Shown here piece after piece: positions 1 to 64,000 of a stretch of 64,000 nt of DNA (positions within the stretch are counted from its first letter, which is position 1; every line of letters begins with the position of its first letter). The position numbers and the translations under genes were made by a program. Source of the stretch: Bacteroidetes bacterium 37-13 (lineage in GTDB: Bacteria; Bacteroidota; Bacteroidia; Chitinophagales; LD1); contig MKTC01000006.1 of the NCBI GenBank assembly GCA_001897535.1, positions 124,001 to 188,000 on the forward strand. Direction: 5' to 3'. Under the pieces are notes generated by a model. The model had not been told where the DNA came from and made no database searches. It saw only the letters and a list, made by a program, of their open reading frames with translations.

Positions 1-252
1 AAGGCACAAAAAGAATTGTTAGAAGAAATTTCTACAACCGTGAATGCCATAAAAACAAATGTAGATAAGCTAAACAAATCGTTAGAAGATGCGCATAAAC
101 AAAAATCTACTGCTGATGAAGCGAAATTCTACTGCGACAAAGTGAAGCCAATTATGGATGTACTTAGAGTAGAATTAGATGCTCTAGAATCTTTAGTTGA
201 TGATACCATTTGGCCTCTACCAAAATACAGAGAAATGCTTTTCATTAAATAA
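1..252 (+). CDS. glnN: Type III glutamine synthetase, C-terminal end (partial)
   Basis: The frame is open from base 1 and stops at 252, so the 5' part of the gene lies before the window. The visible 83 residues form a helical tail with heptad-like leucines that ends in DDTIWPLPKYREMLFIK, the ending I recognise from the large GlnN/GSIII type of glutamine synthetase common in Bacteroidota. The enzyme makes glutamine from glutamate, ammonia and ATP in the cytoplasm; none of the catalytic core is in view, so activity cannot be judged. A bidirectional terminator hairpin follows 20 bases after the stop. Identity rests on the C-terminal signature alone. Confidence 0.82.
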   Translation, partial: KAQKELLEEISTTVNAIKTNVDKLNKSLEDAHKQKSTADEAKFYCDKVKPIMDVLRVELDALESLVDDTIWPLPKYREMLFIK

Positions 253-272
253 GCGCATTTAGAAAAAAAACA

Positions 273-317
273 AAGCCGATAAGTTCAACTTTAGAAACTG
301 AATTTATCGGCTTTTTT
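273..317. terminator. Bidirectional rho-independent terminator
   Basis: Ten-base stem (aagccgataa at 273-282 with ttatcggctt at 304-313) followed by a T run on the plus strand and preceded by an A run, so it can also end minus-strand transcripts. It sits between the convergent glutamine synthetase and HhH/barrel genes. Confidence 0.85.
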
Positions 318-331
318 GTTTCAACTCAATT

Positions 332-2431
332 CTAAAACCTCAACCGCATTTGTACTTTTATTTCGCTCTTTTTATTGCCGTTTATTTGGTCTAAGCCGCT
401 GCCAATAACTTGCGTATCACTACGAAAAGTTTGCGACCAACGTACCCAAAAATCGAGCCAGCGTGTGGCGCTGTAACGCAGTGTGAGATAATATCTAATG
501 CCATTTCCATAAAGTGCCGGAATTGAAAATGAATAGAGCACATCATTTTCATAAGTGTAAATTCTACTGTTGTAACTTGGTGTTCTAAATATCGCAAAGC
601 GCGCATTTCCCGAAAGCGGGAACCCTAATTTTTTATACGCAATATCTTGATAAATCACAAAGCCAACTTCTGTTTTATTTCCTTGCAAACTGTAAAAACT
701 CGTTTCCACTCTGTTAGAAATAGTTAGCTCATTTGTAACATTAAAACGATGCTGATAGCGCAATCCTTGCCGTGTTTCATTTACTACATAATCTAAAGGT
801 AAATCATTTAAAGGCGAGTTTCGCTTCTTTGTTTCAAATCTGTAACGCAAATAGATTTCAGACTTTTTGTTAGGTTTCACAGTAGCTTGAAAATAATTCT
901 CATTTCCCCACGAAGGTGCATCGGTTAAATATTTCAGCCAAGGGTGCATATACAAATCGAAGAACGCATCTAACTGCAACATTTTTACCGGGCGCACACT
1001 TAAACTTAAATACAAACCATGCTCGTTTTGCGGATGGCTTCTTTCGCCAAAAGAACCGCCATAAATAGTTTGGAAATTCTTAGAATAATATCTGTGTACA
1101 ATTCCCATATCAACCTTTTTATCTAAGCTGATAATTGCACCGTTTAACAAGCCAAAACCACCGTTGCTGCTTACTCCGTTTTCGCCAAAAAGATGGATAT
1201 TTCTAAATATTACATGATAATCTACACTTGCGTTTACCAACTGTTGTGCCGAAAAATCGTACAGTGCATAAGGAGATAAATCTTTATTATATGGTTTAAA
1301 ATAACGTGTGTAAACAGCATTTGCGCCAATGTGCCAATTTCGTTTATTGTACGAAACATTTCCACCTGTGGTAAGCTGCCCAACCATTTCGCGTTTGGCA
1401 ATTTCGCTTTGTGTGCGGTGATAACCGGTTGAAAGCAAGGCAGAGAAATATTCTTCTTCGTTTATGCTTGTATCACTAAGTGTTTGCGAAACCACATTAG
1501 CATCTAAAAGTTTGTATGAAGCAAAAGCTGTAACTTCCCAATCTTTAAAACCTAAAGTAAAAGCTCCACCGCGCAAAAACCGAAACTCATTTACAGAAGT
1601 ATAAGGTCTTAGTTTTGGGCCATTGCGTTTTATCATCATCACAGCGGGGCTTTTTCTATAGCCAAACCCCGTCCACATTATCAATCCTTGTCCCAAACGA
1701 ACTTCGTAATCGCCTAATGCCAATGCTTTAAGTTGCTTTCTATTTCTAAGAAAAAAGTGTGCAGAGTAAAAATCAAAACCGCGTTTATTGCTTCTTTTAA
1801 AAAATTCTTCTCCGGCATCTTTATCGGCTGTAATCCCGTAACTCATTTGAGTTCCATAAGTATATCGAAAGCGCATAAACAATCGAAAAGGTGAACCTTG
1901 GTAGTATTGCTTATTGGTGTCTGTCGGAATTAAATAGCCATTAGTTTTTTCAATTTGTTGTTGGTAGCGTGTTACAAATTGAGTATTCCCTTTCGTAAAT
2001 AAATCTTTCACCGGCACATGTAAATCCTGCAAATTTTCATCTACCCGAATATAAGGAAGCACACGTTTTATTGTTGCAATATCCCAAAGCGGAACAGCTT
2101 GCAATTCATAAATAGAAATTAACTTTCCATGCTTTTGAATATAGCGTTGCAGCTCATCAATTTGTTGTGGTTCTAAAAATAAAATTTCAGCCAATTCGCC
2201 TGCTGAAGCGCGATTTAAGTTGAGCGGATGCTTCTTTAAATTAGCTAAATCATCAATTGAACCATCGAAAGTAAACTCTTCAGAATCTTCAGAGCGCGCA
2301 AAATTTTCTATAATTTCTTGGTCTTCGTTTTCTTCTGCTTGCTGTGCAAATATTGCAGCCGGAATTACAAGTAAAACTACTTGAAAAACCTTAACTAGAA
2401 ACTGAAATTTGATATTTTGCAGCGGCTTCAT
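332..2431 (-). CDS. Outer-membrane barrel protein with N-terminal helix-hairpin-helix domain
   Basis: The preferred start (ATG at 2431) gives a 699-residue protein beginning MKPLQNIKFQFLVKV and a signal peptide ending near AIFAQQ. The open frame reaches an upstream ATG at 2509, but that leaves only 28 bases to the divergent gene. After an acidic stretch comes a ComEA-like HhH segment (LNLNRASAGELAEILFL, then IDELQRYIQKHG), about residues 65-130. The rest alternates aromatic and polar residues, ends in an F (VQMRLRF) and looks like an outer-membrane beta-barrel. Proteins of this architecture are widespread in Bacteroidota without a settled function; what the HhH part binds in the envelope is unknown. 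No partner gene is evident. Confidence 0.75.
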   Translation of the reverse strand: MKPLQNIKFQFLVKVFQVVLLVIPAAIFAQQAEENEDQEIIENFARSEDSEEFTFDGSIDDLANLKKHPLNLNRASAGELAEILFLEPQQIDELQRYIQKHGKLISIYELQAVPLWDIATIKRVLPYIRVDENLQDLHVPVKDLFTKGNTQFVTRYQQQIEKTNGYLIPTDTNKQYYQGSPFRLFMRFRYTYGTQMSYGITADKDAGEEFFKRSNKRGFDFYSAHFFLRNRKQLKALALGDYEVRLGQGLIMWTGFGYRKSPAVMMIKRNGPKLRPYTSVNEFRFLRGGAFTLGFKDWEVTAFASYKLLDANVVSQTLSDTSINEEEYFSALLSTGYHRTQSEIAKREMVGQLTTGGNVSYNKRNWHIGANAVYTRYFKPYNKDLSPYALYDFSAQQLVNASVDYHVIFRNIHLFGENGVSSNGGFGLLNGAIISLDKKVDMGIVHRYYSKNFQTIYGGSFGERSHPQNEHGLYLSLSVRPVKMLQLDAFFDLYMHPWLKYLTDAPSWGNENYFQATVKPNKKSEIYLRYRFETKKRNSPLNDLPLDYVVNETRQGLRYQHRFNVTNELTISNRVETSFYSLQGNKTEVGFVIYQDIAYKKLGFPLSGNARFAIFRTPSYNSRIYTYENDVLYSFSIPALYGNGIRYYLTLRYSATRWLDFWVRWSQTFRSDTQVIGSGLDQINGNKKSEIKVQMRLRF

Positions 2432-2537
2432 CACAATCGTTACAGTAAGTGATATTAAAATGAAAAAGCTAAAACACAAAAGGAAGTAATGAACAGAAAA
2501 TATTTCCAAACAATATTGAACACTAAAATTCTATGAA

Positions 2538-3446
2538 ATGAAAATAAAAATTGCGTCAGCTCAATATGCCATCAAGCAATATTCTAAGTTCAAAGATTGG
2601 CAAACCAATATTGAAAACTGGGTAAAAACTGCTGCCGAACAAAATGCAGAGATATTACTCTTTCCTGAATTTGCTTCTTTGGAATTAGTGAATTTGCTAT
2701 CGCCTGAAGTTCAAAAAAAGCCGGCACTTTTTGCCGACTTTTTGCAATGCCTTTTACCTGAATTTAAAATCACTTTTGATGAATTGGCAACCAAGTTTAA
2801 GGTTACAATTATTGCTCCAAGTTTTCCTGTTAAAGTTGAAAATGCTTTCTATAATCGCGTGTATGTTTTTGGTGTAAATGGCTTGGCAGGTTATCAAGAT
2901 AAATTGTTTATGACTAACTTAGATAGCAAAATAATTGGCATATCTTCTCCGCCAAAAAAAATAGCGATTTTCAAAACGCCAAAATGCACATTCGGCATTC
3001 AAATTTGCTACGATAGTGAGTTTAGTATTGGGGCAAATTGCTTAGCTCAAAATGGTGCAGAGATTCTTTTAATACCAAGTTGCACCGAAACCATTCGCGG
3101 CTCAAATAGAGTTCACATTAGCGCCAGAGCACGTGCTTTGGAGCAACAATTTTACACCGTAGTTTCGCAAGTAGTTGGCGATGCAGCATGGAATACAGCC
3201 CTGCATAAAAACTACGGCTATGCAGCATTTTATGCCGCACCCGATACTGAATTTCAAGAAAATGGAATTTTAGAAATCGGAGAACCACAAGAAGTAAATT
3301 GGTTGATACACGAAGTAGATACCGATTTACTAAAAACCACTCGTTCCAATGGGCAAGTAAACACTTTTAACGATCATAAAAATTTGAACTACACTTTCAA
3401 TTCCGATGAAATAAAAATTGAAATAAATACCGTTTCATCAACTTGA
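2538..3446 (+). CDS. Carbon-nitrogen hydrolase (nitrilase superfamily)
   Basis: A 302-residue cytoplasmic protein without signal peptide. The Glu-Lys-Cys triad of the nitrilase superfamily is visible: E44 in LLFPEFA, K122 in YQDKLFM and C157 in IQICYDSEF. RARALEQQ near residue 195 also fits the family. Members hydrolyse amide or nitrile C-N bonds, but the substrate cannot be read from the sequence; the family branch that includes amidases of the Nit/YafV kind is the nearest match I can name. It is divergent from the HhH/barrel gene, with about 106 bases between the preferred starts, and it stands alone. Confidence 0.85.
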   Translation: MKIKIASAQYAIKQYSKFKDWQTNIENWVKTAAEQNAEILLFPEFASLELVNLLSPEVQKKPALFADFLQCLLPEFKITFDELATKFKVTIIAPSFPVKVENAFYNRVYVFGVNGLAGYQDKLFMTNLDSKIIGISSPPKKIAIFKTPKCTFGIQICYDSEFSIGANCLAQNGAEILLIPSCTETIRGSNRVHISARARALEQQFYTVVSQVVGDAAWNTALHKNYGYAAFYAAPDTEFQENGILEIGEPQEVNWLIHEVDTDLLKTTRSNGQVNTFNDHKNLNYTFNSDEIKIEINTVSST

Positions 3447-3529
3447 AATACAGTTTGTTAATAATAAAAATTTGAAGTTTAACTTCTACTTTTTATTTTA
3501 GTAATTCATATAAAACAAAAAAACGAGAA

Positions 3530-4978
3530 ATGAAAAAACTATCTGCACTTTTGTTCTTGTCATTATTTTTAACCGGTATCGGCTTTTCGCAACGCTATTT
3601 AACACCACAGTTTACTAATGTAAAGGTTACTAAGAATGTAAAATTTGGAGCAAACAAAAGCTTTTCAAGTCTTTTTACTCAAGTTGAAGACTTAACTATG
3701 GATGTTTACGAACCAGATGGCGACACACTAAGTGAACGCCCCGTAATTATTTTAGGACATGGCGGCTCTTATTTAGCAATGTATCTTTGGGGTGTAAAAG
3801 AGCAATACAGCATAGCTGAAATGTGTACTCGTTTTGCTAAACTCGGCTACGTGGCAGTTTCAATTGATTATCGCTTAGGCTGGGAAGCAGGTTCATCGGA
3901 TCCGGAAGTGAGAGAAAAAACCATTGTGAATGCTGTTTACAGAGCAATGCAAGATTTTAAAACTTGTATTCGATATTTTAGAAATGATTATACAACTAAT
4001 AACAACCAATGGAAAGTAAATCCATGCAAAATATTTGTAGGAGGTACAAACTCTGGCGGTTATTCAGCATTAGCAGTTTCTAACTTAAACAAGGTTAGTG
4101 AAATGGAAGCTCCAAAATTCTTAGATTCAAATGGAGACCCGTATGTTAATCAATCTTTAACCGGAGACTTTGATGGTTTTGGAGGAAGCCAAAATGTAGA
4201 TAACTATCCGGGCTATAATTCAAATGCTTCTGCTGTATTAGCTTTGGGCGCAGCAACTGGTGATACTTCATGGGTTGAAGCTGGCGAAATTCCTGTAGTT
4301 GCATTGCATGGAATTGAAGAAACAACTACTCCTTACAATACTGCAATTGTAATAACCAGTAGCGGAACAGCAATACTTATTGTAAGCGGCCCCGGAGATT
4401 TTATGCCGCGCATAGAAAGACTTGGCAATAATGACGTATTTAAAAATGCTTCATTGCCTCAAGGTCCGGCAAACAAAAATGGGAATGGACAAATAACTCA
4501 ATCAGTAGAAGGTTTATATCCGTTTTATGGTGCAAAATTTGAACCGTGGAGTTGGTATGATAATACCCAACCTGTTGGCGATCCTGCTTTAAATCCAAAT
4601 GCAAGCCAAGCAAAAGGATTAAAATATATTGACACCATTATGTCTTATACCGCACCTCGTTTTAAAGCAATTATTGACGCCAACTTACCTTGCCAAGTTA
4701 CTACTTCAATTAAGGAAGCAAAAGTTGCACAAACAACATTTAAAGTATTGCCCAATCCGGTTACTTCTTTCTTCACTATTTTTGCATCATCACCAAACGC
4801 GCAAATTGAGCAAGTTAGATTGTTTGATCTAAACGGAAAAATTGTTTTGAACCATCAAAACGAAACAGGTTACTATTCTGCTGTAAATACTGAAAACATT
4901 GCCAATGGAATTTATTTAGTTGAGATTTCAAGTAGCAACAACATGAAAGAAATGAAGAGAATCGTAGTTCAGCATTAG
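3530..4978 (+). CDS. T9SS-exported alpha/beta-hydrolase-fold protein, apparently catalytically dead
   Basis: 482 residues with a signal peptide (MKKLSALLFLSLFLTGIGFSQ), an esterase-like alpha/beta-hydrolase domain (about 55-385) and a type A T9SS sorting domain (about 400-482: KVLPNP start, GIYLVEI, basic end). The oxyanion region ILGHGGSY and the strand AVSIDYRLGW are kept. However, the nucleophile elbow reads GGTNSGGY, so N174 sits where the serine of GxSxG belongs. Alignment by eye to the paralogue at 62000-63226 puts E264 at the acid position and F337 at the histidine position. All three triad residues are therefore changed. It could be a binding protein on the cell surface; a shifted serine (S175) is a less likely nucleophile. 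Confidence 0.8.
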   Translation: MKKLSALLFLSLFLTGIGFSQRYLTPQFTNVKVTKNVKFGANKSFSSLFTQVEDLTMDVYEPDGDTLSERPVIILGHGGSYLAMYLWGVKEQYSIAEMCTRFAKLGYVAVSIDYRLGWEAGSSDPEVREKTIVNAVYRAMQDFKTCIRYFRNDYTTNNNQWKVNPCKIFVGGTNSGGYSALAVSNLNKVSEMEAPKFLDSNGDPYVNQSLTGDFDGFGGSQNVDNYPGYNSNASAVLALGAATGDTSWVEAGEIPVVALHGIEETTTPYNTAIVITSSGTAILIVSGPGDFMPRIERLGNNDVFKNASLPQGPANKNGNGQITQSVEGLYPFYGAKFEPWSWYDNTQPVGDPALNPNASQAKGLKYIDTIMSYTAPRFKAIIDANLPCQVTTSIKEAKVAQTTFKVLPNPVTSFFTIFASSPNAQIEQVRLFDLNGKIVLNHQNETGYYSAVNTENIANGIYLVEISSSNNMKEMKRIVVQH

Positions 4979-5000
4979 AATAATTTTTTCTTTAAACAAA

Positions 5001-5043
5001 AAATGGCTGCTCGTAGATTGCACTACAGCAGCCATTTTTTTAT
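5001..5043. terminator. Bidirectional rho-independent terminator
   Basis: Strong stem aatggctgct / agcagccatt (about 5002-5011 with 5027-5036) with a T run after it and an A run before it, between the convergent esterase-like gene and the DUF4349 gene. Confidence 0.88.
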
Positions 5044-5057
5044 TTGCATGTTTTCGG

Positions 5058-5906
5058 CTAAAATCTTTTAGTACTATTTCTTTTTCTTCTCACAAAATAG
5101 AAAACTGCTAAAGCAATAAGGATTAAAAACGGCCAAATACTCATCAATCCAATTGTGAATGAAATAAGTTTGTGCCAACCATTTACAAATGCTTCTTTTA
5201 ATTTTGAAGTAAAACCAATTTGAGGCTGAGCAATAAAATCTAAATTCTGATAAATATTTAAGGTTATAGTGGAGTAACTCACTTGGTCTTTCATCAATTT
5301 TAATCTACCTTCTGTTACTTCAATTTCTTCTCTAATCACACGCAAACTATTTTCTACTTCTAAAATATCTTTCACGCTTTTAGCTTGCTTTAGAAGTTCA
5401 ACATATCGCTGCTCAATTTCCTTCTTAGTTTTTAGTCTTGCTTCAATATCTACAAACTCGGCAGTAACATCATCAACTGTAACATTTTTAAAATTGGTAT
5501 AAACAGACTCTTTCATTATTTGTTCAAGCAGCTTTTCAAAAGTTTCCGCAGGAACGCGAATAGTTATATCATTATCAATTCTACTCGAACTTGCATTGCT
5601 GTTGTCTGCTGCGAAATAGGAGTTATTTTCTTTTAATAGCTCTGCAATTTTTTTGTGGCTCACTTCAATATTTTGAACTTGAAATTGAACGTTTGCATTT
5701 TTAATAATATTGGTAGGAGTTTTTACATTCTCAATTTTATCCAACGCTGAACTTTCTTCAGCCAAATTTGCTTCCGTTTTCTTAGATGCTAACGAGGCAC
5801 TTTCTTCTTGTGCCGAATAGGCTAAAGATTCTGCTGAAGCATTGTTAGAATTATTGCAGCTCACCAAAATTGTTACTCCCAAAATACAGCCAATTAAGTT
5901 TTTCAT
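5058..5906 (-). CDS. DUF4349-family lipoprotein
   Basis: 282 residues. The N-terminus MKNLIGCILGVTILVSC ends in a lipobox (LVSC), so the protein is probably lipid-anchored. After a Ser/Ala/Glu-rich linker comes a DUF4349 domain (about 62-225), recognisable from the beta-alpha pattern with DITIRVPAETFEKLLEQI and the coiled-coil stretch DIEARLKTKKEIEQRYVELL. A hydrophobic segment near 245-272 followed by basic residues (RRKRNSTKRF) would make a C-terminal membrane anchor, so the protein may be held at both ends. The molecular role of the family is not established. It is monocistronic and convergent with the esterase-like gene. Confidence 0.82.
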   Translation of the reverse strand: MKNLIGCILGVTILVSCNNSNNASAESLAYSAQEESASLASKKTEANLAEESSALDKIENVKTPTNIIKNANVQFQVQNIEVSHKKIAELLKENNSYFAADNSNASSSRIDNDITIRVPAETFEKLLEQIMKESVYTNFKNVTVDDVTAEFVDIEARLKTKKEIEQRYVELLKQAKSVKDILEVENSLRVIREEIEVTEGRLKLMKDQVSYSTITLNIYQNLDFIAQPQIGFTSKLKEAFVNGWHKLISFTIGLMSIWPFLILIALAVFYFVRRKRNSTKRF

Positions 5907-6008
5907 ATTTAAGATTTAAAACAAAGATGGGCATAGTAAAAATTTCCATAAAGCTGCAACCAACTTTTATTTTATTTTTATTGTCTATCAAAAAGTATAA
6001 ATCTGATT

Positions 6009-9000
6009 ATGAAAAAAACTTTACACTACATACTCGGTATATTTTATTTTACTTTTTCATGCCATATTCATGCTCAAAACTATACTGTATTGGGCAATGC
6101 GGGGCAACTAAACGGGTGTGAATGTTTTAGAATTACCCCTGATGCAGGAAACCAAGCGGGAGCCATCTTTCAGAATAAAACCATTAACTTAAATAACTCT
6201 TTCGATTTTACCTTTTCAGTTTACTTTGGTTGCCACAATGGTGGCGGAGCCGATGGTTTAATGTTTGTTCTTACAACCAATCCAAACGGATTAGGTAATA
6301 CTGGAGAAGGTTTAGGTTATGCCGGAAACAATCAGCCCTTTTCATTTGCTGTAGAGTTTGATACTTACCAAAACTCAAGTGTAAACGATCCAAGCTATCA
6401 CCATATAGCATTTAATTCCGGAGGGCAATACAGTCACAATGTTGCGGGTCCTGTGCCTGCTTTACCGAGTTCTGCAAGTATTGATGATTGCCAATACCAC
6501 ACGGTTAGAATTGTTTGGGACGTAAACTCCAATACTTATTCTGTTTATTTAGATGGTACGCTGCGTTTAAGCACAGTAATTCCAAATATTGTGCAGACTT
6601 ATTTTGGTGGAAATCCAATTGTAAACTGGGGTTGGACAGCGGCAACAGGAGGCGGCACAAATGAGCAGAATGTATGCGTGCAAAGTATTTCTAACTGGGT
6701 TGCAGGAATAAACTACCAATCCTGCAACCTAAATATGCAATTTCAAGATGTTTCAACAAGCAACGCAGGAACAATACAATCTTGGGCTTGGAACTTTGGC
6801 GATGGCGGCACTTCTGCATTGCAAAATCCTACACATACTTATGCAGTAGCTGATACATACAATGTTACTTTAACCATTACAGATATTAGCAGTTGCACCA
6901 AGAGTTATTCACATACAATAACAATAGCACCCAATATCACTTTAACGCCAACATTGCAACAACCTCCTTGCAATGGAGGAAGCAATGGAAACATTACTGT
7001 TGCACCAAGTGGCGGCTTTGGTGCTTCAGCTGGCTATGGAGGCTATAAATATAATTGGAGTACAGGACAAACTACTGCAACAGCAGTTGGTGTTACTGCT
7101 GGAACATATACCGTAACCGTAACAGATGGCGTTTGTACAACCACGGGGCAATATACGCTTAACCAACCTACACCACTTACAGCAACAGTTACTAAAACTG
7201 ATCCAAACTGTAATTTAGCTAATGGAACAGCCACAGTAACCGTAAGCGGAGGTACAACTCCTTATCAATATGTAAACTGGCCAGGATTGAGTAGCACCAA
7301 TGTGGCAAGCGGTTTAGGAGCAGGTACTTTTATTCCGGATTTTAAAGATGCTAATGGTTGTTCTTCCTTACTTCAATATTCAGCAACCTTAACTAATTTA
7401 CCTTGTGGCATTCAATCTTCAACAACCACAACTAATGTAACTTGCTTTAATGGAACAAACGGAGCTGCAACTTTAAATGTAACCGGAGGCGGAAGTTCAA
7501 AAAACATCAATTGGAGCAATGGTGGAAGTGGCACAACAATTAGCAATCTGGCAGCAGGAACTTATACCTATAACTACAGTGATAATTTAGGAAACATATT
7601 TAGCGGTAGTGTAACCATTACACAGCCATCAGCAGCTATGTCGGCTTCTCTAACTTCCTTAGATTTATCTTGCGCAGGAAAAAATGATGGAAGCATTATC
7701 GCATCAGTAACTTCAGGAGGATCGCCCAATTATACTTATACTTGGAGCGGTGGTTTGCCTGGCAATCCTACTCAAAATAATTTAGCAGCAGGAAATTATT
7801 CTGTAACCATTACAGATTCTAAAAACTGCACGGCAACTGCCAGCGGAAGCGTGTCTGCTCCGCCCCCATTGGTTTTAAATATCACCAATACGGTTGATAG
7901 TTGCTTCCAAGCCGGCAAAGGAACTGCAACAGCAAATGTTACAGGAGGAACTACACCGTATTTATATCAATGGAGCAATATTGCTTCGGCACAAACCAAT
8001 TTAGATTTAGATGCAGGAAATTATTCTGTAACCGTTACCGACAACAAAGGCTGTACCACAACAGGAAATACCACAATCGCTCAATCGCCTGCCATTACTT
8101 ACACTTTAACTCCGCAAGATATCAATTGCACCGGAGCATCAACAGGAAGCATTCAAGTGAATGTAAACGGAGGCGTTCCAACTTATAGTTACACTTGGAA
8201 TCCATCTACTGCAAACGGAAATAATCCGCAAAACCTTACTGCCGGAAAATATATTGTAACCATCAGCGATGCCTATAATTGTAAGAAGATAGATTCCGTT
8301 ACACTTGTTCAACCAGATTCTGCATTGGTGGCTACTTCTTCGCATACCAATGTTACTTGTTTTGGTTTGAACAATGGCACATTAACTATAAATGTTGCAG
8401 GAGGAACACAACCCTATTCTTATCAAGGAAATCCAATTCCACCAGGAACTTCAACTTTGCCCAATCTTGCGCCAAATACTTATGCAGGAATTATCACAGA
8501 CTCAAAAGGTTGTAAAGATACTATCACCGAAACCATAACTGAACCAACTCAACTTACAGTGGGAGAACAACACGGTAATGTTTTATGTTTTGGAGGAAAT
8601 AATGCAAATATAGATATTACTGTAAGTGGCGGAACACCAAACTACACTTACACTTGGAACGATTCAATTACAACCGAAGACAGAAGTAATTTAACTCAAG
8701 GCAACTATGCCGTAACCATTACTGATGCCAATAATTGCACTGCAAACATTACTGTAAACATAACAGAACCAACTGAATTATTGGCAAGCGAAACACACCA
8801 AAATATTTCCTGCTTTGGTGGAAATAATGGAAGTATTGATGTTACAGTTTCAGGAGGAACAACGCCTTACACTTTTATTTGGAATGATGGAAACACAAAC
8901 GAAGACAGAACTTCGCTTACACAAGGAAATTACTCCGTTACCATTACCGATGCCAACAATTGCACTAAAACTTTAAGCATTACAATTTCTGAACCAACAC

Positions 9001-10901
9001 AACTTGTGGTAACTTCTTCGCACACCAATGTAACTTGCTTTGGGTTGAATGATGGCACATTAACCATAAATGTAAGCGGTGGCACACAGCCTTATTCTTA
9101 CTTAGGAAATTCAATTCCTGTGGGAGCTTCTACTTTGCCGAGTTTTTCACCAAACACTTACACAGCAATTATTATTGATGCTAATAATTGTTCAGATACC
9201 ATTACTGAAACAATTACTGAGCCTACACAACTTACACTTGGCGAGCAACATATTGATGCTTCATGTTTTGGAAACAATAACGGAAGTATTGATGTTACAG
9301 TTAATGGTGGCACGCCAACCTACACTTACCATTGGAACGATAGCACCACAACCGAAGATAGAGCAACATTAACTCAAGGAAACTATTCCATCACAGTTAC
9401 TGATGCCAATAATTGTACTGCAACCATTTCTGCCACTATAAATGAACCGGCAGGAGTTCCACTAAGCGTTAGTGCTGCTGATGCCAGTTGTTTTGGCGCA
9501 AACGGCAGCGCAACAGCATCACCTTCCGTTGGGCAATCGCCATACACCTATCAATGGAGTGCAGGAAATTCAACTACTGCAATAGCAGCTTTACCTGCCG
9601 GAAACTACACTGTAACTTCAACAGCTACCGATGGCTGCAAACAAATTGGAAGTTTTGCCATTGCTGAACCAACTCAAATTTCAATTACCAACACAAGCAA
9701 TAATTTAAAATGCAATGGCGACAATTCAGGCAGTATAAAAGTTTCAGCAAGTGGAGGTGTTGGCAATTTAAGTTTCACATGGAATCCTAATGTAAGCTCA
9801 ACCGATAGTGCATCGCAACTTGCTGCCGGAACGTATAACATCATAGTTACCGATGGCAATAATTGTACTTCAACAAATACTGTAACACTGAATGAACCTA
9901 CAACGCTTCAACTTACAGCGTTTCCAACGGCAACTACCTGCAATGGCTTAAGTGATGGAAGTATTTTGAGTAATGCCACCGGAGGAACTCCGACATTTAC
10001 TTACACTGCGACCGATAACACAAACAATTATACTTCCGCAAATGGCATATTCAGCAACCTTGCGGCTGGCGTTTACACTGTGGTTGCAACTGATGTAAAC
10101 GGCTGTACCGTAAGTGCCGCACTCACCATTAACGAACCAACGGCTGTGAGTTACACCTTAAACAATACTGATGCAACTTGCTATCGCTACAGCGATGGTA
10201 TAATTGAAGTTATACCAAGCGGAGGAACTCCCGGTTATCGCCTTTTACGCGATGGAATGGATTCTTCTACAAGTGGTATTTATACCAACTTAGCAGCCGG
10301 AAGTTATTACATAGAAGTAACCGATATGAACGGCTGTTCAGCAACTTTTACCACACAAATTTCTCAACCGGACTCTATCATTTTATCTGCAACACCAAAT
10401 CCACTTTCAACGCCATTAGGCAATCCGATGGATATCAACGTTACTTCAAACCAAGCAGGGAACATTATTTACAGCTGGCTTCCACAAACAGGTTTAAATT
10501 GTTACGACTGCGACAATCCAATCTTTAATGGCATTTCATCTATTGAATATACCGTACTTGTAACAACTGCAAACGGTTGCACGGCAAGTGTTCCATTATC
10601 GGCAACGGTTGTGCCGGATTACACCGTTTATACACCGAATTTTTTCACGCCAAACAATGATGGTTCAAACGATATTTTTAAAGTTTTAGGAAATAAAAAA
10701 GCAGTAAAAGAATTTAGCTTGAAAATATTTAATCGCTGGGGCGAAAAAGTATTTGAGGGAAATGACATGGAAGATGGCTGGGACGGCTTTGCAAATGGCT
10801 CGCTTGCACAGCCCGGAGTTTATGTTTACGAAATGAAAATAGTTTGGATTGATAACTTTAATAGAAACAACTTTAAAGGAACAATTACTTTAGTGCGCTA
10901 A
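6009..10901 (+). CDS. Giant cell-surface adhesin: L-type lectin, PKD, about 15 SprB repeats, type B T9SS signal
   Basis: 1630 residues. A signal peptide (to HIHAQ) is followed by a legume-type lectin domain (about 22-235) with GADGLMFVL and the metal-site-like AVEFDTYQNSSVNDP. A PKD domain follows (about 243-307; WNFGDGG, HTYAVADTYNVTLT). Then come about 15 SprB-type repeats (about 320-1460), each with C-(F/N)-G...NG.I.V..GG..PY.Y.W and ITEP-like joints. The C-terminal 90 residues (FFTPNNDGSNDIF, IFNRWGEKVFEG, PGVYVYEM) are a CHU_C/type B T9SS sorting domain. SprB-like proteins are mobile surface adhesins in gliding Bacteroidota; whether this cell glides cannot be told here. The lectin suggests glycan binding. 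The stop codon abuts the pnuC start codon. Confidence 0.92.
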   Translation: MKKTLHYILGIFYFTFSCHIHAQNYTVLGNAGQLNGCECFRITPDAGNQAGAIFQNKTINLNNSFDFTFSVYFGCHNGGGADGLMFVLTTNPNGLGNTGEGLGYAGNNQPFSFAVEFDTYQNSSVNDPSYHHIAFNSGGQYSHNVAGPVPALPSSASIDDCQYHTVRIVWDVNSNTYSVYLDGTLRLSTVIPNIVQTYFGGNPIVNWGWTAATGGGTNEQNVCVQSISNWVAGINYQSCNLNMQFQDVSTSNAGTIQSWAWNFGDGGTSALQNPTHTYAVADTYNVTLTITDISSCTKSYSHTITIAPNITLTPTLQQPPCNGGSNGNITVAPSGGFGASAGYGGYKYNWSTGQTTATAVGVTAGTYTVTVTDGVCTTTGQYTLNQPTPLTATVTKTDPNCNLANGTATVTVSGGTTPYQYVNWPGLSSTNVASGLGAGTFIPDFKDANGCSSLLQYSATLTNLPCGIQSSTTTTNVTCFNGTNGAATLNVTGGGSSKNINWSNGGSGTTISNLAAGTYTYNYSDNLGNIFSGSVTITQPSAAMSASLTSLDLSCAGKNDGSIIASVTSGGSPNYTYTWSGGLPGNPTQNNLAAGNYSVTITDSKNCTATASGSVSAPPPLVLNITNTVDSCFQAGKGTATANVTGGTTPYLYQWSNIASAQTNLDLDAGNYSVTVTDNKGCTTTGNTTIAQSPAITYTLTPQDINCTGASTGSIQVNVNGGVPTYSYTWNPSTANGNNPQNLTAGKYIVTISDAYNCKKIDSVTLVQPDSALVATSSHTNVTCFGLNNGTLTINVAGGTQPYSYQGNPIPPGTSTLPNLAPNTYAGIITDSKGCKDTITETITEPTQLTVGEQHGNVLCFGGNNANIDITVSGGTPNYTYTWNDSITTEDRSNLTQGNYAVTITDANNCTANITVNITEPTELLASETHQNISCFGGNNGSIDVTVSGGTTPYTFIWNDGNTNEDRTSLTQGNYSVTITDANNCTKTLSITISEPTQLVVTSSHTNVTCFGLNDGTLTINVSGGTQPYSYLGNSIPVGASTLPSFSPNTYTAIIIDANNCSDTITETITEPTQLTLGEQHIDASCFGNNNGSIDVTVNGGTPTYTYHWNDSTTTEDRATLTQGNYSITVTDANNCTATISATINEPAGVPLSVSAADASCFGANGSATASPSVGQSPYTYQWSAGNSTTAIAALPAGNYTVTSTATDGCKQIGSFAIAEPTQISITNTSNNLKCNGDNSGSIKVSASGGVGNLSFTWNPNVSSTDSASQLAAGTYNIIVTDGNNCTSTNTVTLNEPTTLQLTAFPTATTCNGLSDGSILSNATGGTPTFTYTATDNTNNYTSANGIFSNLAAGVYTVVATDVNGCTVSAALTINEPTAVSYTLNNTDATCYRYSDGIIEVIPSGGTPGYRLLRDGMDSSTSGIYTNLAAGSYYIEVTDMNGCSATFTTQISQPDSIILSATPNPLSTPLGNPMDINVTSNQAGNIIYSWLPQTGLNCYDCDNPIFNGISSIEYTVLVTTANGCTASVPLSATVVPDYTVYTPNFFTPNNDGSNDIFKVLGNKKAVKEFSLKIFNRWGEKVFEGNDMEDGWDGFANGSLAQPGVYVYEMKIVWIDNFNRNNFKGTITLVR
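8328..9458 (+). repeat. Higher-order SprB repeat block A-B-B-A-B inside the adhesin gene
   Basis: Two subtypes of SprB repeat alternate in frame: A1 8328-8555, B1 8556-8780, B2 8781-9005, A2 9006-9233, B3 9234-9458. Both A units are 228 bases, and all three B units are 225 bases. A units share SSHTNVTCFGLN and the insert PYSY.GN.IP.G.STLP. B units share E-(D)-R..LTQGNY and ITDANNCT-like ends. The pair A1B1 and the pair A2B3 are both exactly 453 bases long, which points to segmental duplication within the gene. Confidence 0.9.
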
Positions 10902-11501
10902 ATGAACACCGCACTTTTTATTGAAATTATAGCTGTAGCGTTATCACTTTTATATGTATGGTTAGCAGCAAAAGAAAATAAATGGTGTTGGCTTTTCGGA
11001 GGAATTGGTTCTGCAATATACGTTTATATCAACTTCACTTCGCATTTATATTACGATACTTTATTGCAGTTGTATTATGTTTTAGTTGCTGTTTACGGAC
11101 TTTTGCATTGGAATAAAACAAACACAAAATCACAAGTAGAAGTAAGGCCGATTTCAAAACAAAATTTGGTATTTGTGTTGGCATTATCTGCTATTGCTAC
11201 CTACTTTTTGGGCGAATGGAGCAAAGCACATATTGCACAAAATACTTCGCATTTAGATGCCGGAGTAACTATTTTTAGTTTAGTAGCTACATGGCTCACT
11301 GCACGAAAAATTTTAGAGAGCTGGCTGCTTTGGATTGCAATAGATATTGCTGCAACTTTTATGTATTATTTAAAAGGGCTTCACGCAACTACCTTGCTCT
11401 ATATTCTATTTACAATTATGGCAGTTTATGGTTATTTTAAATGGAAGAAAACTGCTTCAACTAAGGGCGAAAATCAGGATTTGCAGCACGCTTCTTCTTA
11501 G
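10902..11501 (+). CDS. pnuC: PnuC-family nicotinamide riboside/mononucleotide transporter
   Basis: 199 residues with six to seven hydrophobic segments and no signal peptide. The patterns LLYVWLAAKENKWCWLFG and YYDTLLQLYYVLVAVYGL are typical of PnuC, inner-membrane proteins that bring in nicotinamide riboside for NAD synthesis by facilitated diffusion. Family length is about 200, so it is complete. The ATG directly follows the TAA of the giant adhesin, so the two are probably cotranscribed and perhaps translationally coupled, an odd pairing of functions. No NadR-like kinase is nearby. The last 41 bases overlap the 3' end of the convergent gene. Confidence 0.87.
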   Translation: MNTALFIEIIAVALSLLYVWLAAKENKWCWLFGGIGSAIYVYINFTSHLYYDTLLQLYYVLVAVYGLLHWNKTNTKSQVEVRPISKQNLVFVLALSAIATYFLGEWSKAHIAQNTSHLDAGVTIFSLVATWLTARKILESWLLWIAIDIAATFMYYLKGLHATTLLYILFTIMAVYGYFKWKKTASTKGENQDLQHASS

Positions 11502-12039
11502 TTTTTTGGTATAGAAACGATATTGGGTTTGTAAATTTAGGTCGCGGCACATTGGTTGAATATTTAGGCGGTGCAATTCCGGGAAGCACAACTTTGTTCA
11601 CCTCTTTTGCTTCCATAAACGCTTGCTTAAATTCCTCTTTTGAGTGATAAGGATAAATAGTTACCTCCTTTAGTTTTACGAAATCTTTAATCAATTCCAC
11701 ATAAATATTGTAAATAGAATCTTTCGGAATTTTACTCACCGGAAGCGTTTTAGAAATATAGCCTAAAGAAGAAAATCTAAGTGTATCAGTTGGAAAAACA
11801 TACATAGAAAAAACACCTTCAATATCAGCTGTAACGCCAGTTCGTTTACTTGTTAGAGTTACATTCAACTTTGGAATAGCATCATGCGTTTGCAAATCGG
11901 CAACGCGGCCTTTTATTAAAAAAGTACCTTCTTGGAAATCGAAATTCAACTGCGCCTGCACACCAAAAATGTTTATAGCAAAAGCAATTGCCACACACAG
12001 TTTCAGTTTCCTCCAAGCCGAATTCAATTTGCAGTTCAT
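11461..12039 (-). CDS. Carboxypeptidase-regulatory-like domain protein (secreted)
   Basis: 192 residues from the preferred ATG at 12039, which gives MNCKLNSAWRKLKLCVAIAF and a signal peptide ending at GVQAQ. The frame also opens at 12081, but that start lacks a signal-peptide-like N-terminus. Residues about 35-115 (FLIKGRVADLQTHDAIPKLNV ... GVFSMYVFPTDTLRFSSLGY) form a CarboxypepD_reg-like beta-sandwich of the type found at the N-terminus of TonB receptors, here without a receptor. The tail is basic. Function unknown; in this phylum such small proteins are usually periplasmic or outer-membrane linked. It overlaps the 3' end of pnuC by 41 bases in antisense. Confidence 0.75.
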   Translation of the reverse strand: MNCKLNSAWRKLKLCVAIAFAINIFGVQAQLNFDFQEGTFLIKGRVADLQTHDAIPKLNVTLTSKRTGVTADIEGVFSMYVFPTDTLRFSSLGYISKTLPVSKIPKDSIYNIYVELIKDFVKLKEVTIYPYHSKEEFKQAFMEAKEVNKVVLPGIAPPKYSTNVPRPKFTNPISFLYQKTKKKRAANPDFRP

Positions 12040-12178
12040 TATATTTTGAAAACGCAAATAACGCAAAGCCCATGAAACCATTCAATAAATGTTGTGAAAA
12101 TGAATTGGCAAATTTGAGCAATACGAAAAAACTAAGCGCTGTATTTCGCAGTATTAAATCATTTCACAACTTAGCAGC

Positions 12179-12784
12179 ATGAAAATAATTTGCATCGGTA
12201 GAAATTACGTTGATCATATTCACGAATTGCAAAATGCCATTCCTGAAAATCCCGTAATTTTTATGAAACCTAACACTGCGATTTTAAAAGATAATAAACC
12301 ATTTTTTTACCCTGAATGGAGCAGTGAAATTCATTATGAAACTGAATTAGTTCTAAAAATTTCAAAGCAAGGGAAATACATTCAAGAAAAATTTGCACAC
12401 AAATATTACCAAGAAATTGGCTTGGGAATAGATTTTACCGCACGTGATTTGCAAAACAACTTAAAGGCAAAAGGCTTACCTTGGGAAATAGCAAAAGCAT
12501 TTGATAGCAGTGCTGTGGTTGGCAATTTCGTTGATAAAGCAAAACTCTCCTCTCCTATTTTATTTCATCTCTTGCTCAACGGCAATAAAGTTCAAACAGG
12601 CAACTCTTCTTTAATGCTTTATTCTTTCGATAAAATCATTAGCTATATTTCTCAATTTTTCACCTTGCAATTGGGTGATTTAATTTATACCGGAACGCCT
12701 GCCGGAGTAGGTAAAATTGCTATTGGCGACAAACTCGAAGGCTTTCTGGAAGAACAAAAAATGTTTGAGTGCGAAATAAAATAA
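12179..12784 (+). CDS. Fumarylacetoacetate hydrolase (FAH) family protein
   Basis: 201 residues, cytoplasmic. It starts MKIICIGRNYVDHIHEL and carries the family landmarks: FMKPNTAIL, the metal-binding acidic pair in HYETELVLKI, GIDFTARDLQ, KAFDSSAVVG and the late GDLIYTGTPAGVG. Short FAH-family members of this form act on small keto-acids (acylpyruvase or oxaloacetate-decarboxylase-like activity); the exact substrate is not visible. Stand-alone gene whose stop is 10 bases from the convergent barrel gene. Confidence 0.88.
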   Translation: MKIICIGRNYVDHIHELQNAIPENPVIFMKPNTAILKDNKPFFYPEWSSEIHYETELVLKISKQGKYIQEKFAHKYYQEIGLGIDFTARDLQNNLKAKGLPWEIAKAFDSSAVVGNFVDKAKLSSPILFHLLLNGNKVQTGNSSLMLYSFDKIISYISQFFTLQLGDLIYTGTPAGVGKIAIGDKLEGFLEEQKMFECEIK

Positions 12785-12794
12785 TCGCTATCTG

Positions 12795-13823
12795 CTATTG
12801 ATGAACAGGCACAAATTGTTTGTTCTTTTTCTTTTTCCAAGCGGTGTTGTTTATGGTAAAAGTTAAGCCAACATTAAAGCCAAAAGCACTAAAGTTTGCG
12901 GCACTTCTAAGCACTTGGCGCGGTTTATCTTCATCTACAACTTTATCTCCTGGTTGAGCCATAAGTTTTCTCTTCTTACCATAAATTGTTGTGTTACTAT
13001 TTTCGTCTAATTTATCTACAAATTCGGTAGTAGAGCTATACTTTGAAAATGTAGGCAACATATCTGAAGTTTCTCCATTAAAAGTTAAGTCGTAGCGCTT
13101 TAAAGAATTTTCACCAATACGTACAAACAAATAATTCCCCAGCACTTCGCCATACACTCGCAGCCATTTTGTGATGTTATAGCCAACACCAATAGAGCCG
13201 TTAAACCCAATTGAGGCAACTGATTCTGTTTCGGTTCTTATTTTGGCAGAAGCTGGCATTTTAGTCAGCAAAAAATTAGAACTTGTAATATCTAATTCAT
13301 GTATTGTTTTTCCCCAAACAGGAAGTGTGAGTGCAAAACGACCAAATGGCACAACCTTTGCGCCAGGCTTGCAAGCGTGAATACGAATACCCGGGCTAAG
13401 CGTAACGCCATAAGACCAAGTGTTTGTAACAATGCTTGCATTATTTCCCAACACCGTTGGATCATCGTAAACAGATTTGCCATTTAATTTTTTTCCAATC
13501 AAACCACCAAAGCCCATTTCTACACCAATATAATTAGTAATCATGTAGCCCACAACCGCATTTATATTACCTCCGGTTGCATAACCTTGATATTTATTTG
13601 CTTGAAATTTTAGCGAGGCACTATCACTAATATTTTGATTTATCAATGGTACAATAACACTATTTGCAGGGTCTGTTCCGCTCGGTTGAAAGGTTAATAC
13701 TTGTAAGTTTTGTTGCGGTGCCGACCAGCCGTATCCACCTGAAATATTAAAGTAAAGACCTGGTTGTGCAAATAAAAAAGCAACACTAAAAATTGCTGCA
13801 ATGGAGAGTAATTCTTTTTTCAT
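12795..13823 (-). CDS. Outer-membrane beta-barrel protein with signal peptide
   Basis: 342 residues from the ATG at 13823 (MKKELLSIAAIFSVAFLFAQ, a clear signal peptide). The longer frame from 13883 adds 20 residues that would bury that peptide. The mature part is rich in glycine and aromatic residues in alternating strands (GGYGWSAP, GYMITNYIGVEMGFGGLIG, YGVTLSPGIRIH, GYNITKWLRVYGEVLGNYLF, FGFNVGLTFTIN), as in OmpW/OprF-like eight- to ten-stranded barrels. The substrate is unknown. It is convergent with the FAH gene and divergent from the membrane-fusion gene. Confidence 0.75.
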   Translation of the reverse strand: MKKELLSIAAIFSVAFLFAQPGLYFNISGGYGWSAPQQNLQVLTFQPSGTDPANSVIVPLINQNISDSASLKFQANKYQGYATGGNINAVVGYMITNYIGVEMGFGGLIGKKLNGKSVYDDPTVLGNNASIVTNTWSYGVTLSPGIRIHACKPGAKVVPFGRFALTLPVWGKTIHELDITSSNFLLTKMPASAKIRTETESVASIGFNGSIGVGYNITKWLRVYGEVLGNYLFVRIGENSLKRYDLTFNGETSDMLPTFSKYSSTTEFVDKLDENSNTTIYGKKRKLMAQPGDKVVDEDKPRQVLRSAANFSAFGFNVGLTFTINNTAWKKKKNKQFVPVHQ

Positions 13824-14060
13824 AAATATTTCGTTTATACCTGAGGGTGAAAGAAACATTTTAGTGCATAATGAACAAAACAATTTTCAAATACTTCTGC
13901 GCGGCTGTTAATTCAGGTTAAATGAATTATACAATTCTAATTTAAAGTTTCCTCCAAAAGGTAATAGCATCAACACTTTCAACACTATTAAAATATAGAA
14001 AGTTTTACTGCGGCATTCTATATTTTAGTAAAAACAAGTTTGATATAATAAACTTACAGC

Positions 14061-15116
14061 ATGAAATCTTGGATATTTTTTGGCTCTATCGTTGCCTTAT
14101 TAGCTGGAATTATTGTGTACAACAAAGTATTAAATGCCGATGAAAGCAAAGGTGGATTTGGTGCTATGGGAGGAGCACAAAAACCACTTTCTGTAACTGC
14201 ATTAATTGCTGAACCGCAAAATGTTTCAAACAATATTGTTGCCACCGGAACATTAACCGCTTTAGACGAAGTTGAATTAAAGCCCGAAACTTCCGGCAAA
14301 ATTGTAATGTTGAATATCAACGAAGGGCAATACGTTGCCAAAGGAACTTTAATGCTAAAAATAAACGATGCTGAGTTACAAGCACAACTTAAAAAATTAG
14401 AACTACAAAAAGATGTAGCCAATAGAAACGAAGAAAGACTAAGAAAGCTCTTGGCAATAAATGGTGTAGGACAACAGGATTACGACATTGCATTAAATCA
14501 ATACAACAATGTAATTTCTGATATTCAATTACTAAAAGCACAAATAGCAAAAACAGAAATTCGTGCGCCATTTTCGGGCAAAGTTGGTTTGCGCAATGTG
14601 AGCGATGGTGCAGTAATTACCCAAGGAAATACAGTAGCAACTCTGGTGAACACAGATAAACTTCGCGTAGATTTTTTTGTGCCTGAACGCTATGCCGGAA
14701 TAGTTTCAAACGGCAAACAAGTGAGTTTAGAAATTGATGGCATTAAAGAACCAATACAAGCAAAAGTGATAGCCACAGAATCTAAAATTGATTTGGCATC
14801 AAGAAATATAAAAGTGAGAGCAGAGGTAATAAATAACAAAAAACTTATTCCGGGTTCTTTTGCAAAAGTAAAATTGAATGTGAATTCAGACAATACAATT
14901 ATGCTTCCATCGTATCTTTTAATTGCTGAAGCACGCGGCAAAAAAGCAATGCGCTATGAAAGTGGAAAGGCGATTCCTGTGCAAGTAGAAACAGGCTTAA
15001 GAACAGAAGATAAAGTGCAAATTCTTTCAGGTATAAATGCGGGAGATACAATAATTAGCAGTGGTATTATGTTCTTAAAACCTGATGCAAAAGTTGCCAT
15101 ATCTAAAATAGAATAA
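14061..15116 (+). CDS. RND-efflux periplasmic adaptor (membrane fusion protein)
   Basis: 351 residues with an N-terminal anchor (WIFFGSIVALLAGIIVYNKVL). The barrel/lipoyl/hairpin order of the AcrA/MdtA family is visible: ALDEVELKPETSGKI and NEGQYVAKGTLML (lipoyl half, about 75-105), a coiled-coil hairpin (about 110-165), TEIRAPFSGKVGLRNVSDGA (second lipoyl half, about 170-190), then a beta-barrel and a membrane-proximal domain. Such adaptors bridge an RND pump and a TolC-like channel. Here neither gene is adjacent: the neighbours are a barrel protein and glutamate dehydrogenase, both on the other strand, so the partner pump must be elsewhere. Confidence 0.87.
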   Translation: MKSWIFFGSIVALLAGIIVYNKVLNADESKGGFGAMGGAQKPLSVTALIAEPQNVSNNIVATGTLTALDEVELKPETSGKIVMLNINEGQYVAKGTLMLKINDAELQAQLKKLELQKDVANRNEERLRKLLAINGVGQQDYDIALNQYNNVISDIQLLKAQIAKTEIRAPFSGKVGLRNVSDGAVITQGNTVATLVNTDKLRVDFFVPERYAGIVSNGKQVSLEIDGIKEPIQAKVIATESKIDLASRNIKVRAEVINNKKLIPGSFAKVKLNVNSDNTIMLPSYLLIAEARGKKAMRYESGKAIPVQVETGLRTEDKVQILSGINAGDTIISSGIMFLKPDAKVAISKIE

Positions 15117-15142
15117 TAGTAAATAGAACTTTATTATACATA

Positions 15143-15176
15143 AAAAAAAGCCGGAATAAATCCGGCTTTTTTTATG
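15143..15176. terminator. Bidirectional rho-independent terminator
   Basis: Stem aaagccgga / tccggcttt around a five-base loop, with an A run before and T run after, between the convergent adaptor and glutamate dehydrogenase genes. Confidence 0.88.
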
Positions 15177-15194
15177 GGTTGAAACAATAAAATA

Positions 15195-16625
15195 TCAAGG
15201 GAAAATACCCAAGGCTGCATAAGCATTTTTAATCTTATTTATTGACAAGGCAAAAGCGGCTGTACGCAAATCCGGAATTTTCTTATTACTGCGTTTAAAC
15301 TCGCGAATATCATGATAAGCAGAAATCATAGTATCTTCCAAACCGGAATTTACTAAGTCTATTTCACCGGCACCGCGCACAACAGTTTCAACTTGTAAAC
15401 GTGTAGCTTTTTTGCCTGAAAGATCTTCAATTAACTTTATCATGTTTTCTTGAGTTTCTTCTTCAAAACGCTTTTGCATTCTTCCAAATCTCACATGCGA
15501 TAAGTTTTTCAGCCACTCAAAGTAACTTACTGTTACACCACCTGCATTTGCATAAATATCAGGAATAATTAACACACCTTTTTTATTCAGAATTTCTTCT
15601 GCTTCCGGTGTTGTAGGTCCGTTTGCAGCTTCGCAAATTATCTTTGCCTTTATGCGTGGTGCATTTTCTCCTGTTAATTGTTTTTCAAGCGCAGCAGGAA
15701 TTAAAATGTCGCATTCCAATTCTAATGCTTCACTATTCTTTTTTAGATTTTTTGCACCGGGAAAATCAGTAATTTTTCCGGTAGCTTTTCTGTGTTCTAA
15801 AACTGCTTCAGGATCTAATCCTTTTGCATTAAATATTGCGCCTTCATTCTCTGCAATTGAAATAATTTTAGCTCCATATTTTACAATAAATTTTGCTGTA
15901 TTGTAGCCTACATTTCCCAATCCTTGAATTACAACCGTTTTTCCTTCTAACCCGGTGGTGAGTCCTAATTTTTTCATGTCATCTGCATAGCTGCAAACTT
16001 GGTTCAAAGCATATACCACGCCTCTTCCTGTGGCTTCTGTTCTGCCCTTTATTCCGTTTAAATGAATTGGCTTTCCCGTAACACAAGCATAAGCATCTAC
16101 ATCATTATTATTCATTGAGGCAAAAGTATCAACCACCCAGCCCATTTCGCGTTCACCTGTTCCATAATCAGGAGCCGGCACATCTAAGCCCGGACCAATC
16201 ATGTTCTTCTTCATCAATTCATAAGTGTATCTGCGTGTAATAGACTCCAACACTTCTACCGGAGTATTGCGTGGGCTAATTTTAATACCTCCTTTTGCTC
16301 CTCCAAATGGAACATCTACAATGGCGCATTTGTAAGTCATTAGTGCTGCCAAAGCCATCACTTCATCTTGATCTACATGAAGGCTAAAGCGAATACCGCC
16401 TTTCGTGGGCATTCTGTGATGACTATGCTGTACACGATACGCTTCAATTACTTTTACTTCTTTTCCCCATTTCACAGGAAAGTTTACGCGATAAATACTG
16501 TTACAAACTTTTATTTGCTCTAAAAGTCCTTCCGGGCAATCGGTGAATGGTGCAGCTTTATCAAAATAGTAGGAAACACTTTGCGAGAAACTAAGTTCTG
16601 CAAGTTCTTTTTTAGTTAATGCCAT
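15195..16625 (-). CDS. gdhA: Glu/Leu/Phe/Val dehydrogenase family (glutamate dehydrogenase)
   Basis: 476 residues, cytoplasmic. The N-terminal dimerisation/catalytic domain has [14 protein letters not shown] and the catalytic-lysine motif PFGGAKGGI. The C-terminal Rossmann domain begins at [16 protein letters not shown]. Together these are diagnostic of the ELFV dehydrogenase family; length and the Bacteroidota context favour glutamate dehydrogenase (glutamate to 2-oxoglutarate plus ammonia, NAD(P)-linked). Leucine or other amino-acid specificity cannot be excluded by eye. Monocistronic. A TAnnTTTG match (TATTTTTG, 16688-16695 minus) lies about 60 bases upstream of the start, but I see no clear -33 box. 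The product links to the glutamine synthetase at the window start only by pathway. Confidence 0.88.
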
Positions 16626-16813
16626 TTTTTTTGTTTTCGTTTAATAATCCGTTTACAAAGCAAATGGAAACACATTTTTCCGATTTTCAAAAATAATAAA
16701 GAACATAGTGCATAAAGTTTTCAATTCTATAATACAATGTGTACAGTATTACCAATTAAACCAAATGCTTTTTGAAAAGTAATAGAAAAGTAAGATGTTC
16801 GTTTCCAATAATT

Positions 16814-17782
16814 ATGCGATTTTTTATATCACTTTTGGTTTCTTTGGTTTCATGTATTTTGTTTGCACAGCAACCTAAAACTGTTGCAGCAAAGAGCCTT
16901 CCACAACGCCCATCGCTTACAAAACACGATTTAAAAGAAATTCAAAAAATAGAAGATACGCTGCGTATTTTAAGCTACAATACTTTAAATGATTCTACCA
17001 ATGAAGGTAGAAAAAAGGCTTGCTACACCATGATTCCAACTTTAGTGCGCGCACTAAAAATCAACAATTCATTTTACTATCATTTCGATTCAGTTTTAAG
17101 CATTTCAAAAGTTTATGCACCGGATAGCACTTTTAGAATTTTCACTTGGCAAATGCAGCAAAATAATGCCTTTAGATATTATGGTGTAATTCAAATGCGC
17201 TCAAGTGAAATGAAAATTTTTCCGTTGGTAGATAATGGTGATACTATGAAGTTGCACACACAACAAATTTTAAGCAACAATAATTGGTACGGTTGTCTTT
17301 ATTACAACATTTTACTTCATGTAGCGAATAAGAAAAAATACTATACGCTTTTTGGTTACGAGCGCGGTGATTTTCTTACCAAAAGAAAGATATTAGATGT
17401 GCTTTCTTTTGATGATAAAAAGCAACCTAAATTTGGTGCACCATTATTTTTTAAACACGAAGGAGATAGCGCTAAGCCAATACGTATTGATACTTTTAAC
17501 CGCTATTTTATTGAATATAAATGGAAGGCAGACCCAACCATGAATTATGATAAAAAGCTGGATTTAATTGTTTTCGACCACTTGGTCCCGCCAAACGATA
17601 TTGCGCGCAATACTTATTTTACTTATGTGCAAGATGGCACTTATGAAGGTTTTAAATGGGTAAATAATCATTGGAGTTGGTTAGAAAAAGTTTTCACTTA
17701 CTCTATTGATGAAAGTGATAATCCGCCAATTCCTTCACCGCTTTTTGGAACACCAAATAAGCAACCAGAATTGCCGAAATAG
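16814..17782 (+). CDS. Secreted protein of unknown function
   Basis: 322 residues from the ATG at 16814 (MRFFISLLVSLVSCILFAQQ, a signal peptide). The frame also opens at a TTG at 16772, which is less likely. I do not recognise the family. The mature protein is rich in Tyr, Phe and Asp, with no cysteine pattern, repeat or catalytic motif I can name (NNWYGCLYYNILLH, FNRYFIEYKWKADPTMNY, HWSWLEKVFTYSIDE). It ends in a proline-rich tail. No T9SS domain. It ends 18 bases from convergent gatB. Confidence 0.7.
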   Translation: MRFFISLLVSLVSCILFAQQPKTVAAKSLPQRPSLTKHDLKEIQKIEDTLRILSYNTLNDSTNEGRKKACYTMIPTLVRALKINNSFYYHFDSVLSISKVYAPDSTFRIFTWQMQQNNAFRYYGVIQMRSSEMKIFPLVDNGDTMKLHTQQILSNNNWYGCLYYNILLHVANKKKYYTLFGYERGDFLTKRKILDVLSFDDKKQPKFGAPLFFKHEGDSAKPIRIDTFNRYFIEYKWKADPTMNYDKKLDLIVFDHLVPPNDIARNTYFTYVQDGTYEGFKWVNNHWSWLEKVFTYSIDESDNPPIPSPLFGTPNKQPELPK

Positions 17783-17800
17783 ATTGTGTTTGTTTTGAAT

Positions 17801-19252
17801 TTAGCTTAGTGCCTCTGCAATAAGTTTATTCACCACTTTGGGATCTGCTTTGCCTTTGCTCAGTTTCATTACTTCGCCAACAAACAAGCCGAGTAATCCT
17901 TTTTTTCCTGCTTTATATTCAGCAACTTTTTCGGGCATTGCAGCTAACACTTGTTGTACAAAACCACCAATTAAATCTTCATCACTATTTTGAATTAAGT
18001 TAAGTGCTTGTGCAATTTCAAATGGAGTTTTTTCAGGTGATAGCAAAAGTGCAGGAAATATATTTGCGGAGGCGACTGAGAAATTTGTTTTGCCTTCATC
18101 TATTAAGGCAATTAAAGCCACTACAGCTTTAGGTTTCAGTTCAAACTCATTTATATCTTTTCCACTTGCATTCAAATGGTTTTTTATTGGACCTAAAAGC
18201 CAGTTTGAAGCAGCTTTGTAATTTTGAGTATTTTCAACAATAGCATTGTAGTAGTTAGAAGTTGCTTTATCATCACTAATCAATCTCGCATCGTACTCCG
18301 GCAAGCCAAACTTATTTATGTATTCATACTTTAACTCGGCAGGAAGTTTTGGCATTTCTGCTTTTATACTTTCAATATATTGCTGCGTAACAATTACAGG
18401 TGGCAAATCGGGTTCAGGAAAATAGCGATAATCATGCGCATGCTCTTTGCTGCGTTGCGAAAGTGTAATTCCTTTTATAGCATCAAAACCGCGAGTTTCC
18501 TGCACTAATTTTTCACCGGCTTCCAAAGCATCAATTTGGCGAATAAATTCAAATTCAATAGCGCGTTTCACATTGCGCATACTGTTCATGTTCTTCACTT
18601 CGCTGCGTGGATTGTAAGCTGTTGTACCTTTCAATCGCACCGAAACATTGGCATCGCAGCGCATGCTGCCTTCTTCCATATTGCCATCGCAAATTTCTAA
18701 ATGGCGCACTAATTTCCGTACTTCATTTAAGTAAGCCATTGCCTCATCGCCACTGCGAATATCCGGTTCAGAAACAATTTCAATAAGCGGAACGCCAGCG
18801 CGATTTAAGTCCACCAGAGTGAAATATGGATCAATATCGTGTATGCTTTTACCTGCATCTTCCTCTAAGTGAATGCGGGTTAAACGAACTCTTTTTAGTT
18901 CATTTTCCAATTCAAATTCCACTACTCCATTTGTGCAAATTGGTGTTTTATCTTGTGTAATTTGATAGCCTTTTGGCAAGTCTGCATAAAAATAATTTTT
19001 ACGTGCAAACTGGTTTTCCTCGCGAATTTCGCTTTTAGTAGCTAAGCCAATTTTTACTGCATATTCTATTGCTTTTTCATTCACAACAGGAAGTGTTCCC
19101 GGATGCCCAAGCGAAAGTGGACTAACCTGAGTATTAGGAGCAGCGCCATATTCGGCAGAATCGCCACAGTACATTTTGCTGTTGGAAGAAAGCTGTGCGT
19201 GAACTTCTAAACCAACTATTACTTCGTATTTTGAATATTTATCGTTACTCAT
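17801..19252 (-). CDS. gatB: Asp/Glu-tRNA amidotransferase subunit B
   Basis: 483 residues. It starts with YEVIVGLEVHAQL and has the GatB patterns SLGHPGTLPVVNEKA, RKNYFYADLPKGYQ, LEEDAGKS, LIEIVSEPDI and SEVKNMNSMRNV. The C-terminal YqeY-like tail (FVGEVMKLSKGKADPKVVNKL) is complete. With GatA and GatC it converts misacylated Glu-tRNA(Gln) (and Asp-tRNA(Asn)) to the amide form; gatA and gatC are not in the window. Last gene of the probable serC-tatD-gatB transcript, starting 32 bases after tatD. Confidence 0.96.
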   Translation of the reverse strand: MSNDKYSKYEVIVGLEVHAQLSSNSKMYCGDSAEYGAAPNTQVSPLSLGHPGTLPVVNEKAIEYAVKIGLATKSEIREENQFARKNYFYADLPKGYQITQDKTPICTNGVVEFELENELKRVRLTRIHLEEDAGKSIHDIDPYFTLVDLNRAGVPLIEIVSEPDIRSGDEAMAYLNEVRKLVRHLEICDGNMEEGSMRCDANVSVRLKGTTAYNPRSEVKNMNSMRNVKRAIEFEFIRQIDALEAGEKLVQETRGFDAIKGITLSQRSKEHAHDYRYFPEPDLPPVIVTQQYIESIKAEMPKLPAELKYEYINKFGLPEYDARLISDDKATSNYYNAIVENTQNYKAASNWLLGPIKNHLNASGKDINEFELKPKAVVALIALIDEGKTNFSVASANIFPALLLSPEKTPFEIAQALNLIQNSDEDLIGGFVQQVLAAMPEKVAEYKAGKKGLLGLFVGEVMKLSKGKADPKVVNKLIAEALS

Positions 19253-19284
19253 TTCTTTATAAAATTGAATGCGAATAAGCGTGA

Positions 19285-20064
19285 TTAAATGCTTATAGCA
19301 AAAAGTTTTTTGGCATTTTGTGTTGTTATTTCAGCAACATCTTCCACCGGAATATTTTTTAATGATGCAATATGCTTTGCCACTAAACTTACGTAGCTGC
19401 TTTCGTTGCGCTTGCCCCGATGTGGCACAGGTGGTAAATAAGGTGAGTCGGTTTCTAAAACAATTTGGTTCAAATCTAACTGTTTCAATACTTCGTTTAA
19501 TTCAGTAGAATTTTTGTATGTAACAGAGCCTCCAATTCCTAAATAAAAGCCCATTGCAATTATCTCTTTTGCTTCATTTAGAGAACCGGAAAAACAATGA
19601 AAAACGCCTCTTGGTTTTCCATTAAAATCTTTCACCATTGCAATGCAATCTTCAGTAGCATTTCTGCTGTGAATAATTACAGGTAAGTTCTTTTCAATTC
19701 CCCATTCTATTTGAGTTTGAAACGAAATTTGTTGCTGCTTTTTCAAGCTTAAATCCCAATAATAATCTAAACCGGTTTCGCCAATTGCAATGTATTTTCC
19801 TTTGTCTAATTCTGCTTTAAAGAAGTTGAGTTGAGTTTGAATATCGTCTTTCACATCGCATGGATGCAATCCTATTGCAGGCAACATTAGAAGTTCTTTA
19901 TCCGACTTTGCTGCCAATAAATTCATTGGCAAAATACTTTCTTCATTTATGTTTGGAAGAATAATTACACCAAGCTGCTGTTGTTTACAGCGCTGTAAAA
20001 TTTCTTCAATATCCGGCTGTAAATTTTCGCTGTATAAATGCGAATGTGTATCAATTAACATCAT
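19285..20064 (-). CDS. tatD: TatD-family metal-dependent hydrolase
   Basis: 259 residues with the amidohydrolase metal-ligand pattern: DTHSHLY near the start, AIGETGLDYYWD (about 95-106), VIIHSRNA, GVFHCFSGS and LETDSPYLPP. These match TatD/YcfH nucleases, which act as Mg-dependent DNases in the cytoplasm. The start codon overlaps the stop of serC (ATGA, 20061-20064), so translation is probably coupled; a second ATG follows immediately. gatB follows on the same strand. Confidence 0.93.
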   Translation of the reverse strand: MMLIDTHSHLYSENLQPDIEEILQRCKQQQLGVIILPNINEESILPMNLLAAKSDKELLMLPAIGLHPCDVKDDIQTQLNFFKAELDKGKYIAIGETGLDYYWDLSLKKQQQISFQTQIEWGIEKNLPVIIHSRNATEDCIAMVKDFNGKPRGVFHCFSGSLNEAKEIIAMGFYLGIGGSVTYKNSTELNEVLKQLDLNQIVLETDSPYLPPVPHRGKRNESSYVSLVAKHIASLKNIPVEDVAEITTQNAKKLFAISI

Positions 20065-21164
20065 GCTAAATCGGCTTCAAATTTTTGCATACAATCCACT
20101 AATTTTTGAACTCCAGCTAATGGCATTGCATTGTAAATTGAAGCTCTAAAACCGCCAACAGTTCTATATCCTGCTAAGCCAAGCAAATTATTTTCTTCTG
20201 CAAAAGCAAGAAACTTTTTATCCGTTTCGGCATCAGCAGTTTTAAAGCACACATTCATTTTACTTCTATCTTCACCAAAGGTTACGGCTTCAAAAATCTT
20301 AGAAGAATCAATGGTGTCGTAAAGCAATTTAGCTTTTGCGGAATTTGTAGTTTCAACTTGTTTCAACCCTTGTTTTTCTATCCATTGCAGCGTAAGCAGC
20401 GACACATATACCGCAAAAACAGATGGTGTATTCAGCATACTTTCTGCTTTTATTTGATTGTTGTAATCCAAAAGCGTTGGAATAAATTCTTGCTTTTTGC
20501 CGAGCAAATTTCTATCAACAATAACTAAAGTTGTTCCTGCCGGTCCCATATTTTTTTGTGCACCTGCATATATTAAACCAAAGCGATTAAAATCCATTTG
20601 GCGCGAAAAAATATCGCTACTCATATCTGCCACTATCGGAGTTTGAGTTTGTGCGAAAAGTTTATCAATTAAACTATTGCTCCATTGCGTTCCAAAAATG
20701 GTGTTGTTAGTTGTGATATGAACATAAGAAAACTGCTTGTGTTGCAACGTTTCCTCTCCTATCCATTCTTTTGGAATGTAGTCATAGTTTTTATCTTTTG
20801 AAGAAGCAATCACTTCTACATTTCCAAAATTTTGGGCTTCTGCAATAGCTTTAGTACTCCATTGCCCAGTATCGAAGTAAGCCGCAGTTTTATCCCTTGA
20901 GAGCAGATTATACGGCACTGCCAAAAACTGCTGCGATGCGCCACCGTGTTGAAAAAGCACCTCTTTATTTTCATCTAACTGCAATAATTTCTTCACTAAA
21001 TTTCGCGCTTCTTCCATTGCTGCAACAAATGCTTTGCTGCGGTGCGAAATTTCTAAAATAGACAATTTAGTTCCGGCAAAATCGCGAATGGCATCAATAG
21101 ATTTTTCAAGGACTTCTTCGGGTAAAATTGCGGGTCCGGAATAGAAATTATATGGTTTACTCAT
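20061..21164 (-). CDS. serC: Phosphoserine aminotransferase
   Basis: 367 residues, family length. NFYSGPAILPEEVLEK at the N-terminus, QHGGASQQF, DMSSDIFSR, YAGAQKNMGPAGTT (the PLP lysine is the K of AQKN) and GGFRASIYNAMP at the C-terminus are SerC signatures. It makes phosphoserine from 3-phosphohydroxypyruvate and glutamate (serine, and possibly pyridoxal, synthesis). First gene of the serC-tatD-gatB run. A TAGGTTTG box lies seven bases upstream of the ATG, implying a very short leader. serA is not adjacent within the window. Confidence 0.96.
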   Translation of the reverse strand: MSKPYNFYSGPAILPEEVLEKSIDAIRDFAGTKLSILEISHRSKAFVAAMEEARNLVKKLLQLDENKEVLFQHGGASQQFLAVPYNLLSRDKTAAYFDTGQWSTKAIAEAQNFGNVEVIASSKDKNYDYIPKEWIGEETLQHKQFSYVHITTNNTIFGTQWSNSLIDKLFAQTQTPIVADMSSDIFSRQMDFNRFGLIYAGAQKNMGPAGTTLVIVDRNLLGKKQEFIPTLLDYNNQIKAESMLNTPSVFAVYVSLLTLQWIEKQGLKQVETTNSAKAKLLYDTIDSSKIFEAVTFGEDRSKMNVCFKTADAETDKKFLAFAEENNLLGLAGYRTVGGFRASIYNAMPLAGVQKLVDCMQKFEADLA

Positions 21165-21171
21165 TGTAGTG

Positions 21172-21179
21172 CAAACCTA
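21172..21179 (-). promoter_or_regulatory. Probable -7 box of the serC promoter
   Basis: TAGGTTTG on the minus strand fits the Bacteroidota -7 consensus TAnnTTTG and lies seven bases before the serC ATG. No convincing -33 TTTG is present, so this is a partial match. Confidence 0.45.
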
Positions 21180-21241
21180 AAAAATTAAAGAGTGGGATTG
21201 TTTATTTTATGAAAAGTTGAGGCAAAACTAAGTTTAAAAAA

Positions 21242-22534
21242 TCACTTTTCTTCTGTAACCAATCCGGTTTCAATTAAAGCATTGTAAATGCCGTTTGCCA
21301 TTAAGGCATATCCTTTGGAATTGTGATGCCCATCGCCAACAAGAAAATAAGAGTGAATGTTTCCTCCTTTGTTCACTTTCATTTCATTTTGGTAGTATGA
21401 GAGTAAATCTAGATGATAAATTTCTTTATGCTTCTCCAAAAACGGATTAAAAAAATCCATATTATATTCATATTTCCCTTCTTCTATTTCACTATCCCCC
21501 GGTCGTTTTATAAGTAAAATTTTTGTATTGTTTTCTTTTGCCAAGCGCGCTATTTCCTCAAATATTTCATTCCATTCAGGCTTTAGCTTTTCAAGTGTTT
21601 CTAAATATTCTTTTTTAGTTAAAAAATACCTGTTATACTCAATCCCAATGGCATGAAAAACTAAACGACTAATATAGCTAACGGCATATATTGGTTCGTA
21701 CCATTTTTGTTTTAGTAAAGTGGGATTTTCCATATCTGAAAAGCGCTTTAATCCTCCTCTCACTAATAAGTCATTACCAAAGTCTCCTAAACTATAAGTA
21801 AGAATTAAAATTTGCGGTTTAAAACTTGCACCAATTTTCTCAAACTGAGGAATAACATAGCCGGGATCATTACCGCAAACTCCATAGTTTTGAACTAAAT
21901 ATTTATCTCCCAAATAATTTCTAAGTATAGCCGGGTAGCTTGAATCTGCCGGAGCGCCATCGCCTTCTGTAAAAGAATCACCATAAGTTTGTATAATAAT
22001 TTTTGTAGTGTCCTTTACAAACTCGGCATCACTAAAACCATATTGGTTTGTATATCTTATATTATGAGGTAACACATAGTGTATATTATTAGCTGGCCAA
22101 TTTCTGAGAATACTATTCGGTTTTAGTTCTTTAACTGTGTTATAAACCCCCTCTCGTTTTTCCATATATGTTTTAGTGAAACCTGTAACCAATAATAGCG
22201 CCTCAAAAACTACAAGTGAAACAAATACGGAAGCTATTGCCAACTGTAAATTTTTAGAACGAGAAAACAAACGAATTACAGCAGCAAATATTAACCACAA
22301 AATAAAAAGTGCCATAATATGCGTATGCCATTTAATAAATCTTAATCCAACCTGGCTATACCAATAAGATTCCCATGCTAAATACAATATAAATAGTAAA
22401 AATAAAAAATACCATAATTTTATTTGTATTTGTCTATGTAAGAGCTCACTTAAACGTTTAATAAACATGGAAGACACATCATTCTCTTCTTGTCGCTTAT
22501 CCATACTTTTATAGTGCTTTTTTTGTTTAATCAC
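21242..22534 (-). CDS. SGNH/GDSL-hydrolase domain membrane protein
   Basis: 430 residues (an alternative ATG at 22504 would remove ten). About three hydrophobic helices (residues 40-60, 70-90, 98-118) precede a non-membrane SGNH domain. Block I is YGDSFTEGDG with the likely nucleophile S187; block V is GDGHHNSKGY with D401 and H404. The oxyanion residues are less clear (G and N in YGVCGNDPG). SGNH domains on membrane anchors often add or remove acyl groups on envelope sugars; the substrate here is unknown. Residues 53-71 (AWESYWYSQVG...IKWHT) match, without gaps, residues 36-54 of the divergent neighbour. Confidence 0.8.
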   Translation of the reverse strand: MIKQKKHYKSMDKRQEENDVSSMFIKRLSELLHRQIQIKLWYFLFLLFILYLAWESYWYSQVGLRFIKWHTHIMALFILWLIFAAVIRLFSRSKNLQLAIASVFVSLVVFEALLLVTGFTKTYMEKREGVYNTVKELKPNSILRNWPANNIHYVLPHNIRYTNQYGFSDAEFVKDTTKIIIQTYGDSFTEGDGAPADSSYPAILRNYLGDKYLVQNYGVCGNDPGYVIPQFEKIGASFKPQILILTYSLGDFGNDLLVRGGLKRFSDMENPTLLKQKWYEPIYAVSYISRLVFHAIGIEYNRYFLTKKEYLETLEKLKPEWNEIFEEIARLAKENNTKILLIKRPGDSEIEEGKYEYNMDFFNPFLEKHKEIYHLDLLSYYQNEMKVNKGGNIHSYFLVGDGHHNSKGYALMANGIYNALIETGLVTEEK

Positions 22535-22578
22535 AATTTTAAAAAAATTATTATTGTATTATCACTTTCCTTGTATCT

Positions 22579-23196
22579 ATGAGTATTCAAAATTTACTTG
22601 AAAAGAAATATAAATTTACCTTTCAGCTTAAAGGTTGGCAAGTTGCACTAATTACACTCTCATTTGTTTATATCCCATATATAGCATGGGAGCTATTTTG
22701 GTATTCAAGAGTTGGAGATGTGGCTATAAAATGGCATACTTGGTTCGCTGCAATTTTCTTTTTAATAGTTTTACTGCTAATTCCAGTAAAACCTTTTACT
22801 TATTTGAAAAGGTTTTACTTTTTGTTCATTTTGTATGTTGGTTTATCGCTTCCAATTGGCGAAGTACATCCATTCACCAAAGTTCCAATGTACTCTTCGT
22901 TTCAGAGTAAAATCACAATATTTTCTTTGCAAGATACTTCCGGAAATCTTATGCCATTCGAGAAATATTCTAAACTCAGTAGCGGAGCTATAATGCATAA
23001 ATATTTTAATGCGGTAGGAACCTTCAGTACCAATAATACACAACAAGAAGCAGAAAAATCAGCTGTTAAATATATAGAGACAGAACTCAACTTGCATACT
23101 CCAAGTACCAATAATATACACTTGTGTAAAAATGAAATTTATATTGCTAAAGACTCTATTAGAATATACACTATAAAAATAGCAAAAGATGAATAA
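22579..23196 (+). CDS. Membrane protein of unknown function sharing a module with the SGNH protein
   Basis: 205 residues. Three hydrophobic segments (about 20-40, 54-68, 80-95) are followed by a soluble tail of about 110 residues. AWELFWYSRVG (36-46) and IKWHT (50-54) line up with the N-terminal membrane part of the divergent SGNH hydrolase. After the third helix comes HPFTKVPMYSSF (97-108), a motif I associate loosely with partners of HTTM-like membrane proteins. There is no catalytic motif. The gene starts 44 bases from the SGNH gene's first ATG and its last eight bases overlap the next gene, so the next gene is very probably cotranscribed. Confidence 0.72.
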   Translation: MSIQNLLEKKYKFTFQLKGWQVALITLSFVYIPYIAWELFWYSRVGDVAIKWHTWFAAIFFLIVLLLIPVKPFTYLKRFYFLFILYVGLSLPIGEVHPFTKVPMYSSFQSKITIFSLQDTSGNLMPFEKYSKLSSGAIMHKYFNAVGTFSTNNTQQEAEKSAVKYIETELNLHTPSTNNIHLCKNEIYIAKDSIRIYTIKIAKDE

Positions 23197-24076
23197 AGAT
23201 TTTTTTTACCGTTTATTTTACAGTAAAGAAGGCTGGTTTTTCATAAAACTCTTAATTGGAGTAAGGTGGCTTTTAGAATTAGGATACAACTTGCTTCATG
23301 CTACTACAATTATTGAGCCTATAGGTCTTTGCAAAATATTACCTTGTGGAATATTATCAAATAGCATAGTTTTAGGTATTGTTTTAGTTGTTTCATTTGC
23401 CAGTGTTGTTATCTATATTTTTTATGAAAAATATGCCATCCCTTCAATTGTAACATTACTTGTTTTATCTCTTTTCATGATCTCGTTTCATGAATCAACA
23501 GGTGTTTTTATACGGGCAAGTTTATTTTCTATGATTTGGGTTGGGCAGTTAGCTGCTTATATTTTTCATAAAAACAATATAGAAGATTTAAAAAAATTCA
23601 GGCATCAATACGTTATACAACTCATTTGTGCCACTTACTTTTTAGCTTCACTAACTAAACTATCAGATGCAGGCTGGGCTTGGCCTCAGCAAGGGAGCGA
23701 TTACTTTGCATTAAGTTCTTTAAAGGGTTATTTATATGATTATTTTGACACAGGAAATACTACATTACTAAATGAAGGATATAATCTTGCTTATTTATTA
23801 CTTGAATATAAACAGTTAGTTTATTGGTTAATGTTGGGGGCACTGCTATTAGAATTCACTTCACCATTAGCGGTATTAGATAAGCGACTTACTTTTTTCT
23901 ATGGTATTATGTTTTTACTACTTCATATTGGCATAAAATACACAATGAGTATTACCATTGGCGGAACTTATTACTCTATGCTTGCATTTATGCTAAACCC
24001 TTTGGGCTTGCTTTATTTCTCTTTTAAATATTTAAAGGAAACTTACCTAAAAAAAGAAGCAATTTCTTCAATCTAA
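23189..24076 (+). CDS. Polytopic membrane protein, possibly HTTM-like
   Basis: 295 residues with about eight transmembrane segments and no signal peptide. The pattern RWLLELGY near the start, ATYFLASLTKL followed by GWAWPQQGSDYF in the middle, and a late HIGIKYTMSITIGG resemble the HTTM (vitamin K-dependent carboxylase-related) or DoxX-like membrane families. The family call is tentative because the diagnostic residues are only partly matched. The start overlaps the end of the preceding membrane protein by eight bases. It is convergent with the SurA-like gene, with eight bases between stops. Confidence 0.6.
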   Translation: MNKDFFYRLFYSKEGWFFIKLLIGVRWLLELGYNLLHATTIIEPIGLCKILPCGILSNSIVLGIVLVVSFASVVIYIFYEKYAIPSIVTLLVLSLFMISFHESTGVFIRASLFSMIWVGQLAAYIFHKNNIEDLKKFRHQYVIQLICATYFLASLTKLSDAGWAWPQQGSDYFALSSLKGYLYDYFDTGNTTLLNEGYNLAYLLLEYKQLVYWLMLGALLLEFTSPLAVLDKRLTFFYGIMFLLLHIGIKYTMSITIGGTYYSMLAFMLNPLGLLYFSFKYLKETYLKKEAISSI

Positions 24077-24084
24077 AAACAGTA

Positions 24085-25440
24085 TTAGTTCTCGTTGGTA
24101 AGCCACTTATGTGCTTCTTCACAAAACATATAATCAGGCTCAATACGGATAAAAGTACGGTCTTTATATAAAGTTACCCATCGCTCTAACTCTCTTGCGG
24201 TTTTGGCATTTTTAGCTGCCACTTGTATTTTTGGGTAATCAATATCTAAATTGGCTTTATGAGGTTTAGTTTCACTCTTTAAAAGCACAATTCTAAATCC
24301 TTGCTTTTGCTCTCCGGTTTGCTCCATTCCTGTGTAAGGAAGCACATCAGTATATTGCCCAACTTTAATTTTATCTAATGCAAAAATTAAACTTCCTTCA
24401 ATATCACTTTTTTCAAAATAAGTAGTACCGTTTTTATTATTGGTTACTAAGCCTCCAACAGCTCTTGAATGTTCATCCATCGAAAATTTGCCTACTGCTT
24501 CTTTAAATGTTATAGAATCTACATCTAATTGATGTTTGATGCTATCCATTGTATTTTTACAAGCCACAAATTCTGCCTGTGTAAGTTTTGGCTTCACAAG
24601 AATATGCCTAAGTTTTAAACGCTCTCCACGCTTTTCATCTACCATAATAATATGATAACCAAAAGGTGTTTCAACCACATCGCTGAGTTCTTTTTCTTGT
24701 AAGCGGTAGGCTACGGCTTCAAAAGAAGGCACTAATTCTCCACGCTCTATGTAACCTAAATTTCCGCCATCGGTGCTACTTCCCGGGTCTTCTGAATACA
24801 AAATTGCTTGTAAAGAAAAATCGGAGCCATTCATGATATCTTCTCTTATTTTTTCCAATTTCTTCTTTGCAATTTCTTTTTGTTCTTCGCTCACTTGAGG
24901 GTATCGCACAATTTGAGAAAGTTCTACTTCCGAATTAAAATATGGAATACTATCTTTTGGAATTGCTTTAAAATAGGCTTTCACTTCTGCCGGAGAAACC
25001 TTCATTCCGCCAAGTGCTTTGGAGCGCATTTTATCAGAGACTAATTGGTTTTCAATATCGGTTCTAAAGTCGTCTTTCAGTTCAGAAAGACTCTTTCCGT
25101 AATACTCTTCCAACTTTTCTTTTGAACCAAAAATCGAAGTAAAATAGCGTATTCTCCTATCTAACTCGGCATCAATTTCATCGGGAGAAGCTGTGATACT
25201 ATCTAATTTTGCTTGTGCTAAGAATAGCTTTTCCAGCATTAACCTATCAAAAACTTCACACTTAAAATCTTCCGGAAGTGCTTTGTCGCTTTGAGCTTTG
25301 GCTTGCACATATTGCATTTCAATATCCGAAAGCAGTATTGGATTATCTCCCACAACCGCAACTACTTTGTCGGCAACTATTTGTGCATTTGCAAAATTTG
25401 ATACGGCAACAAGAAAAACAACTGCAAGATTCTTCAACAT
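24085..25440 (-). CDS. surA: SurA-like peptidyl-prolyl isomerase (periplasmic chaperone)
   Basis: 451 residues. Signal peptide to NFANAQ, then a SurA N-terminal domain (VADKVVAVVGDNPILLSDIE and the helical stretch to about 170). A parvulin domain follows (about 178-275: SEDPGSSTDGGNLGYIERGELVPSFEAVAY, then PFGYHIIMVDEKRGE), and then a second, more degenerate parvulin-like part from LKLRHILVKPKL. SurA escorts outer-membrane proteins to the BAM machine. The gene upstream on the same strand, 17 bases away, encodes an outer-membrane barrel, a plausible client. I use the symbol by family resemblance; the window alone does not show the wider surA neighbourhood. Confidence 0.88.
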   Translation of the reverse strand: MLKNLAVVFLVAVSNFANAQIVADKVVAVVGDNPILLSDIEMQYVQAKAQSDKALPEDFKCEVFDRLMLEKLFLAQAKLDSITASPDEIDAELDRRIRYFTSIFGSKEKLEEYYGKSLSELKDDFRTDIENQLVSDKMRSKALGGMKVSPAEVKAYFKAIPKDSIPYFNSEVELSQIVRYPQVSEEQKEIAKKKLEKIREDIMNGSDFSLQAILYSEDPGSSTDGGNLGYIERGELVPSFEAVAYRLQEKELSDVVETPFGYHIIMVDEKRGERLKLRHILVKPKLTQAEFVACKNTMDSIKHQLDVDSITFKEAVGKFSMDEHSRAVGGLVTNNKNGTTYFEKSDIEGSLIFALDKIKVGQYTDVLPYTGMEQTGEQKQGFRIVLLKSETKPHKANLDIDYPKIQVAAKNAKTARELERWVTLYKDRTFIRIEPDYMFCEEAHKWLTNEN

Positions 25441-25457
25441 ATCTCTTCTAAAAAAAA

Positions 25458-26198
25458 TTATAATCCATTAAACGAAATTCCGATAGCAAACTCATTGGCT
25501 TTGGGACCCTTGCCTGATTTAAAAATATCTACTACACCGTAGTAAGCTGTTAGATTAAATACGCTATATCCAATTCTAAGTGTTGGCCCTGCTCTAAATA
25601 AATTAAAATCAGGGAATCGTCTTTCTACATACACTTTGTTTTCACCTCCGCCTTTTATTGTCTGCTTTGTATGTGCATCTATTCTAATTCCGGCTTTAAA
25701 ACCAATTGCAAATTTCCAAAAATTGTCAGCTTTATCGGGATTAGTTCTTATTCTAATTTCCAAAGGAATATCTATGTATTGAAGCGTTAATTTATTTACT
25801 TTTATATTACCTAACTTAGTAGCATCCATCGGCTGAAAACTAATTCCTGTGCTATCTTCAACCATTTCGCTTCTATGGTAAATATTGGTTCCGCTATAGC
25901 CAATGCCAGGGGCAAAACTCACGCGCGATTTCTTAATTCTAAAATCCCAATAAAAGTAAACGTTTATTCCCCGCGAATACCATTTTGTATTAAATCCATT
26001 GCCAATATGGTGAATCCAATTCGTTCCCAATAAATCTATGGCAATGCGATCTTTGGGCAATTTCATTTGCTTCAAGCGTTCTGCCTTTAGTATCCGCATT
26101 TGTTTTCGCACTTCCTTACTATTATCAATGGTAGTTGTATCTTGTGCATATACACTAAACGCAATCAGCGCAAAAAGCAACCCGATAATTTTCTTCAT
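25458..26198 (-). CDS. Outer-membrane beta-barrel protein (PorT-like size)
   Basis: 246 residues from the ATG at 26198 (MKKIIGLLFALIAFSVYAQ, signal peptide); the longer frame from 26249 is less likely. The mature part shows alternating-residue strands (GINVYFYWDFRIKKSRVSFAPGIGYSG, WKFAIGFKAGIRID, PTLRIGYSVFNLTAYYGVVDIF) ending EFAIGISFNGL, typical of an eight-stranded barrel. Family function not identified; small barrels such as PorT or OmpA-like proteins are alternatives. The stop lies 17 bases before the SurA-like gene, so the two form an operon. Confidence 0.72.
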   Translation of the reverse strand: MKKIIGLLFALIAFSVYAQDTTTIDNSKEVRKQMRILKAERLKQMKLPKDRIAIDLLGTNWIHHIGNGFNTKWYSRGINVYFYWDFRIKKSRVSFAPGIGYSGTNIYHRSEMVEDSTGISFQPMDATKLGNIKVNKLTLQYIDIPLEIRIRTNPDKADNFWKFAIGFKAGIRIDAHTKQTIKGGGENKVYVERRFPDFNLFRAGPTLRIGYSVFNLTAYYGVVDIFKSGKGPKANEFAIGISFNGL

Positions 26199-26429
26199 GT
26201 TTAAATTTAGTTGAAAAGAACGCGAAAGTATTAAATTTGGTGTGTTCACATTATATTGAGAAAACTTATTTGTATAAATCCTTCATTTTTAAAATAGTTT
26301 CAGAGTTTACACTTCTAAAATTGCCGTTCAAAAGAACATTCTGTGTAATCCAAATTGAAATATTCGATAAGTATTTCCAATTATGGTAAAAGTAAAAAAC
26401 GGGAACACTTACGGGAACATAGAGTAAAT

Positions 26430-26472
26430 TAAAAACGCTCAAACTATTGATATACAACAATTTGAGCGTTTT
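26430..26472 (-). terminator. Rho-independent terminator of tRNA-Cys
   Basis: Perfect 12-base stem (aaaacgctcaaa at 26432-26443 with tttgagcgtttt at 26461-26472). Reading on the minus strand, the hairpin ends in a T run (complement of 26431-26435). It starts only about seven bases after the tRNA 3' end. Confidence 0.82.
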
Positions 26473-26478
26473 AGCTTG

Positions 26479-26549
26479 AGGTCGAGAGCGGATTCGAACC
26501 GCTGTACGAGCTTTTGCAGAGCTCTGCCTAGCCACTCGGCCACCCGACC
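26479..26549 (-). tRNA. tRNA-Cys (anticodon GCA)
   Basis: On the minus strand a 71-base cloverleaf folds: acceptor GGTCGGG with CTCGACC (one G-T pair), D arm GCC/GGC, anticodon stem GAGCT/AGCTC with loop CTGCAAA (anticodon GCA), and T arm AGCGG/CCGCT around TTCGAAT. The discriminator is T (U). CCA is not encoded. It has its own -7-like box upstream and a hairpin terminator downstream. Confidence 0.95.
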
Positions 26550-26568
26550 ATTTTTTTTAAATGGACGG

Positions 26569-26576
26569 CAAATCTA
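26569..26576 (-). promoter_or_regulatory. Probable -7 box for tRNA-Cys
   Basis: TAGATTTG on the minus strand matches TAnnTTTG and lies 19 bases upstream of the tRNA 5' end. The -33 region has only TTTA, at 17-base spacing. Confidence 0.45.
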
Positions 26577-26711
26577 AAAACTAAATTGGAGTTTAAAAGA
26601 GAGAATTGTTTTTGTGTATATTATTTTTTCAAAACTGTTAGTGGATGTTAAACCCTTATTAGAATAATAAATTTCTCCAATATTTTTTTTGCATATTCGT
26701 CTAAGTGTTCA

Positions 26712-27305
26712 ATGAAGGACACTACTTTAACCTTATCACTCAGCATGGCTGAGATACAAGACGAATTACTTCGGAATACTTTTAATAAAGAGAAGCAACG
26801 CCTTTTTCATTTCATAAAAAAGCGCGTTCCAAGCACTGAAGATGCAGAAGATGTACTTCAAGATGTATTTTATGAACTCATAAATTCTTATAGAATGATG
26901 AAACCTGTGGAGCAAGTAGCTTCATGGATGTTTACAGTTGCGCGCAATAAAATTACCGATCGCTTTCGCAAGAAAAAACCTGAAAGTTTAGAAGGTTATT
27001 TTTCGCGTAAAGAAGTTGATGGCGAGCGTTTAGATATTGGTGATTTTTTACCTGCAAACGGCACTTCTGCCGATAGAGAAATGATGCGTAAAGTAATTTC
27101 AGATGCATTGATGACAGCATTGGAAGAGTTGCCCCAAGAACAAAGAGATGTTTTTGTAATGCACGAATTTGAAGACAAAAGTTTTAATGAAATTGCAGAG
27201 ATTACCGGAGTATCGCTCAATACTTTACTGAGCAGAAAAAGATATGCCGTTGTACACCTTCGCAAGCGTTTACAGCATTTATATAACGATGTTTTTACTA
27301 ACTAA
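26712..27305 (+). CDS. RNA polymerase sigma factor, ECF-like sigma-70 family
   Basis: 197 residues. Region 2 is seen as FIKKRVPSTEDAEDVLQDVFYEL ... VASWMFTVARNKITDRFR (about 37-95). Region 4 is ALEELPQEQRDVFVMHEFEDKSFNEIAEITGVSLNTLLSRKRYAVVHLRKRL in pieces (about 135-190), with the helix-turn-helix in the second half. There is no region 1.1 or 3 domain, as in ECF sigma factors. An internal ATG at 26745 could also start it. The small membrane protein that follows 12 bases later is a candidate partner, but no classical anti-sigma (zinc-finger) domain is seen. Target promoters are unknown. Confidence 0.88.
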   Translation: MKDTTLTLSLSMAEIQDELLRNTFNKEKQRLFHFIKKRVPSTEDAEDVLQDVFYELINSYRMMKPVEQVASWMFTVARNKITDRFRKKKPESLEGYFSRKEVDGERLDIGDFLPANGTSADREMMRKVISDALMTALEELPQEQRDVFVMHEFEDKSFNEIAEITGVSLNTLLSRKRYAVVHLRKRLQHLYNDVFTN

Positions 27306-27317
27306 ACTAAAGTGCAA

Positions 27318-27635
27318 ATGAAATCAATTCAATTAAGGAAAATTATTACATTTATTGTTTTTATGCCAATTGCAGTTGCTCTTTTGGCGTATGTATTTAT
27401 GCTGCTTTGGAACTGGTTAATACCTGCAATTTTTGGTTTAAACACTATTACATTTTGGCAAGGTGCAGGTTTACTACTCTTATCTAAAATTATCTTTAGC
27501 AAGTGGGGCTGCGGCTACCGAAATAAACTAAAATGGAAAATGGAAGAAAAATTTGCTACCATGACTGCCGAGGAAAAAGAATGTTTTAAACAAGAAATGA
27601 GAGAGCGCTGCAAAAAATGGGGCAGTAATTCATAG
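27318..27635 (+). CDS. Small membrane protein downstream of the sigma factor
   Basis: 105 residues from the ATG at 27318 (a GTG at 27312 would add two). Two hydrophobic segments (about 9-35 and 42-60: IVFMPIAVALLAYVFMLLWNWLIP and FWQGAGLLLLSKIIF) are followed by a charged amphipathic tail rich in Glu, Lys and Met (KMEEKFATMTAEEKECFKQ). The gene is tightly linked to the sigma factor, suggesting the pair works together, for example with the tail sensing or holding the sigma factor at the membrane; this is inference only. I know of no assigned function. Confidence 0.72.
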   Translation: MKSIQLRKIITFIVFMPIAVALLAYVFMLLWNWLIPAIFGLNTITFWQGAGLLLLSKIIFSKWGCGYRNKLKWKMEEKFATMTAEEKECFKQEMRERCKKWGSNS

Positions 27636-27664
27636 TTGCTTTTCAGCCATACTACCACAATTAT

Positions 27665-28525
27665 TTACGAATAAAACTGCCGAACCAATTTCACTAAAGT
27701 TTTCACTGCTTCGTTATCACCTTTCCAACCTTTGGTTAAAGCATGTGTATTTACAGCGGTTTTGGCTTCTTCTAAAGAACCGCAATTTTCAAGTTGCGAA
27801 ATAAAAGCACTGCAAATTTGGCTATCTCCATTAAACAATTCTTGCGTAAAGAGTATTCTATTATTAAAATCAATTATAGAAGAAAATGAAGAAGTAGATG
27901 ATATTAAATTATGAAGTTCTTTAACCGGCTCCACAACTGCTTTTTGATTTAAAGAAGTGGCATGATTAGAAGAAAAAGAATCGTTTAACGAAGAACCAAC
28001 AACTACATTTTTAGTATCTTCTTCAGCAGTATTCAAAAAATAAGAGTTGCTATTTTCTATCTTTTCTGTATTTGTCTTTTCTTCAGCAAGTGTTTCCATT
28101 TGTGGTATTTCAACTTGCTCTTGAACTTCACCCACATTGGCTTTTATAGTTTCTTGCTCATTTTTTTTTGCCTCTTCCAATTCCTTTTGTAGGCTTGCAA
28201 CCAATTCTTCTAAAGAATTTTCTTTTGCTTCCTGCTGAACTATTTCTGCCTCATTCACAGCAGTGGCAACTGTTGCAGCAACTCCTTCTTTTTCTACCAA
28301 AGTTTCATTTGTTGCAACTGTTTTCTGCTGAACAAAATCCTCTCTCTCTTCTGCATTATTGGATAAAGAAGTTGTTTTATCAGGCTCAACTTCTTGTAAC
28401 AAACGATAGAGTTCTCTCACATCTTCTAATAAAATATCTTTATCAATTGTAGAAAAAGTTGAAGATTGCAGGGCTTGAATTTTGGTTTTGATAGCTTCTA
28501 TTAAAAATATTATACGGTTGTTCAT
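27665..28525 (-). CDS. Acidic coiled-coil protein of unknown function
   Basis: 286 residues, no signal peptide. The N-terminal 50 residues are helical (LIEAIKTKIQALQSSTFSTI, DVRELYRLLQEVE). Residues about 60-170 are a Glu/Val/Ala/Asn-rich low-complexity stretch. The C-terminal 80 residues form a compact helical domain (DFNNRILFTQELFNGD, ICSAFISQLENCGSLEEAKT, VKTLVKLVRQFYS) of a kind I have seen in other Bacteroidota proteins without a function. Divergent from thymidine kinase with 53 bases between starts; the strand opposite the low-complexity part also carries long open frames that I regard as shadows. Confidence 0.72.
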   Translation of the reverse strand: MNNRIIFLIEAIKTKIQALQSSTFSTIDKDILLEDVRELYRLLQEVEPDKTTSLSNNAEEREDFVQQKTVATNETLVEKEGVAATVATAVNEAEIVQQEAKENSLEELVASLQKELEEAKKNEQETIKANVGEVQEQVEIPQMETLAEEKTNTEKIENSNSYFLNTAEEDTKNVVVGSSLNDSFSSNHATSLNQKAVVEPVKELHNLISSTSSFSSIIDFNNRILFTQELFNGDSQICSAFISQLENCGSLEEAKTAVNTHALTKGWKGDNEAVKTLVKLVRQFYS

Positions 28526-28578
28526 ACATTCGCAAAATTGAATAAGAAATTGACTAACGCAAAGATAAATTTAAAAGT

Positions 28579-29154
28579 ATGTTTATAGAGCCGATTTCGC
28601 AGCCGCATAACAAAGGTTGGATAGAAGTGGTGTGTGGCAGCATGTTTTCGGGCAAAACCGAAGAACTTATAAGGCGGCTTAAACGCGCTCAAATAGCAAA
28701 AAAGAAAGTTGAAATATTTAAACCGGCAATTGATACGCGCTACCATGATACCGATGTGGTAAGCCACAACAATAATTCTATTCGCTCCACTCCGGTTGAA
28801 AATTCTCAAAGTATTTTACTGCTTGTAGGCGATAATGAAGTTGTGGGAATTGATGAAGCTCAATTTTTAGACAATTCACTTCCGGAGGTTTGCGAACAGC
28901 TTGCCAAACGTGGCATACGAGTAATTATTGCTGGTTTAGACATGGACTTTGAAGGCAAGCCTTTTGGTCCAATTCCTAATTTACTTTCTATTGCCGACCA
29001 TATTACAAAAGTGCAAGCTATTTGTGTGCAATGTGGCGATATTGCTCATTTTAGCTATCGTTTACACGCTTCGGAAGCAAAGGTTCTTTTAGGAGAAAAA
29101 GATTTATACGAACCGCGTTGCAGAAGTTGTTACTACAAAGGGAAAAATGTTTAA
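28579..29154 (+). CDS. tdk: Thymidine kinase
   Basis: 191 residues, the usual type II thymidine kinase length. The P-loop is GSMFSGKT (about 16-23), the Mg/catalytic segment [10 protein letters not shown], and the lasso/zinc site is made by two CxxC pairs (CVQC about 151-154 and CRSC about 185-188). [10 protein letters not shown] and the thymidine-binding SYRLHA region are also conserved. It phosphorylates thymidine to dTMP for DNA-precursor salvage. Confidence 0.96.
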
Positions 29155-29161
29155 AAAACGC

Positions 29162-30418
29162 CTAAACTTCAAAATTTAATTTGTAATATTCCTTATTCAA
29201 AATATAGTGAACTGCTAACCAAACCATGCAAGTAATTCCTGCAACAAGTGAAGATAAAAGCATTATACCAAACCAATCAACATACCAATACCAATAGAAT
29301 GTATTTAGGCTCAAAAGCACTACTGCGAGTCTGAAATATTCAGCAATCCAAATCCATTTTTTTTGCTCAAAAATACCTCCAATAATTAGCATAGAAGTAA
29401 AGATTACACTTGCAAAAGCACACTTATAAAAAGTAGAAATAGTATCGAAGTGATACATAAAAGCTACCGAGCCCAACAGCGCAACCACAAACTGTATTGC
29501 GGCATACCACCGCAAATTTGTATGAACATCGCTATCGTATTTTACAAAATTTTCTTTCCCTTTTTCCATTGCGGAATTATTTGCAATCACATTTTCTGGC
29601 AACCAGCCCGGGCGAGCAAAAAGGAGTTTAAATTTATCTTTAAAAGCACTAAAACTCTTAGAAATATTCCATAGCTCCACATAGTAGTGAATATTTGCCC
29701 AAATAGGATTCCAACTTTTAAGTTGGGTAGTAATTCCATAAGTAATTTCAAATTGTGCTTCTTCTTGTTTAAATGTGCCAAACATTCTATCCCAAACAAT
29801 AAAAATACCGCCATAGTTTTTATCTAAATATTGTGCATTACTGGAATGGTGTACTCTGTGATGCGATGGCGTGTTTAAAACATATTCCAAAAACTTAGGC
29901 AGGCGATTAACCAATTTGGTATGAATCCAAAACTGACCTATGGTTTGAATGGCAGCCGCAGCACCAAATACCAACGGAGGAAAGCCCAACAACGGCAATG
30001 GTAAAAACAAGAAAAATGCCAGTAGATTATGAAACCATGATTGGCGCAATGCTACACTCAAATTATATTCTTCGCTTTGGTGGTGAACCACGTGTGCGCC
30101 CCAAAACAAATTTACTTCGTGCCCCCAGCGATGTGCCCAATAAAAAACAAAATCATATAGCACTACACAAAGTAAAATGCTCCACCAAGTTGAAGGAATT
30201 TCAAACACCCTAAAATTGCTATAAATAAGAATAAACAAACCAAACAAAAATGCTTTATTGAAAAGATTACAAACCTGCTGACCAATACCAACAAGTAAAT
30301 TATTCACCGTATCATTTAATCTGTAAAGTTTAATGTTTTTGCGCTTTCCAAGCAAATACTCTAACACTAAACTTAATAAAAAAAAGGGAATGGCGATTAA
30401 AATATAAGCAGGCTGCAT
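29162..30418 (-). CDS. Sterol desaturase / fatty acid hydroxylase family membrane protein
   Basis: 418 residues, with about four transmembrane segments around the di-iron histidine boxes HRWGH, HVVHH and HRVHH (all in the first 200 residues), then a soluble loop and three further hydrophobic segments at the C-terminus. The fold and long C-terminal membrane part resemble the alkylglycerol-monooxygenase-like branch more than the short carotenoid hydroxylases. Such enzymes hydroxylate or desaturate lipids with O2. The lipid acted on here is unknown. Its stop is seven bases from that of convergent tdk. Confidence 0.85.
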   Translation of the reverse strand: MQPAYILIAIPFFLLSLVLEYLLGKRKNIKLYRLNDTVNNLLVGIGQQVCNLFNKAFLFGLFILIYSNFRVFEIPSTWWSILLCVVLYDFVFYWAHRWGHEVNLFWGAHVVHHQSEEYNLSVALRQSWFHNLLAFFLFLPLPLLGFPPLVFGAAAAIQTIGQFWIHTKLVNRLPKFLEYVLNTPSHHRVHHSSNAQYLDKNYGGIFIVWDRMFGTFKQEEAQFEITYGITTQLKSWNPIWANIHYYVELWNISKSFSAFKDKFKLLFARPGWLPENVIANNSAMEKGKENFVKYDSDVHTNLRWYAAIQFVVALLGSVAFMYHFDTISTFYKCAFASVIFTSMLIIGGIFEQKKWIWIAEYFRLAVVLLSLNTFYWYWYVDWFGIMLLSSLVAGITCMVWLAVHYILNKEYYKLNFEV

Positions 30419-30729
30419 TTTCTTAATTTTTCACTATTGCTAAATAATTTTCTGAACCCCTCGAAAGTATGCACAAAATATTTTGAAACAAACTACTCTT
30501 CCATTTTCTTTAGATTTTTTTTGTATAGCTCAATCTATAAAATTGTTTTCTAAAAATAATACCGAAAGGATATCCGTAATAGACCAATAAAATTGATCTA
30601 AACGGCTATCATCCCGATAGCTATCGGGAGTATTATACTGCAAAATTTTCACCTATTTTAAAAATCATTTTCGTATAAGATAGCAATCGTATTGAAATAC
30701 ACTTATTTTCGCGCCTCATTTTTTTATAC
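30419..30729. other. Gene-free stretch of 311 bases with an 18-bp palindrome
   Basis: Lies between the 5' ends of two divergent genes (desaturase family and GNAT). No credible small gene is seen. It holds one perfect palindrome (30612-30629), and just before the GNAT gene a weak TAnnTTTG-like sequence (TATTTTCG). Otherwise AT-rich. Confidence 0.6.
30612..30629. repeat. Perfect 18-bp palindrome TCCCGATAGCTATCGGGA
   Basis: Every base pairs with its mirror position around the AGCT centre. It is seen only once in this window by eye. The core CCCGATAGCTATCGGG is one I recall as frequent between genes in Bacteroidota genomes. It could be an RNA hairpin, a protein-binding site or a dispersed palindromic element. 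Confidence 0.7.
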
Positions 30730-31215
30730 ATGGATATTAAAATTAGAAAAGCTAATCCTAACGATGTACCGGCCATGTTGCAGCTTGTGAAAGAGTTGGC
30801 AGAATTTGAACGCGAACCGGAAGCAGTAATAAACACCGAAGCTATGATGCTTGAAGATGGCTTTGGCAAAAATTCAATTTACAGCGCTTTTGTTGCCGAA
30901 CTAAATACTAAAATTTTAGGTATTGCACTTTACTACACGGCATATTCCACTTGGAAAGGGAAAATACTTTACTTAGATGATATTGTGGTTACAGAAAAAC
31001 AAAGACGAAGCGGCATTGGCAAAAAACTAATTGATGCTGTTTTAAGAGAAGCAAATACACTTGGAGTGAACCAAATTCGCTGGCAAGTATTGGAGTGGAA
31101 CACGCCTGCCATAGCATTTTACAAAACACTTGGAGTGGAACTTGATCCACAATGGATAAACTGCCGCATGAGCAAAGAGCAAATTCAAAATTATGTTGAT
31201 AGCGCTCACTTTTAA
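30730..31215 (+). CDS. GNAT-family N-acetyltransferase (diamine acetyltransferase-like)
   Basis: 161 residues forming one GNAT domain. The N-terminus IKIRKANPNDVPAMLQLV, the motif A region LYLDDIVVTEKQRRSGIGKKL (acetyl-CoA pyrophosphate loop QRRSGIG) and WNTPAIAFYKTLGV are clear. YYTAYSTWKGK and the LDDIVV strand resemble spermidine/spermine or thialysine acetyltransferases. Substrate not proven. It heads a plus-strand run with aspartate kinase (42-base gap) and uvrB. Confidence 0.87.
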   Translation: MDIKIRKANPNDVPAMLQLVKELAEFEREPEAVINTEAMMLEDGFGKNSIYSAFVAELNTKILGIALYYTAYSTWKGKILYLDDIVVTEKQRRSGIGKKLIDAVLREANTLGVNQIRWQVLEWNTPAIAFYKTLGVELDPQWINCRMSKEQIQNYVDSAHF

Positions 31216-31257
31216 AATTAAATTATATTACTCAACCATATTTTATACTATTAAAAA

Positions 31258-32523
31258 ATGAATGTTTACAAATTTGGAGGTGCTTCGGTAAAAGATGCAC
31301 ATGCCGTAAAAAATGTAATTAAAATTTTAGGCGAAAACAGCGGCAACAATAAAGTTGTGGTAATTTCTGCAATGGGAAAAACAACTAACGATTTAGAAGC
31401 AGTAATCAACAGCTACTATGCCGAAAATACAGATTGGAGCAACTTGCTGAACGTTGTTTTTACAAAACATCAAACAATTATTGCAGAACTTTTTGGCACT
31501 GAAAATACAGATACCGAAACCGCAGTAAAACATATCATTGATAAAACAGCAGATTTTTTAACTCAAAACAGTTCTCGCAATTACAATTTTATTTACGACC
31601 AAGTGGTGAGCATTGGCGAGTATATTTCAACCACAATTGTGAGCTATTACGCCAACAAAATGGGCTTGAATAATACTTTGTTAGATGCCAAACAATGTAT
31701 ATTTACAGATAATGCTTACACAGAAGGGAAAATTGATTGGCGCAAAACCGAAAAAGAATTACCCGAAGCAGTAGCACCATTGCTAAAAAATGGATTTGTA
31801 ATTACACAAGGTTTTGTAGGCTGCACTCCCGAAAATTTTACTACAACTTTAGGTAGAGAAGGCTCCGATTACACCGCAGCTATTTTTTCCTATGCCTTAA
31901 ATGCCGAGCGCATGACTGTGTGGAAAGATGTGGAAGGCATAATGAATGCAGACCCAAAAGAGTTTCCTGAAGCACAGTTTATAAGCGAACTTTCGTATCA
32001 CGAAGCCATAGAAATGACTTATTACGGAGCAAGCGTAATTCACCCAAAAACTATTAAACCAATACAGAATAAAAATATTCCTTTAGAGGTTCGTTCATTT
32101 GTAAATTCTGCCAAGCGCGGCTCTGTAATTAGTGCAAATGCTAACAGCAATTTTCTTCCTCCAATAATTATTAAAAAGAAAGAACAAGTGCTGCTTTCCT
32201 TTACGGTAAAAGACTTCTCGTTTATTGCCGAAGATCATTTGAGTATTTTGTTTTCTAAATTTGCAGAACATCGCTTGCGCATAAACATGATGCAAAATCA
32301 AGCGATTAGTTTTAGCGTTGCAGTAGATTTTAAACGCGAAAAAATTGACCATGTAATTGATGAACTTGCTCAAGATTTTTCAATAAACAGAATTGAGAAA
32401 CTTACACTTTTAACCATCCGTCATTACAACGAAGGAATTGTAAATAAACTTACGAGTGGAAAAGATATTTTGCTGCGCCAAATTTCGCGCACTAATTTAC
32501 AAGTGCTTTTGCGCGAAGTATAA
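31258..32523 (+). CDS. lysC: Aspartate kinase (monofunctional)
   Basis: 421 residues. The kinase domain opens with VYKFGGASVKDA, has VISAMGKTTNDL, SIGEYISTTIVS, GFVGCTPENFTTTLGREGSDYTAA and ERMTVWKDVEGIMNADPK, and Y-GASVIHPKTI near 265. The last 120 residues form the ACT region (VLLSFTVKDFSFIAEDHLS), the usual site for lysine or threonine feedback. It phosphorylates aspartate at the start of lysine, threonine and methionine synthesis. There is no homoserine dehydrogenase fusion. It sits 14 bases before uvrB. Confidence 0.93.
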   Translation: MNVYKFGGASVKDAHAVKNVIKILGENSGNNKVVVISAMGKTTNDLEAVINSYYAENTDWSNLLNVVFTKHQTIIAELFGTENTDTETAVKHIIDKTADFLTQNSSRNYNFIYDQVVSIGEYISTTIVSYYANKMGLNNTLLDAKQCIFTDNAYTEGKIDWRKTEKELPEAVAPLLKNGFVITQGFVGCTPENFTTTLGREGSDYTAAIFSYALNAERMTVWKDVEGIMNADPKEFPEAQFISELSYHEAIEMTYYGASVIHPKTIKPIQNKNIPLEVRSFVNSAKRGSVISANANSNFLPPIIIKKKEQVLLSFTVKDFSFIAEDHLSILFSKFAEHRLRINMMQNQAISFSVAVDFKREKIDHVIDELAQDFSINRIEKLTLLTIRHYNEGIVNKLTSGKDILLRQISRTNLQVLLREV

Positions 32524-32537
32524 AAACAAACAGCCCA

Positions 32538-34571
32538 ATGGAATTTAAACTGCATACAAAATACCAACCCGGTGGCGATCAACCACAAGCTATTGCACAG
32601 CTTACCGAAGGTGTAGTTGCAGGTGAAAAAAACCAAGTGCTGTTGGGCGTAACCGGTTCAGGAAAAACTTTCACCATGGCAAACGTAATTGCCAATGTAA
32701 ATAGACCCACGCTTATTCTTTCGCACAACAAAACTTTAGTGAGCCAACTTTACGGAGAGTTCAAGCAATTTTTTCCTGAAAATGCAGTTGAATATTTTGT
32801 TTCATACTACGATTATTATCAGCCTGAAGCCTATATTCCATCGAGCGATGTATTTATAGAAAAAGACCTTTCTATAAATGAAGAAATAGAAAAATTACGT
32901 TTAAGCACTACCGCTTCTCTCCTATCAGGAAGGCGCGATATTATTGTGGTTGCATCTGTTAGTTGCATTTATGGAATGGGCAATCCAATAGATTTCGAGA
33001 GTGGAATTGTGCGCATACACGAGGGATTAAAAATTTCGCGCAATGCTTTTCTTCACCTTTTGGTGAATGCACTTTATTCGCGCAGCGATACAGAGTTAAA
33101 ACGCGGAACTTTTCGCGTAAAAGGCGATACCGTAGAAATTGTTTTACCTTATGCCGATTATGCGTACCGCATCACCTTTTTTGGTGATGATGTAGAAATG
33201 GTTGAAAGTTTCAGCCCCACAACAGGAAGAACTTTAGGGCGACCTGCAAACGTTGCCATATTTCCGGCAAATATGTATGTAACCTCTCGCGATTTACTTA
33301 AACAAGTTTTAGATGAAATAAAACTTGACTTAGAGGCACAAGTAAAATATTACAAGGAAATTGGTAAACATATTGAAGCCGCACGGTTAAAAGAGCGTGT
33401 AGAATTTGATATGGAAATGATGCGGGAATTAGGTTATTGCAGCGGCATAGAAAATTATTCGCGCTATTTAGATAGGCGTGTTTCCGGCACTCGTCCTTAC
33501 TGTTTACTCGATTATTTTCCGGAAGATTTTTTATTGATTGTTGATGAAAGCCACGTTACCATTCCGCAAATTCGCGGTATGAGCGGTGGAGACAAGCAGC
33601 GCAAACTTACTTTGGTAGAACACGGCTTTCGCCTTCCTTCGGCAATGGATAATCGCCCGCTTAATTTTGGAGAATTTCAAGTAATGGTGAACCAAATAAT
33701 TTATGTGAGCGCCACTCCAAGCGATTATGAACTGGAGCAAACCGGAGGTGTTTTGGTGGAACAAGTAGTTCGCCCAACCGGCTTATTGGATCCACCAATT
33801 GAAGTTCGCCCGAGTTTGAACCAAATGGACGATTTGATGGATGAAATAAACAAACGTGTAAAAGCACAGGAGCGCGTTTTAGTAACCACAATCACCAAGC
33901 GAATGGCAGAAGAACTCACCAAATTCTTGAGCCGATTTGGAATCAATTGCCGCTATATTCATAGCGAAGTAGATACTTTAGATAGAATAGAAATTATTCG
34001 CGATTTGCGCTTAGGAAAGTTTGATGTTTTAATTGGTGTGAACCTTTTGCGCGAAGGTTTAGACCTGCCCGAAGTATCGCTTGTGGCAATTTTAGATGCT
34101 GATAAAGAAGGCTTTTTACGCAACAAACGTTCGTTGATACAAACTGCCGGAAGAGCCGCCCGAAACGCCAATGGATTAGTAATTATGTATGCCGATTCCA
34201 TTACCGAAAGCATGAAACTAACCATTGATGAAACCGAGCGCAGAAGAGAAAAGCAAATTGCCTACAATGAGCTACATGGAATTACACCGGAAACAGTATT
34301 TAAGAGCAAAGAAGAAATATTGAAACAAACCGGAGTATTGGATATTCGCAGAGATCCAATTACATATATTGAAGAAGAAGATGCCAAACCAAATATAGCA
34401 GCAGAGCCGGTTGTACAGTCAATGAATAAAGACCAACTGCTAAAATCTATTGAAGCTACAAAAGATAAAATGTTGCAAGCTGCTAAGGATACAGACTTTC
34501 TACAAGCAGCAAAACTCCGCGATGAAATGCTTGCTATGCAACAATTTTTAAAGGAAAAATACGGAGAGTAA
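32538..34571 (+). CDS. uvrB: Excinuclease ABC subunit B
   Basis: 677 residues, full length. Walker A GVTGSGKTFT (about 38-47), the beta-hairpin YYDYYQPEAYIP (about 92-103), DESHVT (Walker B, about 335-340), helicase motifs GINCRYIHSEVDTLDR, IGVNLLREGLDLPEV and QTAGRAARN, and a C-terminal UVR motif (MLQAAKDTDFLQAAKLRDEM) that binds UvrC. It verifies DNA damage handed over by UvrA in nucleotide excision repair. Last gene of the GNAT-lysC-uvrB run; no LexA-type box was recognised upstream. Confidence 0.97.
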   Translation: MEFKLHTKYQPGGDQPQAIAQLTEGVVAGEKNQVLLGVTGSGKTFTMANVIANVNRPTLILSHNKTLVSQLYGEFKQFFPENAVEYFVSYYDYYQPEAYIPSSDVFIEKDLSINEEIEKLRLSTTASLLSGRRDIIVVASVSCIYGMGNPIDFESGIVRIHEGLKISRNAFLHLLVNALYSRSDTELKRGTFRVKGDTVEIVLPYADYAYRITFFGDDVEMVESFSPTTGRTLGRPANVAIFPANMYVTSRDLLKQVLDEIKLDLEAQVKYYKEIGKHIEAARLKERVEFDMEMMRELGYCSGIENYSRYLDRRVSGTRPYCLLDYFPEDFLLIVDESHVTIPQIRGMSGGDKQRKLTLVEHGFRLPSAMDNRPLNFGEFQVMVNQIIYVSATPSDYELEQTGGVLVEQVVRPTGLLDPPIEVRPSLNQMDDLMDEINKRVKAQERVLVTTITKRMAEELTKFLSRFGINCRYIHSEVDTLDRIEIIRDLRLGKFDVLIGVNLLREGLDLPEVSLVAILDADKEGFLRNKRSLIQTAGRAARNANGLVIMYADSITESMKLTIDETERRREKQIAYNELHGITPETVFKSKEEILKQTGVLDIRRDPITYIEEEDAKPNIAAEPVVQSMNKDQLLKSIEATKDKMLQAAKDTDFLQAAKLRDEMLAMQQFLKEKYGE

Positions 34572-34750
34572 TTCTCCTGAAAATAGAATTATTATTACAG
34601 TACAAAGCAAGCACAAAGAATTACAAGCCATTAGTCCAAGCAATATTTCGTGATTTTTTTCGCTAAAAAATAAAAAACTTCAGTTCTCGTTTTGGAAGTT
34701 GTCTCTACTCTTACGAAAATTGTATTACGAAAACTTTTAAACACTAATAA

Positions 34751-37378
34751 ATGAAAAAGGTATTTATCGCCATCGGGTTGATTTTTGTGCTGTTGATTGG
34801 TGCAGTTTTAGCTGTTCCTTTTTTATTTAAAGACAAAATAAACGCAGCCGTAAAAGAAGCAATTAACGAAAACGTGAATGCCAAAGTAGATTACGGTGAT
34901 TTTAGTTTATCGCTCATTCGTTCGTTTCCAAATTTCAATTTTTCAATAAATGATGTTTCTGTTGTTGGAGTTGATGCGTTTAAAAACGATACACTTACGC
35001 ACATTAAAAACTTAAATCTCACTGTAGATTTAATGAGTGTTATCAATGGTTCAAAATATAAACTTTTAAAACTAGAATTGAACGAGCCATTAGTAAATGC
35101 CATCGTAAATTTTGACGGAAAAGCAAACTGGGATATTGCAAAAAGCAAAGAAGAAAAAAAGGCTGATAGCGAAACAAAATTTTCTGCAGAGCTTAAAAAC
35201 ATTTCAATTAAAAACGGAAACGTTACCTACAACGATAAGAAAGGAGGAACTTTTGCCGCTATCAAAAATCTAAACTTCACTGGTTCGGGAGATGTAACAC
35301 AGAATATTTATTTACTGAAAACACTCACCGATATTGAGCAACTTAGCGTACGCAGCGGTGCCATTTCTTACCTAAGTAAAGCTAAGCTGAATGCAAAAGT
35401 TGATATGGAAATAGACAACTTAAATTCCAAATATACTTTTAAAGAAAACGAAGTAACCATCAATGCGCTTGGTTTGGCGTTTGGTGGTTTTGTACAAACT
35501 AAAAAAGACATTGTTACAGACCTTACATTTAAAGCGAAAGAAAGCACTTTTAAAAATGTACTTTCAATGATTCCCGCTGTTTTTATGAAAGATTTCGACA
35601 AAATAAAAACTGATGGAAAATTCAGTTTCAACGGTTTTGTGAAAGGAACTTACAAAGACGAAAACTACCCTGCTTTTGGAATAAATCTGCAAGTTACCAA
35701 TGCTATGTTTCAATACCCATCGCTACCTACGGCAGTTAAAAACATTCAAATTGCCATGAAGGCAGATAAGCCACAAGGCAACTTAAATGCTACAGTTATT
35801 GACATATCCAAATTTCATGTTGAAGTTGGAGCAGAACCTGTTGATGGAAAAGTTTTAGTAAAAACTCCGATAAGCGATCCAAATGTTCAAGCCAAAATAA
35901 AAGGTAAAATCAATCTTGCCAATGTGCCTAAATTCTACCCTATTGAAGGCTTGAAAAAAATTGACGGTTTGCTTTTGCTTGACTTAGATTTCAGCGGTAA
36001 GCAAAGTGATTTTGAAGCAAAGCGATATGAAAATGTGAAGGCAGCAGGAAATGCAAAAATCACTAATTTGGTTTACGATGCCGCATCTACTCCTCTCCCA
36101 CTAAAAGTTTCAGATATGGCAATGACATTCAACCCAAGAAATGTTACGCTTACTAATTTGAATGCCAATATTGGCAGAAGCGATTTCCAAGCAAATGGCA
36201 CCTTAGATAATTTTATGGCTTACGCTTTTGGCAAAGGAGATTTGAATGGCAACTTAAATTTAAAGAGTAATGTTTTTGATGCCAACCAATTTCTTACACC
36301 CAATGATGGAAGTAAAAAAACTGCCGACACCGCTAAAGCAGAATTCTTTAAAGTACCTAAAGCCATTGACTTTACAGCCAATTCACAGTTTGGAAAAATA
36401 TTCTACGACAAACTGGAATTATCAAACGTAAAAGGCAATGTAACTTTAAAAGATGAAGCCATCAACTTGAATGAACTATTCGCAAATTTATTAGGAGGAA
36501 GCGCAACTATTTCTGCGCGATACAACACTAAAAACCTTAATTCTCCCGATGTAACTTTCTCTTACGATATTAAAAATTTCGATATTCAGCAAACCTATAA
36601 ATTGGTGGATATGGCAAGCAAAATGGCACCAATTATTCAGCACATTCAAGGCAGCTACAGCAGTGATTTAAAAGGCAGTGGAAAATTAAATCCTGACATG
36701 AGTGTAGATTTAAGTTCTCTTAAAGGTGATGGAAAAGTTGAAATTCCAAGTGCAAGAATTGTTGGCTTACCTATTTTGCAAAAAGTAGCAGAAGTGGCGA
36801 AAATACAAGCACTCACCAATCCTGAACTTAAAAATGCTTGGACAGTTTTAAAGTTTAAAGACGGAAAAGTAGCCGTAGAACCTGCAACCGTAAAATTAGG
36901 AAATTACACACTTGCATTTGAAGGTAAAAACGGTTTTGACCAAAGCATAGATTACGATCTACGCTTTGATGTGCCTCAAAGTGAATTAGGCAATGCTGCT
37001 TCGCTTGCTCAAAATATGATTCCAAAAATTCCGGGTATTCCATTTAAAATGCCGGAAACTGTTTCTTTCTTTTTAAAAGCAACAGGCACAGCAAGTAAAC
37101 CACAAATAAAACTTACAAAAGTTGGCGTTGGTGGCGGAAAAAGTATTGGCGAAGATTTAAAACAACAAGTTACCGAAACTGTTAAGGAAAAAGTTGACGA
37201 AGTGAAACAACAAGCGCAACAAGAGTTAGAAAAGCAAAAACAAGCATTAGAACAAAAAGCGCGTGAAGAAGCTGATAGAATTAAAAACGAAACACAGAAA
37301 AAAGCACAGCAAGAAGCTGACCGCTTAAAGAAAGAAGCTGAAAAGAAGGCTAAAGAAATTTTTAAAAGCCCTTGGTAA
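34751..37378 (+). CDS. AsmA-like family protein
   Basis: 875 residues. A single N-terminal hydrophobic helix (VFIAIGLIFVLLIGAVLAVPFLF) is followed by the AsmA opening (GDFSLSLIRSFPNFNFSINDV, PLVNAIVNFDGKANWDI) and a long beta-rich body, with an AsmA-like C-terminal part (GNYTLAFEGKNGFDQSIDYDL) to about 790. Family members are inner-membrane-anchored periplasmic bridges linked to lipid traffic to the outer membrane. Residues about 797-875 are an unusual Lys/Glu/Gln/Ala-rich coiled-coil tail. Monocistronic with its own terminator. Confidence 0.86.
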   Translation: MKKVFIAIGLIFVLLIGAVLAVPFLFKDKINAAVKEAINENVNAKVDYGDFSLSLIRSFPNFNFSINDVSVVGVDAFKNDTLTHIKNLNLTVDLMSVINGSKYKLLKLELNEPLVNAIVNFDGKANWDIAKSKEEKKADSETKFSAELKNISIKNGNVTYNDKKGGTFAAIKNLNFTGSGDVTQNIYLLKTLTDIEQLSVRSGAISYLSKAKLNAKVDMEIDNLNSKYTFKENEVTINALGLAFGGFVQTKKDIVTDLTFKAKESTFKNVLSMIPAVFMKDFDKIKTDGKFSFNGFVKGTYKDENYPAFGINLQVTNAMFQYPSLPTAVKNIQIAMKADKPQGNLNATVIDISKFHVEVGAEPVDGKVLVKTPISDPNVQAKIKGKINLANVPKFYPIEGLKKIDGLLLLDLDFSGKQSDFEAKRYENVKAAGNAKITNLVYDAASTPLPLKVSDMAMTFNPRNVTLTNLNANIGRSDFQANGTLDNFMAYAFGKGDLNGNLNLKSNVFDANQFLTPNDGSKKTADTAKAEFFKVPKAIDFTANSQFGKIFYDKLELSNVKGNVTLKDEAINLNELFANLLGGSATISARYNTKNLNSPDVTFSYDIKNFDIQQTYKLVDMASKMAPIIQHIQGSYSSDLKGSGKLNPDMSVDLSSLKGDGKVEIPSARIVGLPILQKVAEVAKIQALTNPELKNAWTVLKFKDGKVAVEPATVKLGNYTLAFEGKNGFDQSIDYDLRFDVPQSELGNAASLAQNMIPKIPGIPFKMPETVSFFLKATGTASKPQIKLTKVGVGGGKSIGEDLKQQVTETVKEKVDEVKQQAQQELEKQKQALEQKAREEADRIKNETQKKAQQEADRLKKEAEKKAKEIFKSPW

Positions 37379-37393
37379 GTGCAACATAAAATA

Positions 37394-37434
37394 CAAAAAA
37401 GCCTGCTGTTTCAATGTAACAGCAGGCTTTTTTA
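37394..37434. terminator. Bidirectional rho-independent terminator
   Basis: Stem aaaaaagcctgctgtt (37395-37410) with aacagcaggctttttt (from 37418), an A run and a T run at its base, between the convergent AsmA-like and epimerase genes. Confidence 0.9.
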
Positions 37435-37456
37435 TTGGTATAGTTTTTGAGTTGAA

Positions 37457-38449
37457 TTATTTGGGCGCATAATGCGCTTTAAAATAATCCACCGTAATTT
37501 TCAAGCCATCTTTAAAACTGAACTTGGGTTCGTAGCCAAATAATTTATTAGCTTTAGAAATATCAGCCAAAGAGTTTTCTATATCGCCTTTTCTTGCTTC
37601 GCGGTAAGTTGGTTGGTGTTTGCTTTCAAGCATTTCTTGAATTGAAAAGTAGAGCGTATTCACTGAAAAGTTTTCACCGAAAGCAATATTAAACACTTCG
37701 CCATTGGCGGCATTTTCGCTAAACATTGCTCTTAAATTTGCTTGAACAGCATTTTCTACAAAAGTAAAATCGCGTGTTTGCTCGCCACTTCCGTTTATAA
37801 AAACCTGCTTTGAATTTAAAATACAATCGGTAAAAATTGGAATTACAGCAGCATATTGTCCATTTGGATCTTGGCGCGGACCAAAAATATTGAAATAGCG
37901 CAAGCCAACTGTTGGCAATCCGTAATTGGTATTGAAAACTTTTGCGTAAAGTTCATTGGTGTACTTGCTCACCGCATAAGGCGAAAGCGGGCTTCCAATT
38001 CTTTCTTCGCGCTTTGGCAAGTTTGGTTCATCGCCATACACGCTTGAAGATGAAGCATAAACAAACTTTTTTACACCAGCATCTTTTGCCGCAAGCAGCA
38101 TATTCAAAAAACCATCTACATTGTGCCAGTGCGTATCGGCAGGATTAGCGATAGAACGAGGCACAGAGCCAAGTGCAGCTTGGTGTGTAATAAAATCTAT
38201 GCCTTCGCAAGCTTTTGCACAAGTAGCTTTATCGGTAATGCTTCCTTCAATAAATTCATAGTTAGAATGCGCCAAAAACAACTCTACGTTTTCTCTTCTT
38301 CCCGTAAGCAAATTATCTAACACTCGTACTTTCTTTGCTCCATATTTGAGCAAATATTCTACAATATGCGAACCAATAAAACCAGCACCACCGGTTACTA
38401 AAAAACTATATTCAGCGAGTGGCTTGTTGTGATACGTGTTTGAATACAT
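37457..38449 (-). CDS. NAD-dependent sugar-nucleotide epimerase (UDP-GlcNAc/Glc 4-epimerase-like)
   Basis: 330 residues from the ATG at 38449. The frame also opens at 38488, but that would overlap the upstream gene by 23 bases and adds a Cys-rich leader. The Rossmann motif is VTGGAGFIGSHIVEYL and the catalytic set is the serines in YASSSSVYGD and YAVSK. QAALGSVPRSI and GLRYFNIFGPRQDPNGQYA are the patterns of the WbpP/TviC branch, which interconvert UDP-N-acetylhexosamines for surface polysaccharide. It lies 16 bases downstream of the acyl-CoA ligase. Confidence 0.88.
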   Translation of the reverse strand: MYSNTYHNKPLAEYSFLVTGGAGFIGSHIVEYLLKYGAKKVRVLDNLLTGRRENVELFLAHSNYEFIEGSITDKATCAKACEGIDFITHQAALGSVPRSIANPADTHWHNVDGFLNMLLAAKDAGVKKFVYASSSSVYGDEPNLPKREERIGSPLSPYAVSKYTNELYAKVFNTNYGLPTVGLRYFNIFGPRQDPNGQYAAVIPIFTDCILNSKQVFINGSGEQTRDFTFVENAVQANLRAMFSENAANGEVFNIAFGENFSVNTLYFSIQEMLESKHQPTYREARKGDIENSLADISKANKLFGYEPKFSFKDGLKITVDYFKAHYAPK

Positions 38450-38465
38450 ACAAAATACGATACGC

Positions 38466-40259
38466 TTAGTTGGCGTACATTTGCTCAATTACATTTTTAT
38501 ATTTCTCAAGAACAGCTTTGCGTTTTACTTTCATAGTTGGTGTTAATTCACCGCCTTCAATTGTCCACTCAATAGGCATCAATTCAAACTTCTTAATTGT
38601 TTCCCATTTTCCGAAGTTTTTGTTCAATCTATCTACATCAGATTTTATCAATTCAATCACTTCTTTTGACTGAGCAATTTCAGTGTGTGTAGTTGCTTTT
38701 ACGCCATTTTTATCGCACCATTCTTTTAGTGTTAAGAAGTTTGGCACAATTAAAGCACTCACAAAGTTTTTACCTTCGCCAACTGCCATAATTTGCTCTA
38801 TGTAGAAACTCTCTTTCATTTTATTTTCTAAAACTTGAGGTGCAATATATTTTCCGCCACTTGTTTTAAATAACTCTTTCACGCGGTCGGTAATCTTTAA
38901 ATATTTCCCGCCTTTGTAATCAATAAAAGTTCCCACATCGCCTGTTTTCAACCAGCCATTCACAATCACCTCAGCAGTTATTTCCGGCTTGTTGTAGTAA
39001 CCCATCATCACATTTGGTCCTTTCACCAAAATTTCACCTTCGCCATCTTTCATTCCATCGCGGTGTTCTAATTGCACTTGTACTTTATCAATTACCACAC
39101 CAACAGTTCCGAACTTCAAGCGCTCGCGATCAAAAGGATTTACGGTAATTACAGGTGAAGTTTCTGTTTGTCCGTAGCCTTCGCAAATTAAAATTCCGGC
39201 ACAAGTAAAAATTCTTGCCAAGCGCGGTTGAAGTGCAGCCGCTCCGGTACAAATTCCTTTACATTCTCCGCCTAATGCTTCGCGCCATTTGCTGTAAATT
39301 AACTTATCGAACAGCTTATATTTTAGAGTATCAACCAAGCCGTAATTTTTCTCCAAGTCATATTCATTGGCAAACTTCAAAGCGCCTTCGTAAAGTGTTT
39401 TTTTGAAGCCTGTAAGCGCATTCCCTGCTGCTTCTAACTTCATATAAACTTTCTCTAATAGTCTTGGTACAGAAGTAAAGAAATGAGGCTTCACTTCTTT
39501 TAAATTGGCCGCAATCGTTTCCATATTTTCGGCATAGTAAATTGAAACACCACTTGCGATGTAAACATAAACGACTGTTCGCTCAAAAATATGGCAAAGC
39601 GGCAAAAAGCTTAGCGATCTGCTCTCTGGTGTTAAAGGCAACAAAGGCAAAACAGCTTTTACATTGCTCACCACGTTATCGTGCGAAAGCATGACACCTT
39701 TTGGCTTTCCGGTAGTTCCGGAAGTATAAATAATTGTGGCAAGCTCACTTGGTTTTACTGAATCTGCAATTGCTTTTACTTCGTTAAAATCTCCGCCTTC
39801 GCCTATTTTTAAAAATTCTGAAAAGCTTGTTGCTCCCGGCACTTCGTCAAAAGTATAAACGTACTGAAGTGTTGGCACATCGTTCTTAATAGCAGAAATC
39901 TTTTTAAACAATCCGGCATCGGCTGCAAAAACGGCTTTCACGCCTGCATCGTTAAAAATATAATGATAATCTTCTTCGGTAATAGTAGGATAAACCGGAA
40001 CGGTAACAATTCCTGCTTGGCTTAATCCTAAATCTACAATATTCCACTCTGGGCGGTTATTGCCAACAATTACAACTTTATCTTGTGGTTTTATGCCAAG
40101 TTTCAAGATTGAAAGACTCACTTTATTTGCAGTATCCACCATTTCTTTGGTTGAATACTTTCTCCATTCACCGTTTTCTTTTGCTGCAAAACTGTCTTCC
40201 TGAGGATACTTGGCTAATTGATACGGAAGAATATCAAATAATCTTGAAAAATTGTCCAT
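38466..40259 (-). CDS. Long-chain fatty acid-CoA ligase (AMP-binding)
   Basis: 597 residues. The AMP-binding P-loop IIYTSGTTGKPKGVMLSH (about 172-190), LPLCHIFERT, the adenine motif CEGYGQTETSP, WLKTGDVG and DRVKELFKTSGGKYIAPQ mark a long-chain (FadD/FAA-type) acyl-CoA synthetase, which activates fatty acids with ATP and CoA. An eukaryote-like N-terminal segment (FAAKENGEWRKYSTKEM) is usual for this branch. First gene of a probable two-gene unit with the epimerase; no shared pathway is obvious. Confidence 0.92.
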   Translation of the reverse strand: MDNFSRLFDILPYQLAKYPQEDSFAAKENGEWRKYSTKEMVDTANKVSLSILKLGIKPQDKVVIVGNNRPEWNIVDLGLSQAGIVTVPVYPTITEEDYHYIFNDAGVKAVFAADAGLFKKISAIKNDVPTLQYVYTFDEVPGATSFSEFLKIGEGGDFNEVKAIADSVKPSELATIIYTSGTTGKPKGVMLSHDNVVSNVKAVLPLLPLTPESRSLSFLPLCHIFERTVVYVYIASGVSIYYAENMETIAANLKEVKPHFFTSVPRLLEKVYMKLEAAGNALTGFKKTLYEGALKFANEYDLEKNYGLVDTLKYKLFDKLIYSKWREALGGECKGICTGAAALQPRLARIFTCAGILICEGYGQTETSPVITVNPFDRERLKFGTVGVVIDKVQVQLEHRDGMKDGEGEILVKGPNVMMGYYNKPEITAEVIVNGWLKTGDVGTFIDYKGGKYLKITDRVKELFKTSGGKYIAPQVLENKMKESFYIEQIMAVGEGKNFVSALIVPNFLTLKEWCDKNGVKATTHTEIAQSKEVIELIKSDVDRLNKNFGKWETIKKFELMPIEWTIEGGELTPTMKVKRKAVLEKYKNVIEQMYAN

Positions 40260-40382
40260 AAAATACCTGATTGTCGTTTTATTTTAAGAATAAGCCGTGA
40301 ATATAATCGCGAAAACAATAGCAACAAAAAAAGGTTTTACTACTTCGTAAAATTTCTATCAATAAAGAATAAAGCTGCGAAC

Positions 40383-41099
40383 TTAAAAACGCACTCCGTA
40401 GCTTTCTTTCGTGAGTTCAATAAACTCGGCAGTATATTTTTTTTCGCTTGTGTAAATCACAAGGTGTTCTGTTTGAGTTTCATATTCAACAAAGCCCAAC
40501 TCTGCCAAAACTAAATATGGAGCTTGGTTTTGAAAAGAACGCACATACATTTTCTTTTTTAAAAACAGCGCTGACTTTTCAGCATATTGCGTTATGCTTT
40601 CTTCGCTTTTAGATGGAAAACAAAAATAGGCAGAGCCACTTTTTTGCAGCAATAAAGCTGTATAACGTATCAACTCCTTAAAAGATAATCCAGCTTGATT
40701 TCGCGCCATACTTTTTTCTTGCTTAGGCGATAAAATTGCTTCTTCAAAATAAGGCGGATTGCTTATGATGATATCGTACTTTTCTTGCGAACTAAAGTGT
40801 TGTAAACTTGAGTTAAACACACGCATATTGCTTGCCCAAATGTTATTTTTAAAGTTTGATTCTGCTGTTTGAATTGCAGCTTTACTTATATCTAAAGCAT
40901 CAATTTTTGCATTGCTTTTTGAAGCTAAAAGCAAAGCCAAAATTCCTGTACCGGTACCAATATCTAAAATCGTCTTCGCACTTCCTGTTTTTGCCCATGA
41001 GCCCAGTAAAATACTATCTGTACTCACCTTCATTACCAATGGCGATTGATGTAACGTAAAATATTTAAACTCAAATGGTTTCATCTTTATTTCAGCCAA
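40383..41099 (-). CDS. tRNA1(Val) (adenine-37-N6)-methyltransferase, TrmN6-like
   Basis: 238 residues. SAM-binding motif I ILDIGTGTGILALLLA (about 43-58), ALDISKAA as motif II, and the N6-adenine/glutamine methylase tetrad NPPY in IIISNPPYFEEA (about 113-124). FEFKYFTLHQSPLVMKVSTDSILLG in pieces at the N-terminus matches YfiC/TrmN6 rather than PrmC or RlmG. It methylates A37 of tRNA-Val1. An internal ATG at 41084 (MKPFEFKYF) could be the true start. Confidence 0.85.
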   Translation of the reverse strand: MAEIKMKPFEFKYFTLHQSPLVMKVSTDSILLGSWAKTGSAKTILDIGTGTGILALLLASKSNAKIDALDISKAAIQTAESNFKNNIWASNMRVFNSSLQHFSSQEKYDIIISNPPYFEEAILSPKQEKSMARNQAGLSFKELIRYTALLLQKSGSAYFCFPSKSEESITQYAEKSALFLKKKMYVRSFQNQAPYLVLAELGFVEYETQTEHLVIYTSEKKYTAEFIELTKESYGVRF

Positions 41100-41195
41100 A
41101 AAAGTAAAATCTTGAAATCTTTATTGTTAATTATTTGTTTAGATTATTTCTAAATAACTTGTTTGCCAAAGTTATTCAGTTTACACGTAGCAATC

Positions 41196-41372
41196 ATGGA
41201 ACAATCTCAAAAAGACAATTCAAAATACACTTGGTTGAAAAAAATTGGTTTAGCAGGATTTCTTTTCTTTTTAGTAAAAGGAATTTTGTGGTTAGTGCTT
41301 TTCGCCTTGCTGGCATTTGGTTTTCTAGACGAAACTACTGCTGAGAAGATTAAGAATTTCTTTGTGTTTTAG
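41196..41372 (+). CDS. Small one-helix membrane protein
   Basis: 58 residues from the ATG at 41196 (a TTG at 41163 is possible but would add 11 residues with no ATG). A lysine-rich N-terminus precedes one long hydrophobic stretch (IGLAGFLFFLVKGILWLVLFALLAFGFL) shown here only by its ends, then a short charged tail. I recall similar KKIG-(L/I)-AGFLFFL(V/I)KG proteins in other Bacteroidota, with no known role. It precedes the TPR gene by 40 bases on the same strand. Confidence 0.6.
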   Translation: MEQSQKDNSKYTWLKKIGLAGFLFFLVKGILWLVLFALLAFGFLDETTAEKIKNFFVF

Positions 41373-41412
41373 TAAAAAGTTTTACTTTGCCTTAAATCAA
41401 CCAAGCAAAGTA

Positions 41413-42636
41413 TTGAAATATTTTTTACCCATCGGCCTTACTTTAATTGCAATCCAAGCATTCTCGCAAACAGAAAACAAACAGCTTCCTGCGCGTTATT
41501 ATCGCTCGTTGGGAATCGTGAATTTTTATGAGCATAATTTTTTGGCAGCAGCCAAAGCGCTTCAGCAATCGTTGCAAATAAATCCATTAGACAAAGAAGC
41601 AAACGAAATGCTGAAAACAGTTTACGATTCTATTGGCACCAAACAACTTTCACAAAAAATGAAAGTGCGCTCACAAGCCATAAATCTCTCGTTCAAAAAA
41701 GGTGCTGATGCTGATTTGCCAAGCGTAAAAAATGATTTGCGCAGCTTGGGAAACGATTACTACAATCGCAGTGTTTACGATTCTGCTATTACGGCTTACA
41801 AACTGCATTTGCAAAATAACGCTCAAGATACTTCTGCCCTATTTTATTTAGCCAATTCCTACTTTTTTTTACGCAATTTTAATGATGCTACAAAGTACTA
41901 TGAAAGTCTGTTGGCATTAGATAAAGAACGCGCTGATGTTTATAATTTGGCTGGCGTTTGTTATCAAAACATAGACGATATTATGAAAGCACGCGACTAC
42001 TTTAAGCAGTGCTTAATTTTGAATCAAGATTTTCCGGTTGCGTACTACAACTTAGGCAAAGCGCAATATATTTTAGAGGATTTTAAGCAAGCAGAAAGCA
42101 ACTTGGTTCGCGCATCGGAAGTATTGCCAAACGATAAAGATGTGCTTTCATTATTAGGTAAGCTTTATATCGAAACAGGCCAACGCGAAAAAGCACTTAA
42201 TGTTTATGAACGTCAATTTGCACTGAATAGAAATAGTACCACGCCAAACGTTGTTTTAGGCCAACTGTATTATGAAAATAGTGATTTTGAGAAATCGATT
42301 TTTCATTTGAATAATGCTTTGGTAACAGTAAAAGACAATATTGAACTCCAAAATATTTTAGGCAATGCTTACTTGAAATTAAAGAAATATGAAACTGCTT
42401 TTCAGTTATTAAAACAAGTAGCCGATGTTTTAATAGAACGCAAAGAAGTGCAAACTGCAACAGCAAATGCTGCCAACAATTTTAAACATTACAAAGAAGC
42501 AAAGGAATATGCCAATCGCGCTTTGGCATTAGATAAAGACTATAAACCTGCGCTGCAAGAACTCGTAATTTCTTTAAAAGGATTAAAGAAAAATAGCGAT
42601 GCCAAGAAAGTGCAAAAACAGCTAAAGGGCAACTAA
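41413..42636 (+). CDS. TPR-repeat protein, exported
   Basis: 407 residues if translation starts at TTG 41413, which gives KYFLPIGLTLIAIQAFSQ, a clean signal peptide. There is no ATG in frame upstream; the frame itself opens at TTG 41362. The whole mature protein is helical tetratricopeptide repeats (for example YNRSVYDSAITAYKLHL, ALFYLANSYFFLRNFNDA, VYNLAGVCYQNIDDIMKA, AYYNLGKAQYILEDFKQA, ELQNILGNAYLKLKKYETA), about ten copies. TPR proteins hold partners together; the partner is unknown. The stop overlaps the stop of the convergent TonB receptor by four bases. Confidence 0.8.
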   Translation: MKYFLPIGLTLIAIQAFSQTENKQLPARYYRSLGIVNFYEHNFLAAAKALQQSLQINPLDKEANEMLKTVYDSIGTKQLSQKMKVRSQAINLSFKKGADADLPSVKNDLRSLGNDYYNRSVYDSAITAYKLHLQNNAQDTSALFYLANSYFFLRNFNDATKYYESLLALDKERADVYNLAGVCYQNIDDIMKARDYFKQCLILNQDFPVAYYNLGKAQYILEDFKQAESNLVRASEVLPNDKDVLSLLGKLYIETGQREKALNVYERQFALNRNSTTPNVVLGQLYYENSDFEKSIFHLNNALVTVKDNIELQNILGNAYLKLKKYETAFQLLKQVADVLIERKEVQTATANAANNFKHYKEAKEYANRALALDKDYKPALQELVISLKGLKKNSDAKKVQKQLKGN

Positions 42637-45600
42637 TTATTTGCCTTTTTTGCTTTGCGTTTATCTGTCCAACTTTTAAAGGTATCGCAATCAATATTCA
42701 CCAAAATAGAGCCGTAAATCATTCTTCCAATTCCCGGCCCGCCATAAGCTTGGTAATTTCGTTTTGAAATTAAATTACTACCTCCAAACTTAAACGTTGT
42801 ATATATTTTTTGTACATCCCAGCTTATTTGCGCATCTAAAAGCGAATAGGTTGGAATTGTTCCTGTAAATTGCGGTGAGCCTTCAAATAAAAATCCTTGA
42901 ATCCATTTGTAGTTTACATTAAAGCCAAAGCCGCGTTGCTTACCAATTTTAATATCGTAGCCACTAATGCCAATATTAAACTTGTGCTCTGGCGTGTTAA
43001 ATGCAGGAATAATAGAATCTTGCGAACCCATTCTGTTCAATTTATTCCAAGAATAGTTTCCGTTTAAAGAATAGTTTTTAATGAAGTAATAATTTATACC
43101 GATTGATGCACCATAAGTCATTACCATATCTTTGGCATTTGTTGCTATACGCCAAACTTGAAACGGGCGAATTTGGTCGTTCACAAACTTTTCGCCTTTA
43201 AATGTTGCTGCTAATTTATAGCCCAAGAAATGTTGGTAAAAACTCACATAAGCACTTGCATCAATATACACTTTTTTCGCCACTAAACCACGATAACCTA
43301 ACTCAAGCGATTGCACTCTTTCCGGGCGTACACCTTCTACAGTAAAGAAATTCAAATCGCGCAAAGAATCGGTTCTGGCAAAGTTTCCTGACTTATCAAT
43401 ATAATTAGATAACGAAGCAATAGAAACAGCAGAATCCACACCATGCAAATTCCCAATCAAAATTGCTCTACCTACATTGTAATATAGGAATTGGTCTTGC
43501 AATGTTGGATTACGCACACCCGAAGAAAACGAAAGCCGCACCGAATGATTTCCTTTATATGAATAAACCAAAGAAGCTGCCGGTGTAATAATTGGGTCTA
43601 TCGTTCCATCTTTTCGCTTCCAAGAAAAATTTTGGTTTCTATCAAAGCGAACCGTTAAAGTTGGAATGATAGAATGCCCTTCACCAAAATCAAATTTTCT
43701 TGTGATGCTGAAATAAGCACCAAATTCCCAGTTGCGAATTTTGTTGTAAGTGCTATCAGTTGCAATATATCTTCCTTCAGAATTTTGCACCCGTTTACCT
43801 AATGAATCTAATAAATAAGTTCTTGAAAATGTATCTTGAAATATTGTACCTAAAGAATAAGGAAAATACATTCTAAAACTTGCTCCTGTAATTAAGTCGA
43901 ACCAATTCTTATCCTGTCCTTTTTTCTTCACATCCCATTTGTATTCTCCTTGTACGTGAAGCATTTTACTTTTATCATAGAACTTAGTTCCGCCTTCATC
44001 AAAAGCTGTTCTGCTGGTTACTACTCTTTTAATTGAATCGTAACGAGCAGTTCCGGGAACATAGCGTTGATTGTAAACTCCGCCATTGGTAAATGTATCA
44101 GCATAATTTCTTGCATCTTGATGCCATTTTAAAACAGAATCTCGATTTACATTCATCACATTCTGTGCTCTGGCATAAGTAGTATCAAAAGCCGGGTTTA
44201 TCCAGGCACTAAAATTGGTTGATGGGCCATCAGGCATTCCGTCTAAATTATACAGTGGTCCATTTCCGCTTTGCACAATATGGTTTGCCCAATATGCTTG
44301 ATAATCTTGAGTCCAGCGGGCATCGCTTTTCCCCATTTCTTGAATTTTCAAAGCAGTAAAAACTGCATCATAAGAGTTTCCCGCATTTTCAGCAGTCATG
44401 TAAGCCCGCACATAAAATTTATCGGGTTGGCTCACCTCCATACGCACTTGGTGAAACTGTAAACCTCTTAAACTATACCTGTTATCGCCTTGGTAAACCG
44501 TAGTTCCATATCCAAAATTATAGCCTGCTTTAAACTCAATTTTATTTGTGATTTTGTAATACAAATAGGCAGAGGTTTTTATGTTAGAAATATTGTAATC
44601 TACCAAATCTTTTTCAAGATAACCTGTGCGGTAAATTTGTCCTAAACCCAAATTATCTCTAATAATTTTCGGGCTACCTAAAAAGCTATTGGCATTCTGC
44701 GACTGCAATTCATCACCATATCGGTTCACTGCATCGTAGCCTCCAGGATTTGTTGTTGGTTGTAGTGCATTTACATTCGCACTTTTAGAATAATTATCGG
44801 CAACCCAATCGTAAGCTCTTAAATAGGAAGCTGTAATTTTAAAAGCGAATTTATCTTCTCCTTTTTTGTTTTTAAATGCTTTTCCCCAGCGCACCGCAGC
44901 TTCAAACATATTTCGCTCTGCACCTTTCACAAACACGGTTAAACCTTGGTAGTAAAATGGATTTTTTGTTTGCATGGCAAGCACTCCGTTAAATGCATTT
45001 GGCCCATAAAGCGGTGAACTTGCTCCCACTATCAAATCTACTTTTTGAATATCAATTTCTGATGCTCCGGCAAAATTTCCTATGCTAAAGTTTAAACCCG
45101 GGGCTTGGTTATCTGCACCATCTAACAATTGCAACGAACGCACAGGAGAAGTGGAGTTGAAACCGCGCGTGTTTATGACTACAAAACCTAAAGAAGCAGT
45201 TGTCATATCCACTCCTTTTAAAGCGCTTAAACCTTCATAAAAAGTTGCAGAAGCAGTTTGCTTAATTTGTTGCAAACCCATGCTTTCAATGGTAAGTGGA
45301 TTTTCTTTTTGTTTTTCTGTAATACGAGAATCTACGATTTCAACCGCATTTAAAAGGTTTTCACTTTCAGTTAAGCGAATTTGAAGTTGGTTTTTAACTT
45401 GTGCCAAACTCTTTACTTCCATTTCGTAAGCATCGTAGCCAATGTACGAAAACACCAAAGTGAATGGAGGTTCTTTTGCCGCTTTAAATTTGAATCTTCC
45501 ATCAATATCCGTTTGTGCGCCAACTGTGGTTCCTTTTAGAAATACAGAAGCCCCGATAAGCGGTTCACTTGTTCGCTTATCAAATAGAATACCTGAAATT

Positions 45601-45662
45601 TCCTGAGAAAAAAGTTGAATAGTAATTGAAATGAGAATGAGTGTAAAAGTCTTTTTCATCAT
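42633..45662 (-). CDS. TonB-dependent outer-membrane receptor with carboxypeptidase-like N-terminal domain
   Basis: 1009 residues. Signal peptide (KKTFTLILISITIQLFSQ), CarboxypepD_reg-like domain (about 22-105: SGILFDKRTSEPLIGASVFL, VFSYIGYDAYEMEV), plug domain (about 130-245: VVINTRGFNSTSPVRSLQLLDG, DIQKVDLIVGASSPLYGPNAFNGVL), then a 22-strand barrel. The tail after the barrel is lysine-rich (KRKAKKANN). No SusD partner is adjacent, so it is not a classic SusCD pair; the substrate is unknown. It is probably monocistronic. Confidence 0.92.
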   Translation of the reverse strand: MMKKTFTLILISITIQLFSQEISGILFDKRTSEPLIGASVFLKGTTVGAQTDIDGRFKFKAAKEPPFTLVFSYIGYDAYEMEVKSLAQVKNQLQIRLTESENLLNAVEIVDSRITEKQKENPLTIESMGLQQIKQTASATFYEGLSALKGVDMTTASLGFVVINTRGFNSTSPVRSLQLLDGADNQAPGLNFSIGNFAGASEIDIQKVDLIVGASSPLYGPNAFNGVLAMQTKNPFYYQGLTVFVKGAERNMFEAAVRWGKAFKNKKGEDKFAFKITASYLRAYDWVADNYSKSANVNALQPTTNPGGYDAVNRYGDELQSQNANSFLGSPKIIRDNLGLGQIYRTGYLEKDLVDYNISNIKTSAYLYYKITNKIEFKAGYNFGYGTTVYQGDNRYSLRGLQFHQVRMEVSQPDKFYVRAYMTAENAGNSYDAVFTALKIQEMGKSDARWTQDYQAYWANHIVQSGNGPLYNLDGMPDGPSTNFSAWINPAFDTTYARAQNVMNVNRDSVLKWHQDARNYADTFTNGGVYNQRYVPGTARYDSIKRVVTSRTAFDEGGTKFYDKSKMLHVQGEYKWDVKKKGQDKNWFDLITGASFRMYFPYSLGTIFQDTFSRTYLLDSLGKRVQNSEGRYIATDSTYNKIRNWEFGAYFSITRKFDFGEGHSIIPTLTVRFDRNQNFSWKRKDGTIDPIITPAASLVYSYKGNHSVRLSFSSGVRNPTLQDQFLYYNVGRAILIGNLHGVDSAVSIASLSNYIDKSGNFARTDSLRDLNFFTVEGVRPERVQSLELGYRGLVAKKVYIDASAYVSFYQHFLGYKLAATFKGEKFVNDQIRPFQVWRIATNAKDMVMTYGASIGINYYFIKNYSLNGNYSWNKLNRMGSQDSIIPAFNTPEHKFNIGISGYDIKIGKQRGFGFNVNYKWIQGFLFEGSPQFTGTIPTYSLLDAQISWDVQKIYTTFKFGGSNLISKRNYQAYGGPGIGRMIYGSILVNIDCDTFKSWTDKRKAKKANN

Positions 45663-45871
45663 AAAACGAAAACACGTTTGCTAGTAATTTTGTTCAGAGG
45701 TAATAATAGCAAAGAAAAACAGAAAAATTAGAGCAATATGAAATAAATTACTATTTGCCATTATTGAATCAATCCACTTACACCTTCTACTTGTTCAATT
45801 TTAATGGTTTCAGCAACACTATATTCAAAACAAGCATTTATAGTCTCCATGCTACAAAATTCTAGTTCGCC

Positions 45872-45899
45872 TTAACATTTCCGAAACATTGTATTAACA
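45872..45899 (+). promoter_or_regulatory. Three direct repeats with 11-bp period (candidate operator)
   Basis: TTAACA at 45872, GAAACA at 45883 and TTAACA at 45894: starts exactly 11 bases apart, so the repeats face one side of the helix. The layout (short unit plus AT-rich spacer, 11-bp phasing) resembles response-regulator sites such as the Pho box. The regulator is not known. Distance to the -7 box is 63 bases. Confidence 0.45.
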
Positions 45900-45962
45900 C
45901 AAATCTCTACAAATAATAAAGAAGCGATAATCTATCTACATATCTAGGATAAGATAGCCCTC

Positions 45963-45970
45963 TACTTTTG
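45963..45970 (+). promoter_or_regulatory. Probable -7 box for the T9SS beta-helix gene
   Basis: TACTTTTG matches TAnnTTTG 20 bases before the ATG. No TTTG or TTG is present at the -33 distance, which fits an activator-dependent promoter. Confidence 0.55.
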
Positions 45971-45990
45971 CCGGCAATAAAAACTAGAAA

Positions 45991-47730
45991 ATGAGTATAT
46001 TTAAAAACATCAAAAGTTGGGTACTAACAACTGGCTTTGCAGCAACTACACTATTTTCCAATGCTGCTACAATTAATATCACTGATAGTGATTTGGGAAA
46101 TGGAATTTACAACTGGACAAAGAACAATGTTTACTTATTGAATGGCTTGGTGTATTTAGAGTCGGGAGGCAAGTTAAATATAGAAGCCGGTACAGTAATA
46201 AAATTTAAAAATACCAATCCTGCTTCAGCCTTAATTATTACTCGTGGCGCACAAATTTTTGCAGAAGGCAGTAAAGATGACCCAATTATTTTTACCTCAG
46301 AAGCAGATGATGTAGAAAACCCTACAGATTTAGGACCAAACGATGTGGCATTGTGGGGAGGTTTAGTAATTCTAGGCAAAGCACATACTTACAAAAATGG
46401 CAATACCGAAGTAAATGTAGAAGGAATTCCAACCACAGAAACAAGAGCAAAATATGGAGATGCAAATGGTAATTTTACCAATAACGACAACTCTGGAATA
46501 CTTCGCTATGTATCTATTCGCCATGGAGGCTCTGAACTTGCACCAGGCAATGAATTACAAAACTTAACTTTAGCAGGTGTGGGTAACGGAACTATTATAG
46601 AATACATTGAAATTTATGCTTCTTCTGATGATGGAATTGAAATATTTGGAGGAACCGTAAACTTAAAATATGCTATTGTAGCCTTTGCAGATGATGACAC
46701 TTACGATTTTGATGAATACTGGACAGGCAAGGGGCAATTTTGGTTTGGATTGCAAAGAGAAACTGCAACAGGACCGGATGCCGGCTTTGAAGCTGATGGT
46801 TCTACACCTGATAATCTTGCTCCCGCTACCAATCCATTACTATACAATATTACAATAATCGGGTCAGGAGTTGGTGCTACTAAAGGTGGAACAGCTTGGT
46901 TATTACGTGCTGGTATTCAAGGGCAATACTACAATAGTATTTTAACCGACTTCCGTAGCAAGTGTTTAGAAGTTCAAGACAGACCTAAAAATTCAACTAC
47001 TGATGCGTATGCTCAATTGACTAATGGAAACATGACAATTGGCAATAATGTATTTTGGAAATGTGGCGCATCGAGTACACAACCTTTAGATGCATCATCA
47101 ACTGGAATTATACGTGTTACCGTTACTGATACTTGCTCCGGCACACCAAATTCACCATGCAATACAAATGGCGAAGGCGGCTCTGCTGTTACGTTTCTTG
47201 TTAATCATTTAACATCAAACAATAATACTATTGCTGACCCTCAAATTACTTTTATTGATAGAGAACAAAATGAAACTTTAGACCCAAGACCTTCAATTTC
47301 CGGTGCCGCATATTCGGGAACACTTGCAGCATATCCAGCAAACGATAGCTTTTTCACTCACGTAAACTACAAAGGAGCCTTTGATGCAGATGCTAATAAT
47401 TTTTGGGCTGCCAAATGGACTACATTATACAAAAATAATCACCTAAGAAAAGACATTCACACCGGAATACTCCCTACCAGTATTAAAAATCAAGTAAATA
47501 TTTTTCCTAACCCAGCTCAAAATGATTTTACCATTGATTTTAATGGAACTTTTTATGAACGAATTGAAATAATAAACAGCAGCGGGCAGCAAATTAAATC
47601 GTTCAAGGTATTACCAAATACTTTACAAATAAATGTAAATACAGAAACACTAAGCGAAGGACTATACTTAGTTAGACTACTTAACCGTAGTGGAGAAACT
47701 TTAATTAAAAAGCTTTCTATAAGTAAATAA
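45991..47730 (+). CDS. T9SS-exported beta-helix-like surface protein
   Basis: 579 residues. Signal peptide to LFSNA, then a beta-helix-like body whose repeated turns are rich in G, N and I (GLVYLESGGKLNIEAGTVIKF, LIITRGAQIFAEGSKDDPIIF, LTLAGVGNGTIIEYIEIYAS, SSDDGIEIFGGTVNLKYAIV). The C-terminal 80 residues are a type A T9SS sorting domain (NIFPNPAQNDFTIDF ... GLYLVRLLNRSGETLIKKL). There is no enzymatic motif beyond acidic clusters (ADDDTYDFDEYW) that could bind cations. The TonB receptor just downstream suggests the protein captures or processes the receptor's substrate at the surface. Confidence 0.82.
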   Translation: MSIFKNIKSWVLTTGFAATTLFSNAATINITDSDLGNGIYNWTKNNVYLLNGLVYLESGGKLNIEAGTVIKFKNTNPASALIITRGAQIFAEGSKDDPIIFTSEADDVENPTDLGPNDVALWGGLVILGKAHTYKNGNTEVNVEGIPTTETRAKYGDANGNFTNNDNSGILRYVSIRHGGSELAPGNELQNLTLAGVGNGTIIEYIEIYASSDDGIEIFGGTVNLKYAIVAFADDDTYDFDEYWTGKGQFWFGLQRETATGPDAGFEADGSTPDNLAPATNPLLYNITIIGSGVGATKGGTAWLLRAGIQGQYYNSILTDFRSKCLEVQDRPKNSTTDAYAQLTNGNMTIGNNVFWKCGASSTQPLDASSTGIIRVTVTDTCSGTPNSPCNTNGEGGSAVTFLVNHLTSNNNTIADPQITFIDREQNETLDPRPSISGAAYSGTLAAYPANDSFFTHVNYKGAFDADANNFWAAKWTTLYKNNHLRKDIHTGILPTSIKNQVNIFPNPAQNDFTIDFNGTFYERIEIINSSGQQIKSFKVLPNTLQINVNTETLSEGLYLVRLLNRSGETLIKKLSISK

Positions 47731-47763
47731 ATAATGCCCAAAGCACTTTTCATTTCTTTTAAA

Positions 47764-47799
47764 AAAAGGCAAGACATACAAAAACTATGTCTTGCCTTT
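47764..47799 (+). terminator. Strong intergenic hairpin (attenuator or terminator)
   Basis: Perfect 14-base stem aaaggcaagacata (47765-47778) with tatgtcttgccttt (47786-47799) around a seven-base loop. The T tract after it is short (CTTTCAATTT), so readthrough is likely. It separates the T9SS gene from the TonB receptor, and an A run before it would make it an efficient terminator for antisense transcription. Confidence 0.65.
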
Positions 47800-47823
47800 C
47801 AATTTAACACACAACAAACAGTA

Positions 47824-50760
47824 ATGAATAAAATACTATTTTCAATTACACTTTTACTATTTACAATAAATGATCTCAAATCACAAACAGGAACACTTTC
47901 AGGAAAAATAACTGACAGCAAAACCGGAGAAACATTAATTGGTGTAACAGTTTACATTGTCGGAAGCAACAATGGCACTACCACTGATTTAGATGGGAAC
48001 TATAACTTAACCTTAACTCCCGGAATTTATGATATTGCCACTTCATATCTTTCCTACAAAAAAGAAACTAAAACTGCAGTTGAAATAAAGCTGAACCAAG
48101 TAACCGCACTCAATTTCTTCTTAGAATCTGAAGCTACTGAAATTAAAGAAGTGGTGATTGAAACAAAGAGAGTGAGAAATACAGATGCTGCCATCATTTC
48201 CATTCAAAGAAAATCCTATGTTATTCAAGATGGAATTTCATCTGAACAACTCGCCAAAACAGGTTCAAGCAACGTAGCAGAATCTTTAAAACAAATGACT
48301 GGTGCAAACATAGAAGACGGAAAATATATGACCATGCGTGGATTAGGCGACAGATATTCCATTTCCCAACTAAACGGGCTAAATATGGCTAGTACCGATC
48401 CATACAAAAACAGTTCTTCATTAGATATTATTCCATCTTCAATGATTGATAATATTGTTACACTAAAATCATTTACACCTGATATGCCAGGTAGTTTTGC
48501 AGGAGGGTTACTAAACATTACCACAAAATCTTTCCCCGATAAATTTAATGTAAGTTTATCTACCAGCGCAGGATTCAATACACAAACTACATTCAAAAAT
48601 TTTAAAACTACGCCCGAAAAATCAACCTTTCAATTTTTGGGTTTTAAAGGAGCAGAACGAGAGATGAACAATCTAATATTTGAACCTGGTGTATTGGAAA
48701 CAATGACAAAAGGCGCTTACCTTGATGCCAGAAAAGTAGATGAAAAATTTGACAACTTTAGAGCTAACTTCAATAAAGTAAGCAAATCATTCAAAAATGG
48801 TTATGTACCCAAAAACAAAACAGCACCAATCAACTACAATATAAATTTTTCACTTGGAAACAAGTTTAAACTTTTTAAAAAAGATTTAGGTTTTTTCATT
48901 GCAGTTAATCATAATAGAGATTTTCAAAATTACCAAAATGCCTCTATCAATACATATATCAATCTTAACCAAGAAGCATTATTTCCATACCAATCTTTAA
49001 GCGAGAATCGCTCTGTTGAAAATGGTCAATTAGGTGCATTAGCTAATCTTGCCTACAAACTTAGTAATAACCATACCATTACCTTTAATGTACTTTACAA
49101 TAATGATGCTGAAATATCTGCAAGAGAACAATCTGGAGGGTACACCGGCCAGGTTTCTGACACTAGAGCAATTTTTAATGTAAAATCAATGGAATTTATA
49201 CAGCGCCAAACTGTAAGTCCGCAACTCTTTTCTAAACACATTTTTCCAAAACTTAAAAATGCTGAATTAGAGTTAGCAGCAAGCTACACCGCTTCTAAAC
49301 AAGATGAACCGGGTTTGCGATATTTTGCCTATTCAACAGTAATAGACTCAGTATATTTTGATGCAAATGGCAATCCATTAGAAACGCCTTTACTTGATAC
49401 CGTTTACAGTATTCAAAACTCAGAATATCAATATCCATTCCAGTTTGTAAGACAACTAAAAGACCAGCAATATCAAGCAAAAGCAGATTTTACTTTACCC
49501 ATAGGCAAAACAGGAATAAATAAAATAAAAATGGGAGTATATTTTAGTTCTCTCAATAGAGATTTTCGAGAATATCGCTTTCAATCTACACCATCTCCCG
49601 GTTTGCCATTATCATCGGGATTCACTACCTACAATGGTAATTTTGATAAATTCTTTTCTTCTGAAAACTATGGAATAATTGACACTCAGTTTAATGCAAG
49701 CGGAGAAGCTATCCGTTATATCCCAGGCTATTATTACGTAAATAATACTATTCCAAGAAATTTCTACACTGGAAAGCAAACCGTGTTTGCCGGTTATGCT
49801 ATGGGTATTTTCAACATTACAAAAAACCTAAAAGTTGTAGGCGGCTTAAGAACAGAATACACACTTATGCAGGCAACAAGTCAAGATACATCACTACCTA
49901 TTTCAAATAGCAAATTCCTCGATTTTTTACCTTCCTTAAATTTTATTTACTCAATCAACTCAAAAATGAATATCAGGCTCTCAGGCTCTCGCACTATTGT
50001 GCGACCTAACCTAAGAGAAATTGCACCTTTTGAACAGTTTGACACTAAAAATGGATTCTTTTTGTTAGGCAATCCAAACTTAAAACGAACTTCCATTTGG
50101 AATGTAGATTTACGATGGGATTTCTTCCCTCGTTCGGGAGAACTAATTGCCATAAGTTATTACTACAAACACTTCAGCAATCCAATATTCAAGCAATATA
50201 ATCCAGGAGCCACAATACCTGAATTGCAGTTCATAAATATAAAGAATGCATTTATCACAGGTATAGAAATTGAGTTTCGTAAAAGCCTCAATTTCATCTC
50301 TCCCCAAATTAAAGAACTTAGCGTGAGCGCTAATTTTGCATACATTTATTCAAGATACAATATTCCGGAAAATGAAATTGCCAGTTCCTCATTTGTAGAT
50401 TCCGGCTATACAGCAAAAACTAGACCTTTTCAGGGACAATCACCATATATTGTAAATTTAATCTTAGCTTACGATAATGATAAAATAGGATTAAAATCTG
50501 CATTATCATTTAATATTTCAGGAAAAAAACTATACAACATTGCCCTATTCGCCACGCCTGATATTTATGAAGATATACGTCCAATGTTAAACTTTAAAAT
50601 TTCAAAAACATTCGGCAAATATTTCAACGTTTCATTTGCCGCAAAAAATTTAATAAATCCATATTTTAGCAGAATACAAACTCACCGAGGGGAAAATTTT
50701 TATGCAGAAAAATACCAAGTCGGTCGGAGTTTTATAATTGGCTTCGACTTTAAGTTTTAG
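47824..50760 (+). CDS. TonB-dependent receptor (carboxypeptidase-regulatory N-terminus, RGLGDRYS-type plug)
   Basis: 978 residues from the ATG at 47824 (MNKILFSITLLLFTINDLKS, signal peptide). The frame opens at 47734, but that segment contains the intergenic hairpin and is not signal-peptide-like. Order: CarboxypepD_reg-like domain (about 25-110), plug (about 120-240: SSNVAESLKQMTGANIEDG, MTMRGLGDRYSISQLNGL, PGSFAGGLLNITTKSFP), then a barrel ending RSFIIGFDFKF. Substrate unknown. Ninety-three bases after the T9SS beta-helix gene, so probably the same unit. No SusD. Confidence 0.92.
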   Translation: MNKILFSITLLLFTINDLKSQTGTLSGKITDSKTGETLIGVTVYIVGSNNGTTTDLDGNYNLTLTPGIYDIATSYLSYKKETKTAVEIKLNQVTALNFFLESEATEIKEVVIETKRVRNTDAAIISIQRKSYVIQDGISSEQLAKTGSSNVAESLKQMTGANIEDGKYMTMRGLGDRYSISQLNGLNMASTDPYKNSSSLDIIPSSMIDNIVTLKSFTPDMPGSFAGGLLNITTKSFPDKFNVSLSTSAGFNTQTTFKNFKTTPEKSTFQFLGFKGAEREMNNLIFEPGVLETMTKGAYLDARKVDEKFDNFRANFNKVSKSFKNGYVPKNKTAPINYNINFSLGNKFKLFKKDLGFFIAVNHNRDFQNYQNASINTYINLNQEALFPYQSLSENRSVENGQLGALANLAYKLSNNHTITFNVLYNNDAEISAREQSGGYTGQVSDTRAIFNVKSMEFIQRQTVSPQLFSKHIFPKLKNAELELAASYTASKQDEPGLRYFAYSTVIDSVYFDANGNPLETPLLDTVYSIQNSEYQYPFQFVRQLKDQQYQAKADFTLPIGKTGINKIKMGVYFSSLNRDFREYRFQSTPSPGLPLSSGFTTYNGNFDKFFSSENYGIIDTQFNASGEAIRYIPGYYYVNNTIPRNFYTGKQTVFAGYAMGIFNITKNLKVVGGLRTEYTLMQATSQDTSLPISNSKFLDFLPSLNFIYSINSKMNIRLSGSRTIVRPNLREIAPFEQFDTKNGFFLLGNPNLKRTSIWNVDLRWDFFPRSGELIAISYYYKHFSNPIFKQYNPGATIPELQFINIKNAFITGIEIEFRKSLNFISPQIKELSVSANFAYIYSRYNIPENEIASSSFVDSGYTAKTRPFQGQSPYIVNLILAYDNDKIGLKSALSFNISGKKLYNIALFATPDIYEDIRPMLNFKISKTFGKYFNVSFAAKNLINPYFSRIQTHRGENFYAEKYQVGRSFIIGFDFKF

Positions 50761-50782
50761 CTATTTGAGTTACCATGTTATG

Positions 50783-50815
50783 AGAAGTGTTTATATAGTA
50801 AGCACTTCTTATTTT
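50783..50815 (+). terminator. Probable rho-independent terminator
   Basis: Ten-base stem agaagtgttt / aagcacttct with one G-T pair, then TATTTT; follows the TonB receptor stop by 22 bases. Confidence 0.6.
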
Positions 50816-50895
50816 GGTGATACAACAATTTAAACAGTAGAGAAAAGCATACGATTTAAGTTGCTGTATTAAGAAAAATACCATTACACAATTTC

Positions 50896-50903
50896 TAAGT
50901 TTG
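50896..50903 (+). promoter_or_regulatory. Possible -7 box for the SpoT/Rel gene
   Basis: TAAGTTTG fits TAnnTTTG, 46 bases upstream of the ATG. No -33 TTTG at the normal spacing was found. Confidence 0.35.
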
Positions 50904-50949
50904 CGGTTTTTAAATTAGGTTTGAAAAAATAGAAAGCGCGAGAAATATT

Positions 50950-53193
50950 ATGTCAGAAATTGAAGCTACGGAACAAGAAGAAGCAGATAAAAAAATTATA
51001 TTAAAACATTATCGCTCGCTGCTTCGTTCACTCAAAAAAAACTATACCATTGCCGATAGAAAACATATTCGGCAAGCCTTTGAGTTGGCTTTAGATGCGC
51101 ACAAAGAAATGCGTAGAAAAAGTGGAGAGCCTTACATTCTTCACCCAATAGCCGTAGCACAAATTGCAAGCGAAGAAATGGGTTTAGATGCAACTTCAGT
51201 AGTTTGCGCCTTGCTCCACGATGTAGTAGAAGATACCGATGTTACACTCGAAGAAATTGAACGCTCTTTTAATAAAGAAGTAGCGAAAATCGTTGATGGA
51301 CTTACTAAAATATCTGGCATTTCAGATTTAAATAGTTCTATACAAGCAGAAAATTTTCGCAAATTACTACTTACATTAAACGATGACATTCGCGTTATTT
51401 TAGTGAAGCTGGCCGACCGTTTGCACAACATGCGAACACTAGATTCTTTGAAGCGCGAAAAGCAATTAAAAATAGTTTCTGAAACCGTTTACTTGTATGC
51501 GCCACTCGCTCACCGCATGGGTTTATATGCCATAAAAACCGAAATGGAAGACTTGGCACTTAAACACAAAGAGCCTGAAATTTACAAAGAAATTGCTCAA
51601 AAACTTGCAGAAACAAAGCGCGAACGCAATAAGTTTATCAACGATTTTATTCGTCCGGTAAAAGAAGAATTGGAGAAGCGAAATTTCAATTTCAATATCA
51701 CAGGGCGACCAAAATCTATTTTCAGCATTTACAATAAAATAAAATTTAAAGGTGTTCCGTTTGAAGAAATCTACGACCTTTTCGCCATTCGCGTTATCGT
51801 GCATGCACCACCAGAAAAAGAAAAAAGTGAATGTTGGGGAATTTATTCAACCATTACAGATATTTACCGACCAAACCCGGAGCGCTTGCGCGATTGGCTA
51901 AGCAACCCAAAGGCAAACGGCTACGAAGCATTGCACACAACGGTGATGAGCTCTTCGGGAAAATGGGTTGAAATTCAAATTCGAACCGATAGAATGCACG
52001 AAATTGCAGAGCGCGGTTTTGCAGCACATTGGAAGTACAAAGAAGCTGTTGCCGGTAATGATAAAGAAGCAAACTCCGACAATGCTTTAGATGAATGGTT
52101 AGAAAAAATTTCAAACGTTTTAGGCAATCCAGATTCTAATGCTTTGGACTTGGTAAACGATTTTAAAACCGAGTTAATAAGCGATGAAATATTTGTTTTT
52201 ACCCCTAAAGGTGATTTAAAAAGACTGCGCAAAGGCGCTACTTCATTAGATTTTGCATTTGAAATTCACAGTGAAATTGGCAAAAAATGTATCGGTGCAA
52301 AAGTAAATCACAAATTGGTTCCGCTTAGCCACGTACTCAAAAATGGCGACCAAATTGAAATTCTCACTTCAAACAAACAACAACCAAACGAAGATTGGCT
52401 TAGCTATGTTGTTACCGCAAAAGCGCGCTCTGTAATAAAGCAATCGCTTAAAGATGAACAGCGCAAAATTGCAGTTCATGGCAAAGAACTTTTAGAGAAA
52501 AAACTAAAGCAATTAAAAATTGAAGATTCTGAAGCCACGCTTATTCTCTTAATGAACCATTTTAAAGCGCTCTCTTCTTTAGAATTTTACTACAACATTG
52601 CTACCAAAAAAACCAATCTCGAAGAGCTGAACAACATGGAGATAATTGCCGGAAAAATAAAGCTTCCGCGACCTGTTGAAAAAGAAAGCTATTCGTTTGA
52701 CGATACGCTAAAACAGACTCTTCAAAAAAATGCTGAATTGCTGATAATGGGCGAAAGCAGCGACAAAATTGATTACAAATTTGCTACTTGCTGCAACCCT
52801 GTTCCGGGCGATGACGTATTTGGTTTTATCACCGTGAGCGAAGGCATAAAAATACACCGTACCAACTGCCCAAATGCTGTTCAATTGATGGCAAAATACA
52901 GCTATCGCGTTGTTAAAACCCGATGGACAAAACTACACCAAATCGCTTTCCTCACGGGAATAAAAATTAATGGTATTGACGATGTTGGTTTAGTGAACAA
53001 AATCACAGATATTATTACCGGGCAACTAAACTTAAATATGCGCAGCCTTTCTTTTGATAGTTCCGATGGAATTTTTGAAGGAAAAATTATGGTTTACGTA
53101 CACGATACTACCGAACTTGAAGATTTAATTGACCGCCTAAAAGCATTAGACGGGGTGCTTGATGTGGAACGAATAGACGAAGAAACAAAGTAA
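50950..53193 (+). CDS. spoT: Bifunctional (p)ppGpp synthetase/hydrolase (SpoT/Rel)
   Basis: 747 residues. HD hydrolase domain with ALLHDVVEDTD (about 86-96, the HDxxED motif, so hydrolysis should be active). Synthetase domain from about 250 (GRPKSIFSIYNKIKFKGVPF, YDLFAIRVIV, GYEALHTTVMS). TGS domain from about 415 (FVFTPKGDLKRLRKGATSLDFAF), a helical/zinc-finger-like region with CCNPVPGDD (about 615) and a C-terminal ACT domain (about 670-745). This is the full long-RSH layout that makes and destroys the stringent-response alarmone on ribosome or starvation signals. Four bases separate its stop from the convergent MFS gene. Confidence 0.95.
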   Translation: MSEIEATEQEEADKKIILKHYRSLLRSLKKNYTIADRKHIRQAFELALDAHKEMRRKSGEPYILHPIAVAQIASEEMGLDATSVVCALLHDVVEDTDVTLEEIERSFNKEVAKIVDGLTKISGISDLNSSIQAENFRKLLLTLNDDIRVILVKLADRLHNMRTLDSLKREKQLKIVSETVYLYAPLAHRMGLYAIKTEMEDLALKHKEPEIYKEIAQKLAETKRERNKFINDFIRPVKEELEKRNFNFNITGRPKSIFSIYNKIKFKGVPFEEIYDLFAIRVIVHAPPEKEKSECWGIYSTITDIYRPNPERLRDWLSNPKANGYEALHTTVMSSSGKWVEIQIRTDRMHEIAERGFAAHWKYKEAVAGNDKEANSDNALDEWLEKISNVLGNPDSNALDLVNDFKTELISDEIFVFTPKGDLKRLRKGATSLDFAFEIHSEIGKKCIGAKVNHKLVPLSHVLKNGDQIEILTSNKQQPNEDWLSYVVTAKARSVIKQSLKDEQRKIAVHGKELLEKKLKQLKIEDSEATLILLMNHFKALSSLEFYYNIATKKTNLEELNNMEIIAGKIKLPRPVEKESYSFDDTLKQTLQKNAELLIMGESSDKIDYKFATCCNPVPGDDVFGFITVSEGIKIHRTNCPNAVQLMAKYSYRVVKTRWTKLHQIAFLTGIKINGIDDVGLVNKITDIITGQLNLNMRSLSFDSSDGIFEGKIMVYVHDTTELEDLIDRLKALDGVLDVERIDEETK

Positions 53194-53197
53194 CAAC

Positions 53198-54433
53198 TTA
53201 CAACTTTAGTTTTTTAAGTGATGGCGCTAATTTATTGGTTACACCAACAACAATTAGTGTCATTATTCCACCAAAAATAACTGCCGGAACTAAGCCAATT
53301 AAACGAGCAACAGCACCGCTTTCAAAATCGCCAATTTCGTTACTCGATTTTATGAAAATAGAGTTTACAGCTCCTACCCTGCCGCGCATGTCATCAGGCG
53401 TAAAAACCTGCATAATGGTTGCGCGAATAATCACACTCACATTATCGAAAACGCCAGCCATAAACAAGAAAAAATAGGAGAGATAAAAATTTCCGCTAAG
53501 TGCAAAACCGATAATACTCACACCAAAAAGCGCCACACTTGCCAGCAAATTTCTACCTGCATTTATTGTTGGCGGATAATATGCCATTGCAATACCCATC
53601 ACAGCAGAGCCTGCAAATAGCGCTGTTTTTAAAACCCCTAATTCTGCCGGCCCCACAAACAAAATATCCTTACAAAATGCCGGAAGTAATGCTGCAACAC
53701 CACCAAACAAAACCGCAAACAAGTCTAACGAAATAGCTGAAACAATTGCTTCAGTTTTAAATACAAATTTTATTCCTTTACTCACTGCACCAATAAAACT
53801 TTCGCCTTCTAAATGTGCTTTATCAACCGACTGAGATGGCACTAAAAAACTTACTAAAAACGACAATATTAAAACTCCAGAAATAATACTGTAAACAACC
53901 CATGGTGCAAAAACTTCAAGAAGTAAACCTGCGGCAATAGGACCAACAATTGCTCCCAAATAAAAAGTATTACTACTCCATGTTGCTGCATTCGCATAAA
54001 GGAACTTAGGAACAATTCTAGCTTGAATGGCCAAATTTAATGGAGCTAAAAAAGCCCTTGAAATGCCATTTAGTGCTAAAATAACATACAAAGGCAAAGC
54101 TCCGTATTGCTTTAAAAGTGGAGCAGCATCATAACTTACCCAACTCAGCAAGCCCATACCGCAAGCCAATAAAAAAGTAAAAATCAAGAGCAGATATTTA
54201 CGATTGAATTTATCGCTGGCATAGCCAGAATAAAACGTAGTAACAATAAATGGCACTGCTTCGCTAAGTCCAATAAGTCCAAGTGAAAGTTTATCGCCAG
54301 TAAGCTCATACACCTGCCAACCAATTACGGTTTGCTGCATTAAAATGGCTAATGAAGTTAAAACTTTAGTGCTTAGAAAACTTCTAAAATTACTAATGCG
54401 AAGTGATGCAAAAGCATCTGAATGATTTGCCAT
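53198..54433 (-). CDS. MFS transporter (MFS_3/EntS-like)
   Basis: 411 residues with about 12 hydrophobic helices. SLGLIGLSEAVPFIVTTFYSGYASDKFNRKYLL in pieces shows the MFS loop 2-3 motif (G-Y-x-SDKFNRK). FLAPLNLAIQARIVP and TIMQVFTPDDMRGRVGAVNSIF are typical of the MFS_3 group of exporters (enterobactin exporter and macrolide-efflux relatives). Substrate unknown; efflux direction is inferred from family. Monocistronic, divergent from rpsA. Confidence 0.87.
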   Translation of the reverse strand: MANHSDAFASLRISNFRSFLSTKVLTSLAILMQQTVIGWQVYELTGDKLSLGLIGLSEAVPFIVTTFYSGYASDKFNRKYLLLIFTFLLACGMGLLSWVSYDAAPLLKQYGALPLYVILALNGISRAFLAPLNLAIQARIVPKFLYANAATWSSNTFYLGAIVGPIAAGLLLEVFAPWVVYSIISGVLILSFLVSFLVPSQSVDKAHLEGESFIGAVSKGIKFVFKTEAIVSAISLDLFAVLFGGVAALLPAFCKDILFVGPAELGVLKTALFAGSAVMGIAMAYYPPTINAGRNLLASVALFGVSIIGFALSGNFYLSYFFLFMAGVFDNVSVIIRATIMQVFTPDDMRGRVGAVNSIFIKSSNEIGDFESGAVARLIGLVPAVIFGGIMTLIVVGVTNKLAPSLKKLKL

Positions 54434-54563
54434 TGAATGTGCAAACTAAAGTTATACAGCTATTTCAACTTCACAAAATGTTACAAAATTCAGCATATAA
54501 CGCCCAAAACTGATAAAGCATGCCCAAAAATCTTTTTCACAAGTAAAAACATTACAGATAATA

Positions 54564-54595
54564 TTTGCAGTATCAAATAAAAAGATTTACTTTTG
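54564..54595 (+). promoter_or_regulatory. rpsA promoter (TTTG-N20-TAnnTTTG)
   Basis: TTTG at 54564-54567 and TACTTTTG at 54588-54595 with a 20-base spacer: an excellent match to the Bacteroidota primary-sigma consensus. It predicts a leader of about 60 bases before the ATG at 54665. Confidence 0.8.
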
Positions 54596-54619
54596 CGCTC
54601 CTTTTTTTAACAAACAAAA

Positions 54620-54657
54620 CCCGCGAATTCCGGACGGGAATAAACAAAAACGGAATT
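54620..54657 (+). promoter_or_regulatory. Possible pseudoknot in the rpsA leader
   Basis: CCCG (54620-54623) can pair with CGGG (54635-54638). The loop of that hairpin contains AATTCCG (54626-54632), which is complementary to CGGAATT (54651-54657), just before the start codon. Together these would form an H-type pseudoknot next to the initiation site. Whether it regulates S1 synthesis is inference. Confidence 0.4.
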
Positions 54658-54664
54658 TTAGTAT

Positions 54665-56560
54665 ATGTCAGAAAATACTGAAACAAACGAGCAAACTACA
54701 CCAGCTCAAGAACAATCAGTAGAAACCACAACAACAAAACCAGTTGCAACCGTTGAACCGGTTACTGCACATGATGATTTTGATTGGAGTGTAGATAAGC
54801 GCAATGTTGTAAAATACAATGCACAACAACAAGCTGAATACGATGAACTTTACGGAAAAACAATTCGCACCGTAGAAGATAACCAAATCGTAAAAGGTGC
54901 AGTAGTTACCATTACAGACAACGAAGTTATCTTAAACATCGGTTTTAAAAGCGATGGAATGGTGCCACTTAGCGAATTTCGCGATGTGGAAGATTTAAAA
55001 GTTGGCGAATCTTATGATGTTTATGTTGTAAGCAAAGAAGACCGCAAAGGACATTTAATTCTTAGCCGCAAGAGCGCTAAAATGCTTAAAGCTTGGGAAT
55101 TTATCGTTGATGCATTTAGAGATGGAATTATCGTTACCGGCAAAATTACTTCTAAAACCAAAGGCGGCTTAATTGTGAACGTAAACGGTTTAGAAACTTT
55201 CTTACCAGGTTCGCAAATTGACGTGAAACCTATCACAGATTACGATGTGTACGTTGGCAAAACAATGGAATTGAAAGTGGTGAAGATAAACGAAGCCATT
55301 AAGAATGCAGTAGTGAGCCATAAAGCACTTATAGAAAGCGACCTTGAATCTCAAAGAGAAGAAATTATCAGCAAATTGGAGAAAGGTCAAGTATTGGAAG
55401 GTGTTATCAAAAACATCACCGATTTCGGAGCTTTCATAGACTTAGGCGGTTTAGACGGATTGCTTTACATCACCGATATTTCTTGGGGCAGAATTACACA
55501 TCCAAACGAAGTGTTGGAATTGAACCAAAAATTGAACGTAGTTGTATTAGACTTTGACGATAACAAAAAACGTATTTCGTTAGGTTTAAAACAATTATTA
55601 GCTCACCCTTGGGATACTTTGGATAAAGAATTAGAAATTGGAAGCAAAGTAAAAGGCAAAGTAGTAAATATTGAAGACTACGGTGCATTCCTTGAAATTA
55701 CTCCGGGCGTTGAAGGTTTAGTCCACGTAAGTGAAATTAGCTGGAGTGCTTCTCCGGTAAACAGCCACGACTTCTTTAAATTAGGTGCAGAACACGAAGC
55801 TATCGTGATGACACTTGACCGCGAAGAGCGCAAAATGAGCCTTTCTATTAAGCGCTTAACCGATGATCCTTGGCAAAAAGTTGAAGAGAAATATCCTGTA
55901 GGCAGCAAGCACACCGGTATTGTTCGCAACTTAACGCCTTACGGTGTTTTTGTTGAATTAGATGAATTTATCGGAGGAATGGTTCACATTAGCGACCTTA
56001 GCTGGACTAAGCGTTTCAACCACCCAAGTGAATTTACTAAAGTTGGAAACGAACTAGAAGTTGTAGTTCTTGAAATGGATAAAGAGAACAGAAAACTTAA
56101 CTTAGGACACCGCCAAATTGAAGAAGATCCTTGGAATACTTTTGAAGATGTATTCCCAGTAAGTTCGGTTCACGAAGCTACTGTAATGAGTATTGACGAT
56201 AAAGGCGCTATGGTTCTTTTGCCTTACGGTTTAGAAGCTTTCGCTCCTAAAAAACACCTTTCAAAAGAAGATGGCGGTATTTTAGCAGTAGATGAAAAAG
56301 CTGAATTTAGAGTAATCGAATTCAACCGCAACGATAAGCGTATCTTAGTTTCTCACGCCCGCATTTGGGAAGAAAAACAAAAAGAAGGCAAAGAAGTAGA
56401 AAAGAACGAGAAAAAAGCTGAAGTTGAACGCACTAAAAAAGCAGTGAAAAACTTACAGCAAAAAGTTGAAAAAGCTACTTTGGGCGACTTAGGTGTTCTT
56501 AGCCAACTAAAAGATAAAATGGAAGGAAAAGAAGCCAAGGATAATAAAGACAACGAATAG
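54665..56560 (+). CDS. rpsA: 30S ribosomal protein S1
   Basis: 631 residues. After an acidic, Thr/Gln-rich N-terminus there are six S1 (OB-fold) motifs, starting near 69, 157, 242, 326, 413 and 501. The clearest are VLEGVIKNITDFGAFIDLGG, VKGKVVNIEDYGAFLEITPG and HTGIVRNLTPYGVFVELDEF. The C-terminus is a Lys/Glu-rich tail. S1 brings mRNA to the 30S subunit, which matters especially in a phylum that makes little use of Shine-Dalgarno pairing. It is preceded by a near-consensus promoter and a structured leader and followed by a terminator. Confidence 0.96.
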   Translation: MSENTETNEQTTPAQEQSVETTTTKPVATVEPVTAHDDFDWSVDKRNVVKYNAQQQAEYDELYGKTIRTVEDNQIVKGAVVTITDNEVILNIGFKSDGMVPLSEFRDVEDLKVGESYDVYVVSKEDRKGHLILSRKSAKMLKAWEFIVDAFRDGIIVTGKITSKTKGGLIVNVNGLETFLPGSQIDVKPITDYDVYVGKTMELKVVKINEAIKNAVVSHKALIESDLESQREEIISKLEKGQVLEGVIKNITDFGAFIDLGGLDGLLYITDISWGRITHPNEVLELNQKLNVVVLDFDDNKKRISLGLKQLLAHPWDTLDKELEIGSKVKGKVVNIEDYGAFLEITPGVEGLVHVSEISWSASPVNSHDFFKLGAEHEAIVMTLDREERKMSLSIKRLTDDPWQKVEEKYPVGSKHTGIVRNLTPYGVFVELDEFIGGMVHISDLSWTKRFNHPSEFTKVGNELEVVVLEMDKENRKLNLGHRQIEEDPWNTFEDVFPVSSVHEATVMSIDDKGAMVLLPYGLEAFAPKKHLSKEDGGILAVDEKAEFRVIEFNRNDKRILVSHARIWEEKQKEGKEVEKNEKKAEVERTKKAVKNLQQKVEKATLGDLGVLSQLKDKMEGKEAKDNKDNE

Positions 56561-56586
56561 TTAAAGTCATTTGGTTAATGATGTGT

Positions 56587-56620
56587 GGGCCGTGTAGTTT
56601 AATATTACACGGCTCTTTTT
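56587..56620 (+). terminator. rpsA terminator
   Basis: Stem gccgtgta (56589-56596) with tacacggc (56606-56613) followed by TCTTTTT. Confidence 0.85.
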
Positions 56621-56633
56621 ATTTTCACCACTT

Positions 56634-57719
56634 ATGAAAACTAAAACAGCGTTATTGTGTGTACTCAACTGGGGATTAGGTCATGCAGCGCGTTGTTTGC
56701 CAATTATTAAAGCATTAGAAGCTCAGAATGTAAAAGTAATTATTGCTTCAGATGGCGATGCTTTAGCATTTCTAAAAAAGGAACTGCCCTCCAATATTTT
56801 TGAAGAATTACTATCGTATAATATTCAATATCCTAAAGACAAAAATATGATGATGGCTATTGGGAAACAAATGCCATCGCTGCTTCTTGCGCTTGTTCGC
56901 GAGCAGAAAGCAACCAAAGTTTTAGCTGAAATTCATCAAGTAGATTTCATTATTTCCGATAACCGCTACGGCTGCTACCACAGCAAAATCAAAAGCATTT
57001 TTATTACGCATCAGCTTTACCCCAAAATGCCCGATGGAGCTTCACTACTGCAAAATGTAGTAAACAAAATTTCGGCAAACAGAATTAAAAAATTCTCAGA
57101 ATGTTGGATTCCTGATTTCCCTAACAAAACTAATTTAAGTGGCAATTTAGCCCATCCGCCATTGCCCAATTGCAAATACATCGGCAGCCTTTCGCGTTTT
57201 TCAAACCTTCAAAATTCAAGTAATAAAAAGTATAAAGTTTTTGCACTGCTTTCCGGTCCCGAACCGCAACGAAGCATTTTAGAAAATATATTGATAAAAG
57301 AATTTGAAGAGAGCAGTTTCAATTCCATTTTAGTACGAGGTAAATTCGATAATAGCATTCAAAATAGTTCAACCAAAGCTAAAGTTGTGAACTACATGAA
57401 TGAAAAAGAAATTGCCCAAACACTTAGCGAAAGCGAATATTTTATTTGCCGTGGCGGCTACAGCACCATCATGGATTTAGTAACAATGCAACCCGATGCA
57501 AAAGTTGTTTTTATTCCAACACCGGGGCAAACTGAGCAAGAATATTTAGCGCAAAAATTTGCTTCAGAAAATTTATGCGTTACAATGGCACAAAAAAAAT
57601 TCAGCCTCTCCGAAGCACTCGAAAAGGCTGAAAAAGTAAAGAGCTTTAAACTCGAAAATTACATTTTAGAATCGTCCACACTATTGAGCCAAGCGCTCAC
57701 ATCGGTCATCACAGCTTGA
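56634..57719 (+). CDS. Glycosyltransferase-like protein (GT28/MurG-like fold)
   Basis: 361 residues. N-terminal LLCVLNWGLGHAARCLPIIKAL (the GxGH-type donor/acceptor loop), DFIISDNRYGCYHS in the middle and the C-terminal CRGGYSTIMDLV and FIPTPGQTEQEYLA resemble the UDP-sugar-binding half of GT-B enzymes such as MurG and undecaprenyl-like transferases. Sugar and acceptor are unknown. The stop is 61 bases inside the 3' end of the convergent M3 peptidase gene. Confidence 0.78.
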   Translation: MKTKTALLCVLNWGLGHAARCLPIIKALEAQNVKVIIASDGDALAFLKKELPSNIFEELLSYNIQYPKDKNMMMAIGKQMPSLLLALVREQKATKVLAEIHQVDFIISDNRYGCYHSKIKSIFITHQLYPKMPDGASLLQNVVNKISANRIKKFSECWIPDFPNKTNLSGNLAHPPLPNCKYIGSLSRFSNLQNSSNKKYKVFALLSGPEPQRSILENILIKEFEESSFNSILVRGKFDNSIQNSSTKAKVVNYMNEKEIAQTLSESEYFICRGGYSTIMDLVTMQPDAKVVFIPTPGQTEQEYLAQKFASENLCVTMAQKKFSLSEALEKAEKVKSFKLENYILESSTLLSQALTSVITA

Positions 57720-59356
57720 ATTGTATTTACATCAAAAGGCGAATTTAATCCTGCCAATTTCACCAAATCCAAGAAAGTTTTGCTTCCACCGGCTTTGCAA
57801 AGCGTTAAGTAATTTGCCCATGCGGCTTTAAAATCAGTTTGCGATTTTTGCCAAAACTGGAAAGCACAAATTTGTGCCAAGCAATAATCTATATAATAAA
57901 ACGGACTGCGGTAAATATGCAACTGGCGCATCCACAAAGCTCCTGCTTCAATAAACGGAATACCGCCAAAATCCATCGTTGGGCGATATTTCTTTTCCAT
58001 ATCTAACCAAACTTTTCTGCGCTCAGCAGGCGTTAAATCAGGGTTTTCATAAATGATATGCTGAAATTCATCAACCGCAGCGCCATAAGGCAAAAACATT
58101 ACGGCAGAAGACAAGTGAGCGAATTTATACTTTTCAGCATCTTCCTTAAAGAAAAGTTCCATCCAAGGCCAGCTAAAATACTCCATACTCATAGAGTGAA
58201 TTTCACATGCTTCATAAGTTGGGAAAGCATATTCATCTAACTCAAAATCTCTACTTTGAAAACACTGAAAAGCGTGCCCTGCTTCGTGTGTAAGCACATC
58301 AATATCGTGCGAAGTGCCATTAAAATTCGAGAAAATAAACGGAGCTTTGAACTTAGGGAAATGTGTGCAGTAACCACCTGCTGCTTTTCCTTTTTTAGTT
58401 ACCAAATCCATTAATTCATTGCTCACCATAAAATCGAAAAACTCTTTTGTTTCCGGTGAAAGCTCTGAATACATTTTTTTACCGTTCTCAATTATCCATT
58501 CCGGAGAGCCTTTAGGTTGAGGGTTGCCGCTGGTAAACATCAGTGCAGAGTCGAAAATAGAAAGCGAATCAACACCAATGCGCTTAGCTTGACGCTGGCG
58601 GAGTGCTGTTGTTACCGGCACAATATGTTTTTGAATTTGCTCACGGAAAACTGCCACATCGGCTGCATTGTAATCAGTGCGCTGCATACGGTGATAAGCC
58701 AATTCTACAAAATTTTTGTAGCCTAATTTTTTAGCAATATTGGTACGCACTTTCACCATGCGGTCGAAAATGCGGTCGAAATCGGCTAAGTGTTTTTCTA
58801 ACTCGGCATATTTTGCACGAATTGCTTTTTCGCGCACACTGCGCTCTTTGCTTTGTTCGTAAGGTTCTAACTCAGAAAAATTTAATCTTTTACCTTCAAA
58901 CTCAACAGTAATAGTGGCAAAAATTTTAGTATATTCAGTTCCTAAACGGTTTTCTTCTTTTAAATCTTCAATGATAGAAGTATCAAAACTTTTAAGCGAA
59001 ACTTCTGCAATATTGAAAATTTGATTGCCTAATTTTTCTTGCAAATCTTTTTTGTAAGGCGTGTTTCCAAGCGACTTATACAAGCGAATATTCAAATCGC
59101 GGAAAAGCGGTTCATAATCATCATAAAATTGCCTTTCTACTTCGTAATATGTATTTGTGGTATCAATAGAATTTCTAACCGAAGCAATAGAAGCATAGGT
59201 TTGAAACTCGTTGCGAAGCGTATTTATTTTGCTAAACACATCGCTTTGCTCTTTCGCACTTTTAGCATTATCAAATTCTGCCAAAAGCTGGTTGAAAGTT
59301 GCCGACATTTTCTCAAAATCGGGGCGCTTATATTCTATATCCGAAAACTTATTCAT
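57659..59356 (-). CDS. M3-family oligoendopeptidase (PepF-like)
   Basis: 565 residues, cytoplasmic. The thermolysin-like zinc motif HEAGHAF lies near residue 354, with the third ligand glutamate in the following EACEIHSMSMEYF. ARNSIDTTNTYY-like helices at the N-terminus (SVRNSIDTTNTYYEVERQF), FSNFNGTSHDIDVL and FYYIDYCLAQICAFQFW fit the oligoendopeptidase F branch, which trims short peptides. Its last 61 bases overlap the end of the convergent glycosyltransferase gene. Confidence 0.92.
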   Translation of the reverse strand: MNKFSDIEYKRPDFEKMSATFNQLLAEFDNAKSAKEQSDVFSKINTLRNEFQTYASIASVRNSIDTTNTYYEVERQFYDDYEPLFRDLNIRLYKSLGNTPYKKDLQEKLGNQIFNIAEVSLKSFDTSIIEDLKEENRLGTEYTKIFATITVEFEGKRLNFSELEPYEQSKERSVREKAIRAKYAELEKHLADFDRIFDRMVKVRTNIAKKLGYKNFVELAYHRMQRTDYNAADVAVFREQIQKHIVPVTTALRQRQAKRIGVDSLSIFDSALMFTSGNPQPKGSPEWIIENGKKMYSELSPETKEFFDFMVSNELMDLVTKKGKAAGGYCTHFPKFKAPFIFSNFNGTSHDIDVLTHEAGHAFQCFQSRDFELDEYAFPTYEACEIHSMSMEYFSWPWMELFFKEDAEKYKFAHLSSAVMFLPYGAAVDEFQHIIYENPDLTPAERRKVWLDMEKKYRPTMDFGGIPFIEAGALWMRQLHIYRSPFYYIDYCLAQICAFQFWQKSQTDFKAAWANYLTLCKAGGSKTFLDLVKLAGLNSPFDVNTIQAVMTDVSAWLNSVDDSKM

Positions 59357-59419
59357 GCTTAAAATTTAGGGTGGCGAAGGTAAAAATATAACCACTAATA
59401 AAAAATATCCTCAACCACA

Positions 59420-60496
59420 TCAACTCAGATAAATAGCACCATTAACAGTATTTTTATTCGCGCCCGTTACCGAACTCAATACATTGGCTTTTCCTTCCCA
59501 ACGCAAAAAACCCATTAGCGCCATTGCAACCGCTTCCTTATATTGCACTATTTCTCTTTGTGGCGTTACAATTTTTACTGCTGTTTTGGCAGCAATTCTT
59601 TCCATTAAAAAAGTATTAAACGCGCCACCTCCGGTAGCCAACAAAGTGGCATTTTCTAAGCCCAAACCTAATGCTTCACCCACAGTTTCTATTTCTTTTG
59701 AAACGCAGTTTGCAATATATTCAACAGCAGTGCTTAGCTTATCTTTCGTAGCCATTTGCTCAAAAATTGGTAATACACTTTTAGTACTAAAGCTATTATC
59801 TAATGATTTGGGAAACAATTTATTATGAAATTCCAATTCCATTATAGCTTTAAGTACTTTTCCCTCTACTTTACCACTTTTGGCTATTGCCCCTTTATCA
59901 TCAAAATCTACATTAAGTTCTTGTGCAAAAGCATTTAGTAGTTGGTTGCATGGCGCAATATCATAAGCCAAAATTTCTCGTGAATTTTTAGCTGAAACAT
60001 TTGCAATGCCGCCTAAGTTTAAACAGAAATCATATTGACAAAATAGCAGCTTATCGGCAATGGGAACAATTGGAGCACCGGTGCCTCCGCTTGCCACATC
60101 TGTGGTTCTAAAATCGCACACCACAGGTAAATTACATGCTGCAGCCATCGCAGCGCCTTCTCCTATTTGTGTGGTAAATTTTTGTTCCGGAAAGTGAAAA
60201 ATGGTATGTCCGTGGCTTGCCACAAAATCTACATTTCCAATTTCTTCCTTACCAATAAATGCTTTCACCACTTCTCCGAAATGCCTACCCAAATCGGCAT
60301 GGCTTTGCCACAATTCTTTACCCGAAGCTAAAGGCAAATTGCGCAAACGATTTACCCATGCTTCACTATACGGAACACAATCGGCAGTCAATATTTCAAA
60401 ACTATAATTGCCATTGGTTTCTTTTATGTGGCAGTAAGCCAAATCAATTCCATCTAAAGAACTGCCACTCATGATGCCGATGATGTATTTTTCCAT
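59420..60496 (-). CDS. anmK: Anhydro-N-acetylmuramic acid kinase
   Basis: 358 residues from the ATG at 60496 (EKYIIGIMSGSSLDGIDLAY). The frame opens at 60610, but the extra 38 residues lie upstream of the promoter boxes. MSGSSLDGID (ATP loop), FVASHGHTIFH, GEGAAMAAACNLPVVCDFR, GGTGAPIVP, LNLGGIANVS and LLATGGGAFN are AnmK signatures. It phosphorylates 1,6-anhydroMurNAc during recycling of peptidoglycan. A -7 box ends four bases before the ATG, suggesting a leaderless mRNA. Confidence 0.94.
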   Translation of the reverse strand: MEKYIIGIMSGSSLDGIDLAYCHIKETNGNYSFEILTADCVPYSEAWVNRLRNLPLASGKELWQSHADLGRHFGEVVKAFIGKEEIGNVDFVASHGHTIFHFPEQKFTTQIGEGAAMAAACNLPVVCDFRTTDVASGGTGAPIVPIADKLLFCQYDFCLNLGGIANVSAKNSREILAYDIAPCNQLLNAFAQELNVDFDDKGAIAKSGKVEGKVLKAIMELEFHNKLFPKSLDNSFSTKSVLPIFEQMATKDKLSTAVEYIANCVSKEIETVGEALGLGLENATLLATGGGAFNTFLMERIAAKTAVKIVTPQREIVQYKEAVAMALMGFLRWEGKANVLSSVTGANKNTVNGAIYLS

Positions 60497-60500
60497 ACTG

Positions 60501-60530
60501 CAAAAATATTTGATATCGGCACTTGACAAA
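60501..60530 (-). promoter_or_regulatory. anmK promoter (TTTG-N18-TAnnTTTG)
   Basis: On the minus strand TTTG (60530-60527) and TATTTTTG (60508-60501) are 18 bases apart. Only four bases lie between the -7 box and the ATG. Confidence 0.6.
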
Positions 60531-60682
60531 AGCCAATTTGCATTGTAAATTACAAAGCATATCGAGATAGGTAGTCTTGGTGGTTTTTCAAAGTTTCTGA
60601 TAAACAGCACGTAACGGCAGCGGTTATTGAGGGTTCCGCAGTTTGCTTATGGTGCTGTTTGTTGGTTTTATACACTTTGCAA

Positions 60683-60713
60683 TTTGTGCAATTAGTTTGT
60701 ACAATTACTTTTG
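60683..60713 (+). promoter_or_regulatory. Promoter of the PaaK-like ligase (TTTG-N19-TAnnTTTG)
   Basis: TTTG at 60683-60686 and TACTTTTG at 60706-60713 with a 19-base spacer: consensus form. It lies inside the longest open frame of the next gene, so translation must begin downstream. Confidence 0.7.
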
Positions 60714-60730
60714 CCCAAAATAAAAAGTCA

Positions 60731-61960
60731 TTGCAACAACTCTCCGACCTTATTACTTATCTTTTTCAAAATTCACCTTTTTACCAAAATTGGTTTAAAG
60801 CTCAAAATATTTCCATTAGCGATATTTCCAGCATAGAGGATTTAAAAAAGCTCCGCACCGTAAGCAAGCAAGACTTTGCAGCACACAACATGGATTTTTT
60901 ATGCTGCAACCAGAATAAGATTGCTGATTTTTGCACCACTTCGGGAACAACGGGAAACGCTGTGATGGTTCCATTAACCGAAAACGACATCAATCGCCTC
61001 GCTGAAAACGAAGCCCGTACTTTTACATTAGCAGAGCTAAACACAAGCGATGTTTGCATGTTGATGCTTACTTTAGATAAGCAGTTTATGGCTGGCATTG
61101 CTTACTATGAAGGTTTGCGAAAACTAAAAATTCCGGCAGTGCGCTCCGGCAGTGTTTCTCCACAAACACAACTAAAAAACATACTACAATTTAAGCCAAC
61201 TGTTTTGGTTGCCGTGCCTTCTTTTATTTTAAAAGTAATTGAAGAATCTTCGGCACAAGGCATTGAAATCAATTCACTTTCAGTAAAGAAAATAATTTGC
61301 ATTGGCGAAGCCATAAGAGATGAAAATTTAGAGCCGAATAACCTTGCCAAAAACATATTGGCAAATTGGAATGTGCAGCTATTTTCTACCCATGCTTCGA
61401 GCGAAATGCAAACAGCATTTTCGGAGTGTACTCATGGCAAAGGCAACCACATTAATTCCAATTTAATAATTGCTGAAATTTTAGACGAAAAAGGCAATGA
61501 AGTTCCGAATGGAGATATTGGCGAACTCACCATTACCACATTTGGTGTAGAAGCCATGCCTCTTTTGCGCTATCGCACAGGAGATATAGTTTTTGCCATA
61601 CACGAAACTTGCGAATGCGGCAGCAACGAAATGCGCATTTCGCCCGTGTTGGGAAGAAAAAACGAAATGCTGAAATACAAAGGCACTACTATTTTTCCAA
61701 GTTCTATATTTAATGTTTTGCAGAGCCAAAATTTCATTAAAGATTTCTTGGTTGAAGCTGAAAGCAAAGAAGGCAGAACAGAAAAATTGGTTGTAAATAT
61801 TTGCTGTACCGAGCAAACTGAAAATTTCAAACAAAATCTTGAAAATTTTTTCAGAACAGCATTGCGCGTTACCCCCGAAATTAAATTTTGCAGTGAAAGT
61901 GAATTAGCCGCAATGCGCCCCGCAGAAAATAGAAAAATACAACGTTTTGTTACTCGATAA
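60731..61960 (+). CDS. PaaK-like adenylate-forming ligase
   Basis: 409 residues if it starts at TTG 60731, the first start-like codon after the promoter. The frame opens at TTG 60659, and no ATG occurs before residue 55. CTTSGTTGNAVMVPLTENDI is the ATP loop and YRTGDIVFA the adenylation-domain hinge. TCECGSNEMRISPVLGRKNEML fits phenylacetate-CoA ligase relatives. It should activate an aryl or acyl carboxylate as AMP ester or CoA thioester. There are no paa catabolic genes or carrier-protein genes nearby, so the substrate is open. Divergent from anmK; the T9SS esterase starts 39 bases downstream. Confidence 0.82.
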   Translation: MQQLSDLITYLFQNSPFYQNWFKAQNISISDISSIEDLKKLRTVSKQDFAAHNMDFLCCNQNKIADFCTTSGTTGNAVMVPLTENDINRLAENEARTFTLAELNTSDVCMLMLTLDKQFMAGIAYYEGLRKLKIPAVRSGSVSPQTQLKNILQFKPTVLVAVPSFILKVIEESSAQGIEINSLSVKKIICIGEAIRDENLEPNNLAKNILANWNVQLFSTHASSEMQTAFSECTHGKGNHINSNLIIAEILDEKGNEVPNGDIGELTITTFGVEAMPLLRYRTGDIVFAIHETCECGSNEMRISPVLGRKNEMLKYKGTTIFPSSIFNVLQSQNFIKDFLVEAESKEGRTEKLVVNICCTEQTENFKQNLENFFRTALRVTPEIKFCSESELAAMRPAENRKIQRFVTR

Positions 61961-61999
61961 TTTTCTTTTATTTCGCTATAAACAACAAAACGGAATAAC

Positions 62000-63226
62000 T
62001 TGAAAAATTTACTACTTCTATTCACAATAGCTTTAATAGCAATTTCAAATAATAGCTTTTCGCAGTGTGATAACGGCAGGTTCGTAAACGATATTTTCAA
62101 TGTAAAAAGCAGCGTTGGTGTTCGATTTGGCGGCAACTATAAATTTGATGGCACTTGGCAGGAACTCTACATGAATGTGTATGAACCGGACAGCACCGAC
62201 CTTTTGCCGCATAGACCATTGATAATTTTAGCTTTTGGTGGCAGTTTTACTTTTGGCAGCCGCACCAGCCCCGATATTTTGAAACTTTGCAATGCTTTCG
62301 CAAAAAAAGGTTACGTAACTGCAACCATAGATTATCGTCTTGGTTTTGAAAATGGAAACGATAGCGACACCAACCAGTTTAAAGCACTCATGCGAGCAGC
62401 ACAAGATATGCGTGCTTCAATTCGCTATTTCTATAAAGATGCTTCAAGCGATAATATTTACAGAGTTGATACTACGCAAATTTTCATTGGTGGCGTGAGT
62501 GCCGGAGGTTTCACAGCGCTTAATTTAGCTTATGGCAAACAAGATACGCTTTCAATAGCAAGACCACCTTTTGTAGATGATGCTTTGGTACAAGTTGGAG
62601 GAGTAACAGGCAATAGCGGAAACCCGGGCTACAGTGAAAAAGTGCGCGGAGTAATAAACCTTTGTGGAGCTATTGCCGATACAGTTTGGCTGATGCCCAA
62701 CGACCCTATTTTATGTGGCGTTCACGGTACAGCCGACCCTTTAGTACCTTGTTTTTATGATAGCGCAAAAGCTGCCAGTTCAGTTGAAGCAATGATGTAT
62801 GGTTCAGGAGATTTGAACAACCGCGCACAGCATATCGGATTAGCACATTCTTTTTACTTTTTCCAAGGCGCTTCGCACGTTCCGTTTGTGTTCAACCAAA
62901 ATTATATGGACACAACGATTTGGGTAATTAGAGATTTCCTTGCTCAACATGTTGTTTGCGGTGGCTTGAACACAATAAACGAAGCCAATAATTTTAGTGT
63001 AAAAGTTTATCCTAATCCTTTTTATGGAAATTTTATAGTTGAAACAAATAATGAAAAACCTATAACAGCAACACTTACCGATATAACTGGCAAAACTATT
63101 TTGTTTGAAAAAATAACAGATAAAAAGCAGTTTCTTATTGAAAGAGAAAAAGGCATTTACTTCTTGAAACTTCAAGCAGAAGGCAATACTGCAAGTAAAG
63201 TTTACAAGCTCATACAATTAGAATAG
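62000..63226 (+). CDS. T9SS-exported alpha/beta-hydrolase (esterase), intact triad
   Basis: 408 residues starting at TTG: in-frame stop TAA at 61979-61981 leaves only this codon ahead of the signal peptide (KNLLLLFTIALIAISNNSFSQ). The triad is visible: S167 in GGVSAGGF, D246 in HGTADPLVP and H293 in GASHVPF. A type A T9SS domain follows (about 330-408: VYPNPFYGNF, GIYFLKL). It is a surface or secreted esterase; the substrate is unknown. It is a paralogue of 3530-4978 (same order, ALxxAxxDxR-(A/T)-(S/C)-IRYF and LNYxLG-like blocks). Thirty-nine bases after the PaaK-like gene, possibly cotranscribed. Confidence 0.86.
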   Translation: MKNLLLLFTIALIAISNNSFSQCDNGRFVNDIFNVKSSVGVRFGGNYKFDGTWQELYMNVYEPDSTDLLPHRPLIILAFGGSFTFGSRTSPDILKLCNAFAKKGYVTATIDYRLGFENGNDSDTNQFKALMRAAQDMRASIRYFYKDASSDNIYRVDTTQIFIGGVSAGGFTALNLAYGKQDTLSIARPPFVDDALVQVGGVTGNSGNPGYSEKVRGVINLCGAIADTVWLMPNDPILCGVHGTADPLVPCFYDSAKAASSVEAMMYGSGDLNNRAQHIGLAHSFYFFQGASHVPFVFNQNYMDTTIWVIRDFLAQHVVCGGLNTINEANNFSVKVYPNPFYGNFIVETNNEKPITATLTDITGKTILFEKITDKKQFLIEREKGIYFLKLQAEGNTASKVYKLIQLE

Positions 63227-63227
63227 T

Positions 63228-63647
63228 TTACAAAAAACTATCAAGCGCAAGCACATAACTTTCTAAACCAAAACCGGCAATTACACCTTTGCAAACAGCG
63301 GAAAGCAAAGAATGTTGTCTAAATTCTTCGCGTGCATAAATGTTAGAAATATGCACTTCCACCACAGGCGTTTTTACGGCTGCCACCGCATCGCGCAATG
63401 CTATTGAAGTATGTGTGTAACCTCCGGCATTCAGCAAAATTGCATTATAAGAAAAACCAACTTCCTGAATTTTGTTTATCAATTCACCTTCCACATTACT
63501 TTGGAAATAACTGAGCTGTATTTCTGCACCATAAATTTCCTTTAGCTCCGAGAAAAATTCTTCAAAGGAAATATTGCCATAAATATCAGTTTCGCGCTTG
63601 CCGAGCAAATTAAGATTGGGGCCGTTTATAATGATTATTTTTTTCAT
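63228..63647 (-). CDS. aroQ: Type II 3-dehydroquinate dehydratase
   Basis: 139 residues from the ATG at 63647 (the frame opens nine bases earlier). IIINGPNLNLLGKRETDIYG at the N-terminus, the catalytic loop, NAGGYTHTSIALRDAV and VHISNIYAREEFR are the full type II signature. It dehydrates 3-dehydroquinate in the shikimate pathway. Divergent from xerD; this aroQ/xerD arrangement is one I recall in many Bacteroidota genomes. Its stop is one base from the stop of the esterase gene. Confidence 0.95.
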   Translation of the reverse strand: MKKIIIINGPNLNLLGKRETDIYGNISFEEFFSELKEIYGAEIQLSYFQSNVEGELINKIQEVGFSYNAILLNAGGYTHTSIALRDAVAAVKTPVVEVHISNIYAREEFRQHSLLSAVCKGVIAGFGLESYVLALDSFL

Positions 63648-63717
63648 GCTATACAATACACATTTTTGTTGTGGCTTGCGAAACTATTTACTTTAACTAA
63701 AAAAAGAACTTTGAATT

Positions 63718-64000
63718 GTGAGTTGGCAGCATTTTATTAATGGATTTGAGTCGTTTTTAAAGTTGGAAAAATCACTTTCTGATAATTCTATTCAGGCTTA
63801 TTTAAGCGATGTAAAGAAATTGCAGAATTTCCTATCCACAAATGATAAGTTGCAATCGCCAAATGATGTTTCGCTCAATCAACTGCAAGATTTTTTAAAA
63901 AAACTAAATGAATTAGGCTTCGATGCACATTCACAAGCGCGAATAGTTTCGGGCTTGAGGACTTTTTGGAAGTATCTATTGCTTGAAAATATTACTCAAA
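63718..64000 (+). CDS. xerD: Tyrosine recombinase XerD/XerC-like, N-terminal part (partial)
   Basis: Starts at GTG 63718, the first start codon after an in-frame TGA (63712-63714), and runs open off the window end (94 codons). The visible part is a SAM-like core-binding domain: WQHFINGFESFLKLEKSLSD, NSIQAYLSDVKKLQNFL, LQDFLKKLNELGF, QARIVSGLRTFWKYLLLE, the usual opening of XerC/XerD. These enzymes resolve chromosome dimers at dif. The catalytic domain is beyond the window, so XerC versus XerD is set by the divergent aroQ neighbour and the family look, and remains a guess. Confidence 0.82.
   Translation, partial: MSWQHFINGFESFLKLEKSLSDNSIQAYLSDVKKLQNFLSTNDKLQSPNDVSLNQLQDFLKKLNELGFDAHSQARIVSGLRTFWKYLLLENITQ

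Follow-up and report, generated by a model that had tools for sequence, protein, structure and literature searches.

The gene at positions 3530-4978 (forward strand) of the window, meaning the whole 64,000-nucleotide stretch of DNA analyzed here, encodes a protein that looks like an esterase destined for export through the type IX secretion system (T9SS). The first-pass annotation proposed that all three of its catalytic residues have been replaced and that it serves a binding role at the cell surface. The locus therefore raises two questions: is the catalytic triad truly lost, and, if so, what is the protein kept for?

Domain organization of the exported protein

The open reading frame, its Pfam hits and its orthologues identify a pseudoesterase of 482 residues with predicted T9SS export. 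Its N-terminus, hydrophobic by sequence, is assigned a signal peptide (residues 1-20, MKKLSALLFLSLFLTGIGFS, positions 3530-3589, forward strand; mean Kyte-Doolittle value of 2.1 over residues 4-18). The ensuing alpha/beta-hydrolase-type domain (residues ~22-390, positions 3593-4699, forward strand) is delineated by PF20434 and by profile-profile alignment with active paralogues. Pfam reports the BD-FAE family PF20434 at residues 57-198 (42.8 bits for a cut-off of 26.8, E 5.5e-11), and this family matches 23 out of the 23 members of the pseudoesterase clade tested (E<=0.001). The original BD-FAE was discovered via a polysaccharide-utilisation locus and possesses a Ser128-Asp237-His269 catalytic triad (PMC8165983). 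Lastly, a T9SS type-A C-terminal sorting domain covers residues 407-479 (positions 4748-4966, forward strand), with hits to Por_Secre_tail (PF18962, 50.9 bits for a cut-off of 27) and TIGR04183 (42.1 bits). The protein hence combines the two features of T9SS cargo, a signal peptide and a Por_Secre_tail, and the tail is present in 23 out of 23 aligned members of the clade. The genome also encodes SprA, a part of the T9SS translocon (SprA_N, 489.9 bits). A Pfam scan of the protein returned no SusD family domain.

Replacement of the catalytic triad

The window contains a second T9SS esterase gene, of the active type (positions 62000-63226, forward strand), whose product carries the triad S167/D246/H293. 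BLASTP aligns the pseudoesterase with this paralogue at 27% identity (E 4e-39), setting GGTNSGGY over GGVSAGGF, and profile-profile alignment between 23 pseudo-type and 12 active sequences (probability 100%, E 7e-86) places N174/E264/F337 on S167/D246/H293. The two alignments agree that all three triad residues are replaced, as first proposed. N174 (positions 4049-4051, forward strand) stands at the nucleophile position, a Ser in active paralogues, and its codon is AAC, as had been read initially; E264 (GAA, 4319-4321, forward strand) stands at the acid position, an Asp in active paralogues, and F337 (TTT, 4538-4540, forward strand) at that of the catalytic His. A profile search against solved structures matches column 174 to the first Ser of GDSSGG in 6nkf and to the Ser of GGSAGG in 5ao9. 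Since these are the nucleophile-elbow serines, S175 corresponds to nucleophile+1. AF2 models, each built from only three input sequences, reached pLDDT values of 42 and 37 and carry none of the structural statements made here, all of which rest on sequence alignments.

The replacement extends to a whole clade. Splitting 114 homologues by profile score, with the cut set at the gap in the scores, gave 91 pseudo-type and 23 active-type proteins. All 23 of the latter read S/A/D/H at positions 174/175/264/337, while a Ser at the nucleophile column and a His at the His column are each found in 0/91 members of the pseudo clade, a contrast much too sharp for chance. Position 174 is occupied by G in 63 of them, N in 25, and E, D and A in one each; position 264 by D in 71, E in 18, N in one and S in one; and position 337 by S, F, G, A, Y, T, N or E, never by H. 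As D remains in 71 out of 91, E264 is a conservative change, and the diagnostic losses are those of Ser and His. The N/E/F combination is the version of the window's own family, the nearest families reading N/D/F or N/D/Y and the remaining families of the order mostly G/D/(S, A, G). Within the window's family it is kept in 17 out of 18 proteins, the other having Y for F, and no orthologue keeps the normal triad, so that the sequence finding named in the first-pass annotation as refuting its reading did not arise. By these alignments, the Ser-Asp-His triad is lost in the protein and in its clade.

Three members depart from the common pattern. One tandem copy carries E at the nucleophile position (GQETGG; L086 in G177), another copy carries D (GDDSGG; L124, G260:C31) and lies beside a TonB-dependent receptor match with one internal TAA, and the most divergent member reads A/S/E, on a small contig devoid of receptor (L134/L185, G139:C219).

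Age, selection and spread

In a maximum-likelihood tree computed by a quick search without bootstrap, with the four columns 174/175/264/337 masked, one branch separates 46 pseudo-type from 22 active proteins (SH-aLRT 99). The distribution is best explained by a triad loss that would predate the divergence of the families of the order. The coding sequences have remained under purifying selection, with dN/dS values of 0.05-0.17 (Nei-Gojobori, where dS is finite; several dS values are high). Moreover, residues specific to the pseudo clade are fixed or nearly so: W118 (100%), R377 (99%), R128 (97%), N225 (96%), Y178 (96%) and W340 (92%). The clade is therefore not drifting, and appears constrained for something other than catalysis. 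Together with the tail present throughout and the support for the single-branch split, this selection upholds the initial view of a gene maintained as an exported protein.

Strong matches were obtained in 26 out of 61 genomes comprising the source genome and its relatives, and the pseudoesterase occurs in 117 of 299 genomes of the order (~40%). A search of 394 genomes across the phylum added one strong match outside the order, in G339, a genome of the same class but of a different order; this match reads G/D/S and is thus of the pseudo type. Six weaker matches examined in the same sample, from the class and the phylum, all read S/D/H. As G339 supplies the sole new strong match from outside, the pseudo type is concentrated in the order, with a rare outlier. 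The G339 gene (L150, G339:C17:22383-23615) lies in an open frame of 662 residues, longer than usual. A related-locus search in genome contigs returned one locus, whose protein matches the G004 copy at the ends compared. Tandem duplicates of the pseudo gene occur in G024 (L016/L037), G177 (L086), G119 (L120) and G114 (L131).

Association with a TonB-dependent receptor

Positions 42633-45662 of the window (reverse strand) encode a TonB-dependent receptor (TBDT) of 1009 residues, comprising CarbopepD_reg_2, Plug and barrel domains (PF07715 and PF00593 both above cut-off). It is the orthologue of the receptor whose gene directly precedes that of the pseudoesterase elsewhere. Searching the 299 genomes of the order with a pseudoesterase profile and a receptor profile found the TBDT in 118 genomes and both genes in 113; the hypergeometric value for this co-occurrence, 2e-70, ignores phylogeny and is not readable as a probability. 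In 94 genomes, the TBDT gene lies directly upstream on the same strand, with gaps of 18-366 bp (median 46.5 bp), an operon-like adjacency. Most non-adjacent exceptions have the two genes on different contigs. G028 and G029 were counted as receptor-only; in both, the receptor gene sits at the edge of a contig, next to a pseudoesterase fragment in the case of G028. The pseudoesterase without a detected TBDT occurs in three genomes of f12 and one of f3.

In the window itself, 38 kb separate the two genes, which are encoded on opposite strands; both are likewise retained though separated in G001, G003, G021, G022 and G031. The neighbours of the window pseudoesterase gene encode a nitrilase-type hydrolase, a DUF4349 protein and an SprB-like protein, none of which is conserved beside it in the 20 neighbourhoods compared.

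The window receptor shares 77% identity with its G004 orthologue, on which TIGR04056 (SusC/RagA) scores 102 bits for a cut-off of 368. Partner receptors elsewhere (~940-1000 residues) contain CarbopepD_reg_2 and Plug domains, with a recognized barrel in most of those tested, and fall well under the SusC cut-off. No PF07980 or PF14322 match occurs anywhere in the genome, which by these two families has no SusD gene. As a check of specificity, lower-scoring TBDT paralogues were inspected in families f1, f18, f19 and f21; none is flanked by a hydrolase or pseudoenzyme gene apart from one in G006. There, a pseudoesterase gene precedes a different TBDT paralogue by ~140 bp and the usual orthologue is on another contig (L184, L183), possibly a partner swap. 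Elsewhere in the window, a T9SS-tailed protein of 579 residues with no other Pfam domain (positions 45991-47730, forward strand) is followed after 3 bp by a 1008-residue receptor-like protein (47734-50760, forward strand), possibly a second tandem pair of T9SS cargo and TBDT.

Active esterases and receptor cassettes

In several genomes an active esterase accompanies the pair. The gene order active esterase-TBDT-pseudoesterase is found in G013, from the window's family (f1), and in G107, G123, G087 and G076 (f3). In G021 and G022, an active esterase with an intact triad (47-48% identical to the 62000-63226 protein) lies ~50-70 bp upstream of the TBDT, the pseudoesterase being on another contig. 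The relatives of the 62000-63226 protein in G013, G021 and G022 (47-49% identity) are encoded directly upstream of the partner TBDT. Since its relatives adjoin the partner receptor elsewhere, the three proteins of the window look like one cassette that has been dispersed.

Other genes are found near these cassettes. At four f3 loci (L081, L083, L084 and L085), the active esterase-TBDT (pseudoesterase) cassette is immediately preceded by a gene for a leucine-rich-repeat protein. The GH5, GDSL lipase and LRR genes that flank some cassettes might have hinted at the substrate, but were set aside because each was seen in one genome or family only. A separate observation concerns a 710-residue T9SS protein (G000:C10:26459-27940; L002, L005) with a tandem of two hydrolase domains, each bearing a GGNSAG elbow.

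Proposed role and alternatives

The pseudoesterase is kept, usually beside one TBDT gene, which suggests capture for a receptor instead of cutting. We consider it probable that the 3530-4978 product, delivered by the T9SS, serves the 42633-45662 receptor as a non-catalytic capture protein or lid. A binding role was already advanced in the first-pass annotation; it is still a deduction here, and the linkage to the TBDT gives it a concrete form that it lacked. If we assume this role, a BD-FAE-type lineage would have lost its Ser nucleophile and its catalytic His before the families of the order diverged, and the T9SS would export the resulting protein to the cell surface. There, the old esterase pocket may bind an ester-bearing ligand, or its acid or alcohol product, and contact with the receptor would hand this ligand over for TonB-driven import. 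Where the cassette is complete, preparing the ligand would fall to the active sister esterase. Points against a capture protein or lid are the separation of the two genes in this genome and the four genomes with a pseudoesterase but no detected TBDT; moreover, the known TBDT lids are lipoproteins, while T9SS type-A cargo is either released or anchored in another way.

Alternatively, the protein could be a surface adhesin or structural binding protein devoid of any transport role, its adjacency to the TBDT reflecting co-regulation only: T9SS type-A cargo is typically cell-exposed or released, and neuroligins, cell adhesion proteins of the same superfamily, are among the weak profile matches. 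Such a function seems unlikely, since one TBDT orthologue co-occurs closely and specifically with the pseudoesterase and the paralogues inspected, G006 excepted, do not. The pseudoesterase could instead regulate or stabilize its active paralogue, as a heteromer or a decoy, and do no work with the TBDT. Active and inactive paralogues do share a cassette in G013, G107, G123, G087 and G076, and both are T9SS cargo. However, in many genomes, mainly of f18, the pseudoesterase is the only family member at E<=1e-25 among the limited candidates scored per genome, which makes a regulator of the esterase less likely, and the TBDT is present in 113 of the 117 genomes bearing the pseudoesterase; we regard this role, too, as improbable.

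Residual catalysis by an unusual active site, built from S/T175, E264 and another residue such as H77, would account for the S or T found at 175 in 90/91 members and the carboxylate at 264 in 89/91. Nevertheless, a Ser at nucleophile+1 also occurs in the ordinary lipase/esterase 6nkf (GDSSGG), and no conserved substitute His was found in the clade, where the His column is mostly S, F, G, A or Y. H77, the sole His conserved at 91% (H260 reaches 74%), is the His of the oxyanion HG motif, and some natural members carry P, R, Y or G in its place. Residue 78 of the HGGS oxyanion motif also varies, being T, N, A, P or S in almost every member, although the window protein keeps HGGS. Cryptic catalysis is thus very unlikely. 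A nucleophile shifted to S175, at nucleophile+1 by alignment, is disfavoured on the same grounds, the solved esterases placing the N174 column on the nucleophile Ser and the clade offering no conserved His. A local sequencing error or a decaying gene can practically be dismissed, as N/E/F (with one Y) recurs in 18 out of 18 sampled same-family proteins from independent genomes, the frames are open throughout, dN/dS is well below 1 and nothing was found in its favour.

Relationship with known systems

As a capture protein or lid, the pseudoesterase would combine traits known from separate systems. It resembles the BD-FAE-type carbohydrate esterases (PF20434) by a profile score above the cut-off, but its clade has lost the Ser and the His. 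The likeness proposed with BtuG, XusB and SusD (PMC10404256, PMC13142918, PMC7618045) is that of a surface protein encoded with a TBDT, binding the ligand and capping or feeding the barrel. These three are lipoproteins of other folds, whereas the pseudoesterase joins an alpha/beta-hydrolase-type domain to a T9SS sorting domain, and no sequence relation to SusD was found. The utilisomes, which assemble SusCD, a surface glycanase and a glycan-binding protein (PMC7618045), follow a similar cassette logic of enzyme, TBDT and binder, the last being the part proposed for the pseudoesterase; the present cassette differs in having no SusD or lipoprotein and an esterase instead of a glycanase. Neuroligins and other non-catalytic alpha/beta-hydrolase proteins (PMC5943944) reuse an esterase-type fold for binding, as the pseudoesterase would, but are eukaryotic, independent of T9SS and of separate origin. 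By its model name, the T9SS-dependent M6-like inactivated metalloprotease (NCBIfam NF052323) is a precedent for dead T9SS cargo; its catalytic domain is unrelated, and its match to the pseudoesterase is confined to the sorting tail that both carry. Inactive alpha/beta-hydrolase proteins are already known, as are TBDT partners; their combination through T9SS was not found in the open-access literature searched.

Pseudoenzymes are usually recognized singly; here, one triad loss appears to have been followed by conservation in ~40% of the sampled genomes of the order, and the genomic context names a likely partner. The fuller scenario, which we put forward tentatively, is an outer-membrane uptake system of a type absent from the papers searched, in which a SusD-less TBDT has a T9SS-delivered dead esterase as its capture lid. 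It would descend from an ancestral cassette of esterase and receptor, whose active sister continues to process the substrate, and would be conserved across Chitinophagales. Annotating such pseudoesterase genes as esterases would be wrong. If the proposed role is true, the protein would add to the TonB-receptor partners a type brought to the surface by T9SS, would illustrate a route from a surface esterase to a binding subunit, and would provide a directly testable gene pair in a genome in which neither SusD family was detected.
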